Assembly: GCF_030996345.1 (NCBI RefSeq)
Contig: NZ_CP118747.1
Coordinates: 2,168,001 to 2,232,000 of the forward strand
Direction: 5' to 3'
DNA length: 64,000 bases
Source of the DNA: Acidithiobacillus sp. AMEEHan
Lineage (GTDB): Bacteria > Pseudomonadota > Gammaproteobacteria > Acidithiobacillales > Acidithiobacillaceae
Positions 1 to 64,000 of this stretch are shown here, in pieces. Positions within the stretch are counted from its first letter, which is position 1; the number at the start of each line of letters is the position of its first letter. A program made the position numbers and the translations under genes. The notes under the pieces were generated by a model. The model did no database searches. It saw only the letters and a list, made by a program, of their open reading frames with translations, and was not told the origin of the DNA.

Positions 1-264
1 GATATCGACATGGCGCGCAGACGTCTGGGTAAGAACGTCGCCGTACAGGGCAATCTCGACCCGATTGCGCTCTATGGGCAAAGCGCCCTGTTGCGCTCCG
101 AAATCGAGAACATCCTCTGCGCGAATGCGGGAAGGCCGGGACACATCTTCAACTTGGGCCACGGTATCACGCCGCAAACGCCGATAGATAATGTTGAACT
201 ACTGGTAGAGACCGTACACGCATGGAACGGTTGCGGCAACGACAGCGTTTACGAAGAATATTGA
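1..264 (+). CDS. hemE: Uroporphyrinogen decarboxylase, 3' end only
   Basis: This is the C-terminal 87 codons of HemE, which removes four carboxyl groups from uroporphyrinogen III to give coproporphyrinogen III in heme synthesis in the cytoplasm. The frame is open from base 1, so the gene begins outside the window. The family motifs near the C-terminus are visible: VAVQGNLDP, then a glycine-rich GHIFNLGHGI segment and the closing LVETVH helix. The protein ends at TGA 262-264, eleven bases before the end of the convergent olsA gene. I see no clear terminator between them. The identification is firm from these motifs although most of the enzyme is missing. Confidence 0.93.
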   Translation, partial: DIDMARRRLGKNVAVQGNLDPIALYGQSALLRSEIENILCANAGRPGHIFNLGHGITPQTPIDNVELLVETVHAWNGCGNDSVYEEY

Positions 265-275
265 GGGGCCTCGAT

Positions 276-1196
276 CTAGCGCGATTGACTACCGTGACGC
301 CAAGCCTCCCACGCATCGCGCAGGCGGTGGCGATGAGGGTCCAGATAGGTAATTGCAGCGCCCTCCTCCATCCGGTGTAACGACTCCCGTATCAGACGCT
401 GCGTCTCTTTCGCGAGTTCTCTCCGACCCAGTTGCGGCGACAAGGGCGAACCGAAGTGGATGCGCAGGGTGAGCGGTGCCGAGGCCGTGAGCCGCCACAG
501 ATGTCCCGCAAGGGTATCGTCGCCAATGAATGGGCAGACCCGATCCGCACGTCCGGGACGGAGGACATCCTCATAACGCAGGGTAACCGGTACCACCATA
601 GTGCCAGAACTGACGGCGGTCTCGAAAGGAGCGGCGAAAAAGTCGCCAACGTCCGTGCCGTCGCTTGTCGTCCCCTCGGGAAAGATCGTGAGAATACGGC
701 CATCACGAAGAACCTTGGCCGCCTCTTTCAAAACCCGCTGACTGGCCCTAGCGTCGCTACGGTCGATGAAGAAGGTTCCCAGGCGACGTGCCAAACGCCC
801 AAAGAGAGGCCAAGACTCCATCTCCTTTTTGGCGACAAACTGACCTGGGCGAATCGCGGCGAGTGCCAGAATATCCAGATAGGATACGTGATTGGCCGCC
901 AACATTGTCGGCGCCATCGGCAAGGTCCCAGCTACCCGGAGCCGGATTCCCAGGATGCGCAGCGCAACGCCACACCACCAGCGAAATACCGCCAGCGCCG
1001 ATCCATCGATTTCCGCCTTGCGTCCGTAGTACCACCAGCTCAGGGGAAACGCCAGAACCAGATGCAGGCCGAGGGCGGGGATACGCCACAAGCGGCGATA
1101 GAAACGCGGTTTGCTGCGCCGCAGGATGCGGTCGCTGGGGTACGGGATCAGTTGCGCTTGTGCAGACGAGGAGCGACGTCGCCAACGAAAGATCAT
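276..1196 (-). CDS. olsA: Lyso-ornithine lipid O-acyltransferase (PlsC/LPLAT family)
   Basis: A 306-residue membrane-associated acyltransferase of the 1-acylglycerol-3-phosphate acyltransferase family. The family box NHVSYLD lies at residues 102-108 and FPEGTTS at 172-178; one hydrophobic segment sits near residues 40-57. I chose the ATG at 1196 because it overlaps the olsB stop as ATGA; an in-frame start at 1301 would lie far inside olsB. The overlap with an OlsB-type N-acyltransferase suggests that this enzyme adds the second, ester-linked acyl chain to lyso-ornithine lipid rather than acting only in phosphatidic acid synthesis. That assignment is inferred from context, since family membership alone would also fit PlsC. 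It shares the Pho-box promoter in front of olsB. Confidence 0.8.
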   Translation of the reverse strand: MIFRWRRRSSSAQAQLIPYPSDRILRRSKPRFYRRLWRIPALGLHLVLAFPLSWWYYGRKAEIDGSALAVFRWWCGVALRILGIRLRVAGTLPMAPTMLAANHVSYLDILALAAIRPGQFVAKKEMESWPLFGRLARRLGTFFIDRSDARASQRVLKEAAKVLRDGRILTIFPEGTTSDGTDVGDFFAAPFETAVSSGTMVVPVTLRYEDVLRPGRADRVCPFIGDDTLAGHLWRLTASAPLTLRIHFGSPLSPQLGRRELAKETQRLIRESLHRMEEGAAITYLDPHRHRLRDAWEAWRHGSQSR

Positions 1197-1969
1197 TTGC
1201 CTTGGGCCACAGGATCCAGAAAACGTTGCTGGTAGCGCGAAGTAATCAGTCGTGAATCGCACCATACAAAAAAGTCGGCGCAGTGAAACTGGGGATCCCA
1301 ATACGGCTCGCCTCCCAGCCGCACTCCCGCCCGTAAGTAGCCTTTCAGCAGTGTCGGCAACTCGACCGGCTCCACCTGAGCGTCGGGATCGAAGCCGGGT
1401 ACCGGGCGCAGGGGAAACACGCGCTGTTCGGCTGGCACCATCTGCTGCTCCAGCGAACGATAGAGGGCACCAAGCGCCGGACCATTGGTGCTATGCACGC
1501 TGGCGCAACCCATGAGATGTTCGATGTCCCACATGCCCATGGCCTCTGCCAAGCCTGACCAAAGAAGAACGATCACGGCGCCTTGGCGATAGTCTGGATG
1601 TACGCAAGATCGACCGAGTTCCATGACCCGCGAGCCGAGTGCCAAGGGACGCGACAGGTCGAATTCTGTCTGCGCGTAGTAGCGCCCTACCTTGGCTACC
1701 TGTTCCGGCAGGAAAAGTCGGTAGGTACCGACTACTTCCTGTCGAACCTCATCCTCGACGATCAGGTGCTCGCAGAAGGGATCATACTCATCCTGATCGA
1801 TTCCCGGCGGGCCACTTAGCTGGGCACCAAATTCCGCACTGAAAACTCGATAGCGCAGCCGCTGCGCCGCCTCGATCTCGTCCTGATGACGAGCGAGATA
1901 CAGTCGCAGCGAGCGCTCGCCCTTTTTGGTATTACGACCCATGTCTTTCTGGACTTGCGTTTCGAGCAT
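1193..1969 (-). CDS. olsB: L-ornithine N-alpha-acyltransferase (OlsB, GNAT fold)
   Basis: A 258-residue protein of the OlsB family (hemolysin-like GNAT acyltransferases), which transfers a 3-hydroxyacyl chain from acyl-ACP to ornithine, the first step in phosphorus-free ornithine lipid. Family features include LRYRVFSAEFGA near residue 40, the SRVMELGRSCVHPDYR acceptor-loop segment near 110-130, and GCASVHST. The ATG at 1969 has a GGGGA element upstream. It overlaps olsA by four bases, so the two are probably cotranslated. A set of four Pho half-sites lies 52-91 bases upstream, which fits the known phosphate-starvation induction of ornithine lipids in other bacteria. The substrate is inferred from family membership. 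Confidence 0.85.
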   Translation of the reverse strand: MLETQVQKDMGRNTKKGERSLRLYLARHQDEIEAAQRLRYRVFSAEFGAQLSGPPGIDQDEYDPFCEHLIVEDEVRQEVVGTYRLFLPEQVAKVGRYYAQTEFDLSRPLALGSRVMELGRSCVHPDYRQGAVIVLLWSGLAEAMGMWDIEHLMGCASVHSTNGPALGALYRSLEQQMVPAEQRVFPLRPVPGFDPDAQVEPVELPTLLKGYLRAGVRLGGEPYWDPQFHCADFFVWCDSRLITSRYQQRFLDPVAQGK

Positions 1970-2004
1970 CCCTCAATCCCCCTATTCGGGTTGCAGCAGA
2001 CAGT

Positions 2005-2060
2005 AGTATGACCAAAAACTATGACAATAGTGCGACAGTTTTATGACATTTTGATGACAA
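2005..2060 (-). promoter_or_regulatory. Pho-box promoter of olsBA
   Basis: Read on the minus strand, TGTCAT-type heptamers occupy 2054-2060, 2043-2049, 2032-2038 (degenerate) and 2021-2027, each exactly 11 bases apart, the spacing of PhoB half-sites. Ten bases after the last one lies CATACT (2010-2005), a 4/6 match to the -10 hexamer. The same 10-base distance is seen at pstS and pstB in this window. The site points at olsB and there is no convincing -35, as expected for PhoB activation. Confidence 0.82.
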
Positions 2061-2122
2061 CCGCTGCGAGTTATAGGCCACATACTACGCAATGCTGACA
2101 AGAAAAGACAAGAAACTCAAAC

Positions 2123-3433
<1,311 letters not shown>

Positions 3434-4654
3434 TCAGGATGCAGAAAAGGGAAATTCAGGCTCGTGGCCGGCCAGTTTCCATCGCCCCCCCTCCGCCACC
3501 AGGCAGGCGTCAAAGCCTGCTGGAAGTGCTTGCGCGGGAGCGCCACCAGCCAGATCCTGGACAACGGTATACCCTTGTGCCCGTAGGTCCTCAATGGCCT
3601 GCCACAGGCTGGGGTCGGAACCACCCGGAGCCCAGACCCGTGGAGAACTTCTTTCCTCCATCAGATCGCGCAGCAGGGGACGCAAATCCAGACTGAATCC
3701 GGTCGCCGGACGATAGCGGCCAAAGGCCTTGCCGACACCGTCATAACGCCCGCCGCGGGCAATCGCCGCGCCCCGCTGCGGCGAAAATACGGCAAAGAGC
3801 ATGCCAGTGTGGTAGCGATGCCCTTGCATTTCCGCCAGATCCGCGCGAATGCTGAGCTGCGGATAGCGCTGGACGAGCACTTGCCAGACAAAATCGAGTT
3901 CTTCCAGGGCACGGAGAATGACGGGATAGGACGCAAAGCGTTGCCGGGCGCGCGCCAGGATTTCGTGGTCTCCATGCAATTCCGCCAACGCGTGAAACGC
4001 CTCGGCCTGTTGCGCAGGCACCGCGTCTGCCTGCAGTAGCTGCCGCAGATCCGGCCAGGCCTTGCGTTCCAGCAGACGTAACAGCTCTTCTCGATCCTGC
4101 TGACCAAGCCCGCTCGCTTCCGCCAGGCATTGCGGAATTGCGACATGCCCCAGATCCAAGACCAGTTCGGTACCCGGACAGCAGCGCTGTACGCTCTCCA
4201 CCATTAGGCTCAGAATTTCGAGGTCGGCATCGGCACTACCGACGCCAAACAGCTCGGCCCCCACCTGGAAGGGCGCGCGACTGCCGCCCAGCGCATCGGG
4301 ACGTGCGCGCAACACGGTGCCAGCGTAGCTCAGGCGTCGCGCTTCGTCATCCCGTGCCATCTGGACATCGATTCGCGCCATTTGTGGCGTCATGTCGGAG
4401 CGAAAACCTAGCACGCGACCACTGGCCTGATCGAGTACCTTCCAGGTTTCCAAATCGAGATCGACGGCGCTGCCGGTCAGCAAGCCTTCCAGATGTTCCA
4501 GCATGGGTGGGATCACCTGTCGGTATCCCCAGGAGGCAAAGAGATCCAGCAATTCACGACGCTTTCCCTCAAGTGCTGCCGCCTGTCGCGGTCCCATATC
4601 TTCAAAGCCTGCGGGCAAGATCCAATTCGCGAGGGAATCTTTCCGCTTGATCAT
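3434..4654 (-). CDS. hisZ: ATP phosphoribosyltransferase regulatory subunit
   Basis: A 406-residue paralogue of histidyl-tRNA synthetase that partners short-form HisG in the first step of histidine synthesis. It keeps the class II synthetase core, including the motif 2 segment FRSDMTPQMARI at residues 84-95 and the glycine-rich GGRYDGVGKAFG segment near 325. It lacks the anticodon-binding domain arrangement of true HisS, which is encoded separately at 20934-22202. HisG itself is not in the window. The ATG at 4654 overlaps the hflC stop as ATGA, so translation is probably coupled to the hflKC genes upstream. Confidence 0.93.
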   Translation of the reverse strand: MIKRKDSLANWILPAGFEDMGPRQAAALEGKRRELLDLFASWGYRQVIPPMLEHLEGLLTGSAVDLDLETWKVLDQASGRVLGFRSDMTPQMARIDVQMARDDEARRLSYAGTVLRARPDALGGSRAPFQVGAELFGVGSADADLEILSLMVESVQRCCPGTELVLDLGHVAIPQCLAEASGLGQQDREELLRLLERKAWPDLRQLLQADAVPAQQAEAFHALAELHGDHEILARARQRFASYPVILRALEELDFVWQVLVQRYPQLSIRADLAEMQGHRYHTGMLFAVFSPQRGAAIARGGRYDGVGKAFGRYRPATGFSLDLRPLLRDLMEERSSPRVWAPGGSDPSLWQAIEDLRAQGYTVVQDLAGGAPAQALPAGFDACLVAEGGRWKLAGHEPEFPFSAS

Positions 4655-5529
4655 GGCTTGCCCCCTCCTTGGAGTCCGTCATGCAGATAGCGGAGTAACG
4701 GAGAGTTGGCAGGCAGGACCCAGACGTCTCCCGCTTTGGTGCTGTCGCGCAATACCTCTAGACTGCGGTAAAAGGCATAAAAACGTGGATTTTTTCCATA
4801 GGCATCGGCGTACATCCGGGCTGCTTGTGCCTGTGCCTTGCCCAAGGTCTGCTGCGCCGAGGCGTAGGCCTGACTCAGGATTTGTTGGCGTTCCTTGTCT
4901 GCGGAATTTTTGATCTGTTCCACCTGCTCCTTACCGGCCAGATCCTCTGCCGCAAGCTTGCTCTGCAGTTCGCTACGCATTTTTTGATAGACGCCCTGTT
5001 GCGCTTCGGCGGTCAAGCCAAGTTCCAGAAAATGGAGGTCATCCAGAGAAATGCCGTCGCGTGCAAGCGAATCCCCCACTTGACCGCGCAACGTTTGCTG
5101 CCATGCGGCCAGAATCACATCACTCGGCGCCACTCCGGGGTTTTTATCGACGATGCGCGTGAGCGCGGCTTGTACCACGTCACTGATCTGGCTCTCGGCC
5201 AAGGCGGTGTTCAGCCCGCGCTGATAAAATTTCTCTGCGTCGCTGACATGCCACTGCACAAAACAGTCGAGCTGCAGGCTCGGTCCCGTAGCCGGCGTGA
5301 CCGTGACTGCCTTGGTACTCTGGCTGCGTCTACGGGTATCGATGATCTGCACCGACTGAAGAAAAGGCCAGTGAAAATAGAGCCCAGCCTGGGAGCGCTC
5401 GGCTGCTACGTGTCCGGCGCTGAGAACGACCGCACTCTGTCCCGGACGCAGCTGGTAAAAACTAGCAGACAGCAGATACAACAAAACGGCAACTACCAGA
5501 GCTATCCAGCCCCAGGTCATCGGTTTCAT
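4651..5529 (-). CDS. hflC: HflC membrane protease modulator (SPFH/Band 7)
   Basis: A 292-residue membrane protein that forms the HflKC complex with HflK around the FtsH protease. A single N-terminal membrane segment spans about residues 7-27, followed by a periplasmic Band 7 domain and a long Ala/Gln-rich coiled region (about 170-235). The conserved opening QLRPGQSAVVL follows the membrane anchor. Start and stop both overlap neighbours by four bases (hflK upstream, hisZ downstream), which is good evidence for a single transcript. Length and order match gammaproteobacterial hflKC. Confidence 0.94.
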   Translation of the reverse strand: MKPMTWGWIALVVAVLLYLLSASFYQLRPGQSAVVLSAGHVAAERSQAGLYFHWPFLQSVQIIDTRRRSQSTKAVTVTPATGPSLQLDCFVQWHVSDAEKFYQRGLNTALAESQISDVVQAALTRIVDKNPGVAPSDVILAAWQQTLRGQVGDSLARDGISLDDLHFLELGLTAEAQQGVYQKMRSELQSKLAAEDLAGKEQVEQIKNSADKERQQILSQAYASAQQTLGKAQAQAARMYADAYGKNPRFYAFYRSLEVLRDSTKAGDVWVLPANSPLLRYLHDGLQGGGKP

Positions 5530-6656
5530 GAGGCCTTATCTCCACTGCTAGTGGGGGCACTGGCTTTGCCTAGCGGGGCTGACAGGGTCGGTGCAGCAAC
5601 CTGCACCGCCACCTGCGCGCCGTTTCCATCCGCCACGACGATCTTGCCTGCCTTGGCAAGAATGTCCTGCATGGTCTGCAGATACATCTGCTTGGTACTG
5701 ATTTGTGGGTCTTGCTGGTAGGCCCGGTAGACCGCATTGAAGCGAGCCACGTCGCCCTGGGCCTTGCCCAGTAACTGTTCCGCCTGCACGCTGGCGCGAT
5801 CAGCCATCTTGGCAGCTTCGGCTTTGGCGGCAAGCAGTGTCTTGCCGGTGTCCGCCTTCGCCTGCTCGGCTTGATCTGCAGCATCCTTGCGTGCCTTGGC
5901 AATCTTCTCGTATTCCGCATCCAGCGCCTTCGGATGGGTAAGCTCGATGATCTGCACGGACTGCAGGCTGATGCCGCTGTCACTGCCGGCCAGGAGATCT
6001 TGCGCTTTCTGCAATATCTGCTGTTCCAAAGGCGCATGCGCCATGCCGAGTAGCTGCTCGGAACTCATGCCGCTGGTTACCTGGCGCAACGCCGCACTGA
6101 GCACAAAAGCCAGGTACTGCTGCGGATTGCTGCTGGCAAAAAGAAAGTCGCGGGGATGTGCAATGCGATAGTCTGCCGCATAGCGAACGTCGACCACCTC
6201 ATCATTGCTGGTGACGATACGACCGGGGCTGAGTGCCTCTCCCGAGTCCCCGTAGCCCAAGACCAAGCGCCGACTGCGGCCAACTTCGACGGTCTCGACC
6301 GTCTCGATGGGGCTGGGCCAATGATAGTGGCTTCCCGGAGGGACGGTGGCGACCACGCGACCAAAGCGCAGCACGATGCCCTCCTCTCCGCTACCCACTT
6401 CATAGAAGCCGGAAAGCAGCCAGAGGCCGATCAGTACGAGCACGACGATCAAGGGGAGCCAGCGGAGAAAAGGAATTTTTCCTCGTGGCCCAGATCCGGG
6501 GGACGCCGACAGCTTGCCGCCGAGCTTGCGCAGTTCTTTGGTGATCTTGTCGATATTCCAGCTTGCGCCGGAATTTCCGGGACGCCGTCCCAAGGGACCC
6601 TTATTGCTGCCGTTACCGTCTTGTTTACCGTTTCCGCCTGGATCACTCCACGGCAT
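5526..6656 (-). CDS. hflK: HflK membrane protease modulator (SPFH/Band 7)
   Basis: A 376-residue partner of HflC. The N-terminus is Gly/Asn/Lys-rich and cytoplasmic, the membrane segment is at about 65-84, and the Band 7 domain begins at VGSGEEGIVLRFG. A C-terminal Ala-rich helical region follows (about 235-320). I start it at the ATG at 6656: AAGGAGAG lies just upstream and the MPWSDPG N-terminus is the family's usual one. A longer in-frame start at 6716 would add 20 unconserved residues. hflX ends 20 bases upstream. Confidence 0.94.
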   Translation of the reverse strand: MPWSDPGGNGKQDGNGSNKGPLGRRPGNSGASWNIDKITKELRKLGGKLSASPGSGPRGKIPFLRWLPLIVVLVLIGLWLLSGFYEVGSGEEGIVLRFGRVVATVPPGSHYHWPSPIETVETVEVGRSRRLVLGYGDSGEALSPGRIVTSNDEVVDVRYAADYRIAHPRDFLFASSNPQQYLAFVLSAALRQVTSGMSSEQLLGMAHAPLEQQILQKAQDLLAGSDSGISLQSVQIIELTHPKALDAEYEKIAKARKDAADQAEQAKADTGKTLLAAKAEAAKMADRASVQAEQLLGKAQGDVARFNAVYRAYQQDPQISTKQMYLQTMQDILAKAGKIVVADGNGAQVAVQVAAPTLSAPLGKASAPTSSGDKAS

Positions 6657-6676
6657 CCCGCTCTCCTTACCCCGGA

Positions 6677-7987
6677 CTATGGGCGCATTGTAGAAGGCAG
6701 ATCCTCCCGCTGACAACTCTCTGCCCCGATTTCCTCCCGCAAGCCGGCCCAGACCTGGTGGTCGATTTCGATGAGCAGGTGATCGCTCCCCTCGCTGTCG
6801 AAACGCTCCTCCAGGACCGCGGCCTCACGAAAGAGGCGGGCGCGCAGCGCCCCCGCTTCCGGGCGCAGCGTACAGCGCAGACGAAGGCGTGTACCATGCA
6901 GACGCTGAGTGATCACTTCCGCAAGACGGGCCATGCCGGCACCGCTATGGGCGCTGAGCCAGAGATCGCTCACCTGGCCAGTCTCCGCGACCCGTTCCCG
7001 CGCCTCCTCGCCCAACAGATCAATCTTGTTGAATACGCGAATGCGCGGCAAGCCGGCCGCGCCAATCTCGGCGAGAACATTCTCCACTGCGAGGATTTGC
7101 GCATCGCGATCGGGCGCCGCTGCGTCAATGATGTGCAGCAGCAATTGGGCCTGCCTCACTTCTTCCAGAGTGGCGCGAAAAGCGGCAATCAACTCCGTTG
7201 GTAGGTCGCGAAGAAATCCGACGGTATCGGCCAGCAAGGTAGTCGGTCCAGTGCCGGAGAGGCGACGAACAGCAGGATCCAGGGTGGCAAAGAGCTGGTC
7301 GGCGGCATACTGGTCATTTGCCGTCAGCACATTGAAAAGGGAAGATTTTCCGGCATTGGTGTAGCCTACCAAGGCGACCATGGGGGCGGGCGCACGCAGC
7401 CGCGCCCGTCTTTGCGTGGCTCGCTGAGCAGCAACCCGAGCCAGCCGTTCGCGCAGGATGCGAATCCGCACCCCGATCAACCGGCGATCCGTTTCTAGCT
7501 GCGTTTCGCCGGGTCCGCGCAGGCCGATGCCACCCCGCTGCCGCTCAAGATGGGCCCAGCCGCGCACCAGCCGGGTACGCAAGTGATCCAGTTGTGCAAG
7601 TTCGACCTGCAATTGCCCCTCATGCGTACGCGCACGACGGGCGAAGATATCGAGAATGAGTCCCACTCGGTCGATAACCCGTGCAGCGCAGGCGCGCTCC
7701 AAGTTTCGTTCCTGAATTGGACTCAACGGGCGATCAAAAAGTATCAGATCGACCGCGTTGGCGCGCACAAAATCAGCGATTTCCTGAACTTTTCCACTCC
7801 CAACACAAGTGGCGGGATCCAGACGCGCGCGCGACATCGTCCACAGGGCCAGTATTTCGGCTCCGGTGTCCGCCGCCAACTGCTGGAACTCCTCTCCACC
7901 ATCGTCCGCCAGACTCCCGGGCGTAGAAAGGTGGATCAGTAAGCAGCGATCTCGATGCGATCGCTGGATCCCCGGGCTCTGACTCAG
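6677..7987 (-). CDS. hflX: Ribosome-associated GTPase HflX, probable CTG start
   Basis: HflX is a GTPase that splits stalled ribosomes. G-motifs are clear: GYTNAGKSS (G1), DTVG (G3) and NKID (G4), with the conserved [12 protein letters not shown] segment just before the G domain. The first ordinary start codon is TTG at 7879, but the frame stays open upstream, and the codons there align with the E. coli N-terminal domain (LLIHL against LVHIY, then EEF before the ADTGAE segment). The only plausible initiation site close to the family N-terminus is CTG 7985-7987. It overlaps the hfq stop as CTGA, with GAGG seven bases upstream. That gives 436 residues against 426 in E. coli. A base error near the N-terminus is the alternative. 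Confidence 0.88.
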
Positions 7988-8256
7988 TCTGCGGCCTCAT
8001 CTCCGGTGGTCGCTTCGCCCTCTACCTCCGGCAGTGGCAAGCGCACATCGCGACTGGGAACCACGGTGGAAATCGCGTGTTTATAGATCATCTGACTGAC
8101 ATTGTTGCGCAACAACACAACGAACTGGTCGAAGGATTCAACAAAGCCTTGCAACTTGATGCCGTTCACCAAGTAGATGGCTACCGGAACGTGCTCCTTA
8201 CGCAAGAGATTGAGGAAAGGGTCTTGCAAAATTTGCCCTTTTTGTTGACTGGCCAC
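7984..8256 (-). CDS. hfq: RNA chaperone Hfq
   Basis: A 90-residue Sm-like protein that pairs small RNAs with mRNAs. The Sm1 region ([20 protein letters not shown]) and Sm2 signature (YKHAIS) are intact, followed by a short acidic tail. The start is GTG at 8256 with AAGGAG six bases upstream. It is the first gene of the hfq-hflX-hflKC-hisZ-purA run and is divergent from ppc across a 214-base gap. I do not see a strong sigma70 site for hfq in that gap. Length and motif order are ordinary for the family. Confidence 0.96.
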
Positions 8257-8396
8257 TATTGTCTCCTTTTTTACGCAAATCGTGCCATCGGCTAGTGCTC
8301 TTAGACTATCTCAAAAGTCGCCCGTGCGCTATGGGGAAGACACGGTGCTGGCAGCATGCCGAAGCCTCGTGTCGGTGACTTCGTCCAGGTGGGTCT

Positions 8397-8425
8397 TTGA
8401 CCTTTTGCCGGATTGCCGATAAGTT
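8397..8425 (+). promoter_or_regulatory. Candidate sigma70 promoter of ppc
   Basis: TTGACC (8397-8402) and TAAGTT (8420-8425) are separated by 17 bases, upstream of ppc in the gap between the divergent hfq and ppc genes. The -35 matches 5/6 and the -10 only 3/6, so this is a candidate. I found nothing else I can name in the 8257-8470 gap. Confidence 0.35.
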
Positions 8426-8470
8426 CTCTGCAATATCCGACATGCCAACATTCCGTACTGGGGAGAGTTT

Positions 8471-11272
8471 GTGGACGCCAAAAAACTGACCAGCGACCGT
8501 GCGTTGCGTGCTCGCGTGAAGCGCTTGGGAAACATTCTCGGCGAGGTGCTGCGCGAGCGGGCCGGCGAGCGGGTTTTCAGCGCCGTAGAGCAGCTTCGCC
8601 AAGGTTACATCCGTCTGCATCGCCGGGAAGATCCCAAGCTCCGTCAGCGCCTTGCGCGTTTCATTGATGCGCTGCCCCAAGATGACCTCGTGCTCGTCAT
8701 CCGTGCGTTCAACACCTATTTCAGTCTGGTCAACATCGCGGAGGAGGAGTTCCAGCATGTGCAGCGGCGTCGTTTGCTGCAGCGCGGTAGCGGACTCTGG
8801 GTCGGCTCCTTTGAAGATACCTTCCGGCGCTTGCAGGAGGCTGGGGTCAACGCCGGACAACTCCAGTTTCTCTTGGGGCAGCTACACTACCTGCCGGTGT
8901 TTACGGCGCATCCCACTGAGTCCAAGCGCCGTACCGTACTGCATGCTCTGCGACGGATTTTTCTCACCAGTAAGGCCCTGGATGACCCGACCTTGACCGA
9001 AGAGGAAGAGGGCGACGTACTGCGGCAGCTGCAGGCGCAGATCCAGATTCTCTGGGAGACGGAAGAAGTGCGGACCAACCGGCCGCAGGTGCAGGACGAA
9101 GTCGAAAATGGCCTCTTCTATTTTCGCGACAGTCTCTTTCAGGCGGTGCCGATGACCTATCACGCCGCCCGCCGTGCAGCCCGCCGCGTGTACGGCGACC
9201 GGCAGGTCGATATTCCCGCTTTTATTCGCTTCGGCTCCTGGATCGGTGGCGATCGCGATGGCAACCCCAACGTGACCGCAGCGATTACCGGCTGGACTCT
9301 GCGCACGCAGAGCATCGAGGTGCTGCGCGAGTACCAGCGTCGTCTCTCCGAACTCTATCCGTTACTGGGCCATTCGGCGCGCTTTTGCAGCATTTCGCCG
9401 ATTCTCCTCGCCTCCCTGGAGAAGGACGCGGACGACTTTCCAGAGCTTGCGGAATGGGTGAATCAACGTTTTCCCAGCGAGCCATACCGACGGAAACTGC
9501 GCTACATGATGACCCGGCTCGATCTGCGTCTGCACCAGCTCGAAAACGGTCAAAGTGGCAGTGGTTTTGTGGCGGATAGTCCTGCGTACATCAGTGACCA
9601 GGACTTTCTTGCCGATCTGATGCTAGTTCGTGACTCTTTGCGTGGCCACGGTGATGAATACATCGCCAATCATGCGGTGCAGGACCTCGTCTGGCTGGTA
9701 GAAACCTTCGGTTTCCACCTCGCCTCCCTGGATATCCGGCAAGAGTCGACCGTACACACCCGCACCCTCACGGAACTCTTTGCCGGGGTAGCTGAGTTTC
9801 AGGGCTATGCCGAAATGGAGGAAGAACAGAAACTCGCTTTGTTGAGTGATGCCCTGCGAAAGCCCGGCAGACTGGTCGAGGGCACGCCCGAACAGCTCTC
9901 GCCAATAGCGATGGAGACCTGCGCGATGTTCAAGTGCATCGGTCAGTTGCGTCGGGAGGTCGGAGAACGCGCATTTGGAAATTACGTGGTATCGATGACC
10001 CACGAGGCCAGCCATATTCTGGAAGTCCTGGTCTTGGCAAAAGAATTTGGCCTCGCCGGATGGTCACGCCAGGGCCTATACAGTGAGATCGCAGTCACCC
10101 CACTGTTTGAGACCATCCATGATCTGGAACGCATGGAAGCAGTGATGGGTAGGTTACTCGACAACGCGGAGTACGCCGAAATTCTGCGCGGCCAGGAAAA
10201 TGTGCAGGAAGTCATGCTGGGATACTCGGACTCCTGCAAAGATGGCGGTATCCTCTCCTCGAGCTGGTCGCTCTATCAGGCGCAATTGCAACTGAGTGCC
10301 CTGGCAGAGCGCCGCCGCATTCATATCCGTGTCTTCCATGGCCGCGGCGGGAGCGTAGGCCGAGGCGGCGGTCCCACCCACGAAGCCATCCTGGCGCAGC
10401 CAGCCAACACTGTACGCGGGCAGATCAAGATCACCGAACAAGGAGAGGTTCTGTCTTTCAAATACGCCAACCTGGAAACTGCCGTATATGAGCTGACCGT
10501 CGGCGTGACCGGCTTGATGCGTGCCAGCTTTGGCCTGATTCAGGCGGTGCCAACCGACGATCCCAGTTTCCTCAACGTCATGGCTGAGCTCACCAAGACG
10601 GGCGAAGCCGTCTATCGCGAGCTGATTCAGCAGACTCCAGGCTTCATGGACTACTTCTACGAAGCGACTCCGTTGAATGAGATCGCTCACATGAACATCG
10701 GTTCCCGTCCTTCGCATCGTCAGCGTGGCGATCGTTCGATGAGCTCGATCCGTGCGATTCCCTGGGTCTTTGCCTGGGCCCAGTCGCGGCACGTATTGCC
10801 AGCATGGTTTGGACTGGGTTCAGCCATTCGCAGTTGGCGTGGCAAAGATCCGGAACGTCTGGAACTATTGCGGAAAATGTATCAGCGCTGGCCGTTTTTT
10901 CACGCCCTGCTGGGCAACATCACCATGGCGATGGCAAAGGCGGATATGACGCTTGCCGCGGAGTATGCGACGCTACCTCGGGATCAGAAGTGCGCGCAGC
11001 AAGTCTTTGCGAAAATCCACGCAGAATTTGTGATCAGTATGCAGGAAATCCTACTCATCCAAGAGCAGCAGGAGTTGCTCGAAGAAAACCCGGTACTGGC
11101 CTTCTCCCTGCAGCGGCGCAATGTGTACATGGAGCCGCTCAATCACATTCAATTGGCCTTACTGCGCCGGTATCGAAACGAAGAGACTCCACCGGAGTTC
11201 CGCGAGACTTGGTTAGACCCGCTGCTTCGTACAATCAATGCCATAGCGGCTGGGCAGAGGAACACTGGATGA
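8471..11272 (+). CDS. ppc: Phosphoenolpyruvate carboxylase
   Basis: A 933-residue enzyme that carboxylates phosphoenolpyruvate to oxaloacetate, replenishing the TCA cycle in an organism that probably fixes CO2. The catalytic histidine motif TAHPTESKRR is present (His147), as is the second active-site loop FHGRGGSVGRGGGPTH near residue 620. The C-terminal QRNTG that closes the active site and binds effectors is intact. The start is GTG at 8471 with GGGAGAG just upstream. The stop overlaps the maf start as ATGA. It is one of only three plus-strand genes in the window. Confidence 0.97.
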   Translation: MDAKKLTSDRALRARVKRLGNILGEVLRERAGERVFSAVEQLRQGYIRLHRREDPKLRQRLARFIDALPQDDLVLVIRAFNTYFSLVNIAEEEFQHVQRRRLLQRGSGLWVGSFEDTFRRLQEAGVNAGQLQFLLGQLHYLPVFTAHPTESKRRTVLHALRRIFLTSKALDDPTLTEEEEGDVLRQLQAQIQILWETEEVRTNRPQVQDEVENGLFYFRDSLFQAVPMTYHAARRAARRVYGDRQVDIPAFIRFGSWIGGDRDGNPNVTAAITGWTLRTQSIEVLREYQRRLSELYPLLGHSARFCSISPILLASLEKDADDFPELAEWVNQRFPSEPYRRKLRYMMTRLDLRLHQLENGQSGSGFVADSPAYISDQDFLADLMLVRDSLRGHGDEYIANHAVQDLVWLVETFGFHLASLDIRQESTVHTRTLTELFAGVAEFQGYAEMEEEQKLALLSDALRKPGRLVEGTPEQLSPIAMETCAMFKCIGQLRREVGERAFGNYVVSMTHEASHILEVLVLAKEFGLAGWSRQGLYSEIAVTPLFETIHDLERMEAVMGRLLDNAEYAEILRGQENVQEVMLGYSDSCKDGGILSSSWSLYQAQLQLSALAERRRIHIRVFHGRGGSVGRGGGPTHEAILAQPANTVRGQIKITEQGEVLSFKYANLETAVYELTVGVTGLMRASFGLIQAVPTDDPSFLNVMAELTKTGEAVYRELIQQTPGFMDYFYEATPLNEIAHMNIGSRPSHRQRGDRSMSSIRAIPWVFAWAQSRHVLPAWFGLGSAIRSWRGKDPERLELLRKMYQRWPFFHALLGNITMAMAKADMTLAAEYATLPRDQKCAQQVFAKIHAEFVISMQEILLIQEQQELLEENPVLAFSLQRRNVYMEPLNHIQLALLRRYRNEETPPEFRETWLDPLLRTINAIAAGQRNTG

Positions 11273-11847
11273 CGTCGCAGCTGATACTCGCCTCCTCCAG
11301 TCCCTATCGGCGTGAGCTGCTGACGCGACTGCGCATCCCATTCGATTATCACTCGCCCGCTATCGACGAGGAGCGACGTGCAGAAGAGGCGCCAGAGGCG
11401 CTGGTGCAACGCCTCGCCGAAGAAAAGGCCCGGCGGGTTGCCGAGGATCATCCGGGAGCTTGGATCATCGGCGCCGACCAAGTCGCCTGCTGCGGCGAGC
11501 AAATTCTTGGCAAGTCTGGCAATGCGGAAAATGCCCGTAAGCAACTGATTGCTATGCAGGGACGAACCGTGACCCTGCTGAATGGACTATGCCTACTCGC
11601 ACCCTCGGGACAAGCAAGAGTCGAACTAGTGCCCTATAGAGTGGATCTACGTTGCCTCAGTCCAGAAGAAATTGATCGCTACATTGAAAAGGAGGAGCCT
11701 TTTGACTGCGCGGGGAGCCTGCGCGCCGAGGGTCTGGGAATTTGTTTGATCGAGCGTATGTGCGGGGAGGACCCGAATGCCATCATCGGGCTCCCCTTGA
11801 TTCGCTTGGCGACAATGCTGCGGGAAGCGGGATTTTCTCTGCCCTGA
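11269..11847 (+). CDS. maf: Maf-family nucleotide pyrophosphatase (YceF type)
   Basis: A 192-residue Maf protein, a house-cleaning pyrophosphatase that hydrolyses non-canonical nucleoside triphosphates. The N-terminal signature SSSPYRRELL, the IIGADQV segment near residue 67 and the FDCAGSLRAEG segment near 148 are all present. The family splits into YhdE and YceF types with different substrates. FDCAGSLRAEG resembles the YceF branch (7-methyl-GTP), but I hold that loosely. The ATG at 11269 overlaps the ppc stop, so the two form a plus-strand operon. It converges on pstA with a ten-base gap and no convincing terminator. Confidence 0.9.
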   Translation: MTSQLILASSSPYRRELLTRLRIPFDYHSPAIDEERRAEEAPEALVQRLAEEKARRVAEDHPGAWIIGADQVACCGEQILGKSGNAENARKQLIAMQGRTVTLLNGLCLLAPSGQARVELVPYRVDLRCLSPEEIDRYIEKEEPFDCAGSLRAEGLGICLIERMCGEDPNAIIGLPLIRLATMLREAGFSLP

Positions 11848-11857
11848 ACTACCCCTC

Positions 11858-12775
11858 CTATCGGTAGCTTCCCCGCTTACGCAACTGCCAGATCACCATC
11901 CATCGTCCGAGCAGAATCAGACTCAGGACCACCAGGGTGATTAAAAACGCTGCTGCAAAAGCCAAGACATGGGCCTCCTCAAAGGGCTCATTGATGAAGG
12001 TCCAGATGACATAGGTGAGATAACCAATGGGCTGATTGGTGAACTGGCCGTTCCACATGTAGTTTGACCAACCCGCGGTATAGATCAAGGGGGCGGTTTC
12101 ACCCATTGATAGGGCCAAAGCATAAAACAGTCCGGTCATGACTGCTGGCAATGCCCCAGGGAGAAGAATACGCAGGATGACCGTACCCTCCCCTGCCCCA
12201 ATACCAAAACCCGCTTCACGTACCGCAGGCGGAATGTTGGACAGGGCCATTTCGGTGGTCCGGGCAATGTATGGCAGTAACATCACGCTCAGGGTGAGGA
12301 TTCCGGCCGCTACGGAAAACTGCCATCCGAGATAAATCACCATGGTGATATACCCCACATACCCGAGGACAATGGAGGGTACCCCTACCAAGACGTCGGA
12401 GAGAAAACGTAGCGCTTTACCTGCCAGACCAGTACCAAATTCACTCAGGTAGATTCCAGCGGCAATTCCGATGGGCGCAGCAATGAGCAGAGATCCCAGC
12501 GAGAGCACCAAGGTACCCTCAATGGCATTCTTGAGGCCGCCGCCCATGCCTGTGCTCACCTCTGTGAACAGGCTAAGTTTCAACCCCGGCAGGGCCTTGA
12601 TCAACACGTCCGCAATGATCGACAGAAACGCTGCCGCGACAATCACAAAACTTGCCCAAATGAAAACTGTACCTACGCCCCGAAAAACTTGACGTTTCCA
12701 GGAAATACGCGCGGCCTGTAAAGTGCCGCCACGCTTGATCTGGGTCACCGTACTGGAGAGATTTGATGCGCTCAT
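11858..12775 (-). CDS. pstA: Phosphate ABC transporter permease PstA
   Basis: A 305-residue inner-membrane permease with about six membrane segments, half of the channel of the high-affinity phosphate importer. The EAA-type loop (ALSNIPPAVREAGFGIGAG) is visible near residue 195. I place the start at the ATG at 12775, which overlaps the pstC stop as ATGA; an in-frame ATG at 12796 would lie inside pstC. No pstB follows: the next gene is the convergent maf, and the ATPase is encoded at 55793-56554. It is the last gene of the pstSCA transcript. Confidence 0.95.
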   Translation of the reverse strand: MSASNLSSTVTQIKRGGTLQAARISWKRQVFRGVGTVFIWASFVIVAAAFLSIIADVLIKALPGLKLSLFTEVSTGMGGGLKNAIEGTLVLSLGSLLIAAPIGIAAGIYLSEFGTGLAGKALRFLSDVLVGVPSIVLGYVGYITMVIYLGWQFSVAAGILTLSVMLLPYIARTTEMALSNIPPAVREAGFGIGAGEGTVILRILLPGALPAVMTGLFYALALSMGETAPLIYTAGWSNYMWNGQFTNQPIGYLTYVIWTFINEPFEEAHVLAFAAAFLITLVVLSLILLGRWMVIWQLRKRGSYR

Positions 12776-13731
12776 GTTCGTACTTTCGCTCCCCACAGGA
12801 TGAGCCGGGCAATGATGTTCACGATCACCGTCAAGATGAGCAGTACCAGGGCGATCTCTGCGAGGGCCTCTACTGCCATGTTGGTGGGATCCTGCAGCGC
12901 ACTCTCTAGCTGTGAGACAATGAAGGCTGCCATGGTCGAAATTGGCGTATAAATGTTGTTGGGTAAGTAGTTGAGCGCGTTACCACTGACCATGACCACC
13001 GCCATGGTCTCCCCGAGGGCGCGACCCAAGGCAAGTATGGAGACACCCACCAGGGTGGTCTTCAACTTGGGCAGGATGATGTGCCAAAGGACTTCGAGGC
13101 GATTTAGCCCCATGCCCAGGCCCGCTTCTTTCAGGGCTGGCTCTATGGCACTGATACCCTCGCGCATGGTCGCCGAAATCAGGGGGATGACCATGAACGC
13201 CAGCACGATGGCAGTGGTGAAGAGCCCGTATCCGCTCCCCGGACTGCCACCAAAGAAAGGGACAAAACTCAGATGACTGGCAAGCCAAGGAAAGACCGAC
13301 TGCCCTAAGAAAGGAATCAGCAGAGCGTACCCCCAAAGACCAAAAACCACACTGGGAATGGCCGCCAGGAGGTCCACCAGAAGTGCGAGCGGGCCAGACA
13401 ACCATTTGGGCAGCATTTCCGCCAAGAAGTAAGCCGTGGCAACGGCGATTGGTAAGGCAAAAATCAAAGCCAAAAAGGCGCTGGCAAGGGTACCTACCAC
13501 CAGAAACCAGATACCAAAACTGGCACCCGGCATAACCTGCTGGCCACGAATCTCGACGGGGTTTCCGTACAGGTTACCGAGGTCCCAATTGTTTTGCCAA
13601 AAAAATTCCAAGCCATTGTACTGAATCGCCGGCCAGGAATAGAGCGTGAGAAATACGACCAGTGCAATGAGCGACAGCGGCAGAAAACTTGCCGTGCCGA
13701 CCAAGCCGAAACGAAAAAACGATAGTTTCAT
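12772..13731 (-). CDS. pstC: Phosphate ABC transporter permease PstC
   Basis: A 319-residue inner-membrane permease that pairs with PstA. Membrane segments begin at about residue 10 (LVGTASFLPLSLIALVVF), and the EAA-type segment (ALKEAGLGMGLNRLEV) is near residue 210. I start it at the ATG at 13731, with GGGAG seven bases upstream; the in-frame start at 13824 would run into a predicted mRNA hairpin after pstS and adds unconserved sequence. It is translationally coupled to pstA. Confidence 0.95.
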   Translation of the reverse strand: MKLSFFRFGLVGTASFLPLSLIALVVFLTLYSWPAIQYNGLEFFWQNNWDLGNLYGNPVEIRGQQVMPGASFGIWFLVVGTLASAFLALIFALPIAVATAYFLAEMLPKWLSGPLALLVDLLAAIPSVVFGLWGYALLIPFLGQSVFPWLASHLSFVPFFGGSPGSGYGLFTTAIVLAFMVIPLISATMREGISAIEPALKEAGLGMGLNRLEVLWHIILPKLKTTLVGVSILALGRALGETMAVVMVSGNALNYLPNNIYTPISTMAAFIVSQLESALQDPTNMAVEALAEIALVLLILTVIVNIIARLILWGAKVRT

Positions 13732-13810
13732 GGTCTCCCTCCACTGGAGCAGGCCCCATAATAAACGTGCGGCGCTTCCAGAAAAAGAGCCGCAGCGTTG
13801 ATTATGCAAG

Positions 13811-13836
13811 GCACCGCAGCCCACGGACTGCGGTGC
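13811..13836 (-). repeat. Stem-loop between pstS and pstC
   Basis: A perfect nine-base inverted repeat (GCACCGCAG at 13811-13819, CTGCGGTGC at 13828-13836) with an eight-base loop lies just after the pstS stop. No T-run follows on the minus strand, so it is unlikely to be a full terminator. Such hairpins often protect the upstream mRNA end, giving more binding protein than permease. Confidence 0.65.
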
Positions 13837-13850
13837 GAAACGCCCCAGAA

Positions 13851-14936
13851 TTACTGGATCTTGGCAACCTGCTTGCGGGACAAGGCAACAGCGCTTTCCG
13901 GCAGGGGTACGAAGTTTACCTTCTCCATGAACTGCGGCGCATTGCCACCCTTCGGATCGAGGGCCCAGTTCAGGAAGTCACGCAGAGCAGCTGCCGTTTC
14001 GGGGTTCGGCTGCTTCGGGTTGACGATCGCGTATTCATAGTTGATGATCGGATAGGACTTCGGACCTGGCGCAAAAACCAGACTGATGCGCTCATCTGCA
14101 GGTGTCTTGCTGACCATCTCAGCCGCCGCCGCCTTGGCATTCTCCACCGTCGGCAGAACAAAATTACCCGCACGATTCTTCAGCATGGCAATACCGAGGC
14201 CCGCCTTTTCTACCGGTGCCTTCCAGCTGATGCCGATATACGCAACACCGTAGGGAGTGGACTTCAGCGCCTCGACCATGCCGGGGTTACCGACTGCGCC
14301 GATGCCACCCTGCACGTTCGGCCAGCTGACGGTGGTGCTATAGCCTACGCTCTTGGCCCAAGCCGGATCGGTGTCAGAGAGATAGGTGGTGAAAATGAAG
14401 GTATCCCCGGAACCATCGGTACGGTGGATGGGGATGATCTTGTGGTTGGGCAGCTTGATGCCGGGATTCATCTTGGCGATCTCAGGATCGTCCCAGTTGG
14501 TGATCTTGCCGGAATAGATACCCGCCAAAACCGGACCGGAGAGCTTGATGTGCTTCTTGTTTAGACCCGGCAGGTTGTAGTTGATCATCTGGATGGAGAT
14601 GGCCAGAGGGATGTTCAACATCGGGTGCATCTTGACCTGGGCGTCGGACATGTAGGCATCGGAAGCACCGATCTGCGCCACGCCAGAGATAGATTGGGCA
14701 ATACCCGTGCCGCTACCGGTACCCTGGGTGGTGATCTTCACGTTGGGATGCATCTTGGTATATTCCGGCACCCACAGGTTGAACAGGGGATACAACAGGG
14801 TGGAACCGGTCTCCAGCAGGCTGACCTGCGGAGCCGCAACAGCTGGAGTAGCGGCAGTGGCGGCGAGGCCGAGGAGGGATGCAACAACGGCACCCGTCAT
14901 AGCATGGGCGACGGTCTTCTTGAAACCTAGCAACAT
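13851..14936 (-). CDS. pstS: Periplasmic phosphate-binding protein PstS
   Basis: A 361-residue substrate-binding protein that delivers phosphate to PstCAB. A Sec signal peptide covers about residues 1-35, ending in ATPAVAA. The ligand-binding loops are typical: ETGSTLLYPL near 42-51, GSGTGIAQ near 73, and HRTDGSGDTF near 170. The ATG at 14936 has GGAGG four bases upstream. A five-half-site Pho promoter lies 81-147 bases upstream, so this should be one of the most strongly phosphate-regulated genes here. It heads the pstSCA transcript, which lacks pstB. Confidence 0.96.
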   Translation of the reverse strand: MLLGFKKTVAHAMTGAVVASLLGLAATAATPAVAAPQVSLLETGSTLLYPLFNLWVPEYTKMHPNVKITTQGTGSGTGIAQSISGVAQIGASDAYMSDAQVKMHPMLNIPLAISIQMINYNLPGLNKKHIKLSGPVLAGIYSGKITNWDDPEIAKMNPGIKLPNHKIIPIHRTDGSGDTFIFTTYLSDTDPAWAKSVGYSTTVSWPNVQGGIGAVGNPGMVEALKSTPYGVAYIGISWKAPVEKAGLGIAMLKNRAGNFVLPTVENAKAAAAEMVSKTPADERISLVFAPGPKSYPIINYEYAIVNPKQPNPETAAALRDFLNWALDPKGGNAPQFMEKVNFVPLPESAVALSRKQVAKIQ

Positions 14937-15016
14937 AAAACCTCCGAAGATGGCGTTATCAAAGTTACTTCAGCATAGTAGGAGACTTCACTATCTGAAA
15001 TCCCTATGCGGTGGCA

Positions 15017-15083
15017 ATCATACCGAAAGTTCATGACACTATCATGAACCTTTTATGACACTTTTATGACACTTTTATGACAA
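15017..15083 (-). promoter_or_regulatory. Tandem Pho-box promoter of pstS
   Basis: Five PhoB half-sites of the TGTCAT type lie at 15077-15083, 15066-15072, 15055-15061, 15044-15050 and 15033-15039 (minus strand), each exactly 11 bases apart. The fourth is degenerate (GGTTCAT). Ten bases after the last one is TATGAT (15022-15017), a 5/6 -10 match. Two and a half consecutive boxes would allow cooperative PhoB loading. The array lies between pstS and the preceding oxidoreductase gene. Confidence 0.92.
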
Positions 15084-15099
15084 CGGACTTCGTGTGATG

Positions 15100-15735
15100 C
15101 TAGAGGAGATCGCTCCAACTGAAGCCTTTCTTGATGTATGCGTTACTCGGATATCCATCCCGCTCCCAAGTGCCTTCAGGCCTGTCGGCAAGCAGGTCGA
15201 TGCGATCGACCCACTTCACGCTCTTATATCCGTACATCTGCGGTACCAGTAGACGCAAGGGGAAGCCACCCTTGCGCAGCAGCGGCTGTCCCGCGATATG
15301 GGTCGCCAGGATGACCCCAGGTGCCCGCGCCTGATCCAGACTGAGGCTGTCGACATATACACCGTCGGCGCTATGAAACACTACGAAACGTGCGGAATCG
15401 AGCGGCCGCAATTCAGCCAGGAAGTCGGCCAGCCGGATGCCTCGCCAATGCACGTTCGCCACTGTCCAGCCCGTCACGCAGTGGAAACTGCGCACCTCCG
15501 GCAGGACGCTGCGCTGATACAGCTCCGCCAGGGCGAAATTGCGTGGCTTTGCGATCAGGCCGCCACATTGCAGTTGATAATGTTGTGGATCGATTTGGGG
15601 ATAGAACCCAGCATAGGTGTAGTATTCGGGAAAGACGGGGATGGTGTCGGCACGCGCCCAGGCAGGCAGGAGCAGTGCACCAGCCACTCCGCCTGCAAGC
15701 CTGGCGCTGCGAAGAAGAAAATCTCGACGTTGCAT
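15100..15735 (-). CDS. Small Tat-exported molybdopterin oxidoreductase
   Basis: A 211-residue protein of the sulfite oxidase/YedY-type molybdopterin fold. It opens with a twin-arginine signal (QRRDFLL at 2-8, then a hydrophobic stretch ending ARA near residue 29), so the enzyme should fold with its cofactor and be exported to the periplasm. The segment FHCVTGW contains Cys86, the expected molybdenum ligand, and GYKSVKWV near the C-terminus is the family's cofactor-contact segment. It is shorter than E. coli MsrP (334 residues) and has no dimerization domain. It follows a membrane cytochrome b by 12 bases, suggesting an electron link to the membrane. The substrate is unknown; sulfite or another sulfur compound is a guess from context. 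Confidence 0.8.
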   Translation of the reverse strand: MQRRDFLLRSARLAGGVAGALLLPAWARADTIPVFPEYYTYAGFYPQIDPQHYQLQCGGLIAKPRNFALAELYQRSVLPEVRSFHCVTGWTVANVHWRGIRLADFLAELRPLDSARFVVFHSADGVYVDSLSLDQARAPGVILATHIAGQPLLRKGGFPLRLLVPQMYGYKSVKWVDRIDLLADRPEGTWERDGYPSNAYIKKGFSWSDLL

Positions 15736-15747
15736 TTGCTTTTCCCC

Positions 15748-16323
15748 CTACCAAAGTGCGAATATGGACCACAATGGCTGTCGCCGCGCGGCATGATAAA
15801 GCGCCATGCCCACGTGCCCCAGCCAGAAATACAACAATATGGGGGTACCGAGCCGCATTGAACTGAGGCCGATCTGGGTCAAATCGGGAACGGCAAGATA
15901 ACCCCGCATGGTAAGCCAGGCAGCCAGTCCGGCATAATCCACCCAGCTGACGAGCAAAAAAAACATGCCCTGCCACCAGGAGGAGAGACCCGGCTCAGGA
16001 CCATGTCCGGGAAGCCGGCCACGTGACAGTCTGCCTACATCAGAAAAGATGGCCCGAATATTTCCCGGCCAGTACCACACATACAACAACTGCCGGCCCC
16101 AGGATGTCGATAGATAAACAACCCAGGAGAGCGTCAGCCAAAAAGATAGGGCAAGACCCGCCAGGATGTGCCACTGAAATAGGGAAAAGTGCTGGAACCA
16201 GAGGGCGAGAATCGAGTTGAGCAACTCGAAGCTGAAAAGTAGAACGAGCCCCAGATGCAGCACGCGCGCCCCGCGCGGGTACGGTAGTGTTTGCGATTTT
16301 TCTACGATTCGGGAAGCTGTCAT
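15748..16323 (-). CDS. Membrane cytochrome b (b561-like) partner
   Basis: A 191-residue integral membrane protein with four predicted membrane segments. Histidines suited to heme b binding lie within or beside them: His23 (ARVLHLGLV), His45, His52 (FQWHILAG) and two near the C-terminus (GHVGMALYHA). This resembles the diheme cytochrome b subunits of hydrogenases and formate dehydrogenases. I start it at the ATG at 16323, with GGAGC upstream, rather than at an in-frame start at 16392. It sits 12 bases before the exported molybdopterin oxidoreductase and most likely passes that enzyme's electrons to or from quinone. Direction and substrate are not visible in the sequence. Confidence 0.7.
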   Translation of the reverse strand: MTASRIVEKSQTLPYPRGARVLHLGLVLLFSFELLNSILALWFQHFSLFQWHILAGLALSFWLTLSWVVYLSTSWGRQLLYVWYWPGNIRAIFSDVGRLSRGRLPGHGPEPGLSSWWQGMFFLLVSWVDYAGLAAWLTMRGYLAVPDLTQIGLSSMRLGTPILLYFWLGHVGMALYHAARRQPLWSIFALW

Positions 16324-16409
16324 GCTCGCTCCGTCCTGATCCTGTGCATGACTACGCAGACAGTTCCCGAATGGATGCAGGTGTGCCCGCAATTCGCGGG
16401 CAGTGCAAG

Positions 16410-16787
16410 TTACCAGGTCAGAACGCGGCCGGCAGCGCCCAGGGTGGGCAGAGCAGAACTGGGATTCATCAGCGGGATCTCTTTTGCCAGATCGTCCTTG
16501 GTCATTCCGTTCAACTCCAAGGATTGCAGACAGCCGATAATCTGCACATCGTTGTCTTCCGCAAGCTTCATGAAGTCGGCAACACTCTTGCCGCCGGGCA
16601 TGGGAAAAATCGACTCGGCCTTGCCTTTGGCGAGCAGCTCGGTCGCTGGGCCAGTGAAGTACATCACCACCTTTTGTTCACCCGCAGCGGCAGTAGCTGC
16701 GAGAAAAAAGGCCGAAGGCAAGCGCTTCGGATTCTCCGGCCCGGTAATCAGGATGATCACGAGATCTGGGGCTTCACTTTCCGACAT
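16410..16787 (-). CDS. DsrE-family protein
   Basis: A 125-residue protein of the DsrE/DsrF-like superfamily, which includes sulfur carriers of sulfur-oxidizing bacteria. The fold's beta-strand pattern is visible (DLVIILITG at 8-16, KVVMYFTGPA at 39-48, VQIIGC at 81-86). Cys86 in IIGCLQS stands where DsrE-type proteins carry their persulfide cysteine. The ATG at 16787 has AAGGAG upstream. It is 86 bases ahead of the cytochrome b gene on the same strand and could be cotranscribed with it. A role in sulfane sulfur trafficking is inferred from the family and from the sulfide oxidation gene in this window. Confidence 0.75.
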   Translation of the reverse strand: MSESEAPDLVIILITGPENPKRLPSAFFLAATAAAGEQKVVMYFTGPATELLAKGKAESIFPMPGGKSVADFMKLAEDNDVQIIGCLQSLELNGMTKDDLAKEIPLMNPSSALPTLGAAGRVLTW

Positions 16788-16859
16788 AAGTCATCTCCTT
16801 TCGAGCGTACAAAGCAGGATGGAACAAGGGCGCGAATCAGTCGCTCCCATCTGCACACC

Positions 16860-17354
16860 TTAACACGCGCACGGATTTTTTTCAGGAGGGTTTGCCGCTG
16901 CAAAAAGCTCTGGGCGAAAATGTCCGAGAAACTGGAATCGTCCACCGGGAGTTTTTTCGCGCAAAAATGTCACGCTGGCTTTGGCTATCGGCAAGTGGAT
17001 GCCCGCAAGCTGCGCAATCCAGTCGCCGAGCAAGGGCTGGTGTCCAACGAGAATCACCTGCTTCGCCTGATCTTCCTGCCAGGCAAACTGTAATCTGGAC
17101 AGGTTACCCGTTATGAGAGCCTCCTCGGCACGATACACCGACGCCTGCAATTCTGCCTGCAATGCAGCTGCGGTCTGCCGTGTGCGCTCTTTGGGACTGT
17201 ACCAGATTTCCGCATCTTGCAGAGGGAATTGGCGTAGAGCTCGAGCAATCCCTGCGGCCTGCGCTGCACCACGAGCGGTCAAGCGGCGACTGGCATCGGC
17301 GCCGTCGGCGCTATGCTCTTCGGCTTCAGCGTGACGAATAAGGACGAGATCCAG
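16860..17354 (-). CDS. sixA: Phosphohistidine phosphatase SixA-like, probable CTG start
   Basis: A histidine-phosphatase-fold protein with the N-terminal RHAEA motif and a second active-site histidine in VGHQP. SixA removes phosphate from histidines of phosphorelay proteins. The most upstream standard start is TTG at 17372, but an AGGAGG at 17361-17366 sits inside that reading, exactly six bases before CTG at 17354. Starting there gives 164 residues and an N-terminus (MDLVLIRHAEA) that begins the first beta strand as in the family. The gene overlaps the 3' end of the preceding membrane-protein gene by 29 bases. The family call is firm; the phosphorelay target is unknown. Confidence 0.82.
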   Translation of the reverse strand: MDLVLIRHAEAEEHSADGADASRRLTARGAAQAAGIARALRQFPLQDAEIWYSPKERTRQTAAALQAELQASVYRAEEALITGNLSRLQFAWQEDQAKQVILVGHQPLLGDWIAQLAGIHLPIAKASVTFLREKTPGGRFQFLGHFRPELFAAANPPEKNPCAC

Positions 17355-17736
17355 GTTGCACCTCCTGCCCAAACCAGGCTTTGCTCCATTTTCTGGGCGT
17401 GAAGCGCGCCAGAATCGTAACGATAGCGATCCCGATCAGCGCCGTCATCCACGCGTCTATGCGCTGCGCTGAGGCCGGCCCAGGCCCGGCGAATATGTCG
17501 ATCGCCGAGAGAATCGCGCCCAGGAAAATCACCAGGGGTCGCCAGCCGTAGGGCGTGAGCGTCGGCCAGCTGCGGGCAATGGCGCCCAGTGCCAGGGCGG
17601 CCCACAAGGCGTAGGCGATTGCCATCCCCCAATGCCACGCCGGCAGTTGTAGGATGCCGAAAAAGTGTTGCAACAAGAAGGCAGCGTAGACAATCCCGGC
17701 AGCTAGCCACCAACGATAGGATGATGAGAGGTTCAT
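17326..17736 (-). CDS. Small membrane protein of unknown function
   Basis: I do not recognise this 136-residue protein. It is strongly hydrophobic, with predicted membrane segments at about residues 9-28, 36-54, 66-84 and 94-112. A short, basic cytoplasmic-looking tail follows (TPRKWSKAWFGQE) with no cysteine or catalytic motif. The ATG at 17736 overlaps the stop of der by four bases, and its own end overlaps sixA, so it is embedded in the operon and probably translated. Its place between a ribosome-assembly GTPase and a phosphatase gives no functional clue. Confidence 0.7.
   Translation of the reverse strand: MNLSSSYRWWLAAGIVYAAFLLQHFFGILQLPAWHWGMAIAYALWAALALGAIARSWPTLTPYGWRPLVIFLGAILSAIDIFAGPGPASAQRIDAWMTALIGIAIVTILARFTPRKWSKAWFGQEVQPGSRPYSSR
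17361..17366 (-). promoter_or_regulatory. Shine-Dalgarno deciding a CTG start for sixA
   Basis: A perfect AGGAGG on the minus strand is followed, after the optimal six bases, by CTG (17354-17352) and the conserved DLVLIRH sequence. The upstream TTG at 17372 precedes this element and has no comparable site, so CTG is the better start. Confidence 0.6.
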
Positions 17737-19079
17737 GCGCGTGCTCCGCGGCTGGCGTAGGGATTCTCCCCCTGACGAAAAAGCAGGCGGAGGGGTACCC
17801 CATCAAGCTTCAATGCACTGCGAAACGCTGTCTCCAGATAGCGCTTGTAGGCGCCGGGCAGGCGGTCGAGCTGATTGCCGTGAAAGACCAAGGTGATTGG
17901 CTGGGTGCCACCTTGATGACAGTAGCGCAGTTTGATCCTTCGACCGGCCACCAGCGGTGGCTGGTGACCGCTTACGATATCCTCCAACAGGCGGTTCAGC
18001 TCACCAGTGGAAAAATGTCGCTGGCTGTTTTTCCATAACTTATCGATACTGCGGTACAGATCCCCTACCCCACTACCATGCAGAGCAGAGATACTGTGAA
18101 ACGGCGCGTAGCGGAGAAAGGCCAGCCGTCGTTCCAGTTCGCCCTTGATCTGCTCTCGCTCACGCGCTTCCAGGCCATCCCACTTATTCAGTACCAGGAC
18201 AATCGGGCGGCCGAGTTCTACCGCAACACCCACCAGGTGCGCATCCTGATCACCGACACCGGCATGCGCGTCCATGACCATCAGCACCACGTCCGCCTCA
18301 CGCAGGGCAGCGAGCGTCTTGAGCACCGTCAGCTTTTCCAGCCCCTCCCCTACCCGAGCTCGCCGCCGCACCCCTGCGGTGTCGATCATTGCATAGCGCC
18401 GTCCCGCACGTTCATAGGGAATGCGGATACTGTCGCGGGTCGTTCCCGGTTGATCAAAAACGATGACTCGTTTTTCCCCCAACATGGCGTTGACCAGGGT
18501 GGATTTTCCGACATTCGGACGGCCCAGCACCGCAATGGCCGGACCGGCCTCCAGTTCACTCGGCGTTTCGGCTCCTGCCGGCGCCTCTACCAGGAGGGCA
18601 GAAATGGCAGCCCAAAGCTGCTCTATGCCGTGACCGTGGGCAGCGGAGAGGGTGATCGGTGTTCCCAGTCCGAGACGATGAAATTCCGGCAGTTCAGCTA
18701 CTGCATGCCGCACATCCATTTTGTTGACCAGCAGTAGTACCGGTTTGCCACTGCGCCGCAGTTCCCGGGCGATTTCCTCGTCCTGGCCAGCAAGCCCCTC
18801 TTTGGCGTCGACGAGAAACAGGAGGACATCGGCCTCAGCAATGGCCTGCCGCGTCTGAAGCGCCATGGCAGCGACCAGTCCCTCGCGCTCTTCGGGCTCG
18901 AAACCGCCGGTATCGATAACTAGGTAATCCCGTTCCTGGTACCGTGCCGTCCCATAGTGGCGATCGCGAGTAAAACCGGGCATGTCTGCGACCAGCGCCT
19001 CCCGACTGCGGGTCAGCCGGTTGAACAGCGTGGACTTGCCCACATTCGGGCGACCGACGAGTGCGAGTATTGCCGCCAT
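17733..19079 (-). CDS. der: Ribosome assembly GTPase Der (EngA)
   Basis: A 448-residue protein with the two tandem GTPase domains unique to Der, needed for 50S subunit maturation. Each domain has its own P-loop: GRPNVGKSTLFN near residues 8-19 and GRPNVGKSTLVN near 187-198. Both have DTxG motifs (DTGGFE, DTAGVR) and NKxD motifs (NKMD, NKWD). The C-terminal KH-like domain is present (HQPPLVAGRRIKLRYC). The order bamB-der is standard for gammaproteobacteria. It starts at ATG 19079, five bases after bamB, and overlaps the following membrane-protein gene by four bases. Confidence 0.97.
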   Translation of the reverse strand: MAAILALVGRPNVGKSTLFNRLTRSREALVADMPGFTRDRHYGTARYQERDYLVIDTGGFEPEEREGLVAAMALQTRQAIAEADVLLFLVDAKEGLAGQDEEIARELRRSGKPVLLLVNKMDVRHAVAELPEFHRLGLGTPITLSAAHGHGIEQLWAAISALLVEAPAGAETPSELEAGPAIAVLGRPNVGKSTLVNAMLGEKRVIVFDQPGTTRDSIRIPYERAGRRYAMIDTAGVRRRARVGEGLEKLTVLKTLAALREADVVLMVMDAHAGVGDQDAHLVGVAVELGRPIVLVLNKWDGLEAREREQIKGELERRLAFLRYAPFHSISALHGSGVGDLYRSIDKLWKNSQRHFSTGELNRLLEDIVSGHQPPLVAGRRIKLRYCHQGGTQPITLVFHGNQLDRLPGAYKRYLETAFRSALKLDGVPLRLLFRQGENPYASRGARA

Positions 19080-19084
19080 GACAA

Positions 19085-20281
19085 CTATGGCTGCGTAAAC
19101 TGCAGCTGATAGAGGGTTCCAACACCACTCAAAACGAGAAAACGATCCTTACCCACACACACCGGTGCGGTTTGGATGCCGCTGCTGGAAACGGTTTCCT
19201 GACCGGTGCGGTGGCCAGTCTGCGGGTCGATGGTGATCACCTGACCGGCATAATTGGTCAGCAGCAGCTTGCCATCACAGAGACTCATGCCGCTCAATGA
19301 TTGGCCCTTGAAACGCGTATTGCGCCACTCCACGGTGCCGCTGGCAGGATCCATCGCGTAGATCTGGCCATCGCTGCCGGCCACAAAGAGCCGGCCATCG
19401 TGCAGAATCGGGGTGAGGACCGTCGACATTGGGCGACTCCAGTCTTGCTCCCCACTATCCTTGCTGAAAGCTGCTATGTTTCCCTGATAGGCTGCGGCGA
19501 TCACGCGATTGCCGTCCAATACCGGTGTTGCAGCGACGTCCACCATGCGCGCGAGTTCGTTGTTGCCGTGCGGGATAGCGACGGTGGCGCGCCAAAGTTC
19601 GGCGCCATCGTTGGTACTGAGAGCGACCAGCTTGCCGTCGGCAAAACCAGTATAAAGGGTCTGGCCGGAAATCACGATGCCGCTGTTTCGCCGCAGCAGT
19701 AAGGACGGTTGCGGAAGGGAGAAGGTCCAGTCGACCGAACCATTATGGGTACCCAAGGCGAGCAAATGGCCATTCGACAACTGCAAGAACAGACGTTGAT
19801 CAGCCACAGTGATGGGGCTGCTGGGCTCTGCGCCCAACTGCACCTTCCAGAGTTTCTTGCCTTTTTCCGCAGAGACCGCGTAGAGCGTGCCGCGATCGGT
19901 ACCCACATATACCACACCACCGGCAACTGTGGGGCCGCGCGGACTCTTGCCGTCCAGATGGAATACCCAGCGCAAGCGCCCGCTTCGGGAGAGAGCAAGC
20001 AGATTTCCAGAGTCGTCACTCAGGTAGATCGCATGGTCCGTGACCTGAATCTGTGTGGCATTGTAGGGATCCAGACGCCACTCGCCGTAAAGACGAGCCT
20101 GCCAGTCGGTGGCAAATGCGACAGAAATCTTTTGCTGCATGGCCGCCATTGGCTTGGGAGCTGGCTCCGAGGGACCAAAGGCCCAATTCCAGACACCACA
20201 ACCACTCAGCGTGAAGATCGTCCCGAGCATGGCAATGGCACGCAGTCCAGTACGCATGCGGCCTGCCGTAACATAGCCCAT
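19085..20281 (-). CDS. bamB: Outer membrane assembly lipoprotein BamB
   Basis: A 398-residue beta-propeller lipoprotein of the BAM complex that inserts outer membrane proteins together with BamA (43355-45697). The signal peptide ends in the lipobox LSGC, with the lipidated Cys28, followed by repeated PQQ-like propeller blades such as GVVYVGTDRGTLYAV and GQIYAMDPASGTVEW. I start it at the ATG at 20281, seven bases after GGGAG, which overlaps the yfgM stop as TGATG. A TTG one codon upstream is possible. Its position after yfgM and before der is the usual one. Confidence 0.95.
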   Translation of the reverse strand: MGYVTAGRMRTGLRAIAMLGTIFTLSGCGVWNWAFGPSEPAPKPMAAMQQKISVAFATDWQARLYGEWRLDPYNATQIQVTDHAIYLSDDSGNLLALSRSGRLRWVFHLDGKSPRGPTVAGGVVYVGTDRGTLYAVSAEKGKKLWKVQLGAEPSSPITVADQRLFLQLSNGHLLALGTHNGSVDWTFSLPQPSLLLRRNSGIVISGQTLYTGFADGKLVALSTNDGAELWRATVAIPHGNNELARMVDVAATPVLDGNRVIAAAYQGNIAAFSKDSGEQDWSRPMSTVLTPILHDGRLFVAGSDGQIYAMDPASGTVEWRNTRFKGQSLSGMSLCDGKLLLTNYAGQVITIDPQTGHRTGQETVSSSGIQTAPVCVGKDRFLVLSGVGTLYQLQFTQP

Positions 20282-20889
20282 CAAGAAACTCCCAAATTTG
20301 CCATTTTCATTTGAAGGTATACCACATAGGGGTCGCTTGCGGGCAGGTTTGCGATCGCTTTTTCATAGTCGTCGCGAGCGCGGTCATCGTGCCGCAGTTT
20401 CGCTTCCGCATCGCCGCGCAACTCCCAATCCACCGCCGCAAAGGCAGCATCGGGCCTCTGTAGTAATTCCAGCGCCTGCTGATATTTTCCATTATCCACG
20501 TACAATCTCGCCAGTGCGCTACGTGCCAGCCCCTGCATCCCCTTTGGCAGGTCAGCTTTTCGGGTCAGCTGCAATAGCTGCTCTTCCGCCTTGCCATCCT
20601 GCTTGGCATCGATGTCCAGCCGGGCCAGATAAAACCTCGCCATGCTGGCGTAGGGGGTAGCCGCATAATCATGGATCAGGGTTTCCGCACTGACACGGGC
20701 CGTGGCGTCGTTGCTGCTTGCCAAGCTATCGGTCAGCTCGCTGTACAGTACGGCCGCGCGTTCATTTTGATGCCGCTGATATTTGTCGTAAGCAAAAAAC
20801 GCCAGAACCCCGGCGATGATCAGCACGAAGACCACGATCAACAGCTTGCGATGACGTTGGAGAAGTTCGGTAAAGTCGGGGCCAGTCAT
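20281..20889 (-). CDS. yfgM: YfgM-like ancillary SecYEG subunit (TPR protein)
   Basis: A 202-residue inner-membrane protein with one N-terminal membrane anchor (about residues 17-34) and a periplasmic helical domain with TPR-like repeats (YASMARFYLARLDI, RSALARLYVDNGKYQQAL). YfgM proteins associate with the Sec translocon and periplasmic chaperones. The position between hisS and bamB is the diagnostic context for YfgM in gammaproteobacteria. The ATG at 20889 is followed at the other end by the bamB start, which overlaps its stop. Confidence 0.88.
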   Translation of the reverse strand: MTGPDFTELLQRHRKLLIVVFVLIIAGVLAFFAYDKYQRHQNERAAVLYSELTDSLASSNDATARVSAETLIHDYAATPYASMARFYLARLDIDAKQDGKAEEQLLQLTRKADLPKGMQGLARSALARLYVDNGKYQQALELLQRPDAAFAAVDWELRGDAEAKLRHDDRARDDYEKAIANLPASDPYVVYLQMKMANLGVS

Positions 20890-20933
20890 GAAGTTTTTGC
20901 CTGTGGCGCTTGCCGTGTAGTATGGAGGGGGAG

Positions 20934-22202
20934 TTAGGGGAAATCAACGCCAAGGGATGCCAAGGCACGCGACAGTTCTGCCCAGGGGCCCCGCCACTCG
21001 GCCTGCCCTTCCTGTTCCTTGAGGAGAACATCGCCGCCTGTCAGGTCGCTGGCGCCCAGCAACACTTGGTAGCGTGCCGCGCTTCGCTGCGCTTGTTTCA
21101 GCAAGGATTTCACCGAGCCCGGTCCGGCGACCACAATGCTCAGGCCTTGGCTACGCAACTCCTCGGCGCGCCGGAAGACAGCTGGCAATACGGCTTCATC
21201 TAGGGCACCGAGAAAAAGTGTGGGGCCCGTCACCGGTTCACTTGCCTGCCGCAGCGCCCGCAGCGCGAGAATCCGCTCCATACCGAGGGCAAAGCCGATA
21301 GCGGGTGTTTCCGGACCGCCAAGTTGCGCCACCAGCCCGTCGTAGCGGCCGCCGGCGAGGACTGTACCCTGCGAACCCAAGCCGTCGGCAACCCATTCGA
21401 AGACTGTCCGATGGTAATAGTCGAGGCCACGCACCAAGCGTGGGTTGATTGTATACGCAATACCCATGCCCTGCAGTAATTCCTCCAGCAGTGCGAAATG
21501 CGCGGCCGATTCCGGATCGAGATGTTGCAGCAACTGCGGAGCTCCACTGGCAATCTCTTGACATGACTCTATCTTGCAGTCGAGCACGCGTAGCGGATTA
21601 CGTTCCAGTCTTTCCTGGCAATCACTGCAAAGTTGTTGCGCGTGAGGACGCAGGTATGCAAGAAGAATTTCGCGGTAGTTGGCGTGGGACTCTGGGGTGC
21701 CCAACGAGTTGAGCTGCAGCTGCGCGGAGATCTCGGCGCTGGCCAGCAGTCGCGCCGACAATGCAATGATCTCAGCGTCCGCGCTGGCTCCGGCAATGCC
21801 AAAGAATTCGACCCCAAGCTGATGAAATTGACGGTAGCGGCCACGTTGCGGGCGCTCGTGGCGAAACATCGGCCCTAGGTAATAGAGCCGAGGGGTCTGC
21901 CCGCGCAGCACACCGTGTTCGATCAAGGCACGCACCACACCGGCGGTGCCCTCGGGACGCAGGGTCAGAGAGTCACCGTTGCGATCGGCGAAGGTATACA
22001 TCTCCTTCTGCACGATATCGGTGACATCCCCAATGGCTCGGGCAAAAAGGGCACTTTGCTCGATGATGGGAGAACGGATCTCGGCACAGCCATAACGCGC
22101 GAGCACATCACGAAAAGACTGCTCGAGCCGCTGCCAGGCGCCGCTTTCCGGAGGCAGAATGTCGTTCATCCCCCGCACGGCCGTGAGGGTCGTTTTTGCC
22201 AA
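20934..22202 (-). CDS. hisS: Histidyl-tRNA synthetase
   Basis: A 422-residue class II aminoacyl-tRNA synthetase that charges tRNA-His. Motif 2 (GPMFRHERPQRGRYRQF) is near residues 107-123, the histidine-specific LVRGLDYYHRTVFEW is near 257, and motif 3 (GFALGMERIL) is near 302. The C-terminal anticodon-binding domain follows. The likely start is TTG at 22202, giving MAKTTLTAVRGMNDI; the gene begins 12 bases after the ispG stop. It is a true synthetase, distinct from the HisZ paralogue at 3434-4654. Confidence 0.96.
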   Translation of the reverse strand: MAKTTLTAVRGMNDILPPESGAWQRLEQSFRDVLARYGCAEIRSPIIEQSALFARAIGDVTDIVQKEMYTFADRNGDSLTLRPEGTAGVVRALIEHGVLRGQTPRLYYLGPMFRHERPQRGRYRQFHQLGVEFFGIAGASADAEIIALSARLLASAEISAQLQLNSLGTPESHANYREILLAYLRPHAQQLCSDCQERLERNPLRVLDCKIESCQEIASGAPQLLQHLDPESAAHFALLEELLQGMGIAYTINPRLVRGLDYYHRTVFEWVADGLGSQGTVLAGGRYDGLVAQLGGPETPAIGFALGMERILALRALRQASEPVTGPTLFLGALDEAVLPAVFRRAEELRSQGLSIVVAGPGSVKSLLKQAQRSAARYQVLLGASDLTGGDVLLKEQEGQAEWRGPWAELSRALASLGVDFP

Positions 22203-22214
22203 AGGGTGCCGTCC

Positions 22215-23315
22215 TCAGGCTTCGTTGCGGGCGGCGCGACGCTCTGCCACTTCGGCGCGGATCCGTTTCTCGAGGACATCGACGATGTCCTGATTCTCGA
22301 TCCGATCCACCTGCTTGCCACGATAATAGAGGATGCTGCGTTTGTCTCCGCCGGTCAGTCCGATATCCGCTTCCTTGGCTTCGCCGATCCCATTGACCAC
22401 ACAGCCGATCACGGACACATCCATGGGTTCGAGGATGTCTTCCAGACGCCCTTCCAAGGCATTGATGGTCTTGATGACATCAAACTCTTGGCGAGAACAA
22501 GACGGACAGGCAATCAGGTTGATCCCCTTTTGGCGCAGATGCAGGCTCTTGAGGATATCGAAGCCCACACGGATTTCCTCGACCGGGTCCGCCGCCAGAG
22601 ATACGCGGATGGTGTCACCAATGCCTTCGTTGAGAAGCAGACCCAGACCGATGGCGGATTTCACGGTCCCGGAACGTAGACCGCCGGCTTCGGTGATTCC
22701 CAGGTGCAGTGGATAGTCAACTTTCTGCGCAAGCAGACGGTAGGCGCCCACGGCCAAAAAGACGTCGGAAGCCTTGACGCTGATCTTTACGTCATGAAAA
22801 TCGAGCTCGTCGAGGATGGCGACATGGCGCAAAGCCGATTCGACCAAGGCCTCCGGCGTCGGCTCGCCATACTTCTCTTGCAGGTCTTTTTCGAGGCTGC
22901 CGGCATTTACCCCAATACGGATCGGAATCCCTTTGTCTTTTGCCATCTCGACGACCAATCGCGCTTTGTCGATCGAGCCGATATTGCCGGGATTGATGCG
23001 CAGACCATCCACACCATCGCTCATTACCTGTAAGGCAATGCGATGATCAAAATGAATATCGGCAACCAACGGGACTTCAACCTGCGCGCGAATGGCTTTG
23101 AATGCCTCGGCCGCCTCCATACTCGGCACGGATACGCGAACGATGTCGGCACCGACCGCCTCGAGCCGCCGAATTTGCGCGACGGTCGCGGTCACGTCTC
23201 GGGTTTCGGTATTGGTCATGCTTTGCACGGAAATTGGCGCGTCGCCCCCAATGGCGACCTTGCCTACATGGATCTGCCGGCTTTTACGACGCTGAATGGG
23301 TGACTGATGTTGCAT
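22215..23315 (-). CDS. ispG: 4-Hydroxy-3-methylbut-2-enyl diphosphate synthase (flavodoxin)
   Basis: A 366-residue [4Fe-4S] enzyme, the penultimate step of the MEP isoprenoid pathway. The TIM-barrel half opens with [18 protein letters not shown], and the cluster cysteines are visible in [11 protein letters not shown] and [10 protein letters not shown]. The same pathway is represented by dxr at 47075-48237, and UppS at 49019-49783 uses its products. The start at ATG 23315 lies inside the 3' end of rodZ (32-base overlap), the usual tight rodZ-ispG arrangement. Its cluster would be supplied by the isc genes at the right end of the window. Confidence 0.97.
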
Positions 23316-24288
23316 GCGCTACCTCGCTGAAAGTAGATATGTCGCTAGCGACCGCTGAACCCGAAGAAGAGGCAGTGGTGGCAAGGGGACGAGAAGATTG
23401 CCGTGATTGTGCCGCGGCCGAGGGGCTTGGGGCAAGCTTTGCGGAAACGGACGGCGCTGTGGCCGGCGCGCTGCCCACCTGTACCCGCGCCACGTTCATG
23501 GCATTGGCCGGGAGGGCAACGGCTTTTCCCGCATAGGTGATTTGCACGGCACTCGCTTTGCCCACCAATATACGATATGGCGGCTGCCCCTGCGTTACGG
23601 AGAGCTCTTGTCCCGCCCGCCCTAGGGTGGAGAGAACAATGGTGCCACTAGAGTCGCGCACTTGTACCCAGCAATCTCCGGTAAAATGGAAGGCCAGGCC
23701 GCGCATCTGGGGAGAGAGTGTGCTTGCCGTGGCAGAAGTGGTTGCGCCTGCCGTGGTGGTCGCCGCCAGCGAGAAGGCCGAGCCGGTAACCGCTGCCGAT
23801 TCTGCCGGGGTAGACATGACCACTTGTGGGGCGCTGGGTTTGGCAGAAGCACTGGCCGCAGTGGCAATCGGCGCCGAAGAGGCCGGGCCACCCCTGCCCC
23901 ATAGCCACCACCCAAGAAGAATCAGGACAAGCGCGAGCAGGAGAGAAAAAAACAGCGTCTTGCCGCTATAGTCCAGAAGCGGGAGTTCGCTGCGTGGAAG
24001 TACCTCTTTGCTTGCCTGTAGTCCAGAAGCGCCTCGGTAGCGGTCATAGGCGGCCAGCAGCTCATCTGCATCGAGATCGAGAAGACGGGCGTAGTTGCGC
24101 AGATAGCCGCGCGCAAATAATGCGCCTGGCAGCTCGTCGAAGCGACCTTCCTCAAGCGCTGCAATCTGGGTGCTGGTGATGTGTAGCTTTTGTGCGGCCT
24201 CCGTCAGTTCCCAGCCGCGCGCGATCCGTGCCGACCGCAACTGCGTCAGAAGCTTTGTAAATTCCTCATCCATTGCTGCTGGCGCCAT
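23284..24288 (-). CDS. rodZ: Cytoskeletal protein RodZ
   Basis: A 334-residue bitopic membrane protein linking MreB to the cell-wall machinery. The N-terminal Cro-like HTH domain spans about residues 13-75 ([20 protein letters not shown]), the membrane segment is at about 111-130, and a long Ala/Ser/Thr-rich linker leads to a C-terminal DUF4115-type domain ([12 protein letters not shown]). I use the ATG at 24288, which lies inside the end of pilF; ATG 24273 is a near-equal choice and I see no strong ribosome site for either. The rodZ-ispG neighbourhood is typical. Confidence 0.88.
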
Positions 24289-25126
24289 GCTGTAAAAGCA
24301 GGGTTTGCGCTTCCTTTCCCGCTGCCGAGTAGGGGCTGGCGTTGACGCAGCGCTCCCACAGGGAACGCGCCTGATCTTGGCGCCCCTGCTGCCAAGCGAT
24401 CCTGCCGGCGAGGAGCAATGCCTGAGCATTGCTCGGCTCCTGTGCCAGTACTCCCTGTAGATGTGCGACAGCGGAGGAGAACTCGTGGCTCTGATATTCC
24501 ATTTCCGCCCACAACAATAACGCGGGGGGATATCCGGGTTTGAAATAAAGCGCCTTCTGCAAGGCGACAATCGCCAGGTTGTCTTGCTTCAGACCGCGGT
24601 AGGCAGCCGCGAGATTGGTCCAGGCATACTCCGGCGTACTGTACAAAGGATCTTTGGTGGCCTTGCTGAGCTGTCGCACCGCAGCGGAGAATTTGCCTTG
24701 CTCCAGGAGGAACGCACCATAATTATTCAAAAATTCTGGATTGCCGGGCTCCTCAGCGAGGGCGCTTTGGAACGCGCTTTCTGCCAGTTCCGCCTCGCCA
24801 AGCGCCTGATAGGCCAGTCCCAAGACGTTGTAGGCATCGCCGTGTTTGCCAGGCAGACCAATAGCCTGTTTCAGTTCCCGCACCGCCGCGCGGGGATGCC
24901 CGCCCTGCAAGTAGGCTGCACCGAGAGAAGTATAAATGGCCACCCGATCTGGCGGCGCCGCGCGGAGCGAGGCGGCAGGATTTGGTGGAGCGTTGCGCGC
25001 CGCCGCTGCCGCTTCCTCTGCAGGAGTCAGCTTTTCGTGGCCGGAAAACAGAGCACAAGCACTGGTAGAGAGTACCATGGTGAACAACAAAAGCGCGCGG
25101 ATACGGGTCAGCTCACGACTTTGCAT
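24266..25126 (-). CDS. pilF: Type IV pilus biogenesis lipoprotein PilF/PilW (TPR)
   Basis: A 286-residue outer-membrane lipoprotein with TPR repeats; PilF/PilW proteins help assemble the PilQ secretin. The signal peptide ends in STSAC, with lipidated Cys24. Repeats are visible from about residue 62 (IYTSLGAAYLQGGHPRAAVRE, DAYNVLGLAYQALGEAE, FLNNYGAFLLEQGKFS). The position between rlmN and rodZ is the usual location of pilF. It starts at ATG 25126, four bases after rlmN. No other pilus genes are in the window. A strong hairpin at 24413-24434 lies within its coding sequence. Confidence 0.9.
   Translation of the reverse strand: MQSRELTRIRALLLFTMVLSTSACALFSGHEKLTPAEEAAAAARNAPPNPAASLRAAPPDRVAIYTSLGAAYLQGGHPRAAVRELKQAIGLPGKHGDAYNVLGLAYQALGEAELAESAFQSALAEEPGNPEFLNNYGAFLLEQGKFSAAVRQLSKATKDPLYSTPEYAWTNLAAAYRGLKQDNLAIVALQKALYFKPGYPPALLLWAEMEYQSHEFSSAVAHLQGVLAQEPSNAQALLLAGRIAWQQGRQDQARSLWERCVNASPYSAAGKEAQTLLLQHGASSNG
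24413..24434. repeat. Perfect 9-base inverted repeat inside pilF
   Basis: GAGCAATGC and GCATTGCTC flank a four-base loop (CTGA). The stem falls in a TPR repeat coding for NAQAL, so it may be a chance result of codon choice. It has no T-run and would form in the pilF mRNA. Confidence 0.5.
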
Positions 25127-25129
25127 GGG

Positions 25130-26218
25130 TCAATTCAGCACCTGAAGAGGAACACTACGCCGTCCCTGTTGGACTTGGCCGGCGAGCTGACCGCAGGCGG
25201 CAGCGATATCATCGCCGCGCGTCTTACGCGTGACAGTCATCAGGCCCGCACGCAGGACGATCTCGCGAAATGCATCGATGCGGGACTGGGAGCTGCGCCG
25301 ATAGCGCGTTTCCGGGAACGGATTGAAGGGGATCAGATTCACCAATGCCGGCATTCCAGTCAACAGGCGCACCAACTCGCGGGCATGCTGATCCTGATCG
25401 TTGACTCCTTCCAACATCACGTATTCGAAGGTGATCCGCCGGCGTGGTGGAAGAGGATATGCACGACAGGCGGCGAGCAACTCAGCGAGGGGATAATGAC
25501 GGTTGATCGGCACGAGCTCGTCCCGAATATCGTCGCGGGTGGCGTGCAGACTGATGGCGAGGTTTACCGGGCTTTCCCGCCCCAACTGTGCCAAGCCCGG
25601 CAGCACTCCCGCGGTGCTGACGGTCACGCGTCGCGAGCTGAGGCCATAACCATAGTCGTCCAAGAGCAGGCGGATGGCGGGCAGAACCTGTTTCAGATTG
25701 AGCAGCGGTTCGCCCATACCCATGAAGACGACGTTGCTGATGGCATCGAGACCGAGGACGCGCCGCGCGACACGAATCTGTGCAATGATTTCGTGTGTTT
25801 CCAGGTTACGGTTGAGACCCTGCGCGCCAGTAGCGCAGAAGCTACAGGCGAGAGAGCAGCCGACCTGGGAGGAGATGCACAGGGTGCCGCGCTCCTCTTC
25901 AGGAATGAACACCGTTTCAATGGCATTCCCATCGGCCAATCCCAGTAGCCATTTGCGCGTACCATCGACAGCGTGCTGCTCGCGCAGCACCTCGAACTCC
26001 GCCGTTTCGCAGGTGTCTTCCAGTCGCGCACGCAACTTCTTGCTGACGTTGCTCATTTGCCCAAAGTCACTGACCTGTCGGGCATGCAGCCACTGCAATA
26101 CCTGGGCGGCACGAAAGCGCGGCTCGCCCCACGCTGCGAACAGCGCTTCCAGACCCGCCCGGTCCAGGCCTAGGAGGTTGGGACGGTCAGCAACCTTGAT
26201 CGGCGCAGGAACGCTCAT
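25130..26218 (-). CDS. rlmN: 23S rRNA/tRNA adenine-C2 methyltransferase RlmN
   Basis: A 362-residue radical SAM enzyme that methylates A2503 of 23S rRNA and A37 of some tRNAs. The cluster motif CSLACSFC is present near residue 117. GMGEPLLN, the SLHAT segment and the C-terminal ITRKTRG-like region ([11 protein letters not shown]) with its neighbouring cysteine are typical. I start it at the ATG at 26218, which overlaps the restored ndk stop as ATGA; the longer in-frame opening to 26371 is out-of-frame ndk sequence. The neighbours ndk and pilF are standard. Confidence 0.95.
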
Positions 26219-26642
26219 GAGCGCGGGCACAACTCCCGTTGCGAAAAGAAGTAGGAAATTTCCCAGGCGGCCGTCTCGGGGCTGTCGGAGCCATGCACGG
26301 CGTTGGCGTCGATGCTTTCGGCAAAGTCTGCACGAATGGTGCCGGGGTGGCATCCTTGGGGTTGGTGGCACCCATCAGGTCACGGTTTTTGGCAATGGCA
26401 TTTTCCCCTTCCAACACTGAAACCAGGATCGGGCCACTGCTCATGAAGGCACATAATTCACCATAAAAGGGACGATGCTTGTGCACCGCATAAAACCCAC
26501 CGGCATCTTCAGCACTGAGATGCAGCATGCGGGCCGCAACGACCTGCAGGCCCGCGTTTTCGAAACGACTGAGGATGGCACCGATGGCATTTTTCTGGAC
26601 GGCGTCGGGTTTGATGATGGAAAGCGTGCGTTCAAGAGCCAT
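26215..26642 (-). CDS. ndk: Nucleoside diphosphate kinase, frameshifted in this sequence
   Basis: Ndk transfers the gamma-phosphate between nucleoside di- and triphosphates through a phosphohistidine. The frame from ATG 26642 ([17 protein letters not shown]) is good through [12 protein letters not shown], then drops out of register. Adding one base in the CC at 26342-26343 restores [13 protein letters not shown], the active-site segment VHGSDS and a normal end at TGA 26215-26217, giving 142 residues. The restored stop overlaps the rlmN start as ATGA, which supports the restoration. As written, the active-site histidine is lost and the frame runs 28 bases into rlmN. I read it as a sequence error, not a dead gene, because four similar deletions occur in the window. 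Confidence 0.88.
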
Positions 26643-26676
26643 AAACATCCTCTTCAAATAGGCTTAAAATGGCGCA

Positions 26677-26705
26677 ATCCTACCATCAGGCGCTGTCCTG
26701 AGCAA
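26677..26705 (-). promoter_or_regulatory. Candidate promoter of the ndk-rlmN-pilF operon
   Basis: On the minus strand TTGCTC (26705-26700) and TAGGAT (26682-26677) are 17 bases apart, 35 bases before the ndk start. The matches are 3/6 and 4/6, so this is tentative, but it lies in the only gap upstream of a long unidirectional gene run. Confidence 0.35.
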
Positions 26706-26740
26706 TTTAATGGGCGATGGATGCAGCGGTCTCCTCCTGT

Positions 26741-27595
26741 TTAGGCGGCGACGTTCTTGGGCAGCACCCCGGCCTTCTGCAGATAGACCGGCAGAACTGC
26801 CACCACGCGCATGCCGCGCTGCACATCCGCGTCCTTCAGCATGTGGTAGAGCCCGGATATCCCACCGGCTTTTCCTTGGGCTTCATGTTCTGCAGCATCT
26901 TCCAGGGCCTTGGCCATCGCCTTGCCAGAATGCAGCAAGGTGGCAAGGCTGGTCATCAGGGGACTTTTTTCCTGCTCTTGCATCAGCTGCCCAAGCAATG
27001 ATTCCACTGGAATGGTCTCTGCCAGCAGGCCAATCTGGCGGCTGAGATCCGCTATCCGCTGCAGATTGCCATCCTCCTGCAACTGCCGAAGCAAGCGCAG
27101 GGCGGCAACGATGCTTTCATCGGCGCGCGTTTCTTCCCATAGGTCGCCCAATTTCTTGAGTTGTGCGACCAGATCATTGCCGGCACCCGTCTGCAGGAAT
27201 TCTCCGAGCGCCTGCACCTTGGGCAGCACATCGCCCAACATTTGCATCGCCTTTGCCAAAGTTGCCCAGGGGATGTCCCGCACGACTTCCAGAATCTGTG
27301 GGACGAAACCGCGTAACAACTCAACGTTGTCGCGCAGAAATTCCGCATTGTCGGTTACCCATTGCAACACGCCAGCACGACGCAGCGCGTAGACAGTGGA
27401 CAACAGCTCCTCGATGGAAGCTTCGAGTTCATAGCGCTCATTCCATTCCCCAAGGCGCAAGGCCATGCCCAGTACAGCACTGCTTGCCGGGCTGCCGAGG
27501 AAAGACTCCGCGCCACTGATCATGCCTCCCAATCGCCCCAGACCCGCCCATTGTTCCGGGCTGAGCGCGGGCACCGTACTCTGTTCCGTGGTCAT
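26741..27595 (-). CDS. DUF1641-like helical protein downstream of sqr
   Basis: A 284-residue, almost entirely helical, acidic protein without signal peptide, cysteine or obvious catalytic motif. The segment LATLLHSGKAMAKALEDA near residue 225 resembles the short DUF1641 domain, often encoded next to sulfide:quinone oxidoreductase-like flavoproteins; I make this call by eye. Repeated WATLAKAMQMLGDVLPKVQAL-like helices give an internally repetitive look (about residues 60-200). It lies 63 bases after the quinone oxidoreductase gene on the same strand, separated by a hairpin. I infer a structural or membrane-docking partner for that enzyme, without direct proof. Confidence 0.65.
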   Translation of the reverse strand: MTTEQSTVPALSPEQWAGLGRLGGMISGAESFLGSPASSAVLGMALRLGEWNERYELEASIEELLSTVYALRRAGVLQWVTDNAEFLRDNVELLRGFVPQILEVVRDIPWATLAKAMQMLGDVLPKVQALGEFLQTGAGNDLVAQLKKLGDLWEETRADESIVAALRLLRQLQEDGNLQRIADLSRQIGLLAETIPVESLLGQLMQEQEKSPLMTSLATLLHSGKAMAKALEDAAEHEAQGKAGGISGLYHMLKDADVQRGMRVVAVLPVYLQKAGVLPKNVAA

Positions 27596-27627
27596 TCTGC
27601 TCTCCTTTTTGTGTAGACAGTCAAAGA

Positions 27628-27650
27628 CAGGGGGCCAAACCGCCCCCCTG
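27628..27650 (-). repeat. GC-rich stem-loop between sqr and the DUF1641-like gene
   Basis: CAGGGGG (27628-27634) pairs with CCCCCTG (27644-27650) around a nine-base loop; a shifted pairing adds one more GC pair. No T-run follows on the minus strand, so it probably lowers downstream expression or protects the sqr mRNA end more than it stops transcription. Confidence 0.6.
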
Positions 27651-27658
27651 CATCTGCT

Positions 27659-28945
27659 TCAGGCGGCGAATACCTTTTCCGCCAGGAGCTTGGAGGCATC
27701 GAGACCCCACTCCGGCATCTTGCCGCGTGTCTTGAAGAAGAGGTTCTTGTACTGCATTTTCAGCAGAAATGGGACGTGACCCATTTTCAATACCTGATCG
27801 GGACCACCAAACCAACTGTTCGAGCGAATGTAGAACGCCTGATTCGCGCCCATGTCGCCAATGCAGTACACCACCGGCTCCAGCTCCTTGTCGGCTTCGG
27901 CAGCGCTCATGCGGCCCAAGTCCTTGGCGATTTGCTTGCCGACGATTTCCGCCTCGGCATGACCGATTCCGCCCAGTTTGGGGACGGTGATCGCCGCCGC
28001 ATCACCGGCCGCGAACACATTGGGATACTTGGGGTTGCGCATGGTGGTGTCGGTGACCACAAAACCCTCACTGTCGGAAATCGGCAGTCCCTTGAGGAAG
28101 TCGTGGGGTACCCAATCGGGGAAGATGATTTTCAGTTCTGCCTCGATATTCTGGCCACCCGCCAGTTCCACACCCTCCTTGGTGATCCGGGTGATGTCCT
28201 TCCCGTTGTTGACATAGTTGAAACCCATGCCTGAGGCAATTTTCAGCAAGTTGCCGACCACCTGCTCGCCGGCGTCCTCGGCAATCAGGCCTGCAGGCGT
28301 AAACACGGTGACCTTCTCTGGACCGCCCATGCCATGTTCCTTGAGCCAAGTGGCCGTTGCCAACATAGTTTCCACTGGCGGGCCTTCGCAAGCGGCTTCG
28401 GCACTGGGAAAGGCATGGCCACCGTAGAGCTTGATGTCCTTGGTGCCATCACCCTGATGGAAGCGTGCAGAACCGATAGCCACCGGTCCGCCCTTGTATT
28501 CGTTATGCAGGTACCGGCGCAATTTGTTGCCATAGTAAAAATCGGTGCAGGTATGACCATGCTCGGCAAAACCTTCGATCTTGTCGAAGGCCAGACGATT
28601 GCCCACGGCTACGACGACATAATCGTAGTGGAGAGACTCGCTGGCCGCTCCTGGCCGTTCATTGGGCACGAAGTCCACCCGTTTGGCATCTACATCCAGC
28701 GCTTTCACTTCACCCTGGATGAAATCAATGTCATCTTCCGCCAGCGTGCTGCGTAAATCCATGGACAAGGTCTTGCTCGGGTCCCGATCCTCGTAGACTT
28801 CCGCGGGGATATTCGGCACGAAGAGCAGATAATCCTTTCGGTCCAGCACGGTGATGCGCACCGTGTCGCCACAATATTGCCGGATTTTCTGCGCAGAACC
28901 CAAGCCGGCAAAGTTCCCTCCCAATACGACGATATGCGGTTTCAT
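27659..28945 (-). CDS. sqr: Sulfide:quinone oxidoreductase family flavoprotein
   Basis: A 428-residue FAD enzyme of the sulfide:quinone oxidoreductase family, which oxidizes sulfide to sulfur at the membrane and reduces quinone. The FAD motif VVLGGNFAGLGSA is at residues 6-18, the second dinucleotide segment VVAVGNRLAF at 111-120 and FAAGDAAAI at 311-319. Cys133, Cys186 and Cys361 are placed like the redox cysteines of the family. The N-terminus (GGNFAGLGSA) differs from the type I enzyme known from A. ferrooxidans, so this is another subtype that I cannot name with certainty. Two aromatic, hydrophobic C-terminal stretches suit membrane docking. It has its own candidate promoter and a DUF1641-like partner. 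Confidence 0.85.
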   Translation of the reverse strand: MKPHIVVLGGNFAGLGSAQKIRQYCGDTVRITVLDRKDYLLFVPNIPAEVYEDRDPSKTLSMDLRSTLAEDDIDFIQGEVKALDVDAKRVDFVPNERPGAASESLHYDYVVVAVGNRLAFDKIEGFAEHGHTCTDFYYGNKLRRYLHNEYKGGPVAIGSARFHQGDGTKDIKLYGGHAFPSAEAACEGPPVETMLATATWLKEHGMGGPEKVTVFTPAGLIAEDAGEQVVGNLLKIASGMGFNYVNNGKDITRITKEGVELAGGQNIEAELKIIFPDWVPHDFLKGLPISDSEGFVVTDTTMRNPKYPNVFAAGDAAAITVPKLGGIGHAEAEIVGKQIAKDLGRMSAAEADKELEPVVYCIGDMGANQAFYIRSNSWFGGPDQVLKMGHVPFLLKMQYKNLFFKTRGKMPEWGLDASKLLAEKVFAA

Positions 28946-28990
28946 TCGTTACATCCCTCCGTTTTCATCGGAAAAACAATCTACCCTTTC

Positions 28991-29050
28991 AGTGTAGTTC
29001 AGAAATTTCGTTTGTGTCGGAGAAATAAAATAAAAATAATAAAAATATAT
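28991..29050 (-). promoter_or_regulatory. Candidate sqr promoter with A/T-rich UP-like element
   Basis: A 30-base block (29021-29050) contains a single G/C base. Immediately after it on the minus strand come CCGACA (29020-29015), 18 bases, then TACACT (28996-28991), both 4/6 matches. An A/T block directly upstream of a -35 is where an UP element would sit. The distance to the sqr start is 45 bases. Confidence 0.45.
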
Positions 29051-29060
29051 CCTTATAGGC

Positions 29061-30060
29061 TCATTCTTTCTTCCACAAGCGTAACCTTTCTGCTGGAAGC
29101 TGCAGATATAGCGTACGCGGAGGGTCTCTTCGGTCCTGCGCAAGGAAGCGACCCTGCAAAGAAAACGGCGCCGCCGTTACAAAACGCTGCCAGAGTGGCT
29201 GTCGCTGCCATTCCACGGCTTCGCTGACGATCAGATTTTCGACGTCAGTGTCCTTGGCATCCCGCAGCATGATGTGCTCAGCTCGGATCCCGAGGATCAC
29301 CTCCTCCCCCAAGGCGTGATCCGACATTCCTGTTGCGCGCAAGCGCTGCGAATGAATGCGGACCAGATATTCCTGGTCGGCGAGCTTTTCTTCGATCCTC
29401 CCGGAGAAAAAGTTTTCCATCCCCAGCATTTGTGCAGCCTGCGGATTGGGGGACGGGAGAAAATTTCGGCGGGCTCGCCCTGGGCCTGGATTCTCCCACT
29501 CTGCAAAATTGCCATGCGTTGCGCTGCGGCACAAATGCTCACATCGTGGGTAACTACGAGTAGTGGGATGGAGAAAATGGTGGATTCCTCGGTAAGGGCA
29601 GCGATGATTTCGTCGCGCGTCTGCGGATCCAGTGCCGATGTGGGCTCATCCAGCAATAAAAGCTTTGGTTTGCGGGCGATGGCCCGCAACAGAGCGACGC
29701 GTTGCTGCTGGCCACCAGAAAGCGCTGCGGGATACTGCTCTGCGAAGCGCGTCATGCCAATCCGCTCGAGCAACTCCAAAGCTCTCGGGCGCCGGTCGCG
29801 CCCCTGTATGGAGAAGGCGATGTTCTGCCAGACCCTGAGGTGGGGAAACAGGCGGTATCCTTGCGGCAAGTATCCTAGTGGGCGCTGTTCCGTGGGCAAA
29901 TCCCCCAAGGCTCCACTTGCGCTGGCAAGAGTCCAAGTAAGGCACGGAGAAAGGTCGTTTTGCCTTCGCCGGAGCGCCCGAGGAGCACGGAGAGACCCTC
30001 TACGGTCAGGGAGACGTCGAGGGCGACTGGTGTATTCGTTTGACAGCGTAGGGTCAGCAC
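29061..30060 (-). pseudogene. ModC/sulfate-type ABC ATPase broken by two frameshifts
   Basis: All ATPase motifs are present but in three successive frames. Walker [10 protein letters not shown] is in the first (start GTG 30060, right after the permease stop). [11 protein letters not shown] and [12 protein letters not shown] are in the second, and the C-terminal regulatory part ([12 protein letters not shown] to RLWKKE) is in the third. One missing base in each of two five-base runs, 29902-29906 and 29448-29452, restores a 333-residue protein with a normal stop. Even then only about 33 residues separate the Walker lysine from the Q-loop, so the usual SGxIxxxG strand seems to be missing. The family imports molybdate, tungstate or sulfate. 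It may be intact in the real genome; I call it broken as written. Confidence 0.72.
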
Positions 30061-30852
30061 TTAGAGCGGAACCTGCTGGCGGCGGCTGCGCAGTCGAATC
30101 CATAGCGGCAAGGGAATCGCCACCAGAAAGAACACCCAAAGCAAGGGATAGACGGCGCTCAGCCCAATGTCTTCCAAATTTTGGTATATCTTCACGGGGA
30201 TACCCATAGGATAGTAAGCAACGATCAGCACCACGCCGAATTCTCCCATCGCTCGCACCCACGCCAGAGCTGTTGCTGCAGTCAAGCCGTTGCGAGCCAT
30301 CGGTAGGGTCACCAGCCAGAAAGTCTGCCAGGAGGACTTGCCCAGGGTATGGCTGATTTCCTCGAGATCGGTGGGAACGCCTTCGAAGGCGGCGCGGGCG
30401 GAGAGGACATAATAGGGCATGGCGGCATAGACCTGGGCCATGATGAAAGCCGGTGCGGTATTGACCAGGCGCAGTCCCCAATGCGAGAGAAACTCCCCGG
30501 CGGCGGCATAGGGTCCGAAAAAAGAGGCCAGGAGAATGCCGAGCGCCAGTGGCGGGGTGAGTAGCGGCAAAAGGATCAGTGCATCGACAACGGGACTCCA
30601 GCGATAGCGTCGACGTGCCATCCACCAGGCGAGAGGCGTTCCCAACAGCACACAGAGCAGCAGGGCCGAACCACTGAAAAGCAAGGAGGTGCGGATCGCT
30701 TCTGGGTCGTTGGGAGCAAACTGCAGGTGCTGCCAGTCCAAGCCGAAAAACATCTCGGAGAAAGGAGCGATCAGGATGCCAAGGATCGCCAGGGAAAACA
30801 GCAGTAGGGGCGTCTCCAGGGAAAGGCCGCGCGACGGTCCGATTCGCTTCAT
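30061..30852 (-). CDS. ABC transporter permease, molybdate/tungstate/sulfate type
   Basis: A 263-residue inner-membrane permease of the ModB/CysT family with about six membrane segments. The ATPase-contact EAA loop is clear ([17 protein letters not shown], about residues 153-169) and is followed by [12 protein letters not shown], close to the RxxGEFG segment of molybdate and tungstate permeases. The partner ATPase begins right after its TAA stop with GTG. No periplasmic binding protein is encoded nearby, so the substrate stays open and the transporter is incomplete in this window. The start is ATG 30852, with no strong ribosome site visible. Molybdate would suit the molybdopterin enzyme at 15100-15735, but that is only context. 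Confidence 0.78.
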
Positions 30853-30918
30853 CGACAGAGTAACGCTGTATTAGATTGCATATAGCCATTATTCCCGAAA
30901 GAGCCGACAGGTGTCCAG

Positions 30919-32352
30919 TCAGGAAAGCGCTCTCCAATATCGCCAGGACCTAGTACGCAGCATTTCCCCAGGATCTGTGCCGTCTCCCGGATTCCCCGTC
31001 GGGTGAATAAGGTCTACCCAAAGGACTTCTGTGCCATGCAGAGCCGACTTGCGCAGGTAAAAGCCGGGAATCCACAGGATTTCATCCGTGTCCGAATACA
31101 GAATGGATACGTCGTCGCGCAGGAAGGGGGGAACGCCAACCTCCAGAAGGAATTTTTTGAGAGGACGCCGATGGCCGGCGGAGTTTCGATAGTGTGCACC
31201 GGCTTGCCGCTTGGTCCAGCGCAGCGTGCGTCCTTGCAGTTCTGCACCGCCGATGATTACCGCGCCTTCACGGAGCCCTTGCGCTGCTCTTACTGGCTGT
31301 TCCCAGCACCAGCGAAAGCCATCGCCCTGTCCGCAAGGGGCCAGCGGTTTCCACTCCTGAGCAGGAATTTCATGGCTGGGAAAGTGTTGCCAGATTTGAA
31401 CTTTCTGTCCCTGACGCCAGGCGTGGAGATTCGGGAGTTCCACCCGCCTGCCGCCTTGGGATGGGGCAAATAGTTGCCGGAGTCGCTCCAGGGACTGCCG
31501 GTCCGGGGCATCCATCCCCAGGTCGCGGAGCCAGCGGCGCAGAAAGACTCGCTGCAGGGCTGGTGCCCACTGCTCCAAAAAGTCTACAGACAAGACTCGC
31601 GCGATTTCGCCATCGGGCCAACACAGCATGGCCTGCTGGGCGTACCAGGCGTCCTCCACGGCCAGTTGGTCGGCGATGTTGGCGGCGCTGCGGGTGATGA
31701 CGCGCGACGCCTGCGGCCAGCCAAGTTCGTGTAACAGTGGCCATATCCTTTCGCGCAGACGCGCCCGGGCGTAGCGTAATTCGTTATTGGCAGGGTCTTC
31801 CAGCCAGCGGATGCCCCGCTGACGTAAATACTGGCGCAGCGAGGCCCGTGTCAGCTCCAAAAAAGGTCTTGCCAGGGTACCTGCCCCCAGACGACGCCGC
31901 TCCGGCATGGCCGCCAGTCCGTCGACGCCGGCGCCGCGCAGGAGCTGCAACAGCATGGTCTCCGCCTGATCGTCCTGATGCTGGGCACTCAGCAGCCAGT
32001 CGCCTGCGCGCATCTGGTCGGCGAAGAGGAGGTAGCGACCGCGGCGAGCGCGATCCTCCGGACCCTCGCCTCCCTGTTTTGCCGGCAGGTCGAGGATGCG
32101 ACAAGGGTAGCCATACCCAGCCGCCAGTGTGGCCACGTGCTCTGCCCAGCGTGCGCTGTCTGGGTGCCAATTGTGGTTGACGTGGAGAACCTCGACGCGC
32201 AAGGCCAGCGCGTGCGCAGCGTGCAGCAGGGCGGTGGAATCGGCGCCACCACTGCAGGCAAGAAAAAAGCGTTGCTCTGGGGAGAGCTGCCAGTCGAAAA
32301 ACAGTTTCTGCCGTAGTTCTTTCTCCGGCTCAGGCAGCGCCAACGACACCAT
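30919..32352 (-). CDS. tilS: tRNA(Ile)-lysidine synthase
   Basis: A 477-residue ATP-pyrophosphatase that converts C34 of the CAU-anticodon tRNA-Ile to lysidine, needed to decode AUA. The PP-loop SGGADST is at residues 34-40. The central [19 protein letters not shown] segment near 124-140 is the family signature, and the C-terminal TilS domain ends the protein. Its start at ATG 32352 overlaps the 3' end of accA by 23 bases, the usual accA-tilS arrangement. It is the last gene of the long rpsB-to-tilS run. Confidence 0.95.
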
Positions 32353-33280
32353 AGTGCATCAGACGTTCGTAGCGATGGCTGAGGAGGCGCGAAGTTTCCA
32401 AACCCCGTAATTCCTGTAGGTGCTGCGCCAAACTCGCAGCGACGTTCTCATACACGAGTTGTACATTACGGTGGGCGCCACCGAGGGGTTCGTCGATCAC
32501 TTCGTCGACGAGGCCGAGGGACTGCAGGCGGCGTGCAGTGATGCCCAGGGTTTCCGCCGCTTCCGCAGCCTTGGCCGCGTCTTTCCATAAAATCGAGGCA
32601 CAGCCCTCCGGCGAAATGACCGAATAGACGCTATATTCGAGCATCAGTAGACGATCACCGACACCAATGGCCAGTGCACCACCAGAACCTCCTTCCCCGA
32701 TGACCAGAGAGATGATGGGTACGGCGAGATCGGACATGACTGCCAAATTACGAGCGATGGCTTCGCTCTGGCCGCGCTCTTCGGCACCGATACCGGGATA
32801 GGCGCCGGGGGTGTCGATAAAGGTCAATACTGGCAGGCGAAAGCGCTCCGCCAGGCGCATCAGGCGCAGAGCCTTGCGATAGCCCTCTGGACGCGGCATA
32901 CCGAAATTGCGTTGGATCTTTTCCTTAGTATCCCGCCCCTTTTGTTGACCGATCCAGAGGATGGCCTGCCCCTGGAAGCGCGCAAGTCCGCCGACGATGG
33001 CGGCATCATCGGCATAGGCGCGATCACCAGCGAGAACTTCTACGTCGGTAAACAGCGCGTGAACATAGTCCAGGGTGTACGGGCGCTGCGGATGACGCGC
33101 TACCTGTACGGTCTGCCAGGCGGTCAATTTACCGTAGAGCCGTTGCAACTCCTTGCGCGCCTTGCTCTCCAGACGCTTGATGTCCTCCTGAATGCCCGGT
33201 TGATTGAGCGCCTTGAGTTCCTCTACTTTTCCCTCGAGTTCGGCGATGGGTTGTTCAAAGTCGAGATATTGCAGTTTCAC
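32330..33280 (-). CDS. accA: Acetyl-CoA carboxylase carboxyltransferase alpha subunit
   Basis: A 316-residue subunit that, with AccD, transfers carboxyl from biotin to acetyl-CoA to start fatty acid synthesis. The crotonase-like core is typical: [25 protein letters not shown] near residues 153-173 and the oxyanion-side [15 protein letters not shown] near 200. The start is GTG 33280 with AAGGAG five bases upstream. The accD partner is not in the window. It follows dnaE by 12 bases, the usual order. Confidence 0.97.
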
Positions 33281-33292
33281 CCGTTCTCCTTA

Positions 33293-36200
33293 TCAGGCCG
33301 TGCGCTGTCGCCGCTGCCGCTCATCGCGCAGAGAGACAACATTGGCAAGCAGATTCATTGGAGGGGCATATTGCCACTCTTGCCGATCGGGGTCGAGCAG
33401 GGCATCGAGTTCGCTGCGAAACTCGGGGCTGGCAGAGATTCCTTGCGGACAATCGAGAATCGCTCGCGCCTGCCCGTCAGCCACCGTCAGCGCGATGCGC
33501 ACTTGGCAGTCGCCGGGGTGCGCCAGCAGCAATTCTGGAAGTTTCGCGATGCTGAGTGGCGAAGCGTCGATGTGCAATACGACAAGGCGTGCCAAAGCCG
33601 CCCGGGCTTCTTCCCAGCGCAGCAGACGTTGGGCGGTCAGTCGCAGGCCTCCAGAGTAACTGTCTTCACTGGCCTCGGCGAGAAGCAACAGAGGCTCATC
33701 GTCGGCGATCTGGCCATTGAACTGCCGCCAGGTTTCCGCGAATACCACGGCCTCGGCGCGCCCGCTTTCATCTTCCAGGGTAAGAAACAACATGCGATCG
33801 CCGCGCTTGGTGCGCATGCTGCGACGGGCCACCACCATGCCGGCGACGAAGACCGACTCGCCAGCGGTAATCTGGGCGAGCTCTTGGACGCCAAGCGCGT
33901 GCAAGTCGGCGCGGACGACACGCAGCGGGTGATCGCTCAGATAGAAACCGAGGACCTCGCGCTCGCCCGCCAAACGATCACGATCGTCGACATCTGCGGA
34001 CACCAGTGTTGGGATCGTTCGCTGCTCCTGAGTCTCCATATCAAAGAGGCTGCATTGCGCGCTGGCATCCTGGCGCTGCTGCTGTTGCGCTGCCTCCAGG
34101 AAGCGGTCTAGAGAGGCCAGCAATTGCGCTCTTGGCAGTCGAAAGGCATCCAAAGCACCCGCCTTGATCAAGGCCTCGAGACTGCGTCGATTGACCCGCT
34201 GGCCATCCAGCCGACACAAAAAATCGTAGAAATCCTGAAACTCACCACCCGCCCTGCGGGCGTCGACGATGGCCTCCACGGCACCCCGACCCAAGCCCTT
34301 GATGGCTCCCAAGCCATAGCGAAGTCCGTTCCCTTCCGGTCGGAACACGAGTTCACTGCGCTGTATACAGGGTGGCAAAATGCTCATCCCCATCCGTCGG
34401 CATTCGCTGATCATAGCCACCACCTTATCGGTATGGTCCATGTCAGCAGTCAACACGGCGGCCATGAAATGTCGTGGATAATGGGTTTTGAGATAGGCGG
34501 TCTGGTAAGAGACCAGCGCGTAGGCGGCCGAGTGCGATTTGTTGAAACCGTACTCCGCGAACTTTTCCATCAGGTCGAAGATTGCTGTGGCCTGATGCAC
34601 CTCGATGCCATTCTTCGCCGCTCCCGCCAGGAAGATCTCGCGCTGCTTGGCCATTTCCTCCGGCTTCTTCTTGCCCATGGCGCGGCGCAGCAGATCCGCA
34701 CCACCGAGGGAATAGTTGGCCAGCACCTGGGCGCACTGCATCACTTGTTCCTGATAGACGATCACCCCATAGGTTTCCTTGAGGATCGGCTCGAGCAGAG
34801 GATGAGGATAGACGACCTTGGCCTTACCATGTTTACGCGCGATGAAGTCATCGACCATGCCGGATTGCAGGGGTCCGGGGCGGAACAGGGCCACCAGCGC
34901 GACGATGTCGCCAAAGTTGTCGGGCTGCAGGCGGCGGATGAGATCACGCATGCCCGAAGATTCGAGCTGAAACACCGCTACCGTGTCGGTAGATTTGAGT
35001 TGTGCAAAAGTGGCGGCGTCATCGAGTGGCAGCTTGGCCATGTCGAGGGGCCCCTGCCCTGCCGCGGCGCGCTCCGCATTGATGCCGCGCAGGGCAATAT
35101 CGATGATGGTCAGGGTGCGCAGTCCCAAAAAGTCGAATTTCACCAGCCCCATTTTCTCGACATCATCCTTGTCAAGCTGGGTAACATTGCCACCACTCTC
35201 CGAACCGTCGGTAAACAGTGGCAGTCGGTCGGATAGGGGCTCAGGAGAGATCACCACCCCGCCGGCGTGGGTGGAGGCGTGGCGCGGCAGCCCCTCCAGA
35301 CGCAAAGCGATATCCAGCAGTTCTCGCACATCGTCTTCTTCCTGCTGCCGACGTCGCAACTCCTCGGATTCTTCGAGGGCCTTGGCCAGGGTCATCCCCA
35401 AATCGCCGGGCACCAGCTTGGCGAGCTGGTCGACAAAGCCATAAGGCAGATTGAGCACCCGGCCCACGTCGCGTACCACCGCCCGCGCCTTCATGGTACC
35501 GAAGGTGATGATCTGCCCTACCCGATCGCGGCCGTATTTTTCCGCGACATACTGAATCACGCGGTCGCGTTGGTCCATGCAGAAATCGACGTCGAAATCG
35601 GGCATGGAGACCCGCTCCGGGTTGAGAAAGCGCTCGAACAAAAGGGCATTGGCGATGGGATCGAGATCGGTGATTCGGAGGGCGTAGGCGACCAGCGAGC
35701 CTGCCCCGGACCCACGCCCGGGGCCCACGGGAACGCCGTGATCCTTCGCCCACTGGATGAAGTCGGCAACGATGAGAAAATAGCCAGGAAAGCCCATCTG
35801 CAGGATGACGTCGACTTCGCGCAGGAGCCGCTCACGATAGGGTATGGCCCCCTCACCCGAGATGCCCAGGCTCTGCAGCCGCTCCGCCAGCCCCTGCTCT
35901 GCCGCCTTACGGAAGTAAACCTCGATGGGACTGCCGTCGGGGGTGGGGAAATCCGGCAGCGTATATTGGCCGAGGGTCAAGGTCAGATTACAGCGTTTGG
36001 CAATCTCCACCGTATTGGCACAGGCCTCAGGGAGGTCGGCAAAGCGTGCCAACATCTCGCTAGCACTGGGCAGGCGATGTTCCGGCGTGAAACGCCGCGG
36101 GCGACGCTCATCGTTCAGAGTGTATCCAGCAGCAATGCATTGTCGAGCGTCAAAAGCGGGAAAGTCTTCGGCGTCGAGAAAATGGGCATTGTTGGTGGCG

Positions 36201-36784
36201 ACCAGCGGCAGATCCAGTTCCAACGCCAAGGCAATCGTTGCCTCATTCAAGGCATCTTGCTCGGCTTCGCCATTGCGCTGAACTTCGAGATAAAAGGCAT
36301 CCGGAAAGAGTTCCTGATAGTGTCGGGCAAGAGATTGCGCACGCGCCGGCTCGCGCAGCAGAAGCTGGCCAATCTCACCCTGTCCTGCCGCCGATAGGGC
36401 AATCAAGCCAGCGCGATCCTCTTGCTCCAGCCAGGAACGCTGGATCCGCGCCTTGCCGTCTTGCAGTCCTTCCAGAAACGCTCGGCTGAGCAGGTGACTC
36501 AGGGCACGAAAGCCATCGCGATTGCGACACAGCAGCACCAGGCTGCTGCCGCCGTCGACGCCATCGCCCTGCAGCCAGAGTTCCGCGCCGATGATCGGTT
36601 TGATGCCCTGGGCGCGGGCGGCATTGTAAAATTTGACCAGGGCAAAGAGATTGCCGTGATCGGTGATGGCGACTGCCGACATTCCTTGTTCGGCGCAACG
36701 TTGCACCAGTTTCTTGACGGGGATGATCCCATCTTCCAGCGAATATTCCGAATGCACATGCAGATGGACGAAATCTGTGCTCAT
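33293..36784 (-). CDS. dnaE: DNA polymerase III alpha subunit
   Basis: A 1163-residue replicative polymerase. The N-terminal PHP domain opens with FVHLHVHSEYSLEDG, the polymerase catalytic aspartates lie in PDFDVDFCMDQRD near residue 400, and VGPGRGSGAGSLVAY near 355 is the polymerase's nucleotide-binding segment. Helix-hairpin-helix and OB domains follow toward the C-terminus. Length and order match group I DnaE. The ATG at 36784 overlaps the rnhB stop as ATGA. It is intact throughout, although many other genes in the window carry single-base deletions. Confidence 0.97.
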   Translation of the reverse strand: MSTDFVHLHVHSEYSLEDGIIPVKKLVQRCAEQGMSAVAITDHGNLFALVKFYNAARAQGIKPIIGAELWLQGDGVDGGSSLVLLCRNRDGFRALSHLLSRAFLEGLQDGKARIQRSWLEQEDRAGLIALSAAGQGEIGQLLLREPARAQSLARHYQELFPDAFYLEVQRNGEAEQDALNEATIALALELDLPLVATNNAHFLDAEDFPAFDARQCIAAGYTLNDERRPRRFTPEHRLPSASEMLARFADLPEACANTVEIAKRCNLTLTLGQYTLPDFPTPDGSPIEVYFRKAAEQGLAERLQSLGISGEGAIPYRERLLREVDVILQMGFPGYFLIVADFIQWAKDHGVPVGPGRGSGAGSLVAYALRITDLDPIANALLFERFLNPERVSMPDFDVDFCMDQRDRVIQYVAEKYGRDRVGQIITFGTMKARAVVRDVGRVLNLPYGFVDQLAKLVPGDLGMTLAKALEESEELRRRQQEEDDVRELLDIALRLEGLPRHASTHAGGVVISPEPLSDRLPLFTDGSESGGNVTQLDKDDVEKMGLVKFDFLGLRTLTIIDIALRGINAERAAAGQGPLDMAKLPLDDAATFAQLKSTDTVAVFQLESSGMRDLIRRLQPDNFGDIVALVALFRPGPLQSGMVDDFIARKHGKAKVVYPHPLLEPILKETYGVIVYQEQVMQCAQVLANYSLGGADLLRRAMGKKKPEEMAKQREIFLAGAAKNGIEVHQATAIFDLMEKFAEYGFNKSHSAAYALVSYQTAYLKTHYPRHFMAAVLTADMDHTDKVVAMISECRRMGMSILPPCIQRSELVFRPEGNGLRYGLGAIKGLGRGAVEAIVDARRAGGEFQDFYDFLCRLDGQRVNRRSLEALIKAGALDAFRLPRAQLLASLDRFLEAAQQQQRQDASAQCSLFDMETQEQRTIPTLVSADVDDRDRLAGEREVLGFYLSDHPLRVVRADLHALGVQELAQITAGESVFVAGMVVARRSMRTKRGDRMLFLTLEDESGRAEAVVFAETWRQFNGQIADDEPLLLLAEASEDSYSGGLRLTAQRLLRWEEARAALARLVVLHIDASPLSIAKLPELLLAHPGDCQVRIALTVADGQARAILDCPQGISASPEFRSELDALLDPDRQEWQYAPPMNLLANVVSLRDERQRRQRTA

Positions 36785-37359
36785 TTTCTTTCTTCCAGTA
36801 TTCGTGCTACCGGCGCAAAACTGCGGCGGTGTATGGGGGTTGCTCCAAAACGTCGCAGTGCCTCCAGATGCACGGCGGTACCATACGCCTGATGACGGCC
36901 AAACCCATAGAGAGGATATTGGCGATCCAGCAAGGTCATCTCCCGGTCCCGCGCAACCTTGGCGAGGATACTCGCGGCAGAGACAGCATCCACGCGATCA
37001 TCGCCTCCTACCATAGCCTCCGCCTGCCACTGCGGCAAGACACGGTTGCCGTCCACGACGATGTGCCGCGGACGAATCGGCAGCGCGCGCAAGGCGCGAT
37101 CCATGGCCTGCAGGGTGGCAGCGAGGATATTGTCGCGTTCGATCTCCCAGGTGCCGGCAGACGCGACGACCCAGGCACGCGCCTCGGCACGGATCTGCTG
37201 CGCCAGCCGCTCTCTTTGTTGCGGGCGCAGCTTTTTCGAGTCACGCAGGCCCGCTATCGGACGCGCCAGAATCACCGCCGCGACCATGACCGGTCCTGCC
37301 AATGGTCCCCTTCCCGCCTCATCAACGCCGGCGACGTCTCCGCCCCAATGCTCCATCAT
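36781..37359 (-). CDS. rnhB: Ribonuclease HII
   Basis: A 192-residue type 2 RNase H that removes ribonucleotides from DNA and degrades RNA in hybrids. The catalytic VDEAGRGPLAG is at residues 12-22 (Asp13, Glu14), and the third acidic residue lies in DRVDAVSAASILAKVARD near residue 120. The ATG at 37359 overlaps the lpxB stop. Position between lpxB and dnaE is the standard gammaproteobacterial order. Confidence 0.96.
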   Translation of the reverse strand: MMEHWGGDVAGVDEAGRGPLAGPVMVAAVILARPIAGLRDSKKLRPQQRERLAQQIRAEARAWVVASAGTWEIERDNILAATLQAMDRALRALPIRPRHIVVDGNRVLPQWQAEAMVGGDDRVDAVSAASILAKVARDREMTLLDRQYPLYGFGRHQAYGTAVHLEALRRFGATPIHRRSFAPVARILEERK

Positions 37360-38474
37360 TCCTGACCGAGCAAAATGCGCCGTAAGGCCGCCACGATGCT
37401 GTCGCTATCGTCACCCTGCAGCAGCCCGCGCAGAGGCTTGAGCGCCTGCTCCTGTTCCGCAATGGGGAGATTCTCCAATTCCTTCACCACCCGCTCGGGG
37501 GTGATCTCGGACTGCAGAAGTTCAGGATACACTTTACGCTGCAGGAGGATATTGGGCAGGGCGATGTGCGGCACGCGCACCAGGCGTTTGGCAACGGCGA
37601 AAGTCAGCGGCTGCATGGCGTAGAGCACGACGGCCGGCCGACCGAGCAGCGCCGTTTCCAAGGTTGCCGTGCCCGAGGCTACGAGCACGCGATCGGCCGC
37701 CGCGAGCAGCTCTGTGCTCTGCCCACAGACCTCCTGGATCTGGCCGGCTAGGGGACCGGCCCGCTCCCGCCACAGCGGGCGCAGCTCCTCGCGCGCCAGG
37801 GCGACGACGATCTGCCATTCGGGATGCGCCTGTAACCAAAGCTGCGCTGCCTGTGCCATCGGCGCGGCGAGCCGCTGCAGCTCACTGCGCCGGCTGCCCG
37901 GCAACAGGGCCAGGATTGGAGCGTTCTGCAAACACAACTTTCGTCGCGCCTCTTCCTTACTGGGCGCCGCGGCCGTCTGCGCAAGCAGGGGATGTGGCAA
38001 CAGTTGCGCAGAGACCCCCGCTTGCTCATAGAGAGGGCGCTCGAAGGGAAAAAGCAGAAAGATTTCGTCGATGCGCTCACGAATCTGCCGAATGCGCCCC
38101 TGCCGCCAGGCCCAGATTTGTGGACCAACCACATAGAGCACACGGATCCCCAGGCGCTTGGCCTCCCGGGCGACACGCAGATTGAAGGCGGGGTGATCGA
38201 TCAGCAGCACCGCATCCGGACGTTCACGTTGCAGGTAGTCGCGGACCTGCCGAAACAGGCGCCGCAGGCTGCCATAGTGACGCAGTACCTCCACCAGGCC
38301 CATCACCCCCAGCACTTCGCCATCGGCGATATTGCGCACACCGGCCGCTTGCAGACGGCTTCCCACCACGCCTTCCCATTGCACTTCGATCCCTGCCGCC
38401 CGGCAACGCGTCAGAAGATCAAGGCCCAGGCTTTCTCCTGAACGCTCGATCGCAATGAGGAAGGTTCTGTTCAT
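37356..38474 (-). CDS. lpxB: Lipid-A-disaccharide synthase
   Basis: A 372-residue membrane-associated GT-B glycosyltransferase that joins lipid X to UDP-2,3-diacylglucosamine. Characteristic segments are AVLLIDHPAFNLRVAREAKRLG near residue 93, ALLPGSRRSELQRLAAPM near 190 and VLVASGTATLETALLG near 260. In this organism the precursors probably carry the GlcNAc3N modification made by GnnA/GnnB, whose genes directly precede it. The ATG at 38474 overlaps the gnnB stop by four bases, so it is cotranslated with that pair. The protein is full length and intact. Confidence 0.95.
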   Translation of the reverse strand: MNRTFLIAIERSGESLGLDLLTRCRAAGIEVQWEGVVGSRLQAAGVRNIADGEVLGVMGLVEVLRHYGSLRRLFRQVRDYLQRERPDAVLLIDHPAFNLRVAREAKRLGIRVLYVVGPQIWAWRQGRIRQIRERIDEIFLLFPFERPLYEQAGVSAQLLPHPLLAQTAAAPSKEEARRKLCLQNAPILALLPGSRRSELQRLAAPMAQAAQLWLQAHPEWQIVVALAREELRPLWRERAGPLAGQIQEVCGQSTELLAAADRVLVASGTATLETALLGRPAVVLYAMQPLTFAVAKRLVRVPHIALPNILLQRKVYPELLQSEITPERVVKELENLPIAEQEQALKPLRGLLQGDDSDSIVAALRRILLGQE

Positions 38475-39577
38475 TCGCCCTGCAGATGTGCGCGTATCAC
38501 TCCGGCAATGCGCTCCACCTGCGCCGAGCTCAGTTCAGGAAACATCGGTAGGGACAGGACCTTGTCTTTCAGACTCTCGGCTACCGGACAATGGCTGGGC
38601 GGCAGATCGGCAAAGGCCCGCTGCTGGTGACAGGGAATGGGATAGTACACTCCACAAGCGATCCCTTCGGCGTGCAGACGGGCACGCAGGGCATCGCGTT
38701 CCGTGATCTGAAGGGTGTACTGATGGAAGACATGTTCGGCTCCGGCTCGGCGCCCGGGAATCTGCAGCGGCAAGTCCTGCAGAGCAGCATCGTAGAGGCC
38801 GGCAGCTCGTTGGCGACCAGCATTGTAGTCATCGATATGCTGAAACAGCTTCCGCAAGATCAGGGCCTGAATTTCATCCAGGCGGCTGTTGTAGCCCAAG
38901 ATTTCATGTTCGTAGGTGCGCCAGGAACCGTGGTTACGCAGGCCGCGTAGGCGGGTTGCCAGGGCTTCGTCGTTGGTGAAGACCATCCCCCCATCCCCTG
39001 CCCCACCCAAGTTTTTGCTGGGGAAGAAGGACACGCAGGCGAGATGGCCAAAGCTACCGACCCGTTGGCCATGCAGGCGCGCACCAATGGCTTGCGCCAT
39101 ATCCTCGATGAGCGGAATGCCGTGCTGTTGCGCAAGCTGCACGAGCTCGGGCATGGGCGCGGCCTGGCCGTAGAGGTGCACCGGGATGATGGCGCGAGTA
39201 CGGGGCGTGATCAGCGGCGCGATGCCTGCCGCCGTCACGCAGAAATAGTCGGGATCGACGTCGGCAAACACCGGCGTCGCGCCAACGTAACGTACCGCCT
39301 CGGCAGTGGCGATGAAAGTGAAAGTGGGAACGATGACCTCATCGCCGGGGCCGATGTCCAGGGCACGCAAGGCCAGCAGCAGGGCATCGGTACCCGAGGC
39401 ACAAGCAACGCCATGGGCAACGCCGAGATATTCCGCCAGCTCCGTCTCCAGGCCGCGCCCTTGCGCGCCCAAAATGAAACTCGCCTGATCCAGTATCTCC
39501 CCGATTCCTGCCAGGATCTCCTGCCGCAGGGGCGCGAAATGGGCGCGTAGATCGACCATAGGAATTTGTTGTTCCAT
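38471..39577 (-). CDS. gnnB: GnnB aminotransferase for UDP-GlcNAc3N (DegT/DnrJ/EryC1)
   Basis: A 368-residue PLP enzyme. In A. ferrooxidans GnnB transfers an amino group to the 3-keto sugar nucleotide made by GnnA, giving UDP-GlcNAc3N so that lipid A can carry amide-linked chains at position 3. The PLP lysine is in SFFPSKNLGGAGDGG (about Lys188), and the ASGTDALLLAL and DMAQAIGA segments are typical of the family. The gene begins at ATG 39577 (a GTG one codon earlier is possible) with GGGAG upstream, and overlaps lpxB. The sugar substrate is inferred from the lpxA-gnnA-gnnB-lpxB order; from sequence alone it is only a sugar aminotransferase. Confidence 0.85.
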   Translation of the reverse strand: MEQQIPMVDLRAHFAPLRQEILAGIGEILDQASFILGAQGRGLETELAEYLGVAHGVACASGTDALLLALRALDIGPGDEVIVPTFTFIATAEAVRYVGATPVFADVDPDYFCVTAAGIAPLITPRTRAIIPVHLYGQAAPMPELVQLAQQHGIPLIEDMAQAIGARLHGQRVGSFGHLACVSFFPSKNLGGAGDGGMVFTNDEALATRLRGLRNHGSWRTYEHEILGYNSRLDEIQALILRKLFQHIDDYNAGRQRAAGLYDAALQDLPLQIPGRRAGAEHVFHQYTLQITERDALRARLHAEGIACGVYYPIPCHQQRAFADLPPSHCPVAESLKDKVLSLPMFPELSSAQVERIAGVIRAHLQGE

Positions 39578-39580
39578 CAC

Positions 39581-40549
39581 TCATTCTCCCTGCTGCTGGG
39601 GTAATGTAGATGCTGATAAAAACGCGCTAACTGCCTGCCGGACGGACAGCGCCGCTGCCAGTGCAGCCCGTCCTTCATGGCCCGTGCAGAGCGGCATTCC
39701 CTGGCCGGAAACAGCGGCGAGAAAGGCGGTGATTTCACTTTCCAGGGCATCGCGTGCCTGCAGCTCGACCACGTCCTCGATCACCCCCGGGATGCCCGGC
39801 ACCTGTCCGGCACCGCGGCGGTAAAAAGTCAGGCGATTTTGCAGAAAATCCACTGAAGCATAGCGATCTGGCCAGAAAATGCGCATGCGCCGCACCGCCT
39901 CCCGCACCACCCGCGAGGCAGCCAGGTTGGCCACGCTCCCATTACCCAGGGTCACCCAGGCATTGGCCATGTCGGCCTGTTCGGTCACCGCCGCGACACC
40001 CACCGCGCGCACCTCCTGCGGCTGGGCGGCAGTAAGCATCAGGACCAGGTCGAGATCATGGATCATCAAGTCCATGATCACATCGACATCGAGGGAGCGC
40101 GGCTTGAACGGTGCCAAGCGCTCGGCCTCGATGTAGCGCGGTGCCGGGAACTTCTGTTCCCGCAGGTATTGCATGACCATCTGGGCGCGCTCAATCTGGC
40201 CCACCGCCAGGATTACCCCTTCCGCGTCCGCGTAGCGGAGCAGATCGTCTGCCTCGGCAAGGGTAAAGGTAAAGGGCTTTTCCACCAGGCAATGGATCCC
40301 GCGAGCGATTGCCTCACGCGCCACTGCGTAGTGCTGCAGCGTTGGCGTCACAATGGAGATGGCATCGACCGCAGCCAGCAACTCTCCCAGATCAGAAAAT
40401 GCGCGACAAGCAAGCTCTTGAGCGACGCTCCGTGCCCGCTCGCCATCGGTGTCATAGACACCCTGCAACTGCGAAACCCGGGCATATTTCTGTGCATGGA
40501 AGCGTCCCAGGTGCCCAACCCCGACGACGGCTGTTCGTAACTGTCTCAC
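39581..40549 (-). CDS. gnnA: GnnA dehydrogenase for UDP-GlcNAc3N (Gfo/Idh/MocA)
   Basis: A 322-residue NAD-dependent sugar oxidoreductase. GnnA oxidizes the 3-hydroxyl of UDP-GlcNAc to the ketone that GnnB aminates. The Rossmann motif VVGVGHLGRFHA begins at residue 8, and the family's EKP catalytic motif (CLVEKPFTF) is near residue 90. The start is GTG 40549, overlapping the lpxA stop as GTGA, and the stop is directly followed by gnnB, so the pair is coupled. The function is assigned from the lpxA-gnnA-gnnB-lpxB arrangement; without that context it would be an unspecified Gfo/Idh oxidoreductase. Confidence 0.85.
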   Translation of the reverse strand: MRQLRTAVVGVGHLGRFHAQKYARVSQLQGVYDTDGERARSVAQELACRAFSDLGELLAAVDAISIVTPTLQHYAVAREAIARGIHCLVEKPFTFTLAEADDLLRYADAEGVILAVGQIERAQMVMQYLREQKFPAPRYIEAERLAPFKPRSLDVDVIMDLMIHDLDLVLMLTAAQPQEVRAVGVAAVTEQADMANAWVTLGNGSVANLAASRVVREAVRRMRIFWPDRYASVDFLQNRLTFYRRGAGQVPGIPGVIEDVVELQARDALESEITAFLAAVSGQGMPLCTGHEGRAALAAALSVRQAVSAFLSASTLPQQQGE

Positions 40550-41328
40550 GGCCGCGTAATCCCCCGCTTACTGCTGCGAATAAAATCCAGCAAGCGTTGC
40601 GTCTCGGGGGCATCGAGGCCTTCGCGCGCCACTTCCTCCATTGCTTCTTCCAGCAGTTTACCGGAGCGAAAAAGCAGGCGATACGCGCGTTTCAAGGTGT
40701 GGATCTGCTCTTTGGTAAAGCCCCGCCGGCTGAGACCGCGTACGTTGATCCCGTGTAATTGCGCGTGATTTCCTGCTGCCATCATGTACGGCGGGATGTC
40801 CAGCGGCGCCATGGTACCACCGCCGAGGATAGCGTGCGCGCCAACGCGCGCGAACTGGTGTACTGCGGAAAGACCGCCCAGGATGGCGTCGTCCTCAACG
40901 ATGACATGGCCCGCCAGGGTCGCTGCATTGGCCATCACCACGCGATCGCCAATCTGGCAGTCGTGCGCCACGTGGCAGTACGCCATGAACAGGTTTTGGG
41001 AACCGATCCGCGTCACACCACCGCCTTTCACGGTACCGCGATTGATGGTGACGAACTCTCGGAACGTATTGCCGGAACCGATCTCCAGCCGGGTTTCTTC
41101 TCCGCGATAACCAAGATCCTGGGGTGCCGTACCAATGGAAGCGAAAGGGAAGATCTGGTTGCGTGCTCCGATCTGGGTGGGCCCTTGAATAAGCGCGTGG
41201 GCGTCCACCCGGCAGTCTTCGCCGATTTCCACGTTTGGACCGATGACCGCAAACGGTCCAATGATACAGCCGTCGCCGATTATTGCTGCAGGGTCGACCG
41301 CCGCCCGTGCGTCGATCTGCGCTTTCAT
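40546..41328 (-). CDS. lpxA: UDP-N-acetylglucosamine (GlcNAc3N) acyltransferase LpxA
   Basis: A 260-residue left-handed beta-helix acyltransferase that puts the first 3-hydroxyacyl chain on the sugar nucleotide. Hexapeptide repeats run through most of the protein. The catalytic histidine is His122 in VAHDCQIGD, and His141 and His157 match the other conserved histidines. The residue aligning with the E. coli hydrocarbon-ruler Gly173 is Gly170 here, so no short-chain Met is present there. Given the adjacent gnnAB, it probably acylates the 3-amino group and so makes an amide. It starts at ATG 41328, overlapping fabZ by four bases. Confidence 0.95.
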   Translation of the reverse strand: MKAQIDARAAVDPAAIIGDGCIIGPFAVIGPNVEIGEDCRVDAHALIQGPTQIGARNQIFPFASIGTAPQDLGYRGEETRLEIGSGNTFREFVTINRGTVKGGGVTRIGSQNLFMAYCHVAHDCQIGDRVVMANAATLAGHVIVEDDAILGGLSAVHQFARVGAHAILGGGTMAPLDIPPYMMAAGNHAQLHGINVRGLSRRGFTKEQIHTLKRAYRLLFRSGKLLEEAMEEVAREGLDAPETQRLLDFIRSSKRGITRP

Positions 41329-41771
41329 GCCTCACGCTCGCGTAAGGTCGCCATCAGCAATGCCGACGCGACTTCCGTACCATCTGACATTGCCACCGTC
41401 TCCATCTGCCACAAACCCGACTTGCGTCGAGTGACCTCGGCAGACAGAATCAGTTGATCGCCGGGGGTCACCGGCTTGCGAAAGCGGGCCTTGTCGATGC
41501 CAGCGAAGTAGACTGCGGCGTTCTCGCCATATTTGTCCTCGGAAACGAAGGCCAGAATGGCCGCCGCCTGGGCCAGAGACTCGATGATCAAAACCCCAGG
41601 CATCACCGGAAAATCGGGGAAATGGCCCTGAAAATGAGGTTCGTTCATGGTCACGTTCTTCAGCGCGCGCAGGCTTTTGCCAATCTCGATCTCCAAAATT
41701 CGATCAACGAGGAGAAACGGGTAGCGATGCGGCAGCCGACGCAAGATCTGATGAATATCAAAGCCTTCCAT
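41325..41771 (-). CDS. fabZ: 3-Hydroxyacyl-ACP dehydratase FabZ
   Basis: A 148-residue hot-dog-fold dehydratase of fatty acid elongation. The catalytic histidine lies in NEPHFQGHFPDFPVMPGV, and LLIIES-like helix residues (LIIESLAQAAAIL) follow. I start it at ATG 41771 because AGGAG lies five bases upstream; a GTG two codons earlier is less well placed. It competes with LpxA for the same 3-hydroxyacyl-ACP pool, and the lpxD-fabZ-lpxA order is universal in this lineage. Its stop overlaps the lpxA start. Confidence 0.96.
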   Translation of the reverse strand: MEGFDIHQILRRLPHRYPFLLVDRILEIEIGKSLRALKNVTMNEPHFQGHFPDFPVMPGVLIIESLAQAAAILAFVSEDKYGENAAVYFAGIDKARFRKPVTPGDQLILSAEVTRRKSGLWQMETVAMSDGTEVASALLMATLREREA

Positions 41772-41779
41772 GAACACTC

Positions 41780-42825
41780 CTAAGTAGAGGAAGAATCGTG
41801 CGCTGTCTTGGCCTCACCGCGCAACCGCCGCAGAATGTCATCCAGGCGGTTGAGCCGCGCGATCGTACGTCGCCAAGTCCGCGCCTCCTGAGCGGGTATC
41901 ACGCCAGAATAGACGCCTGCTTGGCGGATGTCATGCGTGACGGCGCTTTGTCCGGCAATCACGGTCCCATCGGCGATATTGATGTGACCGGCAAAGCCGA
42001 CCTGGCCGCCGATGCGGCAGCGCCGTCCAATGCGGGTACTGCCAGCAATCCCGGTCTGTCCGGCGATCACCGTGTCCGCGCCGACGACGACGTTGTGGCC
42101 GATCTGCACCAGATTGTCGATCTTCACGCCGTCGCCAACGATCGTGTCAGCCAGAGCGCCTCGGTCGATGCAGGTGTTGGCGCCAATCTCCACGCGTGCG
42201 CCCAGAATCACCCGCCCAATCTGGGGGATCTTCTCGTAGCCCGCATCGGTCTGCGCGAAGCCGAAGCCATCGGCCCCAATGACGGCATTGCTGTGGACAA
42301 TGCAGTTCTCTCCAAGAACCGACCCAGCCAGAACCTTGACCCCGGATAGAGGTGAGAGGCGAAGCCAATCACCACCCCTGGTCCAATCACGACGCCACTT
42401 TCCAGCCACACCCCAGGGCCAATTTTTGCCCCAGAGCCGATCTGTACAAAATCCTCGATGCGGGCACTTGGGTCCACATCGGCATCCGCGGCGACCCGAG
42501 CGTCCGGCGAGCGCCATGGCGAAACCGCTCGTTCGGGGTAAAGAAGTTGCATCGCCTGCGCAAAACTTGCGTAGGGGTTTTCACTCCAGATGGCTGCGCC
42601 ATCGTATTGTTCTGCGTGCTCTGGAGAAATAATCAATGCGCCGGCGCGAGTCTGTGCCAGTAGTGGCAAATATTTACTGTCTTGCAAAAAACTTAGTTCA
42701 TCTCCCTGAGCGGATGATAAGGGCGCTATAGCGCGAAACCTGAGCTCTGCATTTCCACGATAAGGCAAGCCAAGGGCCGCGGCCAGCTCTTGCAGGGTGT
42801 AGACTACCGGTGCCGGAGCACTCAT
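41780..42825 (-). CDS. lpxD: UDP-3-O-(3-hydroxyacyl)glucosamine N-acyltransferase, frameshifted
   Basis: LpxD adds the second 3-hydroxyacyl chain in lipid A synthesis. The frame from ATG 42825 is good through GFASHLYPG, after which it leaves register; the rest ([13 protein letters not shown] onward, with the catalytic histidine in QIGHNVVVG) is in another frame. One extra base in the C-run at 42340-42343 restores a continuous 348-residue protein, the usual length. Hexapeptide repeats cover both parts. The start overlaps the skp stop as ATGA, with GGAGG upstream. Because LpxD is normally essential in organisms that make lipid A and the remainder is well conserved, I treat the frameshift as a sequencing error. 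Confidence 0.88.
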
Positions 42826-43355
42826 TTTTGTCCTCCGGATTTTGGTTTTTCCATGGCGGCGACCACTTGTTGCGTCAGATCGATTGCGCCGCTGACGTAG
42901 AGCACAGATTTGTCATTCAAAATGAGCGTGTAATGACCTTTTTTCCCGATCTCCGAAACTACGCGAACCAGTCGTGCCTGAATATTTTCGAGGATTTGAT
43001 TGCGTTGCAGATTTACCTGGTCCTGGGCTGACTGGCGGAGTTTCTGCAACTCAAGGACCATCCCCTGCAATTGCGCCTCGCGTTTCTGCCGCTCCGCATT
43101 ATTGAGCTTTGGAAAATCTTCCTCCAGACTCTTCTGCGCAGCAACAATCTGTTGTTGTTTTTGCTCGATGGCCTTTTCCTTCTCGGCAATCAGAGAATTG
43201 AGAACCTTGGCCCCGACCTGCGCCTCCGGCAACTCACGCAATGCCTTGTCGAGATCGACGAAACCGATTTTTGGCGCGTCCGCCAGCGCCCAGGGCGCGG
43301 CAAGCATACCGCAGCCCAAGACGATACAGACGCTTAGCCCCCACTGACGGAACAT
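42822..43355 (-). CDS. skp: Periplasmic chaperone Skp/OmpH
   Basis: A 177-residue periplasmic chaperone that carries outer-membrane proteins to the BAM complex. A Sec signal peptide covers about residues 1-25 (ending PWALA). The mature part is Lys/Gln/Glu-rich and almost wholly coiled coil (about residues 50-120), with beta-strand ends (KIGFVDLDKAL, HYTLILNDKSVLYVSG) that make the trimer body. ATG 43355 overlaps the bamA stop by one base, so bamA and skp are coupled. Confidence 0.92.
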   Translation of the reverse strand: MFRQWGLSVCIVLGCGMLAAPWALADAPKIGFVDLDKALRELPEAQVGAKVLNSLIAEKEKAIEQKQQQIVAAQKSLEEDFPKLNNAERQKREAQLQGMVLELQKLRQSAQDQVNLQRNQILENIQARLVRVVSEIGKKGHYTLILNDKSVLYVSGAIDLTQQVVAAMEKPKSGGQK

Positions 43356-45697
43356 CAGAAGGCGTTACCCACAGTAAACTGCAAAGGCTGGGTGAGATCG
43401 CCCGGCTTCTTGTCCAAAGGAATCGCTACGGACAGACGCAACGGACCGAGCGGACTGATCCAGAGTAGGCCGATGCCCGCTGTGGTGCGCATCTCGCCAA
43501 AATTTGGGAAGTAGTTGTTGGAATAGGCGTAGTTCGTGGTACTACCATCCACCGAATTGACGCCATACACCCAACCACTCGCGACGAAGGCGTTCAGGCG
43601 AAAATTCTTGTTGTCCTCCAGGCCCGGCAACGGAAAATATAGGTTGGCATCGAGGAGAAGCTCGCGAGTACCGCCCACCGGATAGCCATCGATCTGCGGA
43701 CCCACGGCATAGGTCTGATACCCTGGAAGCGTCAGCGGACCGCCGAGATAAAAGTTGTTGAAGAAGGGCACGGGCTTGCCCGAAAAGCTGTTGATGAAGC
43801 CGTAGCGCATCCCTAAGCCGCCACTCAGCCAGGAAGTGAACGGGTGATAATAATTGGCCCTCACTTCAGCCTTGTACCAGCGCAGATTCCCTGGCGGTAC
43901 CGCCGCCTTCAGGTCAAGGCTGGTGTACAAACCTTTGGTGGGAAAAATCGGCGAATTGGTGGTATTGTACACCAATTCATTGCCCAGGGTAACAGAATTC
44001 GTCGTATTTCCATAATTGTCGATATAGTTCTGATACAAAGGGATCGGATTGCTGGTATCCAGCGTAATGTTGGTATGCGTAAAGCCCAAAGACATATAGT
44101 CGTACACGTACTCCAACACCGGTATTCCCAGGGTGACGGCGCCGCCCAGATCCACTTCTTGGTAAGGAGCGACTGCCAAGGTGGAAAGGTTGGTATCGTT
44201 ACGGAAGATGTTAAAGCCTAAACTGATGCCATCCGGTGTGAAATATGGATTGGTATACGACAGATTGAACGCACTGCCGAGACCGCCAACGTTAGCCGAA
44301 AAGGACAGAGCATTACCGGTACCCATGAAGTTTTTCTGGGTGATAGAACCGTTGAAGAGAAATCCCTGGGCGTTGGAATAGCCCACACCCACACTGAACG
44401 AACCCGTTGGCCGTTCGTCCACGGCAACATCCAGATCCAGCTGATCCGGATGCCCCGGTACCGGCACCGTCTTGGTGGTGACGGTCTGATAAAAACCGGT
44501 TTGCTCCAAGCGTAATTTCGAGCGATCGATCAGGCTGCGATTGTAAAGCGAGCCTTCCATCTGCCGGAACTGTCGCCGCACCACATAATCCATGCTGCGA
44601 TTGTTGTTACTGATGTCGATGCGCCGGATATAGACCCGATGCCCGGGATCTACCTGGAAATTCAGCGCCACCTCATGGGTTTTGGGGTCGACCGTGGGCA
44701 CCGGTGTGGTATTGGCAAAGGCGTAACCATAATTGCCCAGTTCATCCGCAATCGCTTTGTTGGTGTCCAAAATCTTTGCCTTGGAAAAGCGCTCGCCAGG
44801 ATGAATTTCTATGAGCTTTTCCAGCTTGTTCCGCGGCAGGATGAGATCACCCGTCAACTCCACCTTGCTGATATGGTAAACATCGCCTTCGTGAACATTG
44901 ACCGTAAGATAGACGAAGCGACGATTTGGGGTGATCTGCACCTGCGTTGACTCGATGGCAAAATTGAGATAGCCATGATCGAGATAGAAATTGTTCAGTT
45001 TTTCCAAGCTCTTGGAAAACTTTTCTTGGGAGTATCGATCGTTCTTGCTGAAAAAGGAAAACGCATCTGGCGCGCCGATGGAGAAGAGGCCGCGCAGACG
45101 ATTTTCGCTGAAGGCATGGTTACCAATGATATTGACCTGCTTGATCGTCGCCTGCTGCCCCTGCTCGACATCAATCTGGATCGCCACGCGGTTGCGTGGC
45201 AGGGTTTCTACGTGCGGCGTGATTTTCGCGTCATAGTACCCCATCCCCTCATACTGTTGCTGCAGTCCTTGTACCACCTGATCCAGCGTTGCCTGATTGA
45301 AGATATGGCGTACTTCCAGCCCGATTCCTTTCAAGGTGGACTGCACCTCGTCTTTGGAAAAGGCCTTGATCCCCTTGGTCTCAATACTGGCGATGATGGG
45401 ACGCTCCTTTACCACGACGATCAGATCATCGCCGGAACGCGCGATGCTCACATCCCGAAAAAAGCCGGTGGAGTAGAGATCCTGCACCGCCTTTTGCGCC
45501 AGCGTGTCATCAACCGATTCGCCGATGTGGATCGGCAGATAGTTATACACCGTCCCTGGCGTAATATGTTGTAATCCTTGAATCTCGATATTGTGCACGG
45601 TAAACGGGGTAAAGGCCCAAGCGGGGGCAAGGGCGGAGGCACAGAATACCGCTGCTGACAGGGTCAGAGCCCGGGTGGTTCGGGGTGAAAGGCGCAT
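43355..45697 (-). CDS. bamA: Outer membrane assembly factor BamA
   Basis: A 780-residue outer-membrane protein, the core of the BAM insertase. A signal peptide covers about residues 1-28. Five POTRA domains follow (about 29-425; the first begins FTVHNIEIQGLQHI), and a C-terminal beta-barrel ends in the aromatic-terminated QFTVGNAF. I start it at ATG 45697; upstream in-frame codons up to 45799 overlap the end of rseP and do not code for conserved sequence. The partner BamB is encoded at 19085-20281. It is intact and of standard length. Confidence 0.95.
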   Translation of the reverse strand: MRLSPRTTRALTLSAAVFCASALAPAWAFTPFTVHNIEIQGLQHITPGTVYNYLPIHIGESVDDTLAQKAVQDLYSTGFFRDVSIARSGDDLIVVVKERPIIASIETKGIKAFSKDEVQSTLKGIGLEVRHIFNQATLDQVVQGLQQQYEGMGYYDAKITPHVETLPRNRVAIQIDVEQGQQATIKQVNIIGNHAFSENRLRGLFSIGAPDAFSFFSKNDRYSQEKFSKSLEKLNNFYLDHGYLNFAIESTQVQITPNRRFVYLTVNVHEGDVYHISKVELTGDLILPRNKLEKLIEIHPGERFSKAKILDTNKAIADELGNYGYAFANTTPVPTVDPKTHEVALNFQVDPGHRVYIRRIDISNNNRSMDYVVRRQFRQMEGSLYNRSLIDRSKLRLEQTGFYQTVTTKTVPVPGHPDQLDLDVAVDERPTGSFSVGVGYSNAQGFLFNGSITQKNFMGTGNALSFSANVGGLGSAFNLSYTNPYFTPDGISLGFNIFRNDTNLSTLAVAPYQEVDLGGAVTLGIPVLEYVYDYMSLGFTHTNITLDTSNPIPLYQNYIDNYGNTTNSVTLGNELVYNTTNSPIFPTKGLYTSLDLKAAVPPGNLRWYKAEVRANYYHPFTSWLSGGLGMRYGFINSFSGKPVPFFNNFYLGGPLTLPGYQTYAVGPQIDGYPVGGTRELLLDANLYFPLPGLEDNKNFRLNAFVASGWVYGVNSVDGSTTNYAYSNNYFPNFGEMRTTAGIGLLWISPLGPLRLSVAIPLDKKPGDLTQPLQFTVGNAF

Positions 45698-45702
45698 TTT
45701 CT

Positions 45703-47061
45703 TCACGGTTTCAACATTCTCACTGTGTCGTTGTACAGGGCGAGGAATAGAAGCATCAGGATCAGCACTATACCGATCATCTGCGCTTTTTGCATCCATT
45801 CCGGAGGCACGGGGCGACCTCGCAGGAGTTCGACAACGGCAAAGACGATATGCCCACCGTCAAAGATAGGCAGAGGAAACAGGTTGATGACCCCGAGACT
45901 GACGCTCAGCAAGGCAAGGAAACTCAGATACGGGGTGAAGCCAGCCGCAAAGGTCTGCCCGGCAACCTCGGCAATTCCGATCGGTCCACTGATGTTGCTC
46001 GTCGATACCGTGCCCTGAATCATTCGCCAGATCATTTCCAGCGACAGGCTGGTGACCGTCCAGGTCTGCCTTGCGCCGTAGACCATGGCGGAAAGCGGAT
46101 TACGACGGTGCTGAACGATGAGTGATTGCGGCAAAGGTGCCAGGGTGATGCCTAGATACCCTTCCATTTTTCCCTGGGCCAGCACCGTCTGTAAGGAGAC
46201 CTCGCCGCCATGCATTCGTCCCTCTGGGTCCTGCCATTCAATCCGTACTGCTTTGGCGGGTTCCGCCTCGATTCGTTGTGCCACTTCCTGCCAGCTGAAC
46301 GTCTTGTGCCCAGCCACTGCAGTGATTTTGTCGCCCGCGCGCAGGCCGAGACGAGCGGCCGGGCTGTGGGGCATGACCGACCCTACCACTGGCGGCAAAT
46401 AGGGTCCTATCCCCAGAACCTCGGTGAGAAATCCGGAACCCACACTCTCCGCCGGAAGTTTTTGTAGAGGCAGATCGATCTGCTGATCACGCCCAGATGA
46501 ATCCCGCACATTGATTCGCGCTGGCTGCTGGTCGACCGCTGCGCTCAGCAGATGCTGACGAAAATCTTGCCAATCATGGACTTGCGCCCCGTTGACCTGG
46601 ACAATACGATCACCGATCTGCAGGCTGCTATATCGCGCGACAAAACCATGCGGATCGACACTGCCGATAATCGGCGCAATACCCGGAATGCCCATCATAC
46701 CAACCACTGCATACAGCAAAATGGCAAGCAAAAAATTGGCTCCTGGCCCCGCCACGGCAATCAGCATTCGCTTTCCTGGAGTGAGGGTATTGAAGGCTCG
46801 TCCCCGATCTTGCGGCGGCAGAGTTTCCTCGGGGTTTTCTTCGAGCATCTTCACATAACCGCCGAAAGGAATGGCAGCCAGACGAAATTCCGTAGCGTCC
46901 TTGCCGAAGCTACGCTGCCAGATCGCCGGTCCAAAGCCAACGCTAAAGCGCAAGATGCGCACACCGAGGGAGCGGGCAACGAAGAAGTGCCCGGCCTCGT
47001 GAAAGGTCACCAGGATACTGATGGCAATAATGAAGGCCAGCAGGGTGGTCAGAATACCCAA
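45703..47061 (-). CDS. rseP: Site-2 protease RseP
   Basis: A 452-residue intramembrane metalloprotease that cleaves the anti-sigma factor RseA in the envelope stress response. The zinc motif HEAGH is at residues 21-25 in the first membrane segment, two PDZ domains occupy the periplasmic middle (about 120-290), and the third zinc-ligand segment FPLPIFDGGH is near 396. The likely start is TTG 47061, which puts the motif where it belongs; longer in-frame readings to 47130 enter dxr. The usual LDG of this family is FDG here, a minor variant. It lies between dxr and bamA, the standard order. Confidence 0.93.
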   Translation of the reverse strand: MGILTTLLAFIIAISILVTFHEAGHFFVARSLGVRILRFSVGFGPAIWQRSFGKDATEFRLAAIPFGGYVKMLEENPEETLPPQDRGRAFNTLTPGKRMLIAVAGPGANFLLAILLYAVVGMMGIPGIAPIIGSVDPHGFVARYSSLQIGDRIVQVNGAQVHDWQDFRQHLLSAAVDQQPARINVRDSSGRDQQIDLPLQKLPAESVGSGFLTEVLGIGPYLPPVVGSVMPHSPAARLGLRAGDKITAVAGHKTFSWQEVAQRIEAEPAKAVRIEWQDPEGRMHGGEVSLQTVLAQGKMEGYLGITLAPLPQSLIVQHRRNPLSAMVYGARQTWTVTSLSLEMIWRMIQGTVSTSNISGPIGIAEVAGQTFAAGFTPYLSFLALLSVSLGVINLFPLPIFDGGHIVFAVVELLRGRPVPPEWMQKAQMIGIVLILMLLFLALYNDTVRMLKP

Positions 47062-47074
47062 GAGCGATTCCGCC

Positions 47075-48237
47075 TCAGGCCGCACCCGCCAGAGGAATGG
47101 CTTGCCGTGCCTGCACCCGTGCCTCCGCATCGATGGCCATTACGGCTTCGAGATCCGTGGGCGTGGCCGGTTGATAGGCTTCCAAGGTCGCTGCGACGAC
47201 CCGCGCAATCCCGGGGAAGGAAAGCTCGCCATCGAGAAAGGCCTGCACGGCGATCTCATTTGCGGCATTGAGCACCGCTGTCGCGGCTGATCCCCCGGCA
47301 ATGGCCTGAAAAGCGAGAGCCAAGCAGGGGAAGCGCTGCAGATCAGGTTCCTCGAACTGCAGTGCTGGTCCGCGCGCCAGATCCAGCGAGGAGACACCAC
47401 TCGCGATACGCTCTGGATAGGCCAAGGCATGGGCAATCGGCGTGCGCATATCCGGGTTTCCCAATTGCGCCAGAACCGAGCCATCCAGGTATTCGACCAT
47501 GGAATGAATAATGCTTTGCGGATGAATAAGTACGCTGATCCGGTCCACCTGCAGATCAAAGAGCCAGCGTGCCTCGATGACCTCCAGACCCTTGTTCATC
47601 ATGGTCGCCGAGTCTACCGATATTTTGCGCCCCATCACCCAGTTGGGGTGGGCGCAGGCCTGATCTGGCGTGACGCGTTGCAGATCGGCCAAGGGTGTTT
47701 GTCGAAACGGGCCACCGGAGGCGGTGAGAAGGATGCGACGAACCCCACGTTCGTCCCAAAGCACTGGAAAATGGCGTTGTGCTCACTGTCGATGGGAAGT
47801 AGCGTAACCTGATGACGGCGGACTTCCGCCATGAACAGTTCCCCCGCCATGACCAAGCATTCTTTGTTGGCGAGGTAGATCTTCTTGTTGGCGCGTACCG
47901 CCGCAAGGGTGGGTAGCAAACCGGCGGCACCCACGATTGCCGCCATGACCTCGTCGACGCCGGGATAGGTAACGGCCGCCAGCAGGGCCTCGTCCCCGCC
48001 GGTTACTTCGATACCAGGTTGGTCAGCCAGAATGTCCCGTAGCTGACGAGCGGCAGCGGCATCGCGCATAACAGCCAGTTTTGGGCGATATTGACGACAG
48101 AGCGCTGCCATTTCCTCGACCCGCCGGTTGGCGGTGAGCACCAATACGCGAAAACGCTCTGGGTGCCGGGCCACCACGTCGAGGGTGCTCTTGCCAATGG
48201 AACCGGTTGCGCCGAGGATACAAATTCCGCGAGTCAT
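47075..48237 (-). CDS. dxr: 1-Deoxy-D-xylulose-5-phosphate reductoisomerase, frameshifted
   Basis: Dxr makes 2-C-methylerythritol 4-phosphate, the first committed step of the MEP pathway that IspG completes elsewhere in this window. The frame from ATG 48237 carries the NADPH motif [13 protein letters not shown] and [13 protein letters not shown], then shifts. The rest ([18 protein letters not shown] through [16 protein letters not shown]) is in another frame. One inserted base near 47755-47766 restores a 387-residue protein of normal length, and placing a C after TGC would give the consensus FQCL. The pathway appears to be the only isoprenoid route represented here, so I read the shift as an error. 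It overlaps cdsA by four bases. Confidence 0.88.
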
Positions 48238-49034
48238 ACTTTCCCCCAGTAAATCAGTAGGCTGACAAATACTGGCAGCCCGGCCGTCATCGCATCGATG
48301 CGATCGAGGATGCCTCCATGGCCAGGCAAGAGCTGACCGCTATCCTTTTTTCCGGCAGCGCGCTTGAGCAGGCTTTCAAAAAGGTCTCCCAAGACAGCAA
48401 ATGCGGCCACCACGAGCCCCACCCCGGTCCCTGACAATAATGCCAGTGGCTGCCACGACCATAGCCATCCCGCTCCCAGTGTGCCCACAAGCGCTCCGCC
48501 GAGCAAGCCGCCCCAGAGTCCGGCCCAGGTCTTGCCCGGGCTGAGCCGAGGGACGAGACGCGTTTTACCCAAGCGCTTTCCGGCAAGCATCGCCAGCACA
48601 TCGGTCATGATGACGATGGCAAGGCCCCAGAGCAACAGAATGGGATGCCGAGCCTGCAAATACACAGCCAGCCAGAACGCCGGCAGAAGCACTGGCAGGG
48701 CAGCCCATCGCAACCAGCGGGACGCGAAGACCCCACGCCGCATCACCCTTGCCAGCAAGGCTAGCGCCAAGAGCCAGAAGGCAACTCCCGGCACCGCCAC
48801 GAGGGCAGGCCAGAGACCGGTCATCGGCCAGAATGACCCGGCCGCGAGCAAGACAATGGCAACGAGCAAGGCCGAAAGCGCGGGTCTGCGTAGGTCGGTA
48901 AGGTACGCCCACTCCCGGGCGGCAAGTCCGAGAAAGAGGGTCAGAACGAGGAGGAACAACCAACGGTTTCCGTACAGTAGCAACGGAACAAAGAATGCGA
49001 GCAGGGCAAATGCGGTGATCAGTCGCTGGCGCAA
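48234..49034 (-). CDS. cdsA: Phosphatidate cytidylyltransferase
   Basis: A 266-residue integral membrane enzyme making CDP-diacylglycerol, the precursor of all phospholipids. Several membrane segments fill the first 200 residues. The C-terminal family signature is clear (GDLFESLLKRAAGKKDSG, then LLPGHGGILDRIDA). The start is TTG 49034, overlapping the end of uppS, and the stop overlaps the dxr start. The uppS-cdsA-dxr order is standard. It is intact. Confidence 0.95.
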   Translation of the reverse strand: MRQRLITAFALLAFFVPLLLYGNRWLFLLVLTLFLGLAAREWAYLTDLRRPALSALLVAIVLLAAGSFWPMTGLWPALVAVPGVAFWLLALALLARVMRRGVFASRWLRWAALPVLLPAFWLAVYLQARHPILLLWGLAIVIMTDVLAMLAGKRLGKTRLVPRLSPGKTWAGLWGGLLGGALVGTLGAGWLWSWQPLALLSGTGVGLVVAAFAVLGDLFESLLKRAAGKKDSGQLLPGHGGILDRIDAMTAGLPVFVSLLIYWGKV

Positions 49035-49783
49035 GCATCTTCCTGAACTTGATCGCCGGTGCGGCCAAAACGCCGTTGACGTTGGGCAAAAGATTTGAGC
49101 GCAAGATCCAGGGCATTGCTGTCAAAGTCCGGCCACAGCGTCTCGGTAAAATAGAATTCGGTGTAAGCCAGCTGCCAGACGAGGAAATTGCTGATACGTT
49201 CTTCGCCTCCGGTGCGAATGAGCAAATCTGGCTCGGGACTGTCTGCCAGGCAAAGTTCGGCGGCGATGTCTTCTTCACTGAGGGAGTCGACGCTCCGCCC
49301 AGCCCGTAGACATTTGGCTGCTGCGCGTTTACTTGCCCGGGTGATGTCCCAGCGGCCACCGTAATTTACTGCAAGATTCAGGGTCAAACGGCGATTTTCT
49401 GCGGTAAGATTCTCCGCGTCCCGAATCAGGGCCTGTAGATCCGCAGCCAGATAACTCTGGTCACCGATGATGCGCAGACGCACGTCATTCTCATGCAGTT
49501 TCTTCACCTCCCGCCGCAACATCAAGCGAAACAGGTTCATTAGCAGACGCACTTCGAGTGGCGGACGCCGCCAGTTTTCCGTGCTGAAGGCAAAAAGAGT
49601 AAGGTGCGCGATCTGCGCATCAACACAGCGTTGTACCATCTCGCGCACGACTTCGGCGCCACGACGGTGTCCGGCAACGCGCGGAAGGTGTCGACGGTAG
49701 GCCCAGCGACCATTGCCATCCATGATGATGGCAATATGCTGTGGCCGTTGCCTGGACAGTTCCTCGGCGTGGCTCGGGAGCAA
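49019..49783 (-). CDS. uppS: Undecaprenyl diphosphate synthase
   Basis: A 254-residue cis-prenyltransferase that elongates farnesyl diphosphate to the C55 lipid carrier for peptidoglycan and polysaccharides. The substrate motif AIIMDGNGRWA is near residues 18-28, and GGRWDIT and the C-terminal DLLIRTGGEERISNFL segment are typical. The start is TTG 49783: GGAGGT lies seven bases upstream, in the end of frr, so this unusual codon is well supported. It supplies the carrier used with the isoprenoids made by dxr and ispG. Confidence 0.95.
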   Translation of the reverse strand: MLPSHAEELSRQRPQHIAIIMDGNGRWAYRRHLPRVAGHRRGAEVVREMVQRCVDAQIAHLTLFAFSTENWRRPPLEVRLLMNLFRLMLRREVKKLHENDVRLRIIGDQSYLAADLQALIRDAENLTAENRRLTLNLAVNYGGRWDITRASKRAAAKCLRAGRSVDSLSEEDIAAELCLADSPEPDLLIRTGGEERISNFLVWQLAYTEFYFTETLWPDFDSNALDLALKSFAQRQRRFGRTGDQVQEDACASD

Positions 49784-49786
49784 GAC

Positions 49787-51941
<2,155 letters not shown>

Positions 51942-51972
51942 CTCCTACCCCTCAATTCTGCAAAGAAAAAGA

Positions 51973-52728
51973 TCAGTCGGCATCAATTTCGATGATGTCT
52001 TCATCGACTTCGACAAATTCGTCGAGCAAATCGCTCTCGATCCCCTGGCGTCCGGCCAGGATGGCATCTGCGGCCAGACTGGCATACAGACGGATGGCAC
52101 GACCGGCATCATCGTTGCCGGGGATGGGATAGTCGATCAGGTCGGGATTACAGTTGCTGTCCACTACGCCGATCACCGGAACTCCCAGCTTCTTGGCTTC
52201 GGCAACGGCAATGTTCTCGTGGCCGACATCGATGACAAAGATTGCGTCCGGCACTCCCGTCATCTCCTTGATACCACCTAGGCTGCGCTCCAGCTTTTCC
52301 AGTTCACGCTGCAGGTCGAGGGCCTCTTTTTTGGTGAGCTTTTCGATGGTGCCATCACTGCGCATCTGCTCAAGCTCTTCCATTCGCCGCAAGGACTGGC
52401 GAATGGTCTTGAAGTTGGTCAAGGTACCCCCCAGCCAGCGCTGGTTGACGTAAAAGGCGCCACAACGCTTCGCCTCTTCGGCGATCACGTCACGAGCCTG
52501 GCGCTTGGTACCCACGAAGAGAACCCGTCCATGCTTGCGCGACAACTGCTCGAGAAAGCTCAGAGCGGTGCGCAGCATCGGCAGGGTATGCTCGAGATTG
52601 ATGATGTGGATGCGGTTGCGCTCACCAAAGATGTAGGGCGCCATTTTAGGGTGCCAATAACGGGACTGATGCCCAAAATGAACTCCTGCTTCGAGCAGGG
52701 CACGCATGCTTACGGTAGGACTGGTCAT
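51973..52728 (-). CDS. rpsB: 30S ribosomal protein S2
   Basis: A 251-residue S2 protein, the first gene of a 20-gene run. The N-terminus [18 protein letters not shown], the middle [16 protein letters not shown] and the [15 protein letters not shown] segment identify it. The C-terminus is acidic. It has its own promoter at 52848-52876 and a roughly 110-base leader, in which S2 autoregulation is common in proteobacteria; I see no specific leader structure. It is intact. Confidence 0.97.
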
Positions 52729-52847
52729 GAAAGACTCCTGAAATTTGGGTTGATAACCGCCACCAACCCCCTGTCTGCCATCCCGCAGGACACCCGGCAG
52801 CAGGTGCGGATCGGTGTGTGGATTGGCCCTCTACGGACCTGCGGCGC

Positions 52848-52876
52848 GTTATAACAAAAAAGCCGCCGTGCGGCAA
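52848..52876 (-). promoter_or_regulatory. Sigma70 promoter of the rpsB operon, inside a terminator
   Basis: TTGCCG (52876-52871) and TATAAC (52853-52848) lie 17 bases apart, a 4/6 and 5/6 match with ideal spacing, pointing at rpsB. The -35 lies in the stem of the terminator at 52856-52874 and the -10 directly follows its T-run, so the two elements share bases. Confidence 0.6.
52856..52874 (-). terminator. Intrinsic terminator after the ppx-dedA genes
   Basis: The minus strand reads GCCGC ACG GCGGC (stem 52874-52862) followed by six T (52861-52856). It ends the upstream phoU-ppx-dedA transcript, 50 bases past the dedA stop, in the 52729-52923 gap. It doubles as promoter DNA for rpsB. Confidence 0.75.
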
Positions 52877-52923
52877 TCTTCTCTGGCTCCTCCACATTGG
52901 TACTCGCCCTGCTGCCCGCAGCT

Positions 52924-53538
52924 TCATTTGTCCGAGCGTCCTCTTTTCTGGCGCCAGACAAAGTAGACAACAATGATCGCGAGCAGAACCAGAAACCCGA
53001 TCTGAACATAGCGTAACTCACGCAGGATGAGTGGCAACGAGGCGGCCAGGAGATAGCCGGCGGCGCTGATGAGAATTGCCCAAAGCGCCGCCGCGATTGG
53101 ATTCATCCACAGGTAACGGCGCGGATGGTACCGATGTACGCCGAGAAGAATGGGAGTGATGGTTCGAGTACCGTAGATGAAACGAAACAACAGAGTGATC
53201 CCGTCACCAAAGCGACGAATCAGGCCCTCGGCGCGGACGATATGGCGACGCAAAAGTCTCGGCAGCCAGGAAATGAGACGCTCTCCGTAGCGATAGCCCA
53301 GCAGGTACAGAATCTGATCGTTCAGGGTGCTGCCAGCCCAGGCGGCAAGCACCACTCCCGGCCAGGACAGAATACCGGCGTGGGCCAGAGCGCCGGCGAT
53401 CACTACCACGGCTTCGCCTTCGAATAAGGTTCCCAAAAACAGAATTCCGTAGCCATAGCGACGCAGAAATTCGCTCACATCCGCCAGGGTTACGGGAGCA
53501 TAGCCAAGATGGGCAAAAAGCCAGTTGAGGAGTTCCAA
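52924..53538 (-). CDS. DedA-family membrane protein
   Basis: A 204-residue DedA-family protein with about five membrane segments. Members help recycle lipid carriers such as undecaprenyl phosphate across the membrane and support envelope integrity. The family segments GTLFEGEAVVVIAG (about 36-49) and RFIYGTRTITPILLGV (about 118-133) with its conserved Arg and Gly residues are visible. The start is TTG 53538 and I see no strong ribosome site, so the first codon is uncertain. It is 15 bases downstream of ppx on the same strand and probably cotranscribed with phoU-ppx. Confidence 0.9.
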   Translation of the reverse strand: MELLNWLFAHLGYAPVTLADVSEFLRRYGYGILFLGTLFEGEAVVVIAGALAHAGILSWPGVVLAAWAGSTLNDQILYLLGYRYGERLISWLPRLLRRHIVRAEGLIRRFGDGITLLFRFIYGTRTITPILLGVHRYHPRRYLWMNPIAAALWAILISAAGYLLAASLPLILRELRYVQIGFLVLLAIIVVYFVWRQKRGRSDK

Positions 53539-53553
53539 GTAGGATAGAGAAAA

Positions 53554-55062
53554 TCAAAAAAGAAGTTGGAATTCAGGAGCCAAAAGATCTCGTTCGTTTT
53601 CGAGCTCGGCGCGCAACAGCGGCGCCTGCCGTTGCCAGTCTTCCGCAAATTGCAGCTGCAGGGTCTTTCCCATGACCATCACTTCCGGCTGCTTTGCGAG
53701 TTCACTCGCACCGCGCTGGAGCAGAATGGCAAGGCGCAGAATGATCGCGAGCCTTTGCAGCGCTGGAAGATCTTCTGTCGCGATACCAAAACTCTGCAGT
53801 TGGACGCCACTGGGTAGCTTTTTGCGCTGCAGGCGGACCAGAGTGGCAATCAGGTTTTGCTCGCGCTGGGAAAATCCAGCGATGTCACCGTTGCGCCAGA
53901 TATATTCCCCATGTTTGTGAAAGCCCGAATGGGCGATATCCAGGCCAATGTCGTGGGTCAAGATCGCCCAGCGCAACCATCCCTGGTGAAGGTGGCTGAG
54001 TTCCCAGTCCCTGCTCGTGGCGGCAAGGATACGCTCGGCCCATTCCAGTACCTCGGCATTCCGTTCGCGCTGACTATGAAAGCGCTCCTGCAGCCCGTGC
54101 ACGCTGAGCTCCCGGCTATCCTCGTGATGGATCCGGCCGAGCAGATCGTAGATCGCGCCTTCTCGTAGAGCACCCTCGGAAAAGCGCATTTCCTGCAACT
54201 GAAAAGAGTCGAAAATTGCCGACAGAATGGCGAGGCCGCCCGGAAAAACTGGCACCCGATCGCCCTTCAAGCCTGCCAGTCGGGAAAGGGCGCGAAAACT
54301 TCCCAGGGAGAGCAGCTCCTCTTGCAGCCAACGCAAGCCCACTGCCGAGATTCGTGGACCACGGCCGTTCTCCTGCAGAATGCGGGCGATTGCCTTGATC
54401 GTACCGGAAGAACCAACCGCCTGATCCCAGCCAAAGCGGCGATACTCTCCGAGCACCGGCTCAAGGGCCAGACGTACGCGCCGCTGCAGAGCGGCGTAGG
54501 CATCGCGGCTGATTTTCTCGTCCGGGAAATATTCCTGCGTCGAACGCACGCAACCAAAATGCAGGCTTTCTCGGATACCGGGGCTGAAGCCTCGCCCCGC
54601 AACAATTTCCGTGCTGCCGCCGCCAATATCGACAACCAGACGCCGCTCCTCCGGGGCTAGCGCCAGGCTGTGCGCCACCCCTAGATAAATGAGGCGCGCC
54701 TCTTCCCGCCCGGCAACGATCTCCGCAGGGACGCCCAGGGCCGTTTCGATTCTGGCAAGAAAGTCCTTGGCGTCGCGCAACATCCGTAGAGTATTGGTCC
54801 CAATGACGCGAATGCGGTCCCGGGGCACGGAACGTAGCCGCTGGCCAAAGCGTTGCAGACAGTCGATGGCACGATCCGCGACCTCGGGCCGCAGTCCGCC
54901 GTCTGGACGCAAACCCTCGGCCAGACGCACGCCCTCTCGCAGCCGATCAAGTAGGCGAAGGTCTCCACCCACCTCTTCGGCGATGACCATATGAAAGGAA
55001 TTGGACCCCAGGTCGACGGCGGCGAGAAGATTTTGCTGCGGCAGACTGTCGTCACTGGACAT
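53554..55062 (-). CDS. ppx: Exopolyphosphatase Ppx/GppA family
   Basis: A 502-residue ASKHA-fold phosphatase that degrades polyphosphate or pppGpp. AAVDLGSNSFHMVIAEE near residue 14 and VDIGGGSTEIV near 145 are the phosphate-binding loops, and a C-terminal HD-like region has HDIGLDIAHSGFHKH. I start it at ATG 55062; TTG 55071 is in frame but poorly placed relative to the ribosome site. It overlaps no gene but follows phoU closely, and the Pho promoter at 56586 should control it, so polyphosphate breakdown is phosphate-regulated here. The choice between exopolyphosphatase and GppA cannot be made from sequence alone. Confidence 0.9.
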   Translation of the reverse strand: MSSDDSLPQQNLLAAVDLGSNSFHMVIAEEVGGDLRLLDRLREGVRLAEGLRPDGGLRPEVADRAIDCLQRFGQRLRSVPRDRIRVIGTNTLRMLRDAKDFLARIETALGVPAEIVAGREEARLIYLGVAHSLALAPEERRLVVDIGGGSTEIVAGRGFSPGIRESLHFGCVRSTQEYFPDEKISRDAYAALQRRVRLALEPVLGEYRRFGWDQAVGSSGTIKAIARILQENGRGPRISAVGLRWLQEELLSLGSFRALSRLAGLKGDRVPVFPGGLAILSAIFDSFQLQEMRFSEGALREGAIYDLLGRIHHEDSRELSVHGLQERFHSQRERNAEVLEWAERILAATSRDWELSHLHQGWLRWAILTHDIGLDIAHSGFHKHGEYIWRNGDIAGFSQREQNLIATLVRLQRKKLPSGVQLQSFGIATEDLPALQRLAIILRLAILLQRGASELAKQPEVMVMGKTLQLQFAEDWQRQAPLLRAELENERDLLAPEFQLLF

Positions 55063-55067
55063 AAGAT

Positions 55068-55781
55068 TCAATCCTGGAGCTGCTGGCGAACTTCCTCCAA
55101 GGGAATATGACGGACGTTGACACCTTTGACAAGGTAGATCACGTATTCACAAAGATTGCGGGCGTGGTCACCCACCCGTTCCAGGGCCTTTGCCACGAAC
55201 AGTGCATCAATGGCGGGGGTAATGGTGCGCGGATCTTCCATCATGTAAGTGATTAGGCGGCGCAACGCGGCACGATATTCCTGATTGAGCTCCTCGTCAC
55301 CCTTGGCGATCTCCAAGGCGGCATCTGCATCCCCATTGGCCAAGGCGTCCATGGCGCGACGAAGCATCTCCAGGGCGTGATCACCCATGATTTTGATGTC
55401 GCGCAGAAACCGACTATTGATGTTGTTGCTGCTGCGTTGCATTGACAGCGCCATGCTAGCGATTTTTACCGCTTTGTCGCCTACGCGCTCAAGGTCCGCA
55501 ATGGACTTGATCAGGGTCATCACCAGACGTAGGTCACCAGCCGCTGGCTGACGCCGGACCAGGATGTTGATGCACTCTTCTTCGATACGCAGCTCATACT
55601 CGTTGACGACACTGTCTCGACCGATGACCTCGTCGGCCAGTGTCTCGTTCTGTTGAAGCAGTGCAGTAAGAGCATTACGCACCTGCTCCTCCACGACGCC
55701 AGCCATGCGGTGCACAAGCTCATGTACTGCGTGAAGCTCGTCATCGAAGCGTTGGGAAACATGGGGATCGGCATTCATCAT
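55068..55781 (-). CDS. phoU: Phosphate transport regulator PhoU
   Basis: A 237-residue all-helical protein with two three-helix repeats carrying the metal-contact ExxxD segments (VVNEYELRIEEECIN; DLERVGDKAVKIA; ERVGDHARNLCEYVI). PhoU represses the PhoR-PhoB response when phosphate is plentiful through contact with the Pst transporter. The ATG at 55781 has AGGAG seven bases upstream. It follows pstB by 11 bases and precedes ppx in the phosphate operon. It is intact. Confidence 0.95.
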   Translation of the reverse strand: MMNADPHVSQRFDDELHAVHELVHRMAGVVEEQVRNALTALLQQNETLADEVIGRDSVVNEYELRIEEECINILVRRQPAAGDLRLVMTLIKSIADLERVGDKAVKIASMALSMQRSSNNINSRFLRDIKIMGDHALEMLRRAMDALANGDADAALEIAKGDEELNQEYRAALRRLITYMMEDPRTITPAIDALFVAKALERVGDHARNLCEYVIYLVKGVNVRHIPLEEVRQQLQD

Positions 55782-55792
55782 GATGACACTCC

Positions 55793-56554
55793 TTAACCAT
55801 AACGACCGGTAATATAGTCTTCCGTCTGCTTCTTCTGTGGATTGGTAAACAATTGCTGGGTCGGCCCAAACTCCACCATCTCGCCGAGATACATGAAAGC
55901 GGTAAAGTCAGAGACACGGGCCGCCTGTTGCATATTGTGAGTGACGATGAGCAGGGTAAAATGCTCGCGCAGTTCGGCCACTAGCTCCTCGATCTTGAGC
56001 GTCGCAATGGGATCCAGGGCCGAAGTGGGTTCGTCGAGCAGGATGACCTCCGGACGGACTGCCACGGCGCGGGCGATACACAGGCGTTGCTGCTGGCCAC
56101 CCGAGAGGCTCAAGCCGCTTTTCTTGAGATTGTCTTTTACTTCATCCCATAGGGCGGCCTGGCGTAGGGCCTGTTCTACCCGCTCGTCAAGTTCTACTTT
56201 GCGAAGCTTCTCGTAGAGCTTGATGCCAAAGGAGATGTTGTCGTAAATCGACATCGGGAAAGGCGTCGGCTTCTGAAAAACCATACCCACGCGGGCGCGC
56301 AGCAGGTTGATATTGTAGTTTGGCGCCAGAATGTCCTCGCCATCGAGCAAGACCTGACCCGTCGCCCGTTGCCCCGGATAAAGCGAGTACATGCGGTTGA
56401 AGACCCGCAGCAGGGTGGACTTGCCACAGCCTGACGGGCCGATGAAGGCAGTTACCCGATTGCTGGGCAGCTCCAGGTTGATTCCCTTCAAAGACTTGTT
56501 ATCGCCGTAGTAAAAATCCAGATTGCGTACGGAAATTTTCGCATTTTCTGTCAC
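55793..56554 (-). CDS. pstB: Phosphate import ATPase PstB
   Basis: A 253-residue ABC ATPase that powers PstCA. Walker [10 protein letters not shown] is at residues 39-47, signature LSGGQQQRL near 155 and Walker [13 protein letters not shown] near 172. The start is GTG 56554 with GGGAG seven bases upstream. Unusually, it lies about 41 kb from pstSCA, right after phoR, and has its own Pho promoter; the usual layout is pstSCAB-phoU. The subunits must therefore be made from two transcripts under the same control. Confidence 0.95.
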
Positions 56555-56585
56555 AAGGAGACTCCCGAAGCCATACTTGGCACGC

Positions 56586-56619
56586 AGTATACCTGAGCTT
56601 TATGACACTTTAATGACAT
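56586..56619 (-). promoter_or_regulatory. Pho-box promoter of pstB-phoU-ppx
   Basis: Two PhoB half-sites (minus-strand ATGTCAT at 56613-56619 and GTGTCAT at 56602-56608) are 11 bases apart. Exactly 10 bases on lies TATACT (56591-56586), a 5/6 -10. The box overlaps the last codons of phoR, and the start site would fall just before pstB. Spacing and design match the pstS and olsB promoters. Confidence 0.85.
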
Positions 56620-57952
56620 CTTCTGTCGCTTCCTCTTGCCAGGAGTTCCCATACCGGGCCAGGTCAACCGGAAAAAAAACGGCAAATTCAGAACCTTTGC
56701 CCACTTCGCTGCGCACTTGCAGGCTGCCGGCGTAGCGTTCGGCTGTGTGACGAACGATCGACAGCCCCAAGCCCGTGCCTCCTACCCGGCGGGAGCGACC
56801 TTTGTCGACCCGGTAAAAACGTTCCGTGACCCGCTGCAGGTGTTCGCGCGGAATGCCATCGCCAGTGTCGCGTACGCGAAGCGCTAGACGCCCCTCCTCC
56901 ATAGACCACCGCACATAGATATCCCGTCCGCGCGGACTGTACTTGACGGCATTCTCGAGAAGATTCTGCACAACGCTGTGAATATCGAGGGGCTCGGCAA
57001 AAACCGCCAGGCCAAAATCCAGTTCCAGGTGCACGGAGAGGCTTTTTTCGACAATCGACGTCATCAGACTTTCACGTGTACGCTCCACCATCTGCGCCAC
57101 AAAAACCGTTTCGCAGCGCTGAGGATCGGGGGTGGCGCTTTCGACTCGCGCCAGAGAGAGTAAGTCCTCCACCAAAGATTGCATCCTCTTGCCCTGCTCC
57201 TCCATCAGACGCAGCTGCGGACCCGCTTCTTCGTCCTGCCCCAGAGGTCCATCGAGAAGGTTTTCGAGGAAACCCTGAATCACCGTCAACGGGCTACGCA
57301 ACTCATGAGATACATTCGCGACGAAATCCTGGCGCACCTGTTCCAGCTGACGCAGGCGGGAGATGTCGCGAAACAGCACTAAGGTTCCCGCATCTCCCAG
57401 GGGATAGCGCAACGCCTCGAAAATCGCATCTGGCCGATGCGGAAACTGCACGGCAAGATTCCCAGGGCCGGCCCCCTTGAGAAATTCCTGCATATGGGGC
57501 AGGCGTAGCCAGAAAGATAGTGGCTTGCCCAGATCGTCCGGCCAATGCAGATGAAACAGCTCGACCGCTGCAGGATTCATCCACAACAGGCGTCCGTCTT
57601 CATCCATCAGGAGCAGCGCGTCGGGCAAGGTTTGCAAGGCGTCGCGCAGTTGCATGATCTGGCGATTGAGCTGCTGTTGGCGGATTTCCTGATGTCGTCG
57701 CCAATGATAACCCTCTGCAAAGGTTTCTTCCCAGATGCCACTGCTTACCGGCGGAATCCGCGTCGTCTTCTCACGAAACCAGACGCGAAAACGCAATGCC
57801 TCCTGCCGGTGCCAGCCCACCCAGAGCGCGTAAAAGATCACGGCCGCCCAGAAAAAGGAGATCAGGGAGCTGCTAGGAGCGCCAAGGAGGTTCCACGCCA
57901 AGAGTATCGCCAGTGGTAGCAGGGCTGGAACCCAGGCGCGCAGATGGTTCAT
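56600..57952 (-). CDS. phoR: Phosphate regulon sensor kinase PhoR
   Basis: A 450-residue membrane histidine kinase. An N-terminal hydrophobic part (about residues 8-46) anchors it, a PAS domain follows (about 105-195: LPDALLLMDEDGRLLWMNPAA), the phosphorylated His216 is in FVANVSHELRSPL, and the ATP-binding N, G1 and G2 boxes end the protein (VQNLLENAVKYS, DTGDGIP, GGTGLGL). The ATG at 57952 overlaps the phoB stop as ATGA. Its last codons contain the Pho box of pstB, so there the stop region doubles as regulatory DNA. Confidence 0.95.
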   Translation of the reverse strand: MNHLRAWVPALLPLAILLAWNLLGAPSSSLISFFWAAVIFYALWVGWHRQEALRFRVWFREKTTRIPPVSSGIWEETFAEGYHWRRHQEIRQQQLNRQIMQLRDALQTLPDALLLMDEDGRLLWMNPAAVELFHLHWPDDLGKPLSFWLRLPHMQEFLKGAGPGNLAVQFPHRPDAIFEALRYPLGDAGTLVLFRDISRLRQLEQVRQDFVANVSHELRSPLTVIQGFLENLLDGPLGQDEEAGPQLRLMEEQGKRMQSLVEDLLSLARVESATPDPQRCETVFVAQMVERTRESLMTSIVEKSLSVHLELDFGLAVFAEPLDIHSVVQNLLENAVKYSPRGRDIYVRWSMEEGRLALRVRDTGDGIPREHLQRVTERFYRVDKGRSRRVGGTGLGLSIVRHTAERYAGSLQVRSEVGKGSEFAVFFPVDLARYGNSWQEEATEDVIKVS

Positions 57953-58692
57953 GGCGTCTCGCTAGCGAGTTCCGGGCTTTGTGGCTGAGGGTTGCAACGA
58001 TAACCTTCCCCGCGTACCGTTTCGATAATGTGGGCGTAGTGGACCTTCTCAAGACAGCGGCGCAGACGACGGATGTGCACGTCCACGGTACGTTCCTCGA
58101 TATAACTCTGTCTTCCCCAGATGATATCGAGCAGGGCATCACGGCTATACACCCGGTCGGGATTGGTGACAAAGAGCCGCAGCAAACGAAACTCCGTGGG
58201 CCCCATGGGTACCAAATAGCCGTTCAGGGTAACGCGGTGTGCCTTAACGTCGATACTGAGCTCACCGATCTGTACCCGATTGGGGCTCAGACCACCGTAG
58301 CTGCGGCGCAACAGGGCCTGCACTCGCGCGACCAGCTCCCGCGGCGAGAAAGGTTTGGCAAGATAGTCGTCGGCGCCAGACTCCAGGCCATGCACACGAT
58401 CGCCCTCTTCGCCGCGGGCAGTGAGCAAAATGATGGGGACACCTTGCAGCTTATCCCGCCGCCGGAGGTTGCGACACCAGGCGATGCCACTTTCCCCGGG
58501 AAGCATCCAGTCGAGGATGATCACATGGGGAGGCGCGTCATGCAGCAGCGGTTCTGCGGCCTCGACGCTCGCGGCGCAGGACACGGCAAAGCCATGCTTC
58601 TGCAAAGTCAGACGGAGAAGCTGCTGGATGCCTTCTTCATCTTCGACGACGAGAACCCGAAAGATTTGCTGCTCGTTGCTTTCCTCAGCCAT
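57949..58692 (-). CDS. phoB: Phosphate regulon response regulator PhoB
   Basis: A 247-residue OmpR-type response regulator. The receiver domain has the acidic cluster VVEDEE (about 15-20), the phosphorylated Asp61 in ILDWMLPG, and the switch residues in LLTARG and AKPFS. A winged-helix DNA-binding domain ends it (RTVDVHIRRLRR). I start it at ATG 58692, with GGGAG seven bases upstream; an in-frame reading back to 58965 lies inside mnmA. It should bind the three Pho boxes described here. I see no Pho box before phoB itself, so autoregulation is not evident. Confidence 0.95.
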   Translation of the reverse strand: MAEESNEQQIFRVLVVEDEEGIQQLLRLTLQKHGFAVSCAASVEAAEPLLHDAPPHVIILDWMLPGESGIAWCRNLRRRDKLQGVPIILLTARGEEGDRVHGLESGADDYLAKPFSPRELVARVQALLRRSYGGLSPNRVQIGELSIDVKAHRVTLNGYLVPMGPTEFRLLRLFVTNPDRVYSRDALLDIIWGRQSYIEERTVDVHIRRLRRCLEKVHYAHIIETVRGEGYRCNPQPQSPELASETP

Positions 58693-58714
58693 GCCTACGC
58701 TCCCGTGGAAGCGA

Positions 58715-59779
58715 TCATTCTGCCGCAGAGCCGGCAGGAATGCCAAACTCGGAAATGATGCCCCCACCCAACAGGCACTCCTTCTGGTAACAGACCGCCG
58801 CCTGTCCGGGAGTGATAGCGCGCTGTGCCGTGTCGAGATGCAAGCTGGCTTCTCCGCCCTGCCCCAAGCGCAGGGTCGCAGAGACGGGTGGCGCTGCGTA
58901 CCGCAGTTTGACGGTGACGCGCTCTTCCCGGCCAGGGGAGAGCTCACCAAGCCAATTGCAATCATGGATACGCAACTGATCTTGATACAAGTATTCTGCC
59001 GGCCCTACACGTACCTGATCCCGCTTGGCATCTACCGCGAGGACGTACAAAGGCATCGCACTACCGCCACCGATTCCGCGCCGTTGACCAACGGTAAAGT
59101 TGATGACACCGTCGTGGGTGCCTACGGTTTCGCCGTAAAGATTGACGATATTCCCCGGGCGTCCGGACACCCCCTGTTCACGCAGGAAACTGCGATAGTC
59201 TCCGGCAATGAAACAGACATCCTGGGACTCCTGCTTGCCCGCCACCGGCAGGCCACGCGCCTTGGCGATAGCGCGCACTTCCTCCTTGCGCAAGGCGCCG
59301 AGAGGAAAAAGGAGGCGCGGTAGCAATTCCCGCTCAATCGCATAGAGAAAATAGGATTGATCCTTGCGTTCATCGACGCCGCGCCAGAGTTGTGCCGGCG
59401 CGGAGCCGCTTCGACGCACGTAGTGACCGGTTGCCAGAGAGTCTGCGCCGAGCACCTGCGCTTCCTGCCAGAGAGCGGAAAATTTCAGGACCTGATTACA
59501 GCGAGTGCAGGGATTGGGCGTACGGCCTTCTTGATAGGCAGCAATGAAAGGATCCACGATTTCCCTGCGAAAGCGCTCGCGATAGTCGAGCACCTGATAC
59601 GGGATACCGAGCAGCGTACAAAGTTCGGCCGCGTCTTCGATGTCTTTCTCATCACAGCAGCGACTTTTCGGCCACAGGCGCATGGTTACGCCGATCAGAT
59701 CGTGGCCGGCCTCCTGCAACAAAGCAGCGGCGACGGCGGAATCGACCCCGCCGGATAGGGCGACCACCACCCGTGACAC
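58715..59779 (-). CDS. mnmA: tRNA 2-thiouridylase MnmA
   Basis: A 354-residue enzyme that puts sulfur on U34 of tRNAs for Lys, Glu and Gln. The PP-loop SGGVDS is at residues 9-14. The catalytic cysteines lie in NPCTRCNQ near residue 91 and ESQDVCFIAG near 188. The start is GTG 59779 with GAGG seven bases upstream. It directly follows iscX, which suits an enzyme that takes sulfur from the IscS relay. The phoB gene follows after 22 bases, so these functions may share a transcript. Confidence 0.96.
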   Translation of the reverse strand: MSRVVVALSGGVDSAVAAALLQEAGHDLIGVTMRLWPKSRCCDEKDIEDAAELCTLLGIPYQVLDYRERFRREIVDPFIAAYQEGRTPNPCTRCNQVLKFSALWQEAQVLGADSLATGHYVRRSGSAPAQLWRGVDERKDQSYFLYAIERELLPRLLFPLGALRKEEVRAIAKARGLPVAGKQESQDVCFIAGDYRSFLREQGVSGRPGNIVNLYGETVGTHDGVINFTVGQRRGIGGGSAMPLYVLAVDAKRDQVRVGPAEYLYQDQLRIHDCNWLGELSPGREERVTVKLRYAAPPVSATLRLGQGGEASLHLDTAQRAITPGQAAVCYQKECLLGGGIISEFGIPAGSAAE

Positions 59780-59788
59780 GAGCCGTCC

Positions 59789-59983
59789 TCAGTCGCGCTC
59801 GGCCAGCCAGGCCATCTGGATGGCCTCCAGGATGCGCTCGTTGGATGCCTCCGGATCGTCTTCAAACTCCGGCAGTTCCACGACCCAGCGGTGCAGATCG
59901 GTAAAGCGCAGATGCTGCACATCGACATCCGGGTGCTCCTCGTCCAGTGAGATGGCAATTTCTTGCGTATCGGTCCAGCGCAT
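59789..59983 (-). CDS. iscX: Fe-S assembly protein IscX
   Basis: A 64-residue acidic protein that binds IscS and modulates Fe-S assembly. The DxxE-type ends (NERILEAIQMAWLAERD) and the conserved LRFTDLHRWVVEL core are typical, as are the clustered acidic residues. I start it at ATG 59983, which overlaps the fdx stop as TGATG; a longer reading would cross fdx. It is the last gene of the isc operon before mnmA. Confidence 0.92.
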   Translation of the reverse strand: MRWTDTQEIAISLDEEHPDVDVQHLRFTDLHRWVVELPEFEDDPEASNERILEAIQMAWLAERD

Positions 59984-60321
59984 CAGTGACGCTCCTTTTC
60001 GAGGTTGATGGTGTATTTGGGAATCTCGATAACCAGATCGGTGTCTGCCACTCTGGCTTGACAACTCAGACGCGAACAGGGCTCCAGCCCCCAGGCACGA
60101 TCGAGCAGATCCTCTTCCTTTTCCTCGGCCGGCTCCAGACTGTCAAAGCCCTCACGCACAATCACATGGCAGGTGGTGCAGGCACAGGACATTTCGCAGG
60201 CATGCTCGATATGCAGATCATTGCGCAGAGCCGCCTCGATGATGCTTTCGCCGGGCTCGGCTTCGATCTCCCGACCTTCCGGGCAGATCTCGGCATGGGG
60301 TAAAAATTGGATCTTCGTCAT
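59983..60321 (-). CDS. fdx: 2Fe-2S ferredoxin, isc type
   Basis: A 112-residue ferredoxin that supplies electrons for cluster assembly. The cluster cysteines Cys42, Cys48, Cys51 and Cys87 are spaced as in E. coli Fdx, and the C-terminal helix is conserved ([15 protein letters not shown]). The start ATG 60321 overlaps the hscA stop by four bases; a five-residue longer in-frame reading is possible. It overlaps the iscX start by one base. Confidence 0.95.
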
Positions 60322-62189
60322 TTCTTGCTCCACTCGTCGATGGAATGGCCCGCCATCGCCTTGCGCACGGCCTGATTCATGCGCCGCTCGACGAGTGTCT
60401 CGGCGGCCTTCTCGACCGCCTCGGCGGCGCGCTCGATGCTCGCGGCGGAGTCGCCGCCCAACGCATGCAGCAATTCGGTACGTGCTGCATCGATGTGGGC
60501 GCGCTCCTCGGGCTGCAACAGACCGCCGTCTTGGGCCAGGGCCGCGTCAAGCGCCTCGCGAACTCTTTCACCCTCGACCCGGGCTTCGGCCAAGCGTCGT
60601 TGCTCCACATCTTCTTTGCCGTGGGCGATGGCCTCCCGCAACATGCGGGTAATCGCCTCATCGTCCAGACCATAGGAAGGTTTGACCTGCACTTCCGCGC
60701 GTACGCCGGTACTGGCCTCTTCCGCGCTTACCGCAAGCAAGCCATCCGCGTCCACCTGAAAAGTGACCCGTATCCGCGCCGCACCAGCGACCATCGGCGG
60801 GATACCGCGCAGACTGAAACGGGCAAGGGAGCGATTGTCCTCCACTTTGTCCCGTTCGCCCTGCAGGACGTGGATACTCATGGCAGTCTGTCCGTCCTTG
60901 AAAGTGGTGAATTCCTGCGCCTTGGCGACCGGGATCGGGGTATTGCGGGGGATGATCTTTTCCACCAGGCCCCCCATGGTCTCCAGCCCCAGGGAAAGGG
61001 GCAGCACATCCATGAGGAGCAGATCATCGCGCTGGTTACCGACCAGGGCGTCGGCCTGGATGGCGGCGCCCAGGGCGACGACCTGGTCGGGATCGATATC
61101 ACAGAGCGGTTCCCGACCGAAAAGTTCAGCGACCATGCGGCGCAACAGGGGCACGCGGGTGGCACCACCCACGAGCACGACCCCATCGATCTCTTCCGGG
61201 CGAATATTGGCATCGCGCAGAGCGCGACGGCTGGGTGCAAACGTACGACGAATGACCGGTTCGATCCAGCTTTCCAAAGACTCCCGCCGCAAATGCCACT
61301 GGGTGGATTTACCGCTCGGCAGAACCAGATCGACACTGGATTCCTCCAAACTGCTCAGGCGCTCCTTGATCGCACGCGCAGCGAGCAACACCTGTCGCTG
61401 CCAGGCAGGACTGCTGTCTCCTTGCTCAGCGAAGTGCGCGAGAATCCGTTCGGCAATGAGACGATCCATGTCGTCACCGCCCAAGGCAGCATCGCCAGCG
61501 GTCGCCAATACCTCAAAAACCCCTCTTTGCAAACGCAACAAAGAGAGATCAAAGGTACCGCCGCCCAGGTCATAGATGGCGAAGAGACCCTCTGCGCCCT
61601 TGTCGAGACCATAGGCCACTGCTGCTGCGGTGGGCTCCGCCAGCAGGCGCAAGACGTTGATCCCCGCCAGACGGGCCGCATCCTTGGTAGCCTGACGCTG
61701 GGCATCGTCAAAATAGGCGGGAACGGTAATCACCGCCCCGGTCAGCGCGCCGCCCAGGCTCTCTTCCGCACGCTGGCGCAAAACCCGCAGAATTTCGGCG
61801 GAAACTTCAACGGGGGTCTTCTCCCCCTGCACAGTCTGCAGGCGAACCATGCCTTCGCCAGCAACTACTTGATAAGGCAAGGACCCAGCCAAGGTCTGCA
61901 ATTCCTCAGAGCCGCGACCCATCAAGCGCTTTATCGAGGCGATCGTATTGTGTGGATCGGCTGCGGCCTCGGCTCTGGCATCCTCGCCAACACGAACCGA
62001 GCCGTCGGCACGATATTGCACCACCGAAGGCAATAGATATCGCCCCTGCAGATCGCGCAATACCTCGGGCTGGGCAGAGCGTACCGTAGCGACCAGAGAA
62101 TGCGTGGTTCCGAGATCGATACCCACCGCCAAACGATGGTCGTGCGGGGCGGTGGACTGCCCTGGTTCGGCTATTTGCAACAACGCCAT
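60318..62189 (-). CDS. hscA: Fe-S assembly chaperone HscA (Hsp70)
   Basis: A 623-residue Hsp70 that helps release clusters from IscU. Signature segments are [12 protein letters not shown] near residues 22-33, [16 protein letters not shown] near 203 and [14 protein letters not shown] near 338; the substrate-binding domain and helical lid follow. IscU here carries the LPPVK recognition motif. The start is ATG 62189, 25 bases after hscB. An exceptionally long open reading frame runs on the opposite strand but is a shadow. Confidence 0.96.
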
Positions 62190-62214
62190 GTAAGCTCCTC
62201 AACGCGAGTGGGCT

Positions 62215-62826
62215 TCAGGCGAAATCCCACTGCTCTTCGTATTGATCGATTTCTGCGAGAAATTTGCGCAGATACTGCCACTCCTGCAGGAGTGGGGCAA
62301 TGCGTCCGGCCTCGGGTGTGGTAAAGGCCGCGGCAAGCTCTGCTTCGATTTGCTTCTCTTCGGCCTGGGCTGCGGTACGCAGCCGATCCAAGGCTGCCTG
62401 ATCCCGGATGGCAGCGGCATCTTCCAAGGCCTCGCGTCGCTCCATCTGGCGCATCAGGAGTTCGGGGTCGCGCAGACTGCCCATCTCCTCCCCCAAAGCG
62501 GAGTGCCCAAAATGGCGGGAGAAGAGGTAATCGCCCCGTCGCAGCGGGTCGCCCAGTATCGCCTGCGCCTCGTTGATGCGTGTGGTCCACTCCAGCGATT
62601 GCCTTTGCGTACGTCCATCGGCCCGCGCAAAACGATCCGGATGCAAGGCACGCAAACGCTCGAGTGAAGCGGAGCGCAACGCTGCCGAGTCGATGGCGAA
62701 GCCTTCCTCCAAGCCCAAGACGGCAAAGAGGGAGAGAGACGGATCGAAAGGCTGCAACGCCCCACATTGCGGGCAAATGGCTGAGCCCGACTCCATCTCT
62801 GCCCGGCAGACAGCGCAACGGATCAT
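62215..62826 (-). CDS. hscB: Co-chaperone HscB with N-terminal zinc-ribbon cysteines
   Basis: A 203-residue J-domain protein that delivers IscU to HscA. The HPD motif is at residues 62-64 in RALHPDRFA, and the C-terminal helical IscU-binding region follows. Unusually, the N-terminus carries Cys4, Cys7, Cys18 and Cys21, two CxxC pairs like the zinc finger of human HSCB. E. coli HscB lacks it. I start it at ATG 62826, one base after the iscA stop; a longer reading to 62847 would overlap iscA. It is otherwise standard. Confidence 0.93.
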   Translation of the reverse strand: MIRCAVCRAEMESGSAICPQCGALQPFDPSLSLFAVLGLEEGFAIDSAALRSASLERLRALHPDRFARADGRTQRQSLEWTTRINEAQAILGDPLRRGDYLFSRHFGHSALGEEMGSLRDPELLMRQMERREALEDAAAIRDQAALDRLRTAAQAEEKQIEAELAAAFTTPEAGRIAPLLQEWQYLRKFLAEIDQYEEQWDFA

Positions 62827-62827
62827 G

Positions 62828-63151
62828 TCAGACCGTAAAACTCTCACCGCAACCGCAGGTGTCCTTGACGTTGGGGTTGTTGAAGCGGAACCCCTCGTTC
62901 AGGCCCTCACGGGTGAAATCCAGCTCAGTGCCGTCCAGATATAGCATGCTCTTGGGATCGACGAAGATCTTGACGTCGTCCTGCGCGCAGACGATATCGT
63001 CCGGCTGCGGCTGATCGACAAATTCCATCACGTAGGACAAGCCGGAACAGCCACTGGTCTTCACGCCGATGCGAATTCCCTGTCCTTTGCCGCGCTTTTC
63101 AATGCTCTTGCGCACCTGCCGCGCCGCGGCAGACGTCATCGTAAGTGCCAT
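62828..63151 (-). CDS. iscA: A-type Fe-S carrier IscA
   Basis: A 107-residue A-type carrier that moves clusters or iron to target proteins. The three conserved cysteines are Cys35 (TSGCSGLSY), Cys99 and Cys101 (TCGCGESF). It starts at ATG 63151, nine bases after the iscU stop, and ends one base before hscB. Order and length are those of the isc operon. Confidence 0.96.
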
Positions 63152-63160
63152 CGCTCTGCC

Positions 63161-63562
63161 TTAGTGGGTTTCGCCGGAGGCAGCGCCGGACTTCTTGCGA
63201 TAGTCCTCGATCGCCGCCTTGATGGCATCCTCGGCCAACACGGAACAGTGGATTTTCACCGGTGGCAGCTCGAGCTCCTCGGCGATCTGGCTATTTTTGA
63301 TGGTCATCGCTTCCTCCAGCGTCTTGCCCTTCACCCACTCGGTGACCAGGGAACTGGAGGCAATGGCAGAGCCACAACCGTAGGTCTTGAACTTGGCGTC
63401 TTCAATGATGCCTTGCTCGTTCACCTTGATCTGCAGGCGCATGACGTCGCCGCAAGCCGGCGCGCCGACCATACCGGTACCCACTCCCGCTTCTTCCTTG
63501 GTAAAACCGCCCACATTGCGGGGATTTTCGTAATGATCAATTACCTTTTCGCTGTATGCCAT
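63161..63562 (-). CDS. iscU: Fe-S cluster scaffold IscU
   Basis: A 133-residue scaffold on which IscS-derived sulfur and iron form clusters. The ligands are Cys37 (APACGDV), Cys63 (YGCGSAIAS) and Cys106 (IHCSV), and LPPVK at 99-103 is the HscA-binding site. It starts at ATG 63562, 24 bases after the iscS stop, in the usual iscSUA-hscBA-fdx order. The clusters made here would serve IspG, RlmN and the ferredoxin. It is intact. Confidence 0.97.
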   Translation of the reverse strand: MAYSEKVIDHYENPRNVGGFTKEEAGVGTGMVGAPACGDVMRLQIKVNEQGIIEDAKFKTYGCGSAIASSSLVTEWVKGKTLEEAMTIKNSQIAEELELPPVKIHCSVLAEDAIKAAIEDYRKKSGAASGETH

Positions 63563-63586
63563 GATTTGTCTCCCGTTTTCTCCGAA

Positions 63587-64000
63587 TCAATGTGCCGCCC
63601 ACTGCACGGAATTCAGGTCGATGCCTTCCAGGTGCATCTCCCACAAAGGCGAAAGCTCCCGCAATTTGCCGACCTTCGCTGCCACCAGATCAATAGTTTC
63701 GTCAATCTCTTCTTCGGTGGTGTAGCGGCCGATACCGAAGCGGATGGAACTATGCGCTAGCTCGTCGGACTTGCCCAAGGCGCGCAGTACATAGGAGGGC
63801 TCCAGACTGGCCGAGGTACAGGCAGAGCCGCTCGACACCGCAATGCCCTTGAGTGCCATGATCAACGATTCCCCCTCGACAAAGGCGAAACTCAAATTGA
63901 GATTGTGCGGCACGCGATGTTCCATATCGCCATTGATGTACACTTCGTCAACCCGACTCAAGATGCCCTCAAGCAGACGGTCACGAAGCTGGCGAATGCG
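63587..64000 (-). CDS. iscS: Cysteine desulfurase IscS, C-terminal part
   Basis: The last 137 residues of IscS, the PLP enzyme that takes sulfur from cysteine for Fe-S clusters and for tRNA thiolation by MnmA. The active-site cysteine loop [17 protein letters not shown] is present. It ends at TGA or TAA 63587-63589 and the frame is open to base 64000, so the gene continues beyond the window. It is the first visible gene of the isc operon; an iscR regulator, if present, would lie outside. Confidence 0.94.

Follow-up and report, generated by a model that had tools for sequence, protein, structure and literature searches.

The window, that is the whole stretch of 64,000 nucleotides analysed here, corresponds to positions 2168001-2232000 of contig C1 in a genome of 2.63 Mb. 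The gene order on its minus strand is purA (2123-3412), olsB and olsA, with a repeat array of the Pho box type in front of olsB. The features of the locus are the following.

276-1196, minus strand: olsA, a lyso-ornithine lipid O-acyltransferase-like protein of 306 aa (Pfam Acyltransferase, 4.9e-25; best NCBIfam OlsA model, 6.9e-38)
1193-1969, minus strand: olsB, an ornithine N-acyltransferase-like GNAT protein of 258 aa (Pfam Acetyltransf_5, 5.1e-34; best NCBIfam OlsB model, 3.9e-46)
2005-2010, minus strand: -10 hexamer CATACT, 10 bases past the last unit of the array
2021-2059, minus strand: predicted four-unit Pho box array before olsBA, TGTCAT/TGTCAT/TGTCGC/TGTCAT at 11-base steps

The original prediction placed four PhoB-type half-sites at exact 11-base steps before olsBA, and such units are indeed found on the minus strand at 2059-2054 (TGTCAT), 2048-2043 (TGTCAT), 2037-2032 (TGTCGC) and 2026-2021 (TGTCAT). 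Three of them are perfect, the third has two mismatches, and they are separated by five bases of any sequence (N5). The further statement that the array ends 10 bases ahead of a -10-like hexamer also held, the hexamer being CATACT at 2010-2005, 35 bases from the olsB ATG. In PhoB-activated promoters some 10 bases separate the last unit from the -10 and a proper -35 is lacking, and the olsB promoter displays the same features, with TGTCA-type direct repeats at 11-base steps, a -10 at 10 bases and no recognisable -35. A consensus scan of 1900-2200 returned no sigma-70 promoter with both -35 and -10 hexamers, as expected for an activator-dependent promoter, and we therefore rejected an ordinary sigma-70 promoter for olsB. 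An array serving purA was also rejected, since purA lies on the same strand and ends before the array, which faces olsB. The ATG of olsA overlaps the stop codon of olsB (ATGA).

Two further Pho boxes and the Pho genes themselves lie in the same window.

11858-12796, minus strand: pstA, after pstC; NCBIfam match above cut-off
12772-13824, minus strand: pstC, after pstS; NCBIfam match above cut-off
13851-14936, minus strand: pstS; NCBIfam match above cut-off
15033-15082, minus strand: pstS Pho box array of five units, the fourth GTTCAT, then 10 bases and TATGAT at 15022-15017
53554-55071, minus strand: ppx/gppA-like gene, after phoU
55068-55781, minus strand: phoU, after pstB
55793-56554, minus strand: pstB, then phoU
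56602-56618, minus strand: pstB Pho box of two perfect units, then 10 bases and TATACT at 56591-56586
56600-57952, minus strand: phoR sensor kinase (TIGR02966, 373.7 bits against a cut-off of 334.2)
57949-58692, minus strand: phoB, 247 aa from the ATG at 58692 (TIGR02154, 301.1 bits against a cut-off of 296.2)

The geometry at olsB had been described as identical to that at pstS and pstB; this is correct for the 11-base register and the 10-base spacing to the hexamer, but not for the number of units, which is four, five and two, respectively. The pstB Pho box (56586-56618 with its -10) shares bases with the end of phoR, including its stop codon, so that pstB and the genes downstream of it seem to own a promoter apart from phoBR. 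The pstSCA genes are found about 40 kb away from this box.

To set the olsB array against chance expectation, the four-unit pattern was counted in the window with up to 3 mismatches. It gave three matches, one at olsB and two in overlapping registers at pstS, while 100 dinucleotide shuffles of the window gave a mean of 0.00 and a maximum of 0. In the whole genome the three-unit pattern had 13 matches, falling in 7 places including olsB, against 1 in the backward control, and the two-unit pattern with a -10 had 59 against 8; a first loose pattern with a leading C was uninformative (180 matches against 87 in the control). A weight matrix trained on the five pstS and pstB dimers only, as had been proposed for a genome scan, was scored on the window and eight genome stretches and gave the olsB dimers 22.3, 17.8 and 12.4 bits. 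The seven top positions in the window all lie inside the three arrays, the first two olsB dimers ranking 5th and 7th. The best score outside the arrays was 14.6 bits, above that of the third olsB dimer, which alone would thus not stand out.

OlsB is present in 27 of the 29 genomes of the Acidithiobacillaceae, at 28 loci, two of which belong to the same genome (G005); no OlsB match was obtained in G013 (85% complete) and G020 (71% complete). Leaving out G027, where the start of the gene is missing, 27 loci could be read, and in 26 of these the array and the -10 stand ungapped at the same place in an otherwise diverged upstream sequence. The one locus lacking the array is the second olsB copy of G005 (L066, on G005:C37; the genome is rated 7% contaminated), the other copy of which has it. 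When this second copy was excluded, the mean information per column of the 26 aligned loci was 1.61 bits for the 39-base array and 1.50 for the spacer and -10. The leader had 0.77, the last 20 columns ahead of the ATG 1.09, and the 59 columns on the upstream side of the array 0.43. In G024 and G025 the array is retained, with units 1, 2 and 4 weakened. The 21 related loci that carry a name are 18 from Acidithiobacillus, 1 from Candidatus Igneacidithiobacillus taupoensis and 2 from Proteobacteria bacterium, the closest (97%) being those of an Acidithiobacillus sp. MAG and of Acidithiobacillus sp. YTS05, which fits the guess from the sequence that the host is a probable acidophile.

The third unit is the exception within the array, also across the family. 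Among the 26 aligned loci it reads TGCCGC in 14, TGTCGC in 10 and CGTCGC in 2, never TGTCAT, and it sits within a conserved CGCAC stretch. For this unit (window 2032-2037), a search for CGCACTATTGTCAT with one mismatch allowed gave a single occurrence in the genome. A unit kept off-consensus in this way could carry a second input. It might, for instance, be the site of another regulator, or be deliberately weak so that phosphate acts together with an acid or metal signal in setting how much ornithine lipid an extreme acidophile has; we regard this as a speculative idea that is probably wrong.

Outside the family, OlsB alignment gave matches in 84 of the 276 genomes searched as a sample of the Gammaproteobacteria; some of the weakest, in frames of about 600 codons, may be OlsF. 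The test set consisted of the 28 non-family loci among the 30 best-scoring OlsB loci, the window's own locus and that of G019, another family member, being left out. An array score was calculated from four units and a -10 at +10, with hand-set weights that follow the E. coli consensus and the 10-base spacing of the window, and three controls (reverse complement, reversed sequence and coding sequence) were scored identically. A score of at least 14, a threshold that is not independent because the weights were fixed after hexamers at +10 had been seen, was reached by 24 of the 28 olsB loci and by 0 of 28 in each of the three controls, a proportion that gives no estimate for all olsB genes, since the set was made up of the top OlsB matches rather than sampled at random. 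The 24 loci span 19 of the 22 families, including that of G182, which belongs to the same order but another family. Four loci (G088, G299, G274 and G152) fall below 14, and the lowest three of the 24 score 14.0-14.2. With thresholds of 10, 12, 14 and 16 the number of positive loci was 27, 26, 24 and 21 of 28, compared with 2, 1, 0 and 0 for the reverse complement, 1, 0, 0 and 0 for the reversed sequence and 0 throughout for coding sequence (n=28).

The remaining predicted Pho-type sites were found in the genome stretches. They precede polyphosphate kinase 2 (above its NCBIfam cut-off), a phosphate:H+ symporter-like carrier (TIGR00887, 327.8 bits, below the cut-off), two more MFS carriers, two OprD-like porins, an ABC ATPase, a MotA/ExbB-type protein, an orphan PhoB-like regulator and a TonB plug protein; as sequence predictions, the best dimer scores 25.4 bits and the site at the TonB plug protein 15.8. 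The orphan regulator (G000:C1:2376741-2377526, or L067:3742-4527, minus strand), with its own Pho-type array upstream, adjoins genes for an LpxH/PlcP-like metallophosphoesterase and a GT4 glycosyltransferase (G000:C1:2377727-2379585, or L067:4728-6586, plus strand). These two are a possible second Pho-linked lipid-remodelling pair, where PlcP denotes a likeness and not a test, since among the NCBIfam models the phosphoesterase matches LpxH best, and does so below the cut-off. The pair resembles the plcP-agt1 genes of Pseudomonas aeruginosa, where genes for PlcP and a glycosyltransferase likewise have a Pho box close by (PMC8528852); the identity here is putative, and the P. aeruginosa genes serve a glycolipid route, not ornithine lipid.

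The phosphoesterase occurs in 29 of the 29 family genomes at 30 loci, of which 29 were used, one per genome, with L154 omitted. In genera g1 and g3 the glycosyltransferase is its neighbour at 10 of 10 loci (61-100% identity), and among the other 19 loci there were 5 weak matches (26-35%) and 14 without any in flanks of up to 1.5 kb. A two-unit box with the 10-base spacing faces the phosphoesterase in 13 of the 29 loci, scoring 18.4-22.7, where the reversed control reaches 13-14 in five and the coding control 12.1 in one. As for the other loci, 9 including that of our own genome have a strong array facing the opposite way (27.5-41.1), 3 have a weaker one (about 16) and 4 have neither. We consider it a lead that most family genomes have Pho-type boxes close to the PlcP-like phosphoesterase, which in 10 of them adjoins the glycosyltransferase.

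What lipid the olsBA genes would produce depends on the identity of the two acyltransferases. OlsB aligns to NF052554 over residues 18-249 of its 258 and is below the NCBIfam equivalog cut-offs (157.9 bits against 350 and 139.7 against 320), but these models are named for OlsB of the Rhodobacter and Brucella types, so the miss lowers the name and not the likeness. The best OlsA model gives OlsA 130.3 bits with a cut-off of 300, and the PlsC-type model TIGR00530 gives it 98.4 bits with a cut-off of 102.95. The search for a solved-structure relative of OlsB had a peptide hydrolase at E 0.42 as its sole match. Ornithine lipid was described decades ago in Thiobacillus thiooxidans, judging from the titles cited. 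Since these older titles name the lipid, olsBA is its likely source, and the use of ornithine by OlsB is suggested by the titles together with the lack of another candidate. Where OlsB was found there is one locus per family genome, save for the two in G005. The OlsF profile has matches in 27 of the 29 family genomes, all at olsB loci, and none of the 29 is above the 620-bit cut-off, for which reason an OlsF identity was rejected for the family. The T. thiooxidans lipid reportedly came from ordinary phosphate-containing cultures, which suggests that there is basal synthesis too and that Pho control may increase the amount of the lipid instead of turning its synthesis on. The wording of the original prediction, that ornithine lipid replaces phospholipid when phosphate is scarce, may therefore be too strong.

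Several known systems bear comparison, among them that of the alphaproteobacterium Sinorhizobium meliloti. Both S. meliloti and Vibrio cholerae form phosphorus-free lipids through PhoB on phosphate limitation (as cited in PMC11828411 and PMC7814305), the accumulation in V. cholerae depending on OlsF according to a title cited in PMC11828411, which is a difference from the olsBA genes here. In Acinetobacter baumannii a Pho box precedes olsB, as it does here, olsB is induced by phosphate limitation and formation of the lipid is PhoR-dependent (PMC11828411). A. baumannii olsA has no Pho box and does not respond to phosphate (PMC11828411), whereas the olsB and olsA genes of the window overlap; the A. 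baumannii wiring was tested by experiment, while ours is known from sequence. Pho boxes before olsB have also been predicted in Burkholderia sensu lato, in 21 of 43 genomes with a first matrix and in 43 of 43, given as "data not shown", with a second matrix derived from the first sites (PMC7814305). That study shares with ours the prediction of such boxes across a group of genera, the group being Burkholderia and not the Acidithiobacillaceae. For A. ferrooxidans PhoB-binding sites have been marked at the pst operons, with induction on phosphate limitation given as a personal communication (PMC10322971), and ornithine lipids have been found in acidic pit lakes, assigned to no species in the text examined (PMC7565709). 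In the literature searched under the name Acidithiobacillus, no paper also mentions olsB. Pho-controlled olsB is thus already known from other bacteria, and the conservation throughout the family and the class is the result added here.

Collectively, the counts in the window and genome, the conservation in family and class and the E. coli-like DNA-reading stretch of PhoB strongly support Pho control of olsBA, which we consider very likely on this sequence evidence. The full reading, that PhoB activates olsBA and that ornithine lipid is made or increased under phosphate scarcity, we put at a probability of about 0.87. Under low phosphate PhoR would phosphorylate PhoB, dimers of which would occupy the four direct repeats at 2059-2021 and bring RNA polymerase to a promoter with CATACT and without a recognisable -35 at the usual distance. 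The olsB and olsA genes, overlapping at ATGA, would then be transcribed together, and phosphorus-free ornithine lipid would be made or increased. The steps of PhoB binding, induction and co-transcription, as well as the identity of the lipid with its amino acid and its physiology, including the sparing of phosphate, are what we infer from the above, and the same holds for a rebuilding of the membrane on phosphate starvation.

A chance origin of the repeat is so improbable that we rejected it, considering the matrix scores, the genome pattern counts, the empty 100 shuffles of the window and the array at the equal place in 26 of 27 family loci. A different question is which protein reads the array. 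The DNA-binding domain of PhoB, aligned to chains 1gxp and 3t72 of its E. coli counterpart, has IEERTVDVHIRRLR where E. coli has VEDRTVDVHIRRLR, and this DNA-reading stretch equals that of E. coli PhoB save for two conservative changes. We take the stretch to be the recognition helix of PhoB. The orphan regulator mentioned above might read the olsB array instead of PhoB or along with it, as it has a PhoB-like DNA-binding domain and a Pho-type array of its own, and its homologues with E <1e-40 occur in 20 of the 29 family genomes; moreover, G024 and G025, with their weakened olsB arrays, are without such a homologue. Yet its helix differs (TVAAQIHRLR, compared with TVDVHIRRLR), the array precedes olsB far beyond the family too, and of the 9 genomes with weaker matches (best E 1e-26 to 4e-10) 5 have an unweakened olsB array, 2 a weakened one and 2 no olsB. 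Pfam recognised no receiver domain in the orphan protein; an Asp aligns with the acceptor region of PhoB, and the Lys of the KPF stretch is replaced. We find a role for this protein at olsB very unlikely and regard PhoB as the probable reader of the array.

Even with Pho control being real, the product might not be ornithine lipid, or not only, if the GNAT protein acylates lysine or another amino acid. The head group is uncertain because OlsB and OlsA are under their cut-offs and because the Acinetobacter OlsB and OlsA are required for both ornithine and lysine lipids (PMC11828411). Against this, the aminolipid that the cited titles name for T. thiooxidans is ornithine lipid, and no other OlsB- or OlsF-like locus is present in the family genomes, save the second copy in G005, which makes a different head group quite unlikely. 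It is somewhat easier to imagine, while still improbable, that ornithine lipid is largely constitutive and related to acid, the array doing no more than adjust it, with phosphate as a minor input. The old naming of the lipid in T. thiooxidans and the ordinary culture conditions reported for it would agree with this, as would Burkholderia sensu stricto, where ornithine lipid is constitutive despite predicted Pho boxes in five species (PMC7814305). However, the consensus scan offers no ordinary -35/-10 pair at the promoter, and upstream of olsB only the array, the -10 and the region just before the ATG are well conserved. Activation of olsBA by PhoB remains our preferred reading.

The class result (24 of 28, in a set made up of top OlsB matches and not drawn at random) suggests an old control of olsB by Pho that is general in Gammaproteobacteria, as opposed to a number of separate cases. 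The wiring at olsBA also offers a possible regulatory setting for the early chemical work on the ornithine lipid of T. thiooxidans. For biomining bacteria the prediction is that the phosphate supply should set the ornithine lipid of the envelope, which may bear on their tolerance of acid and metals.
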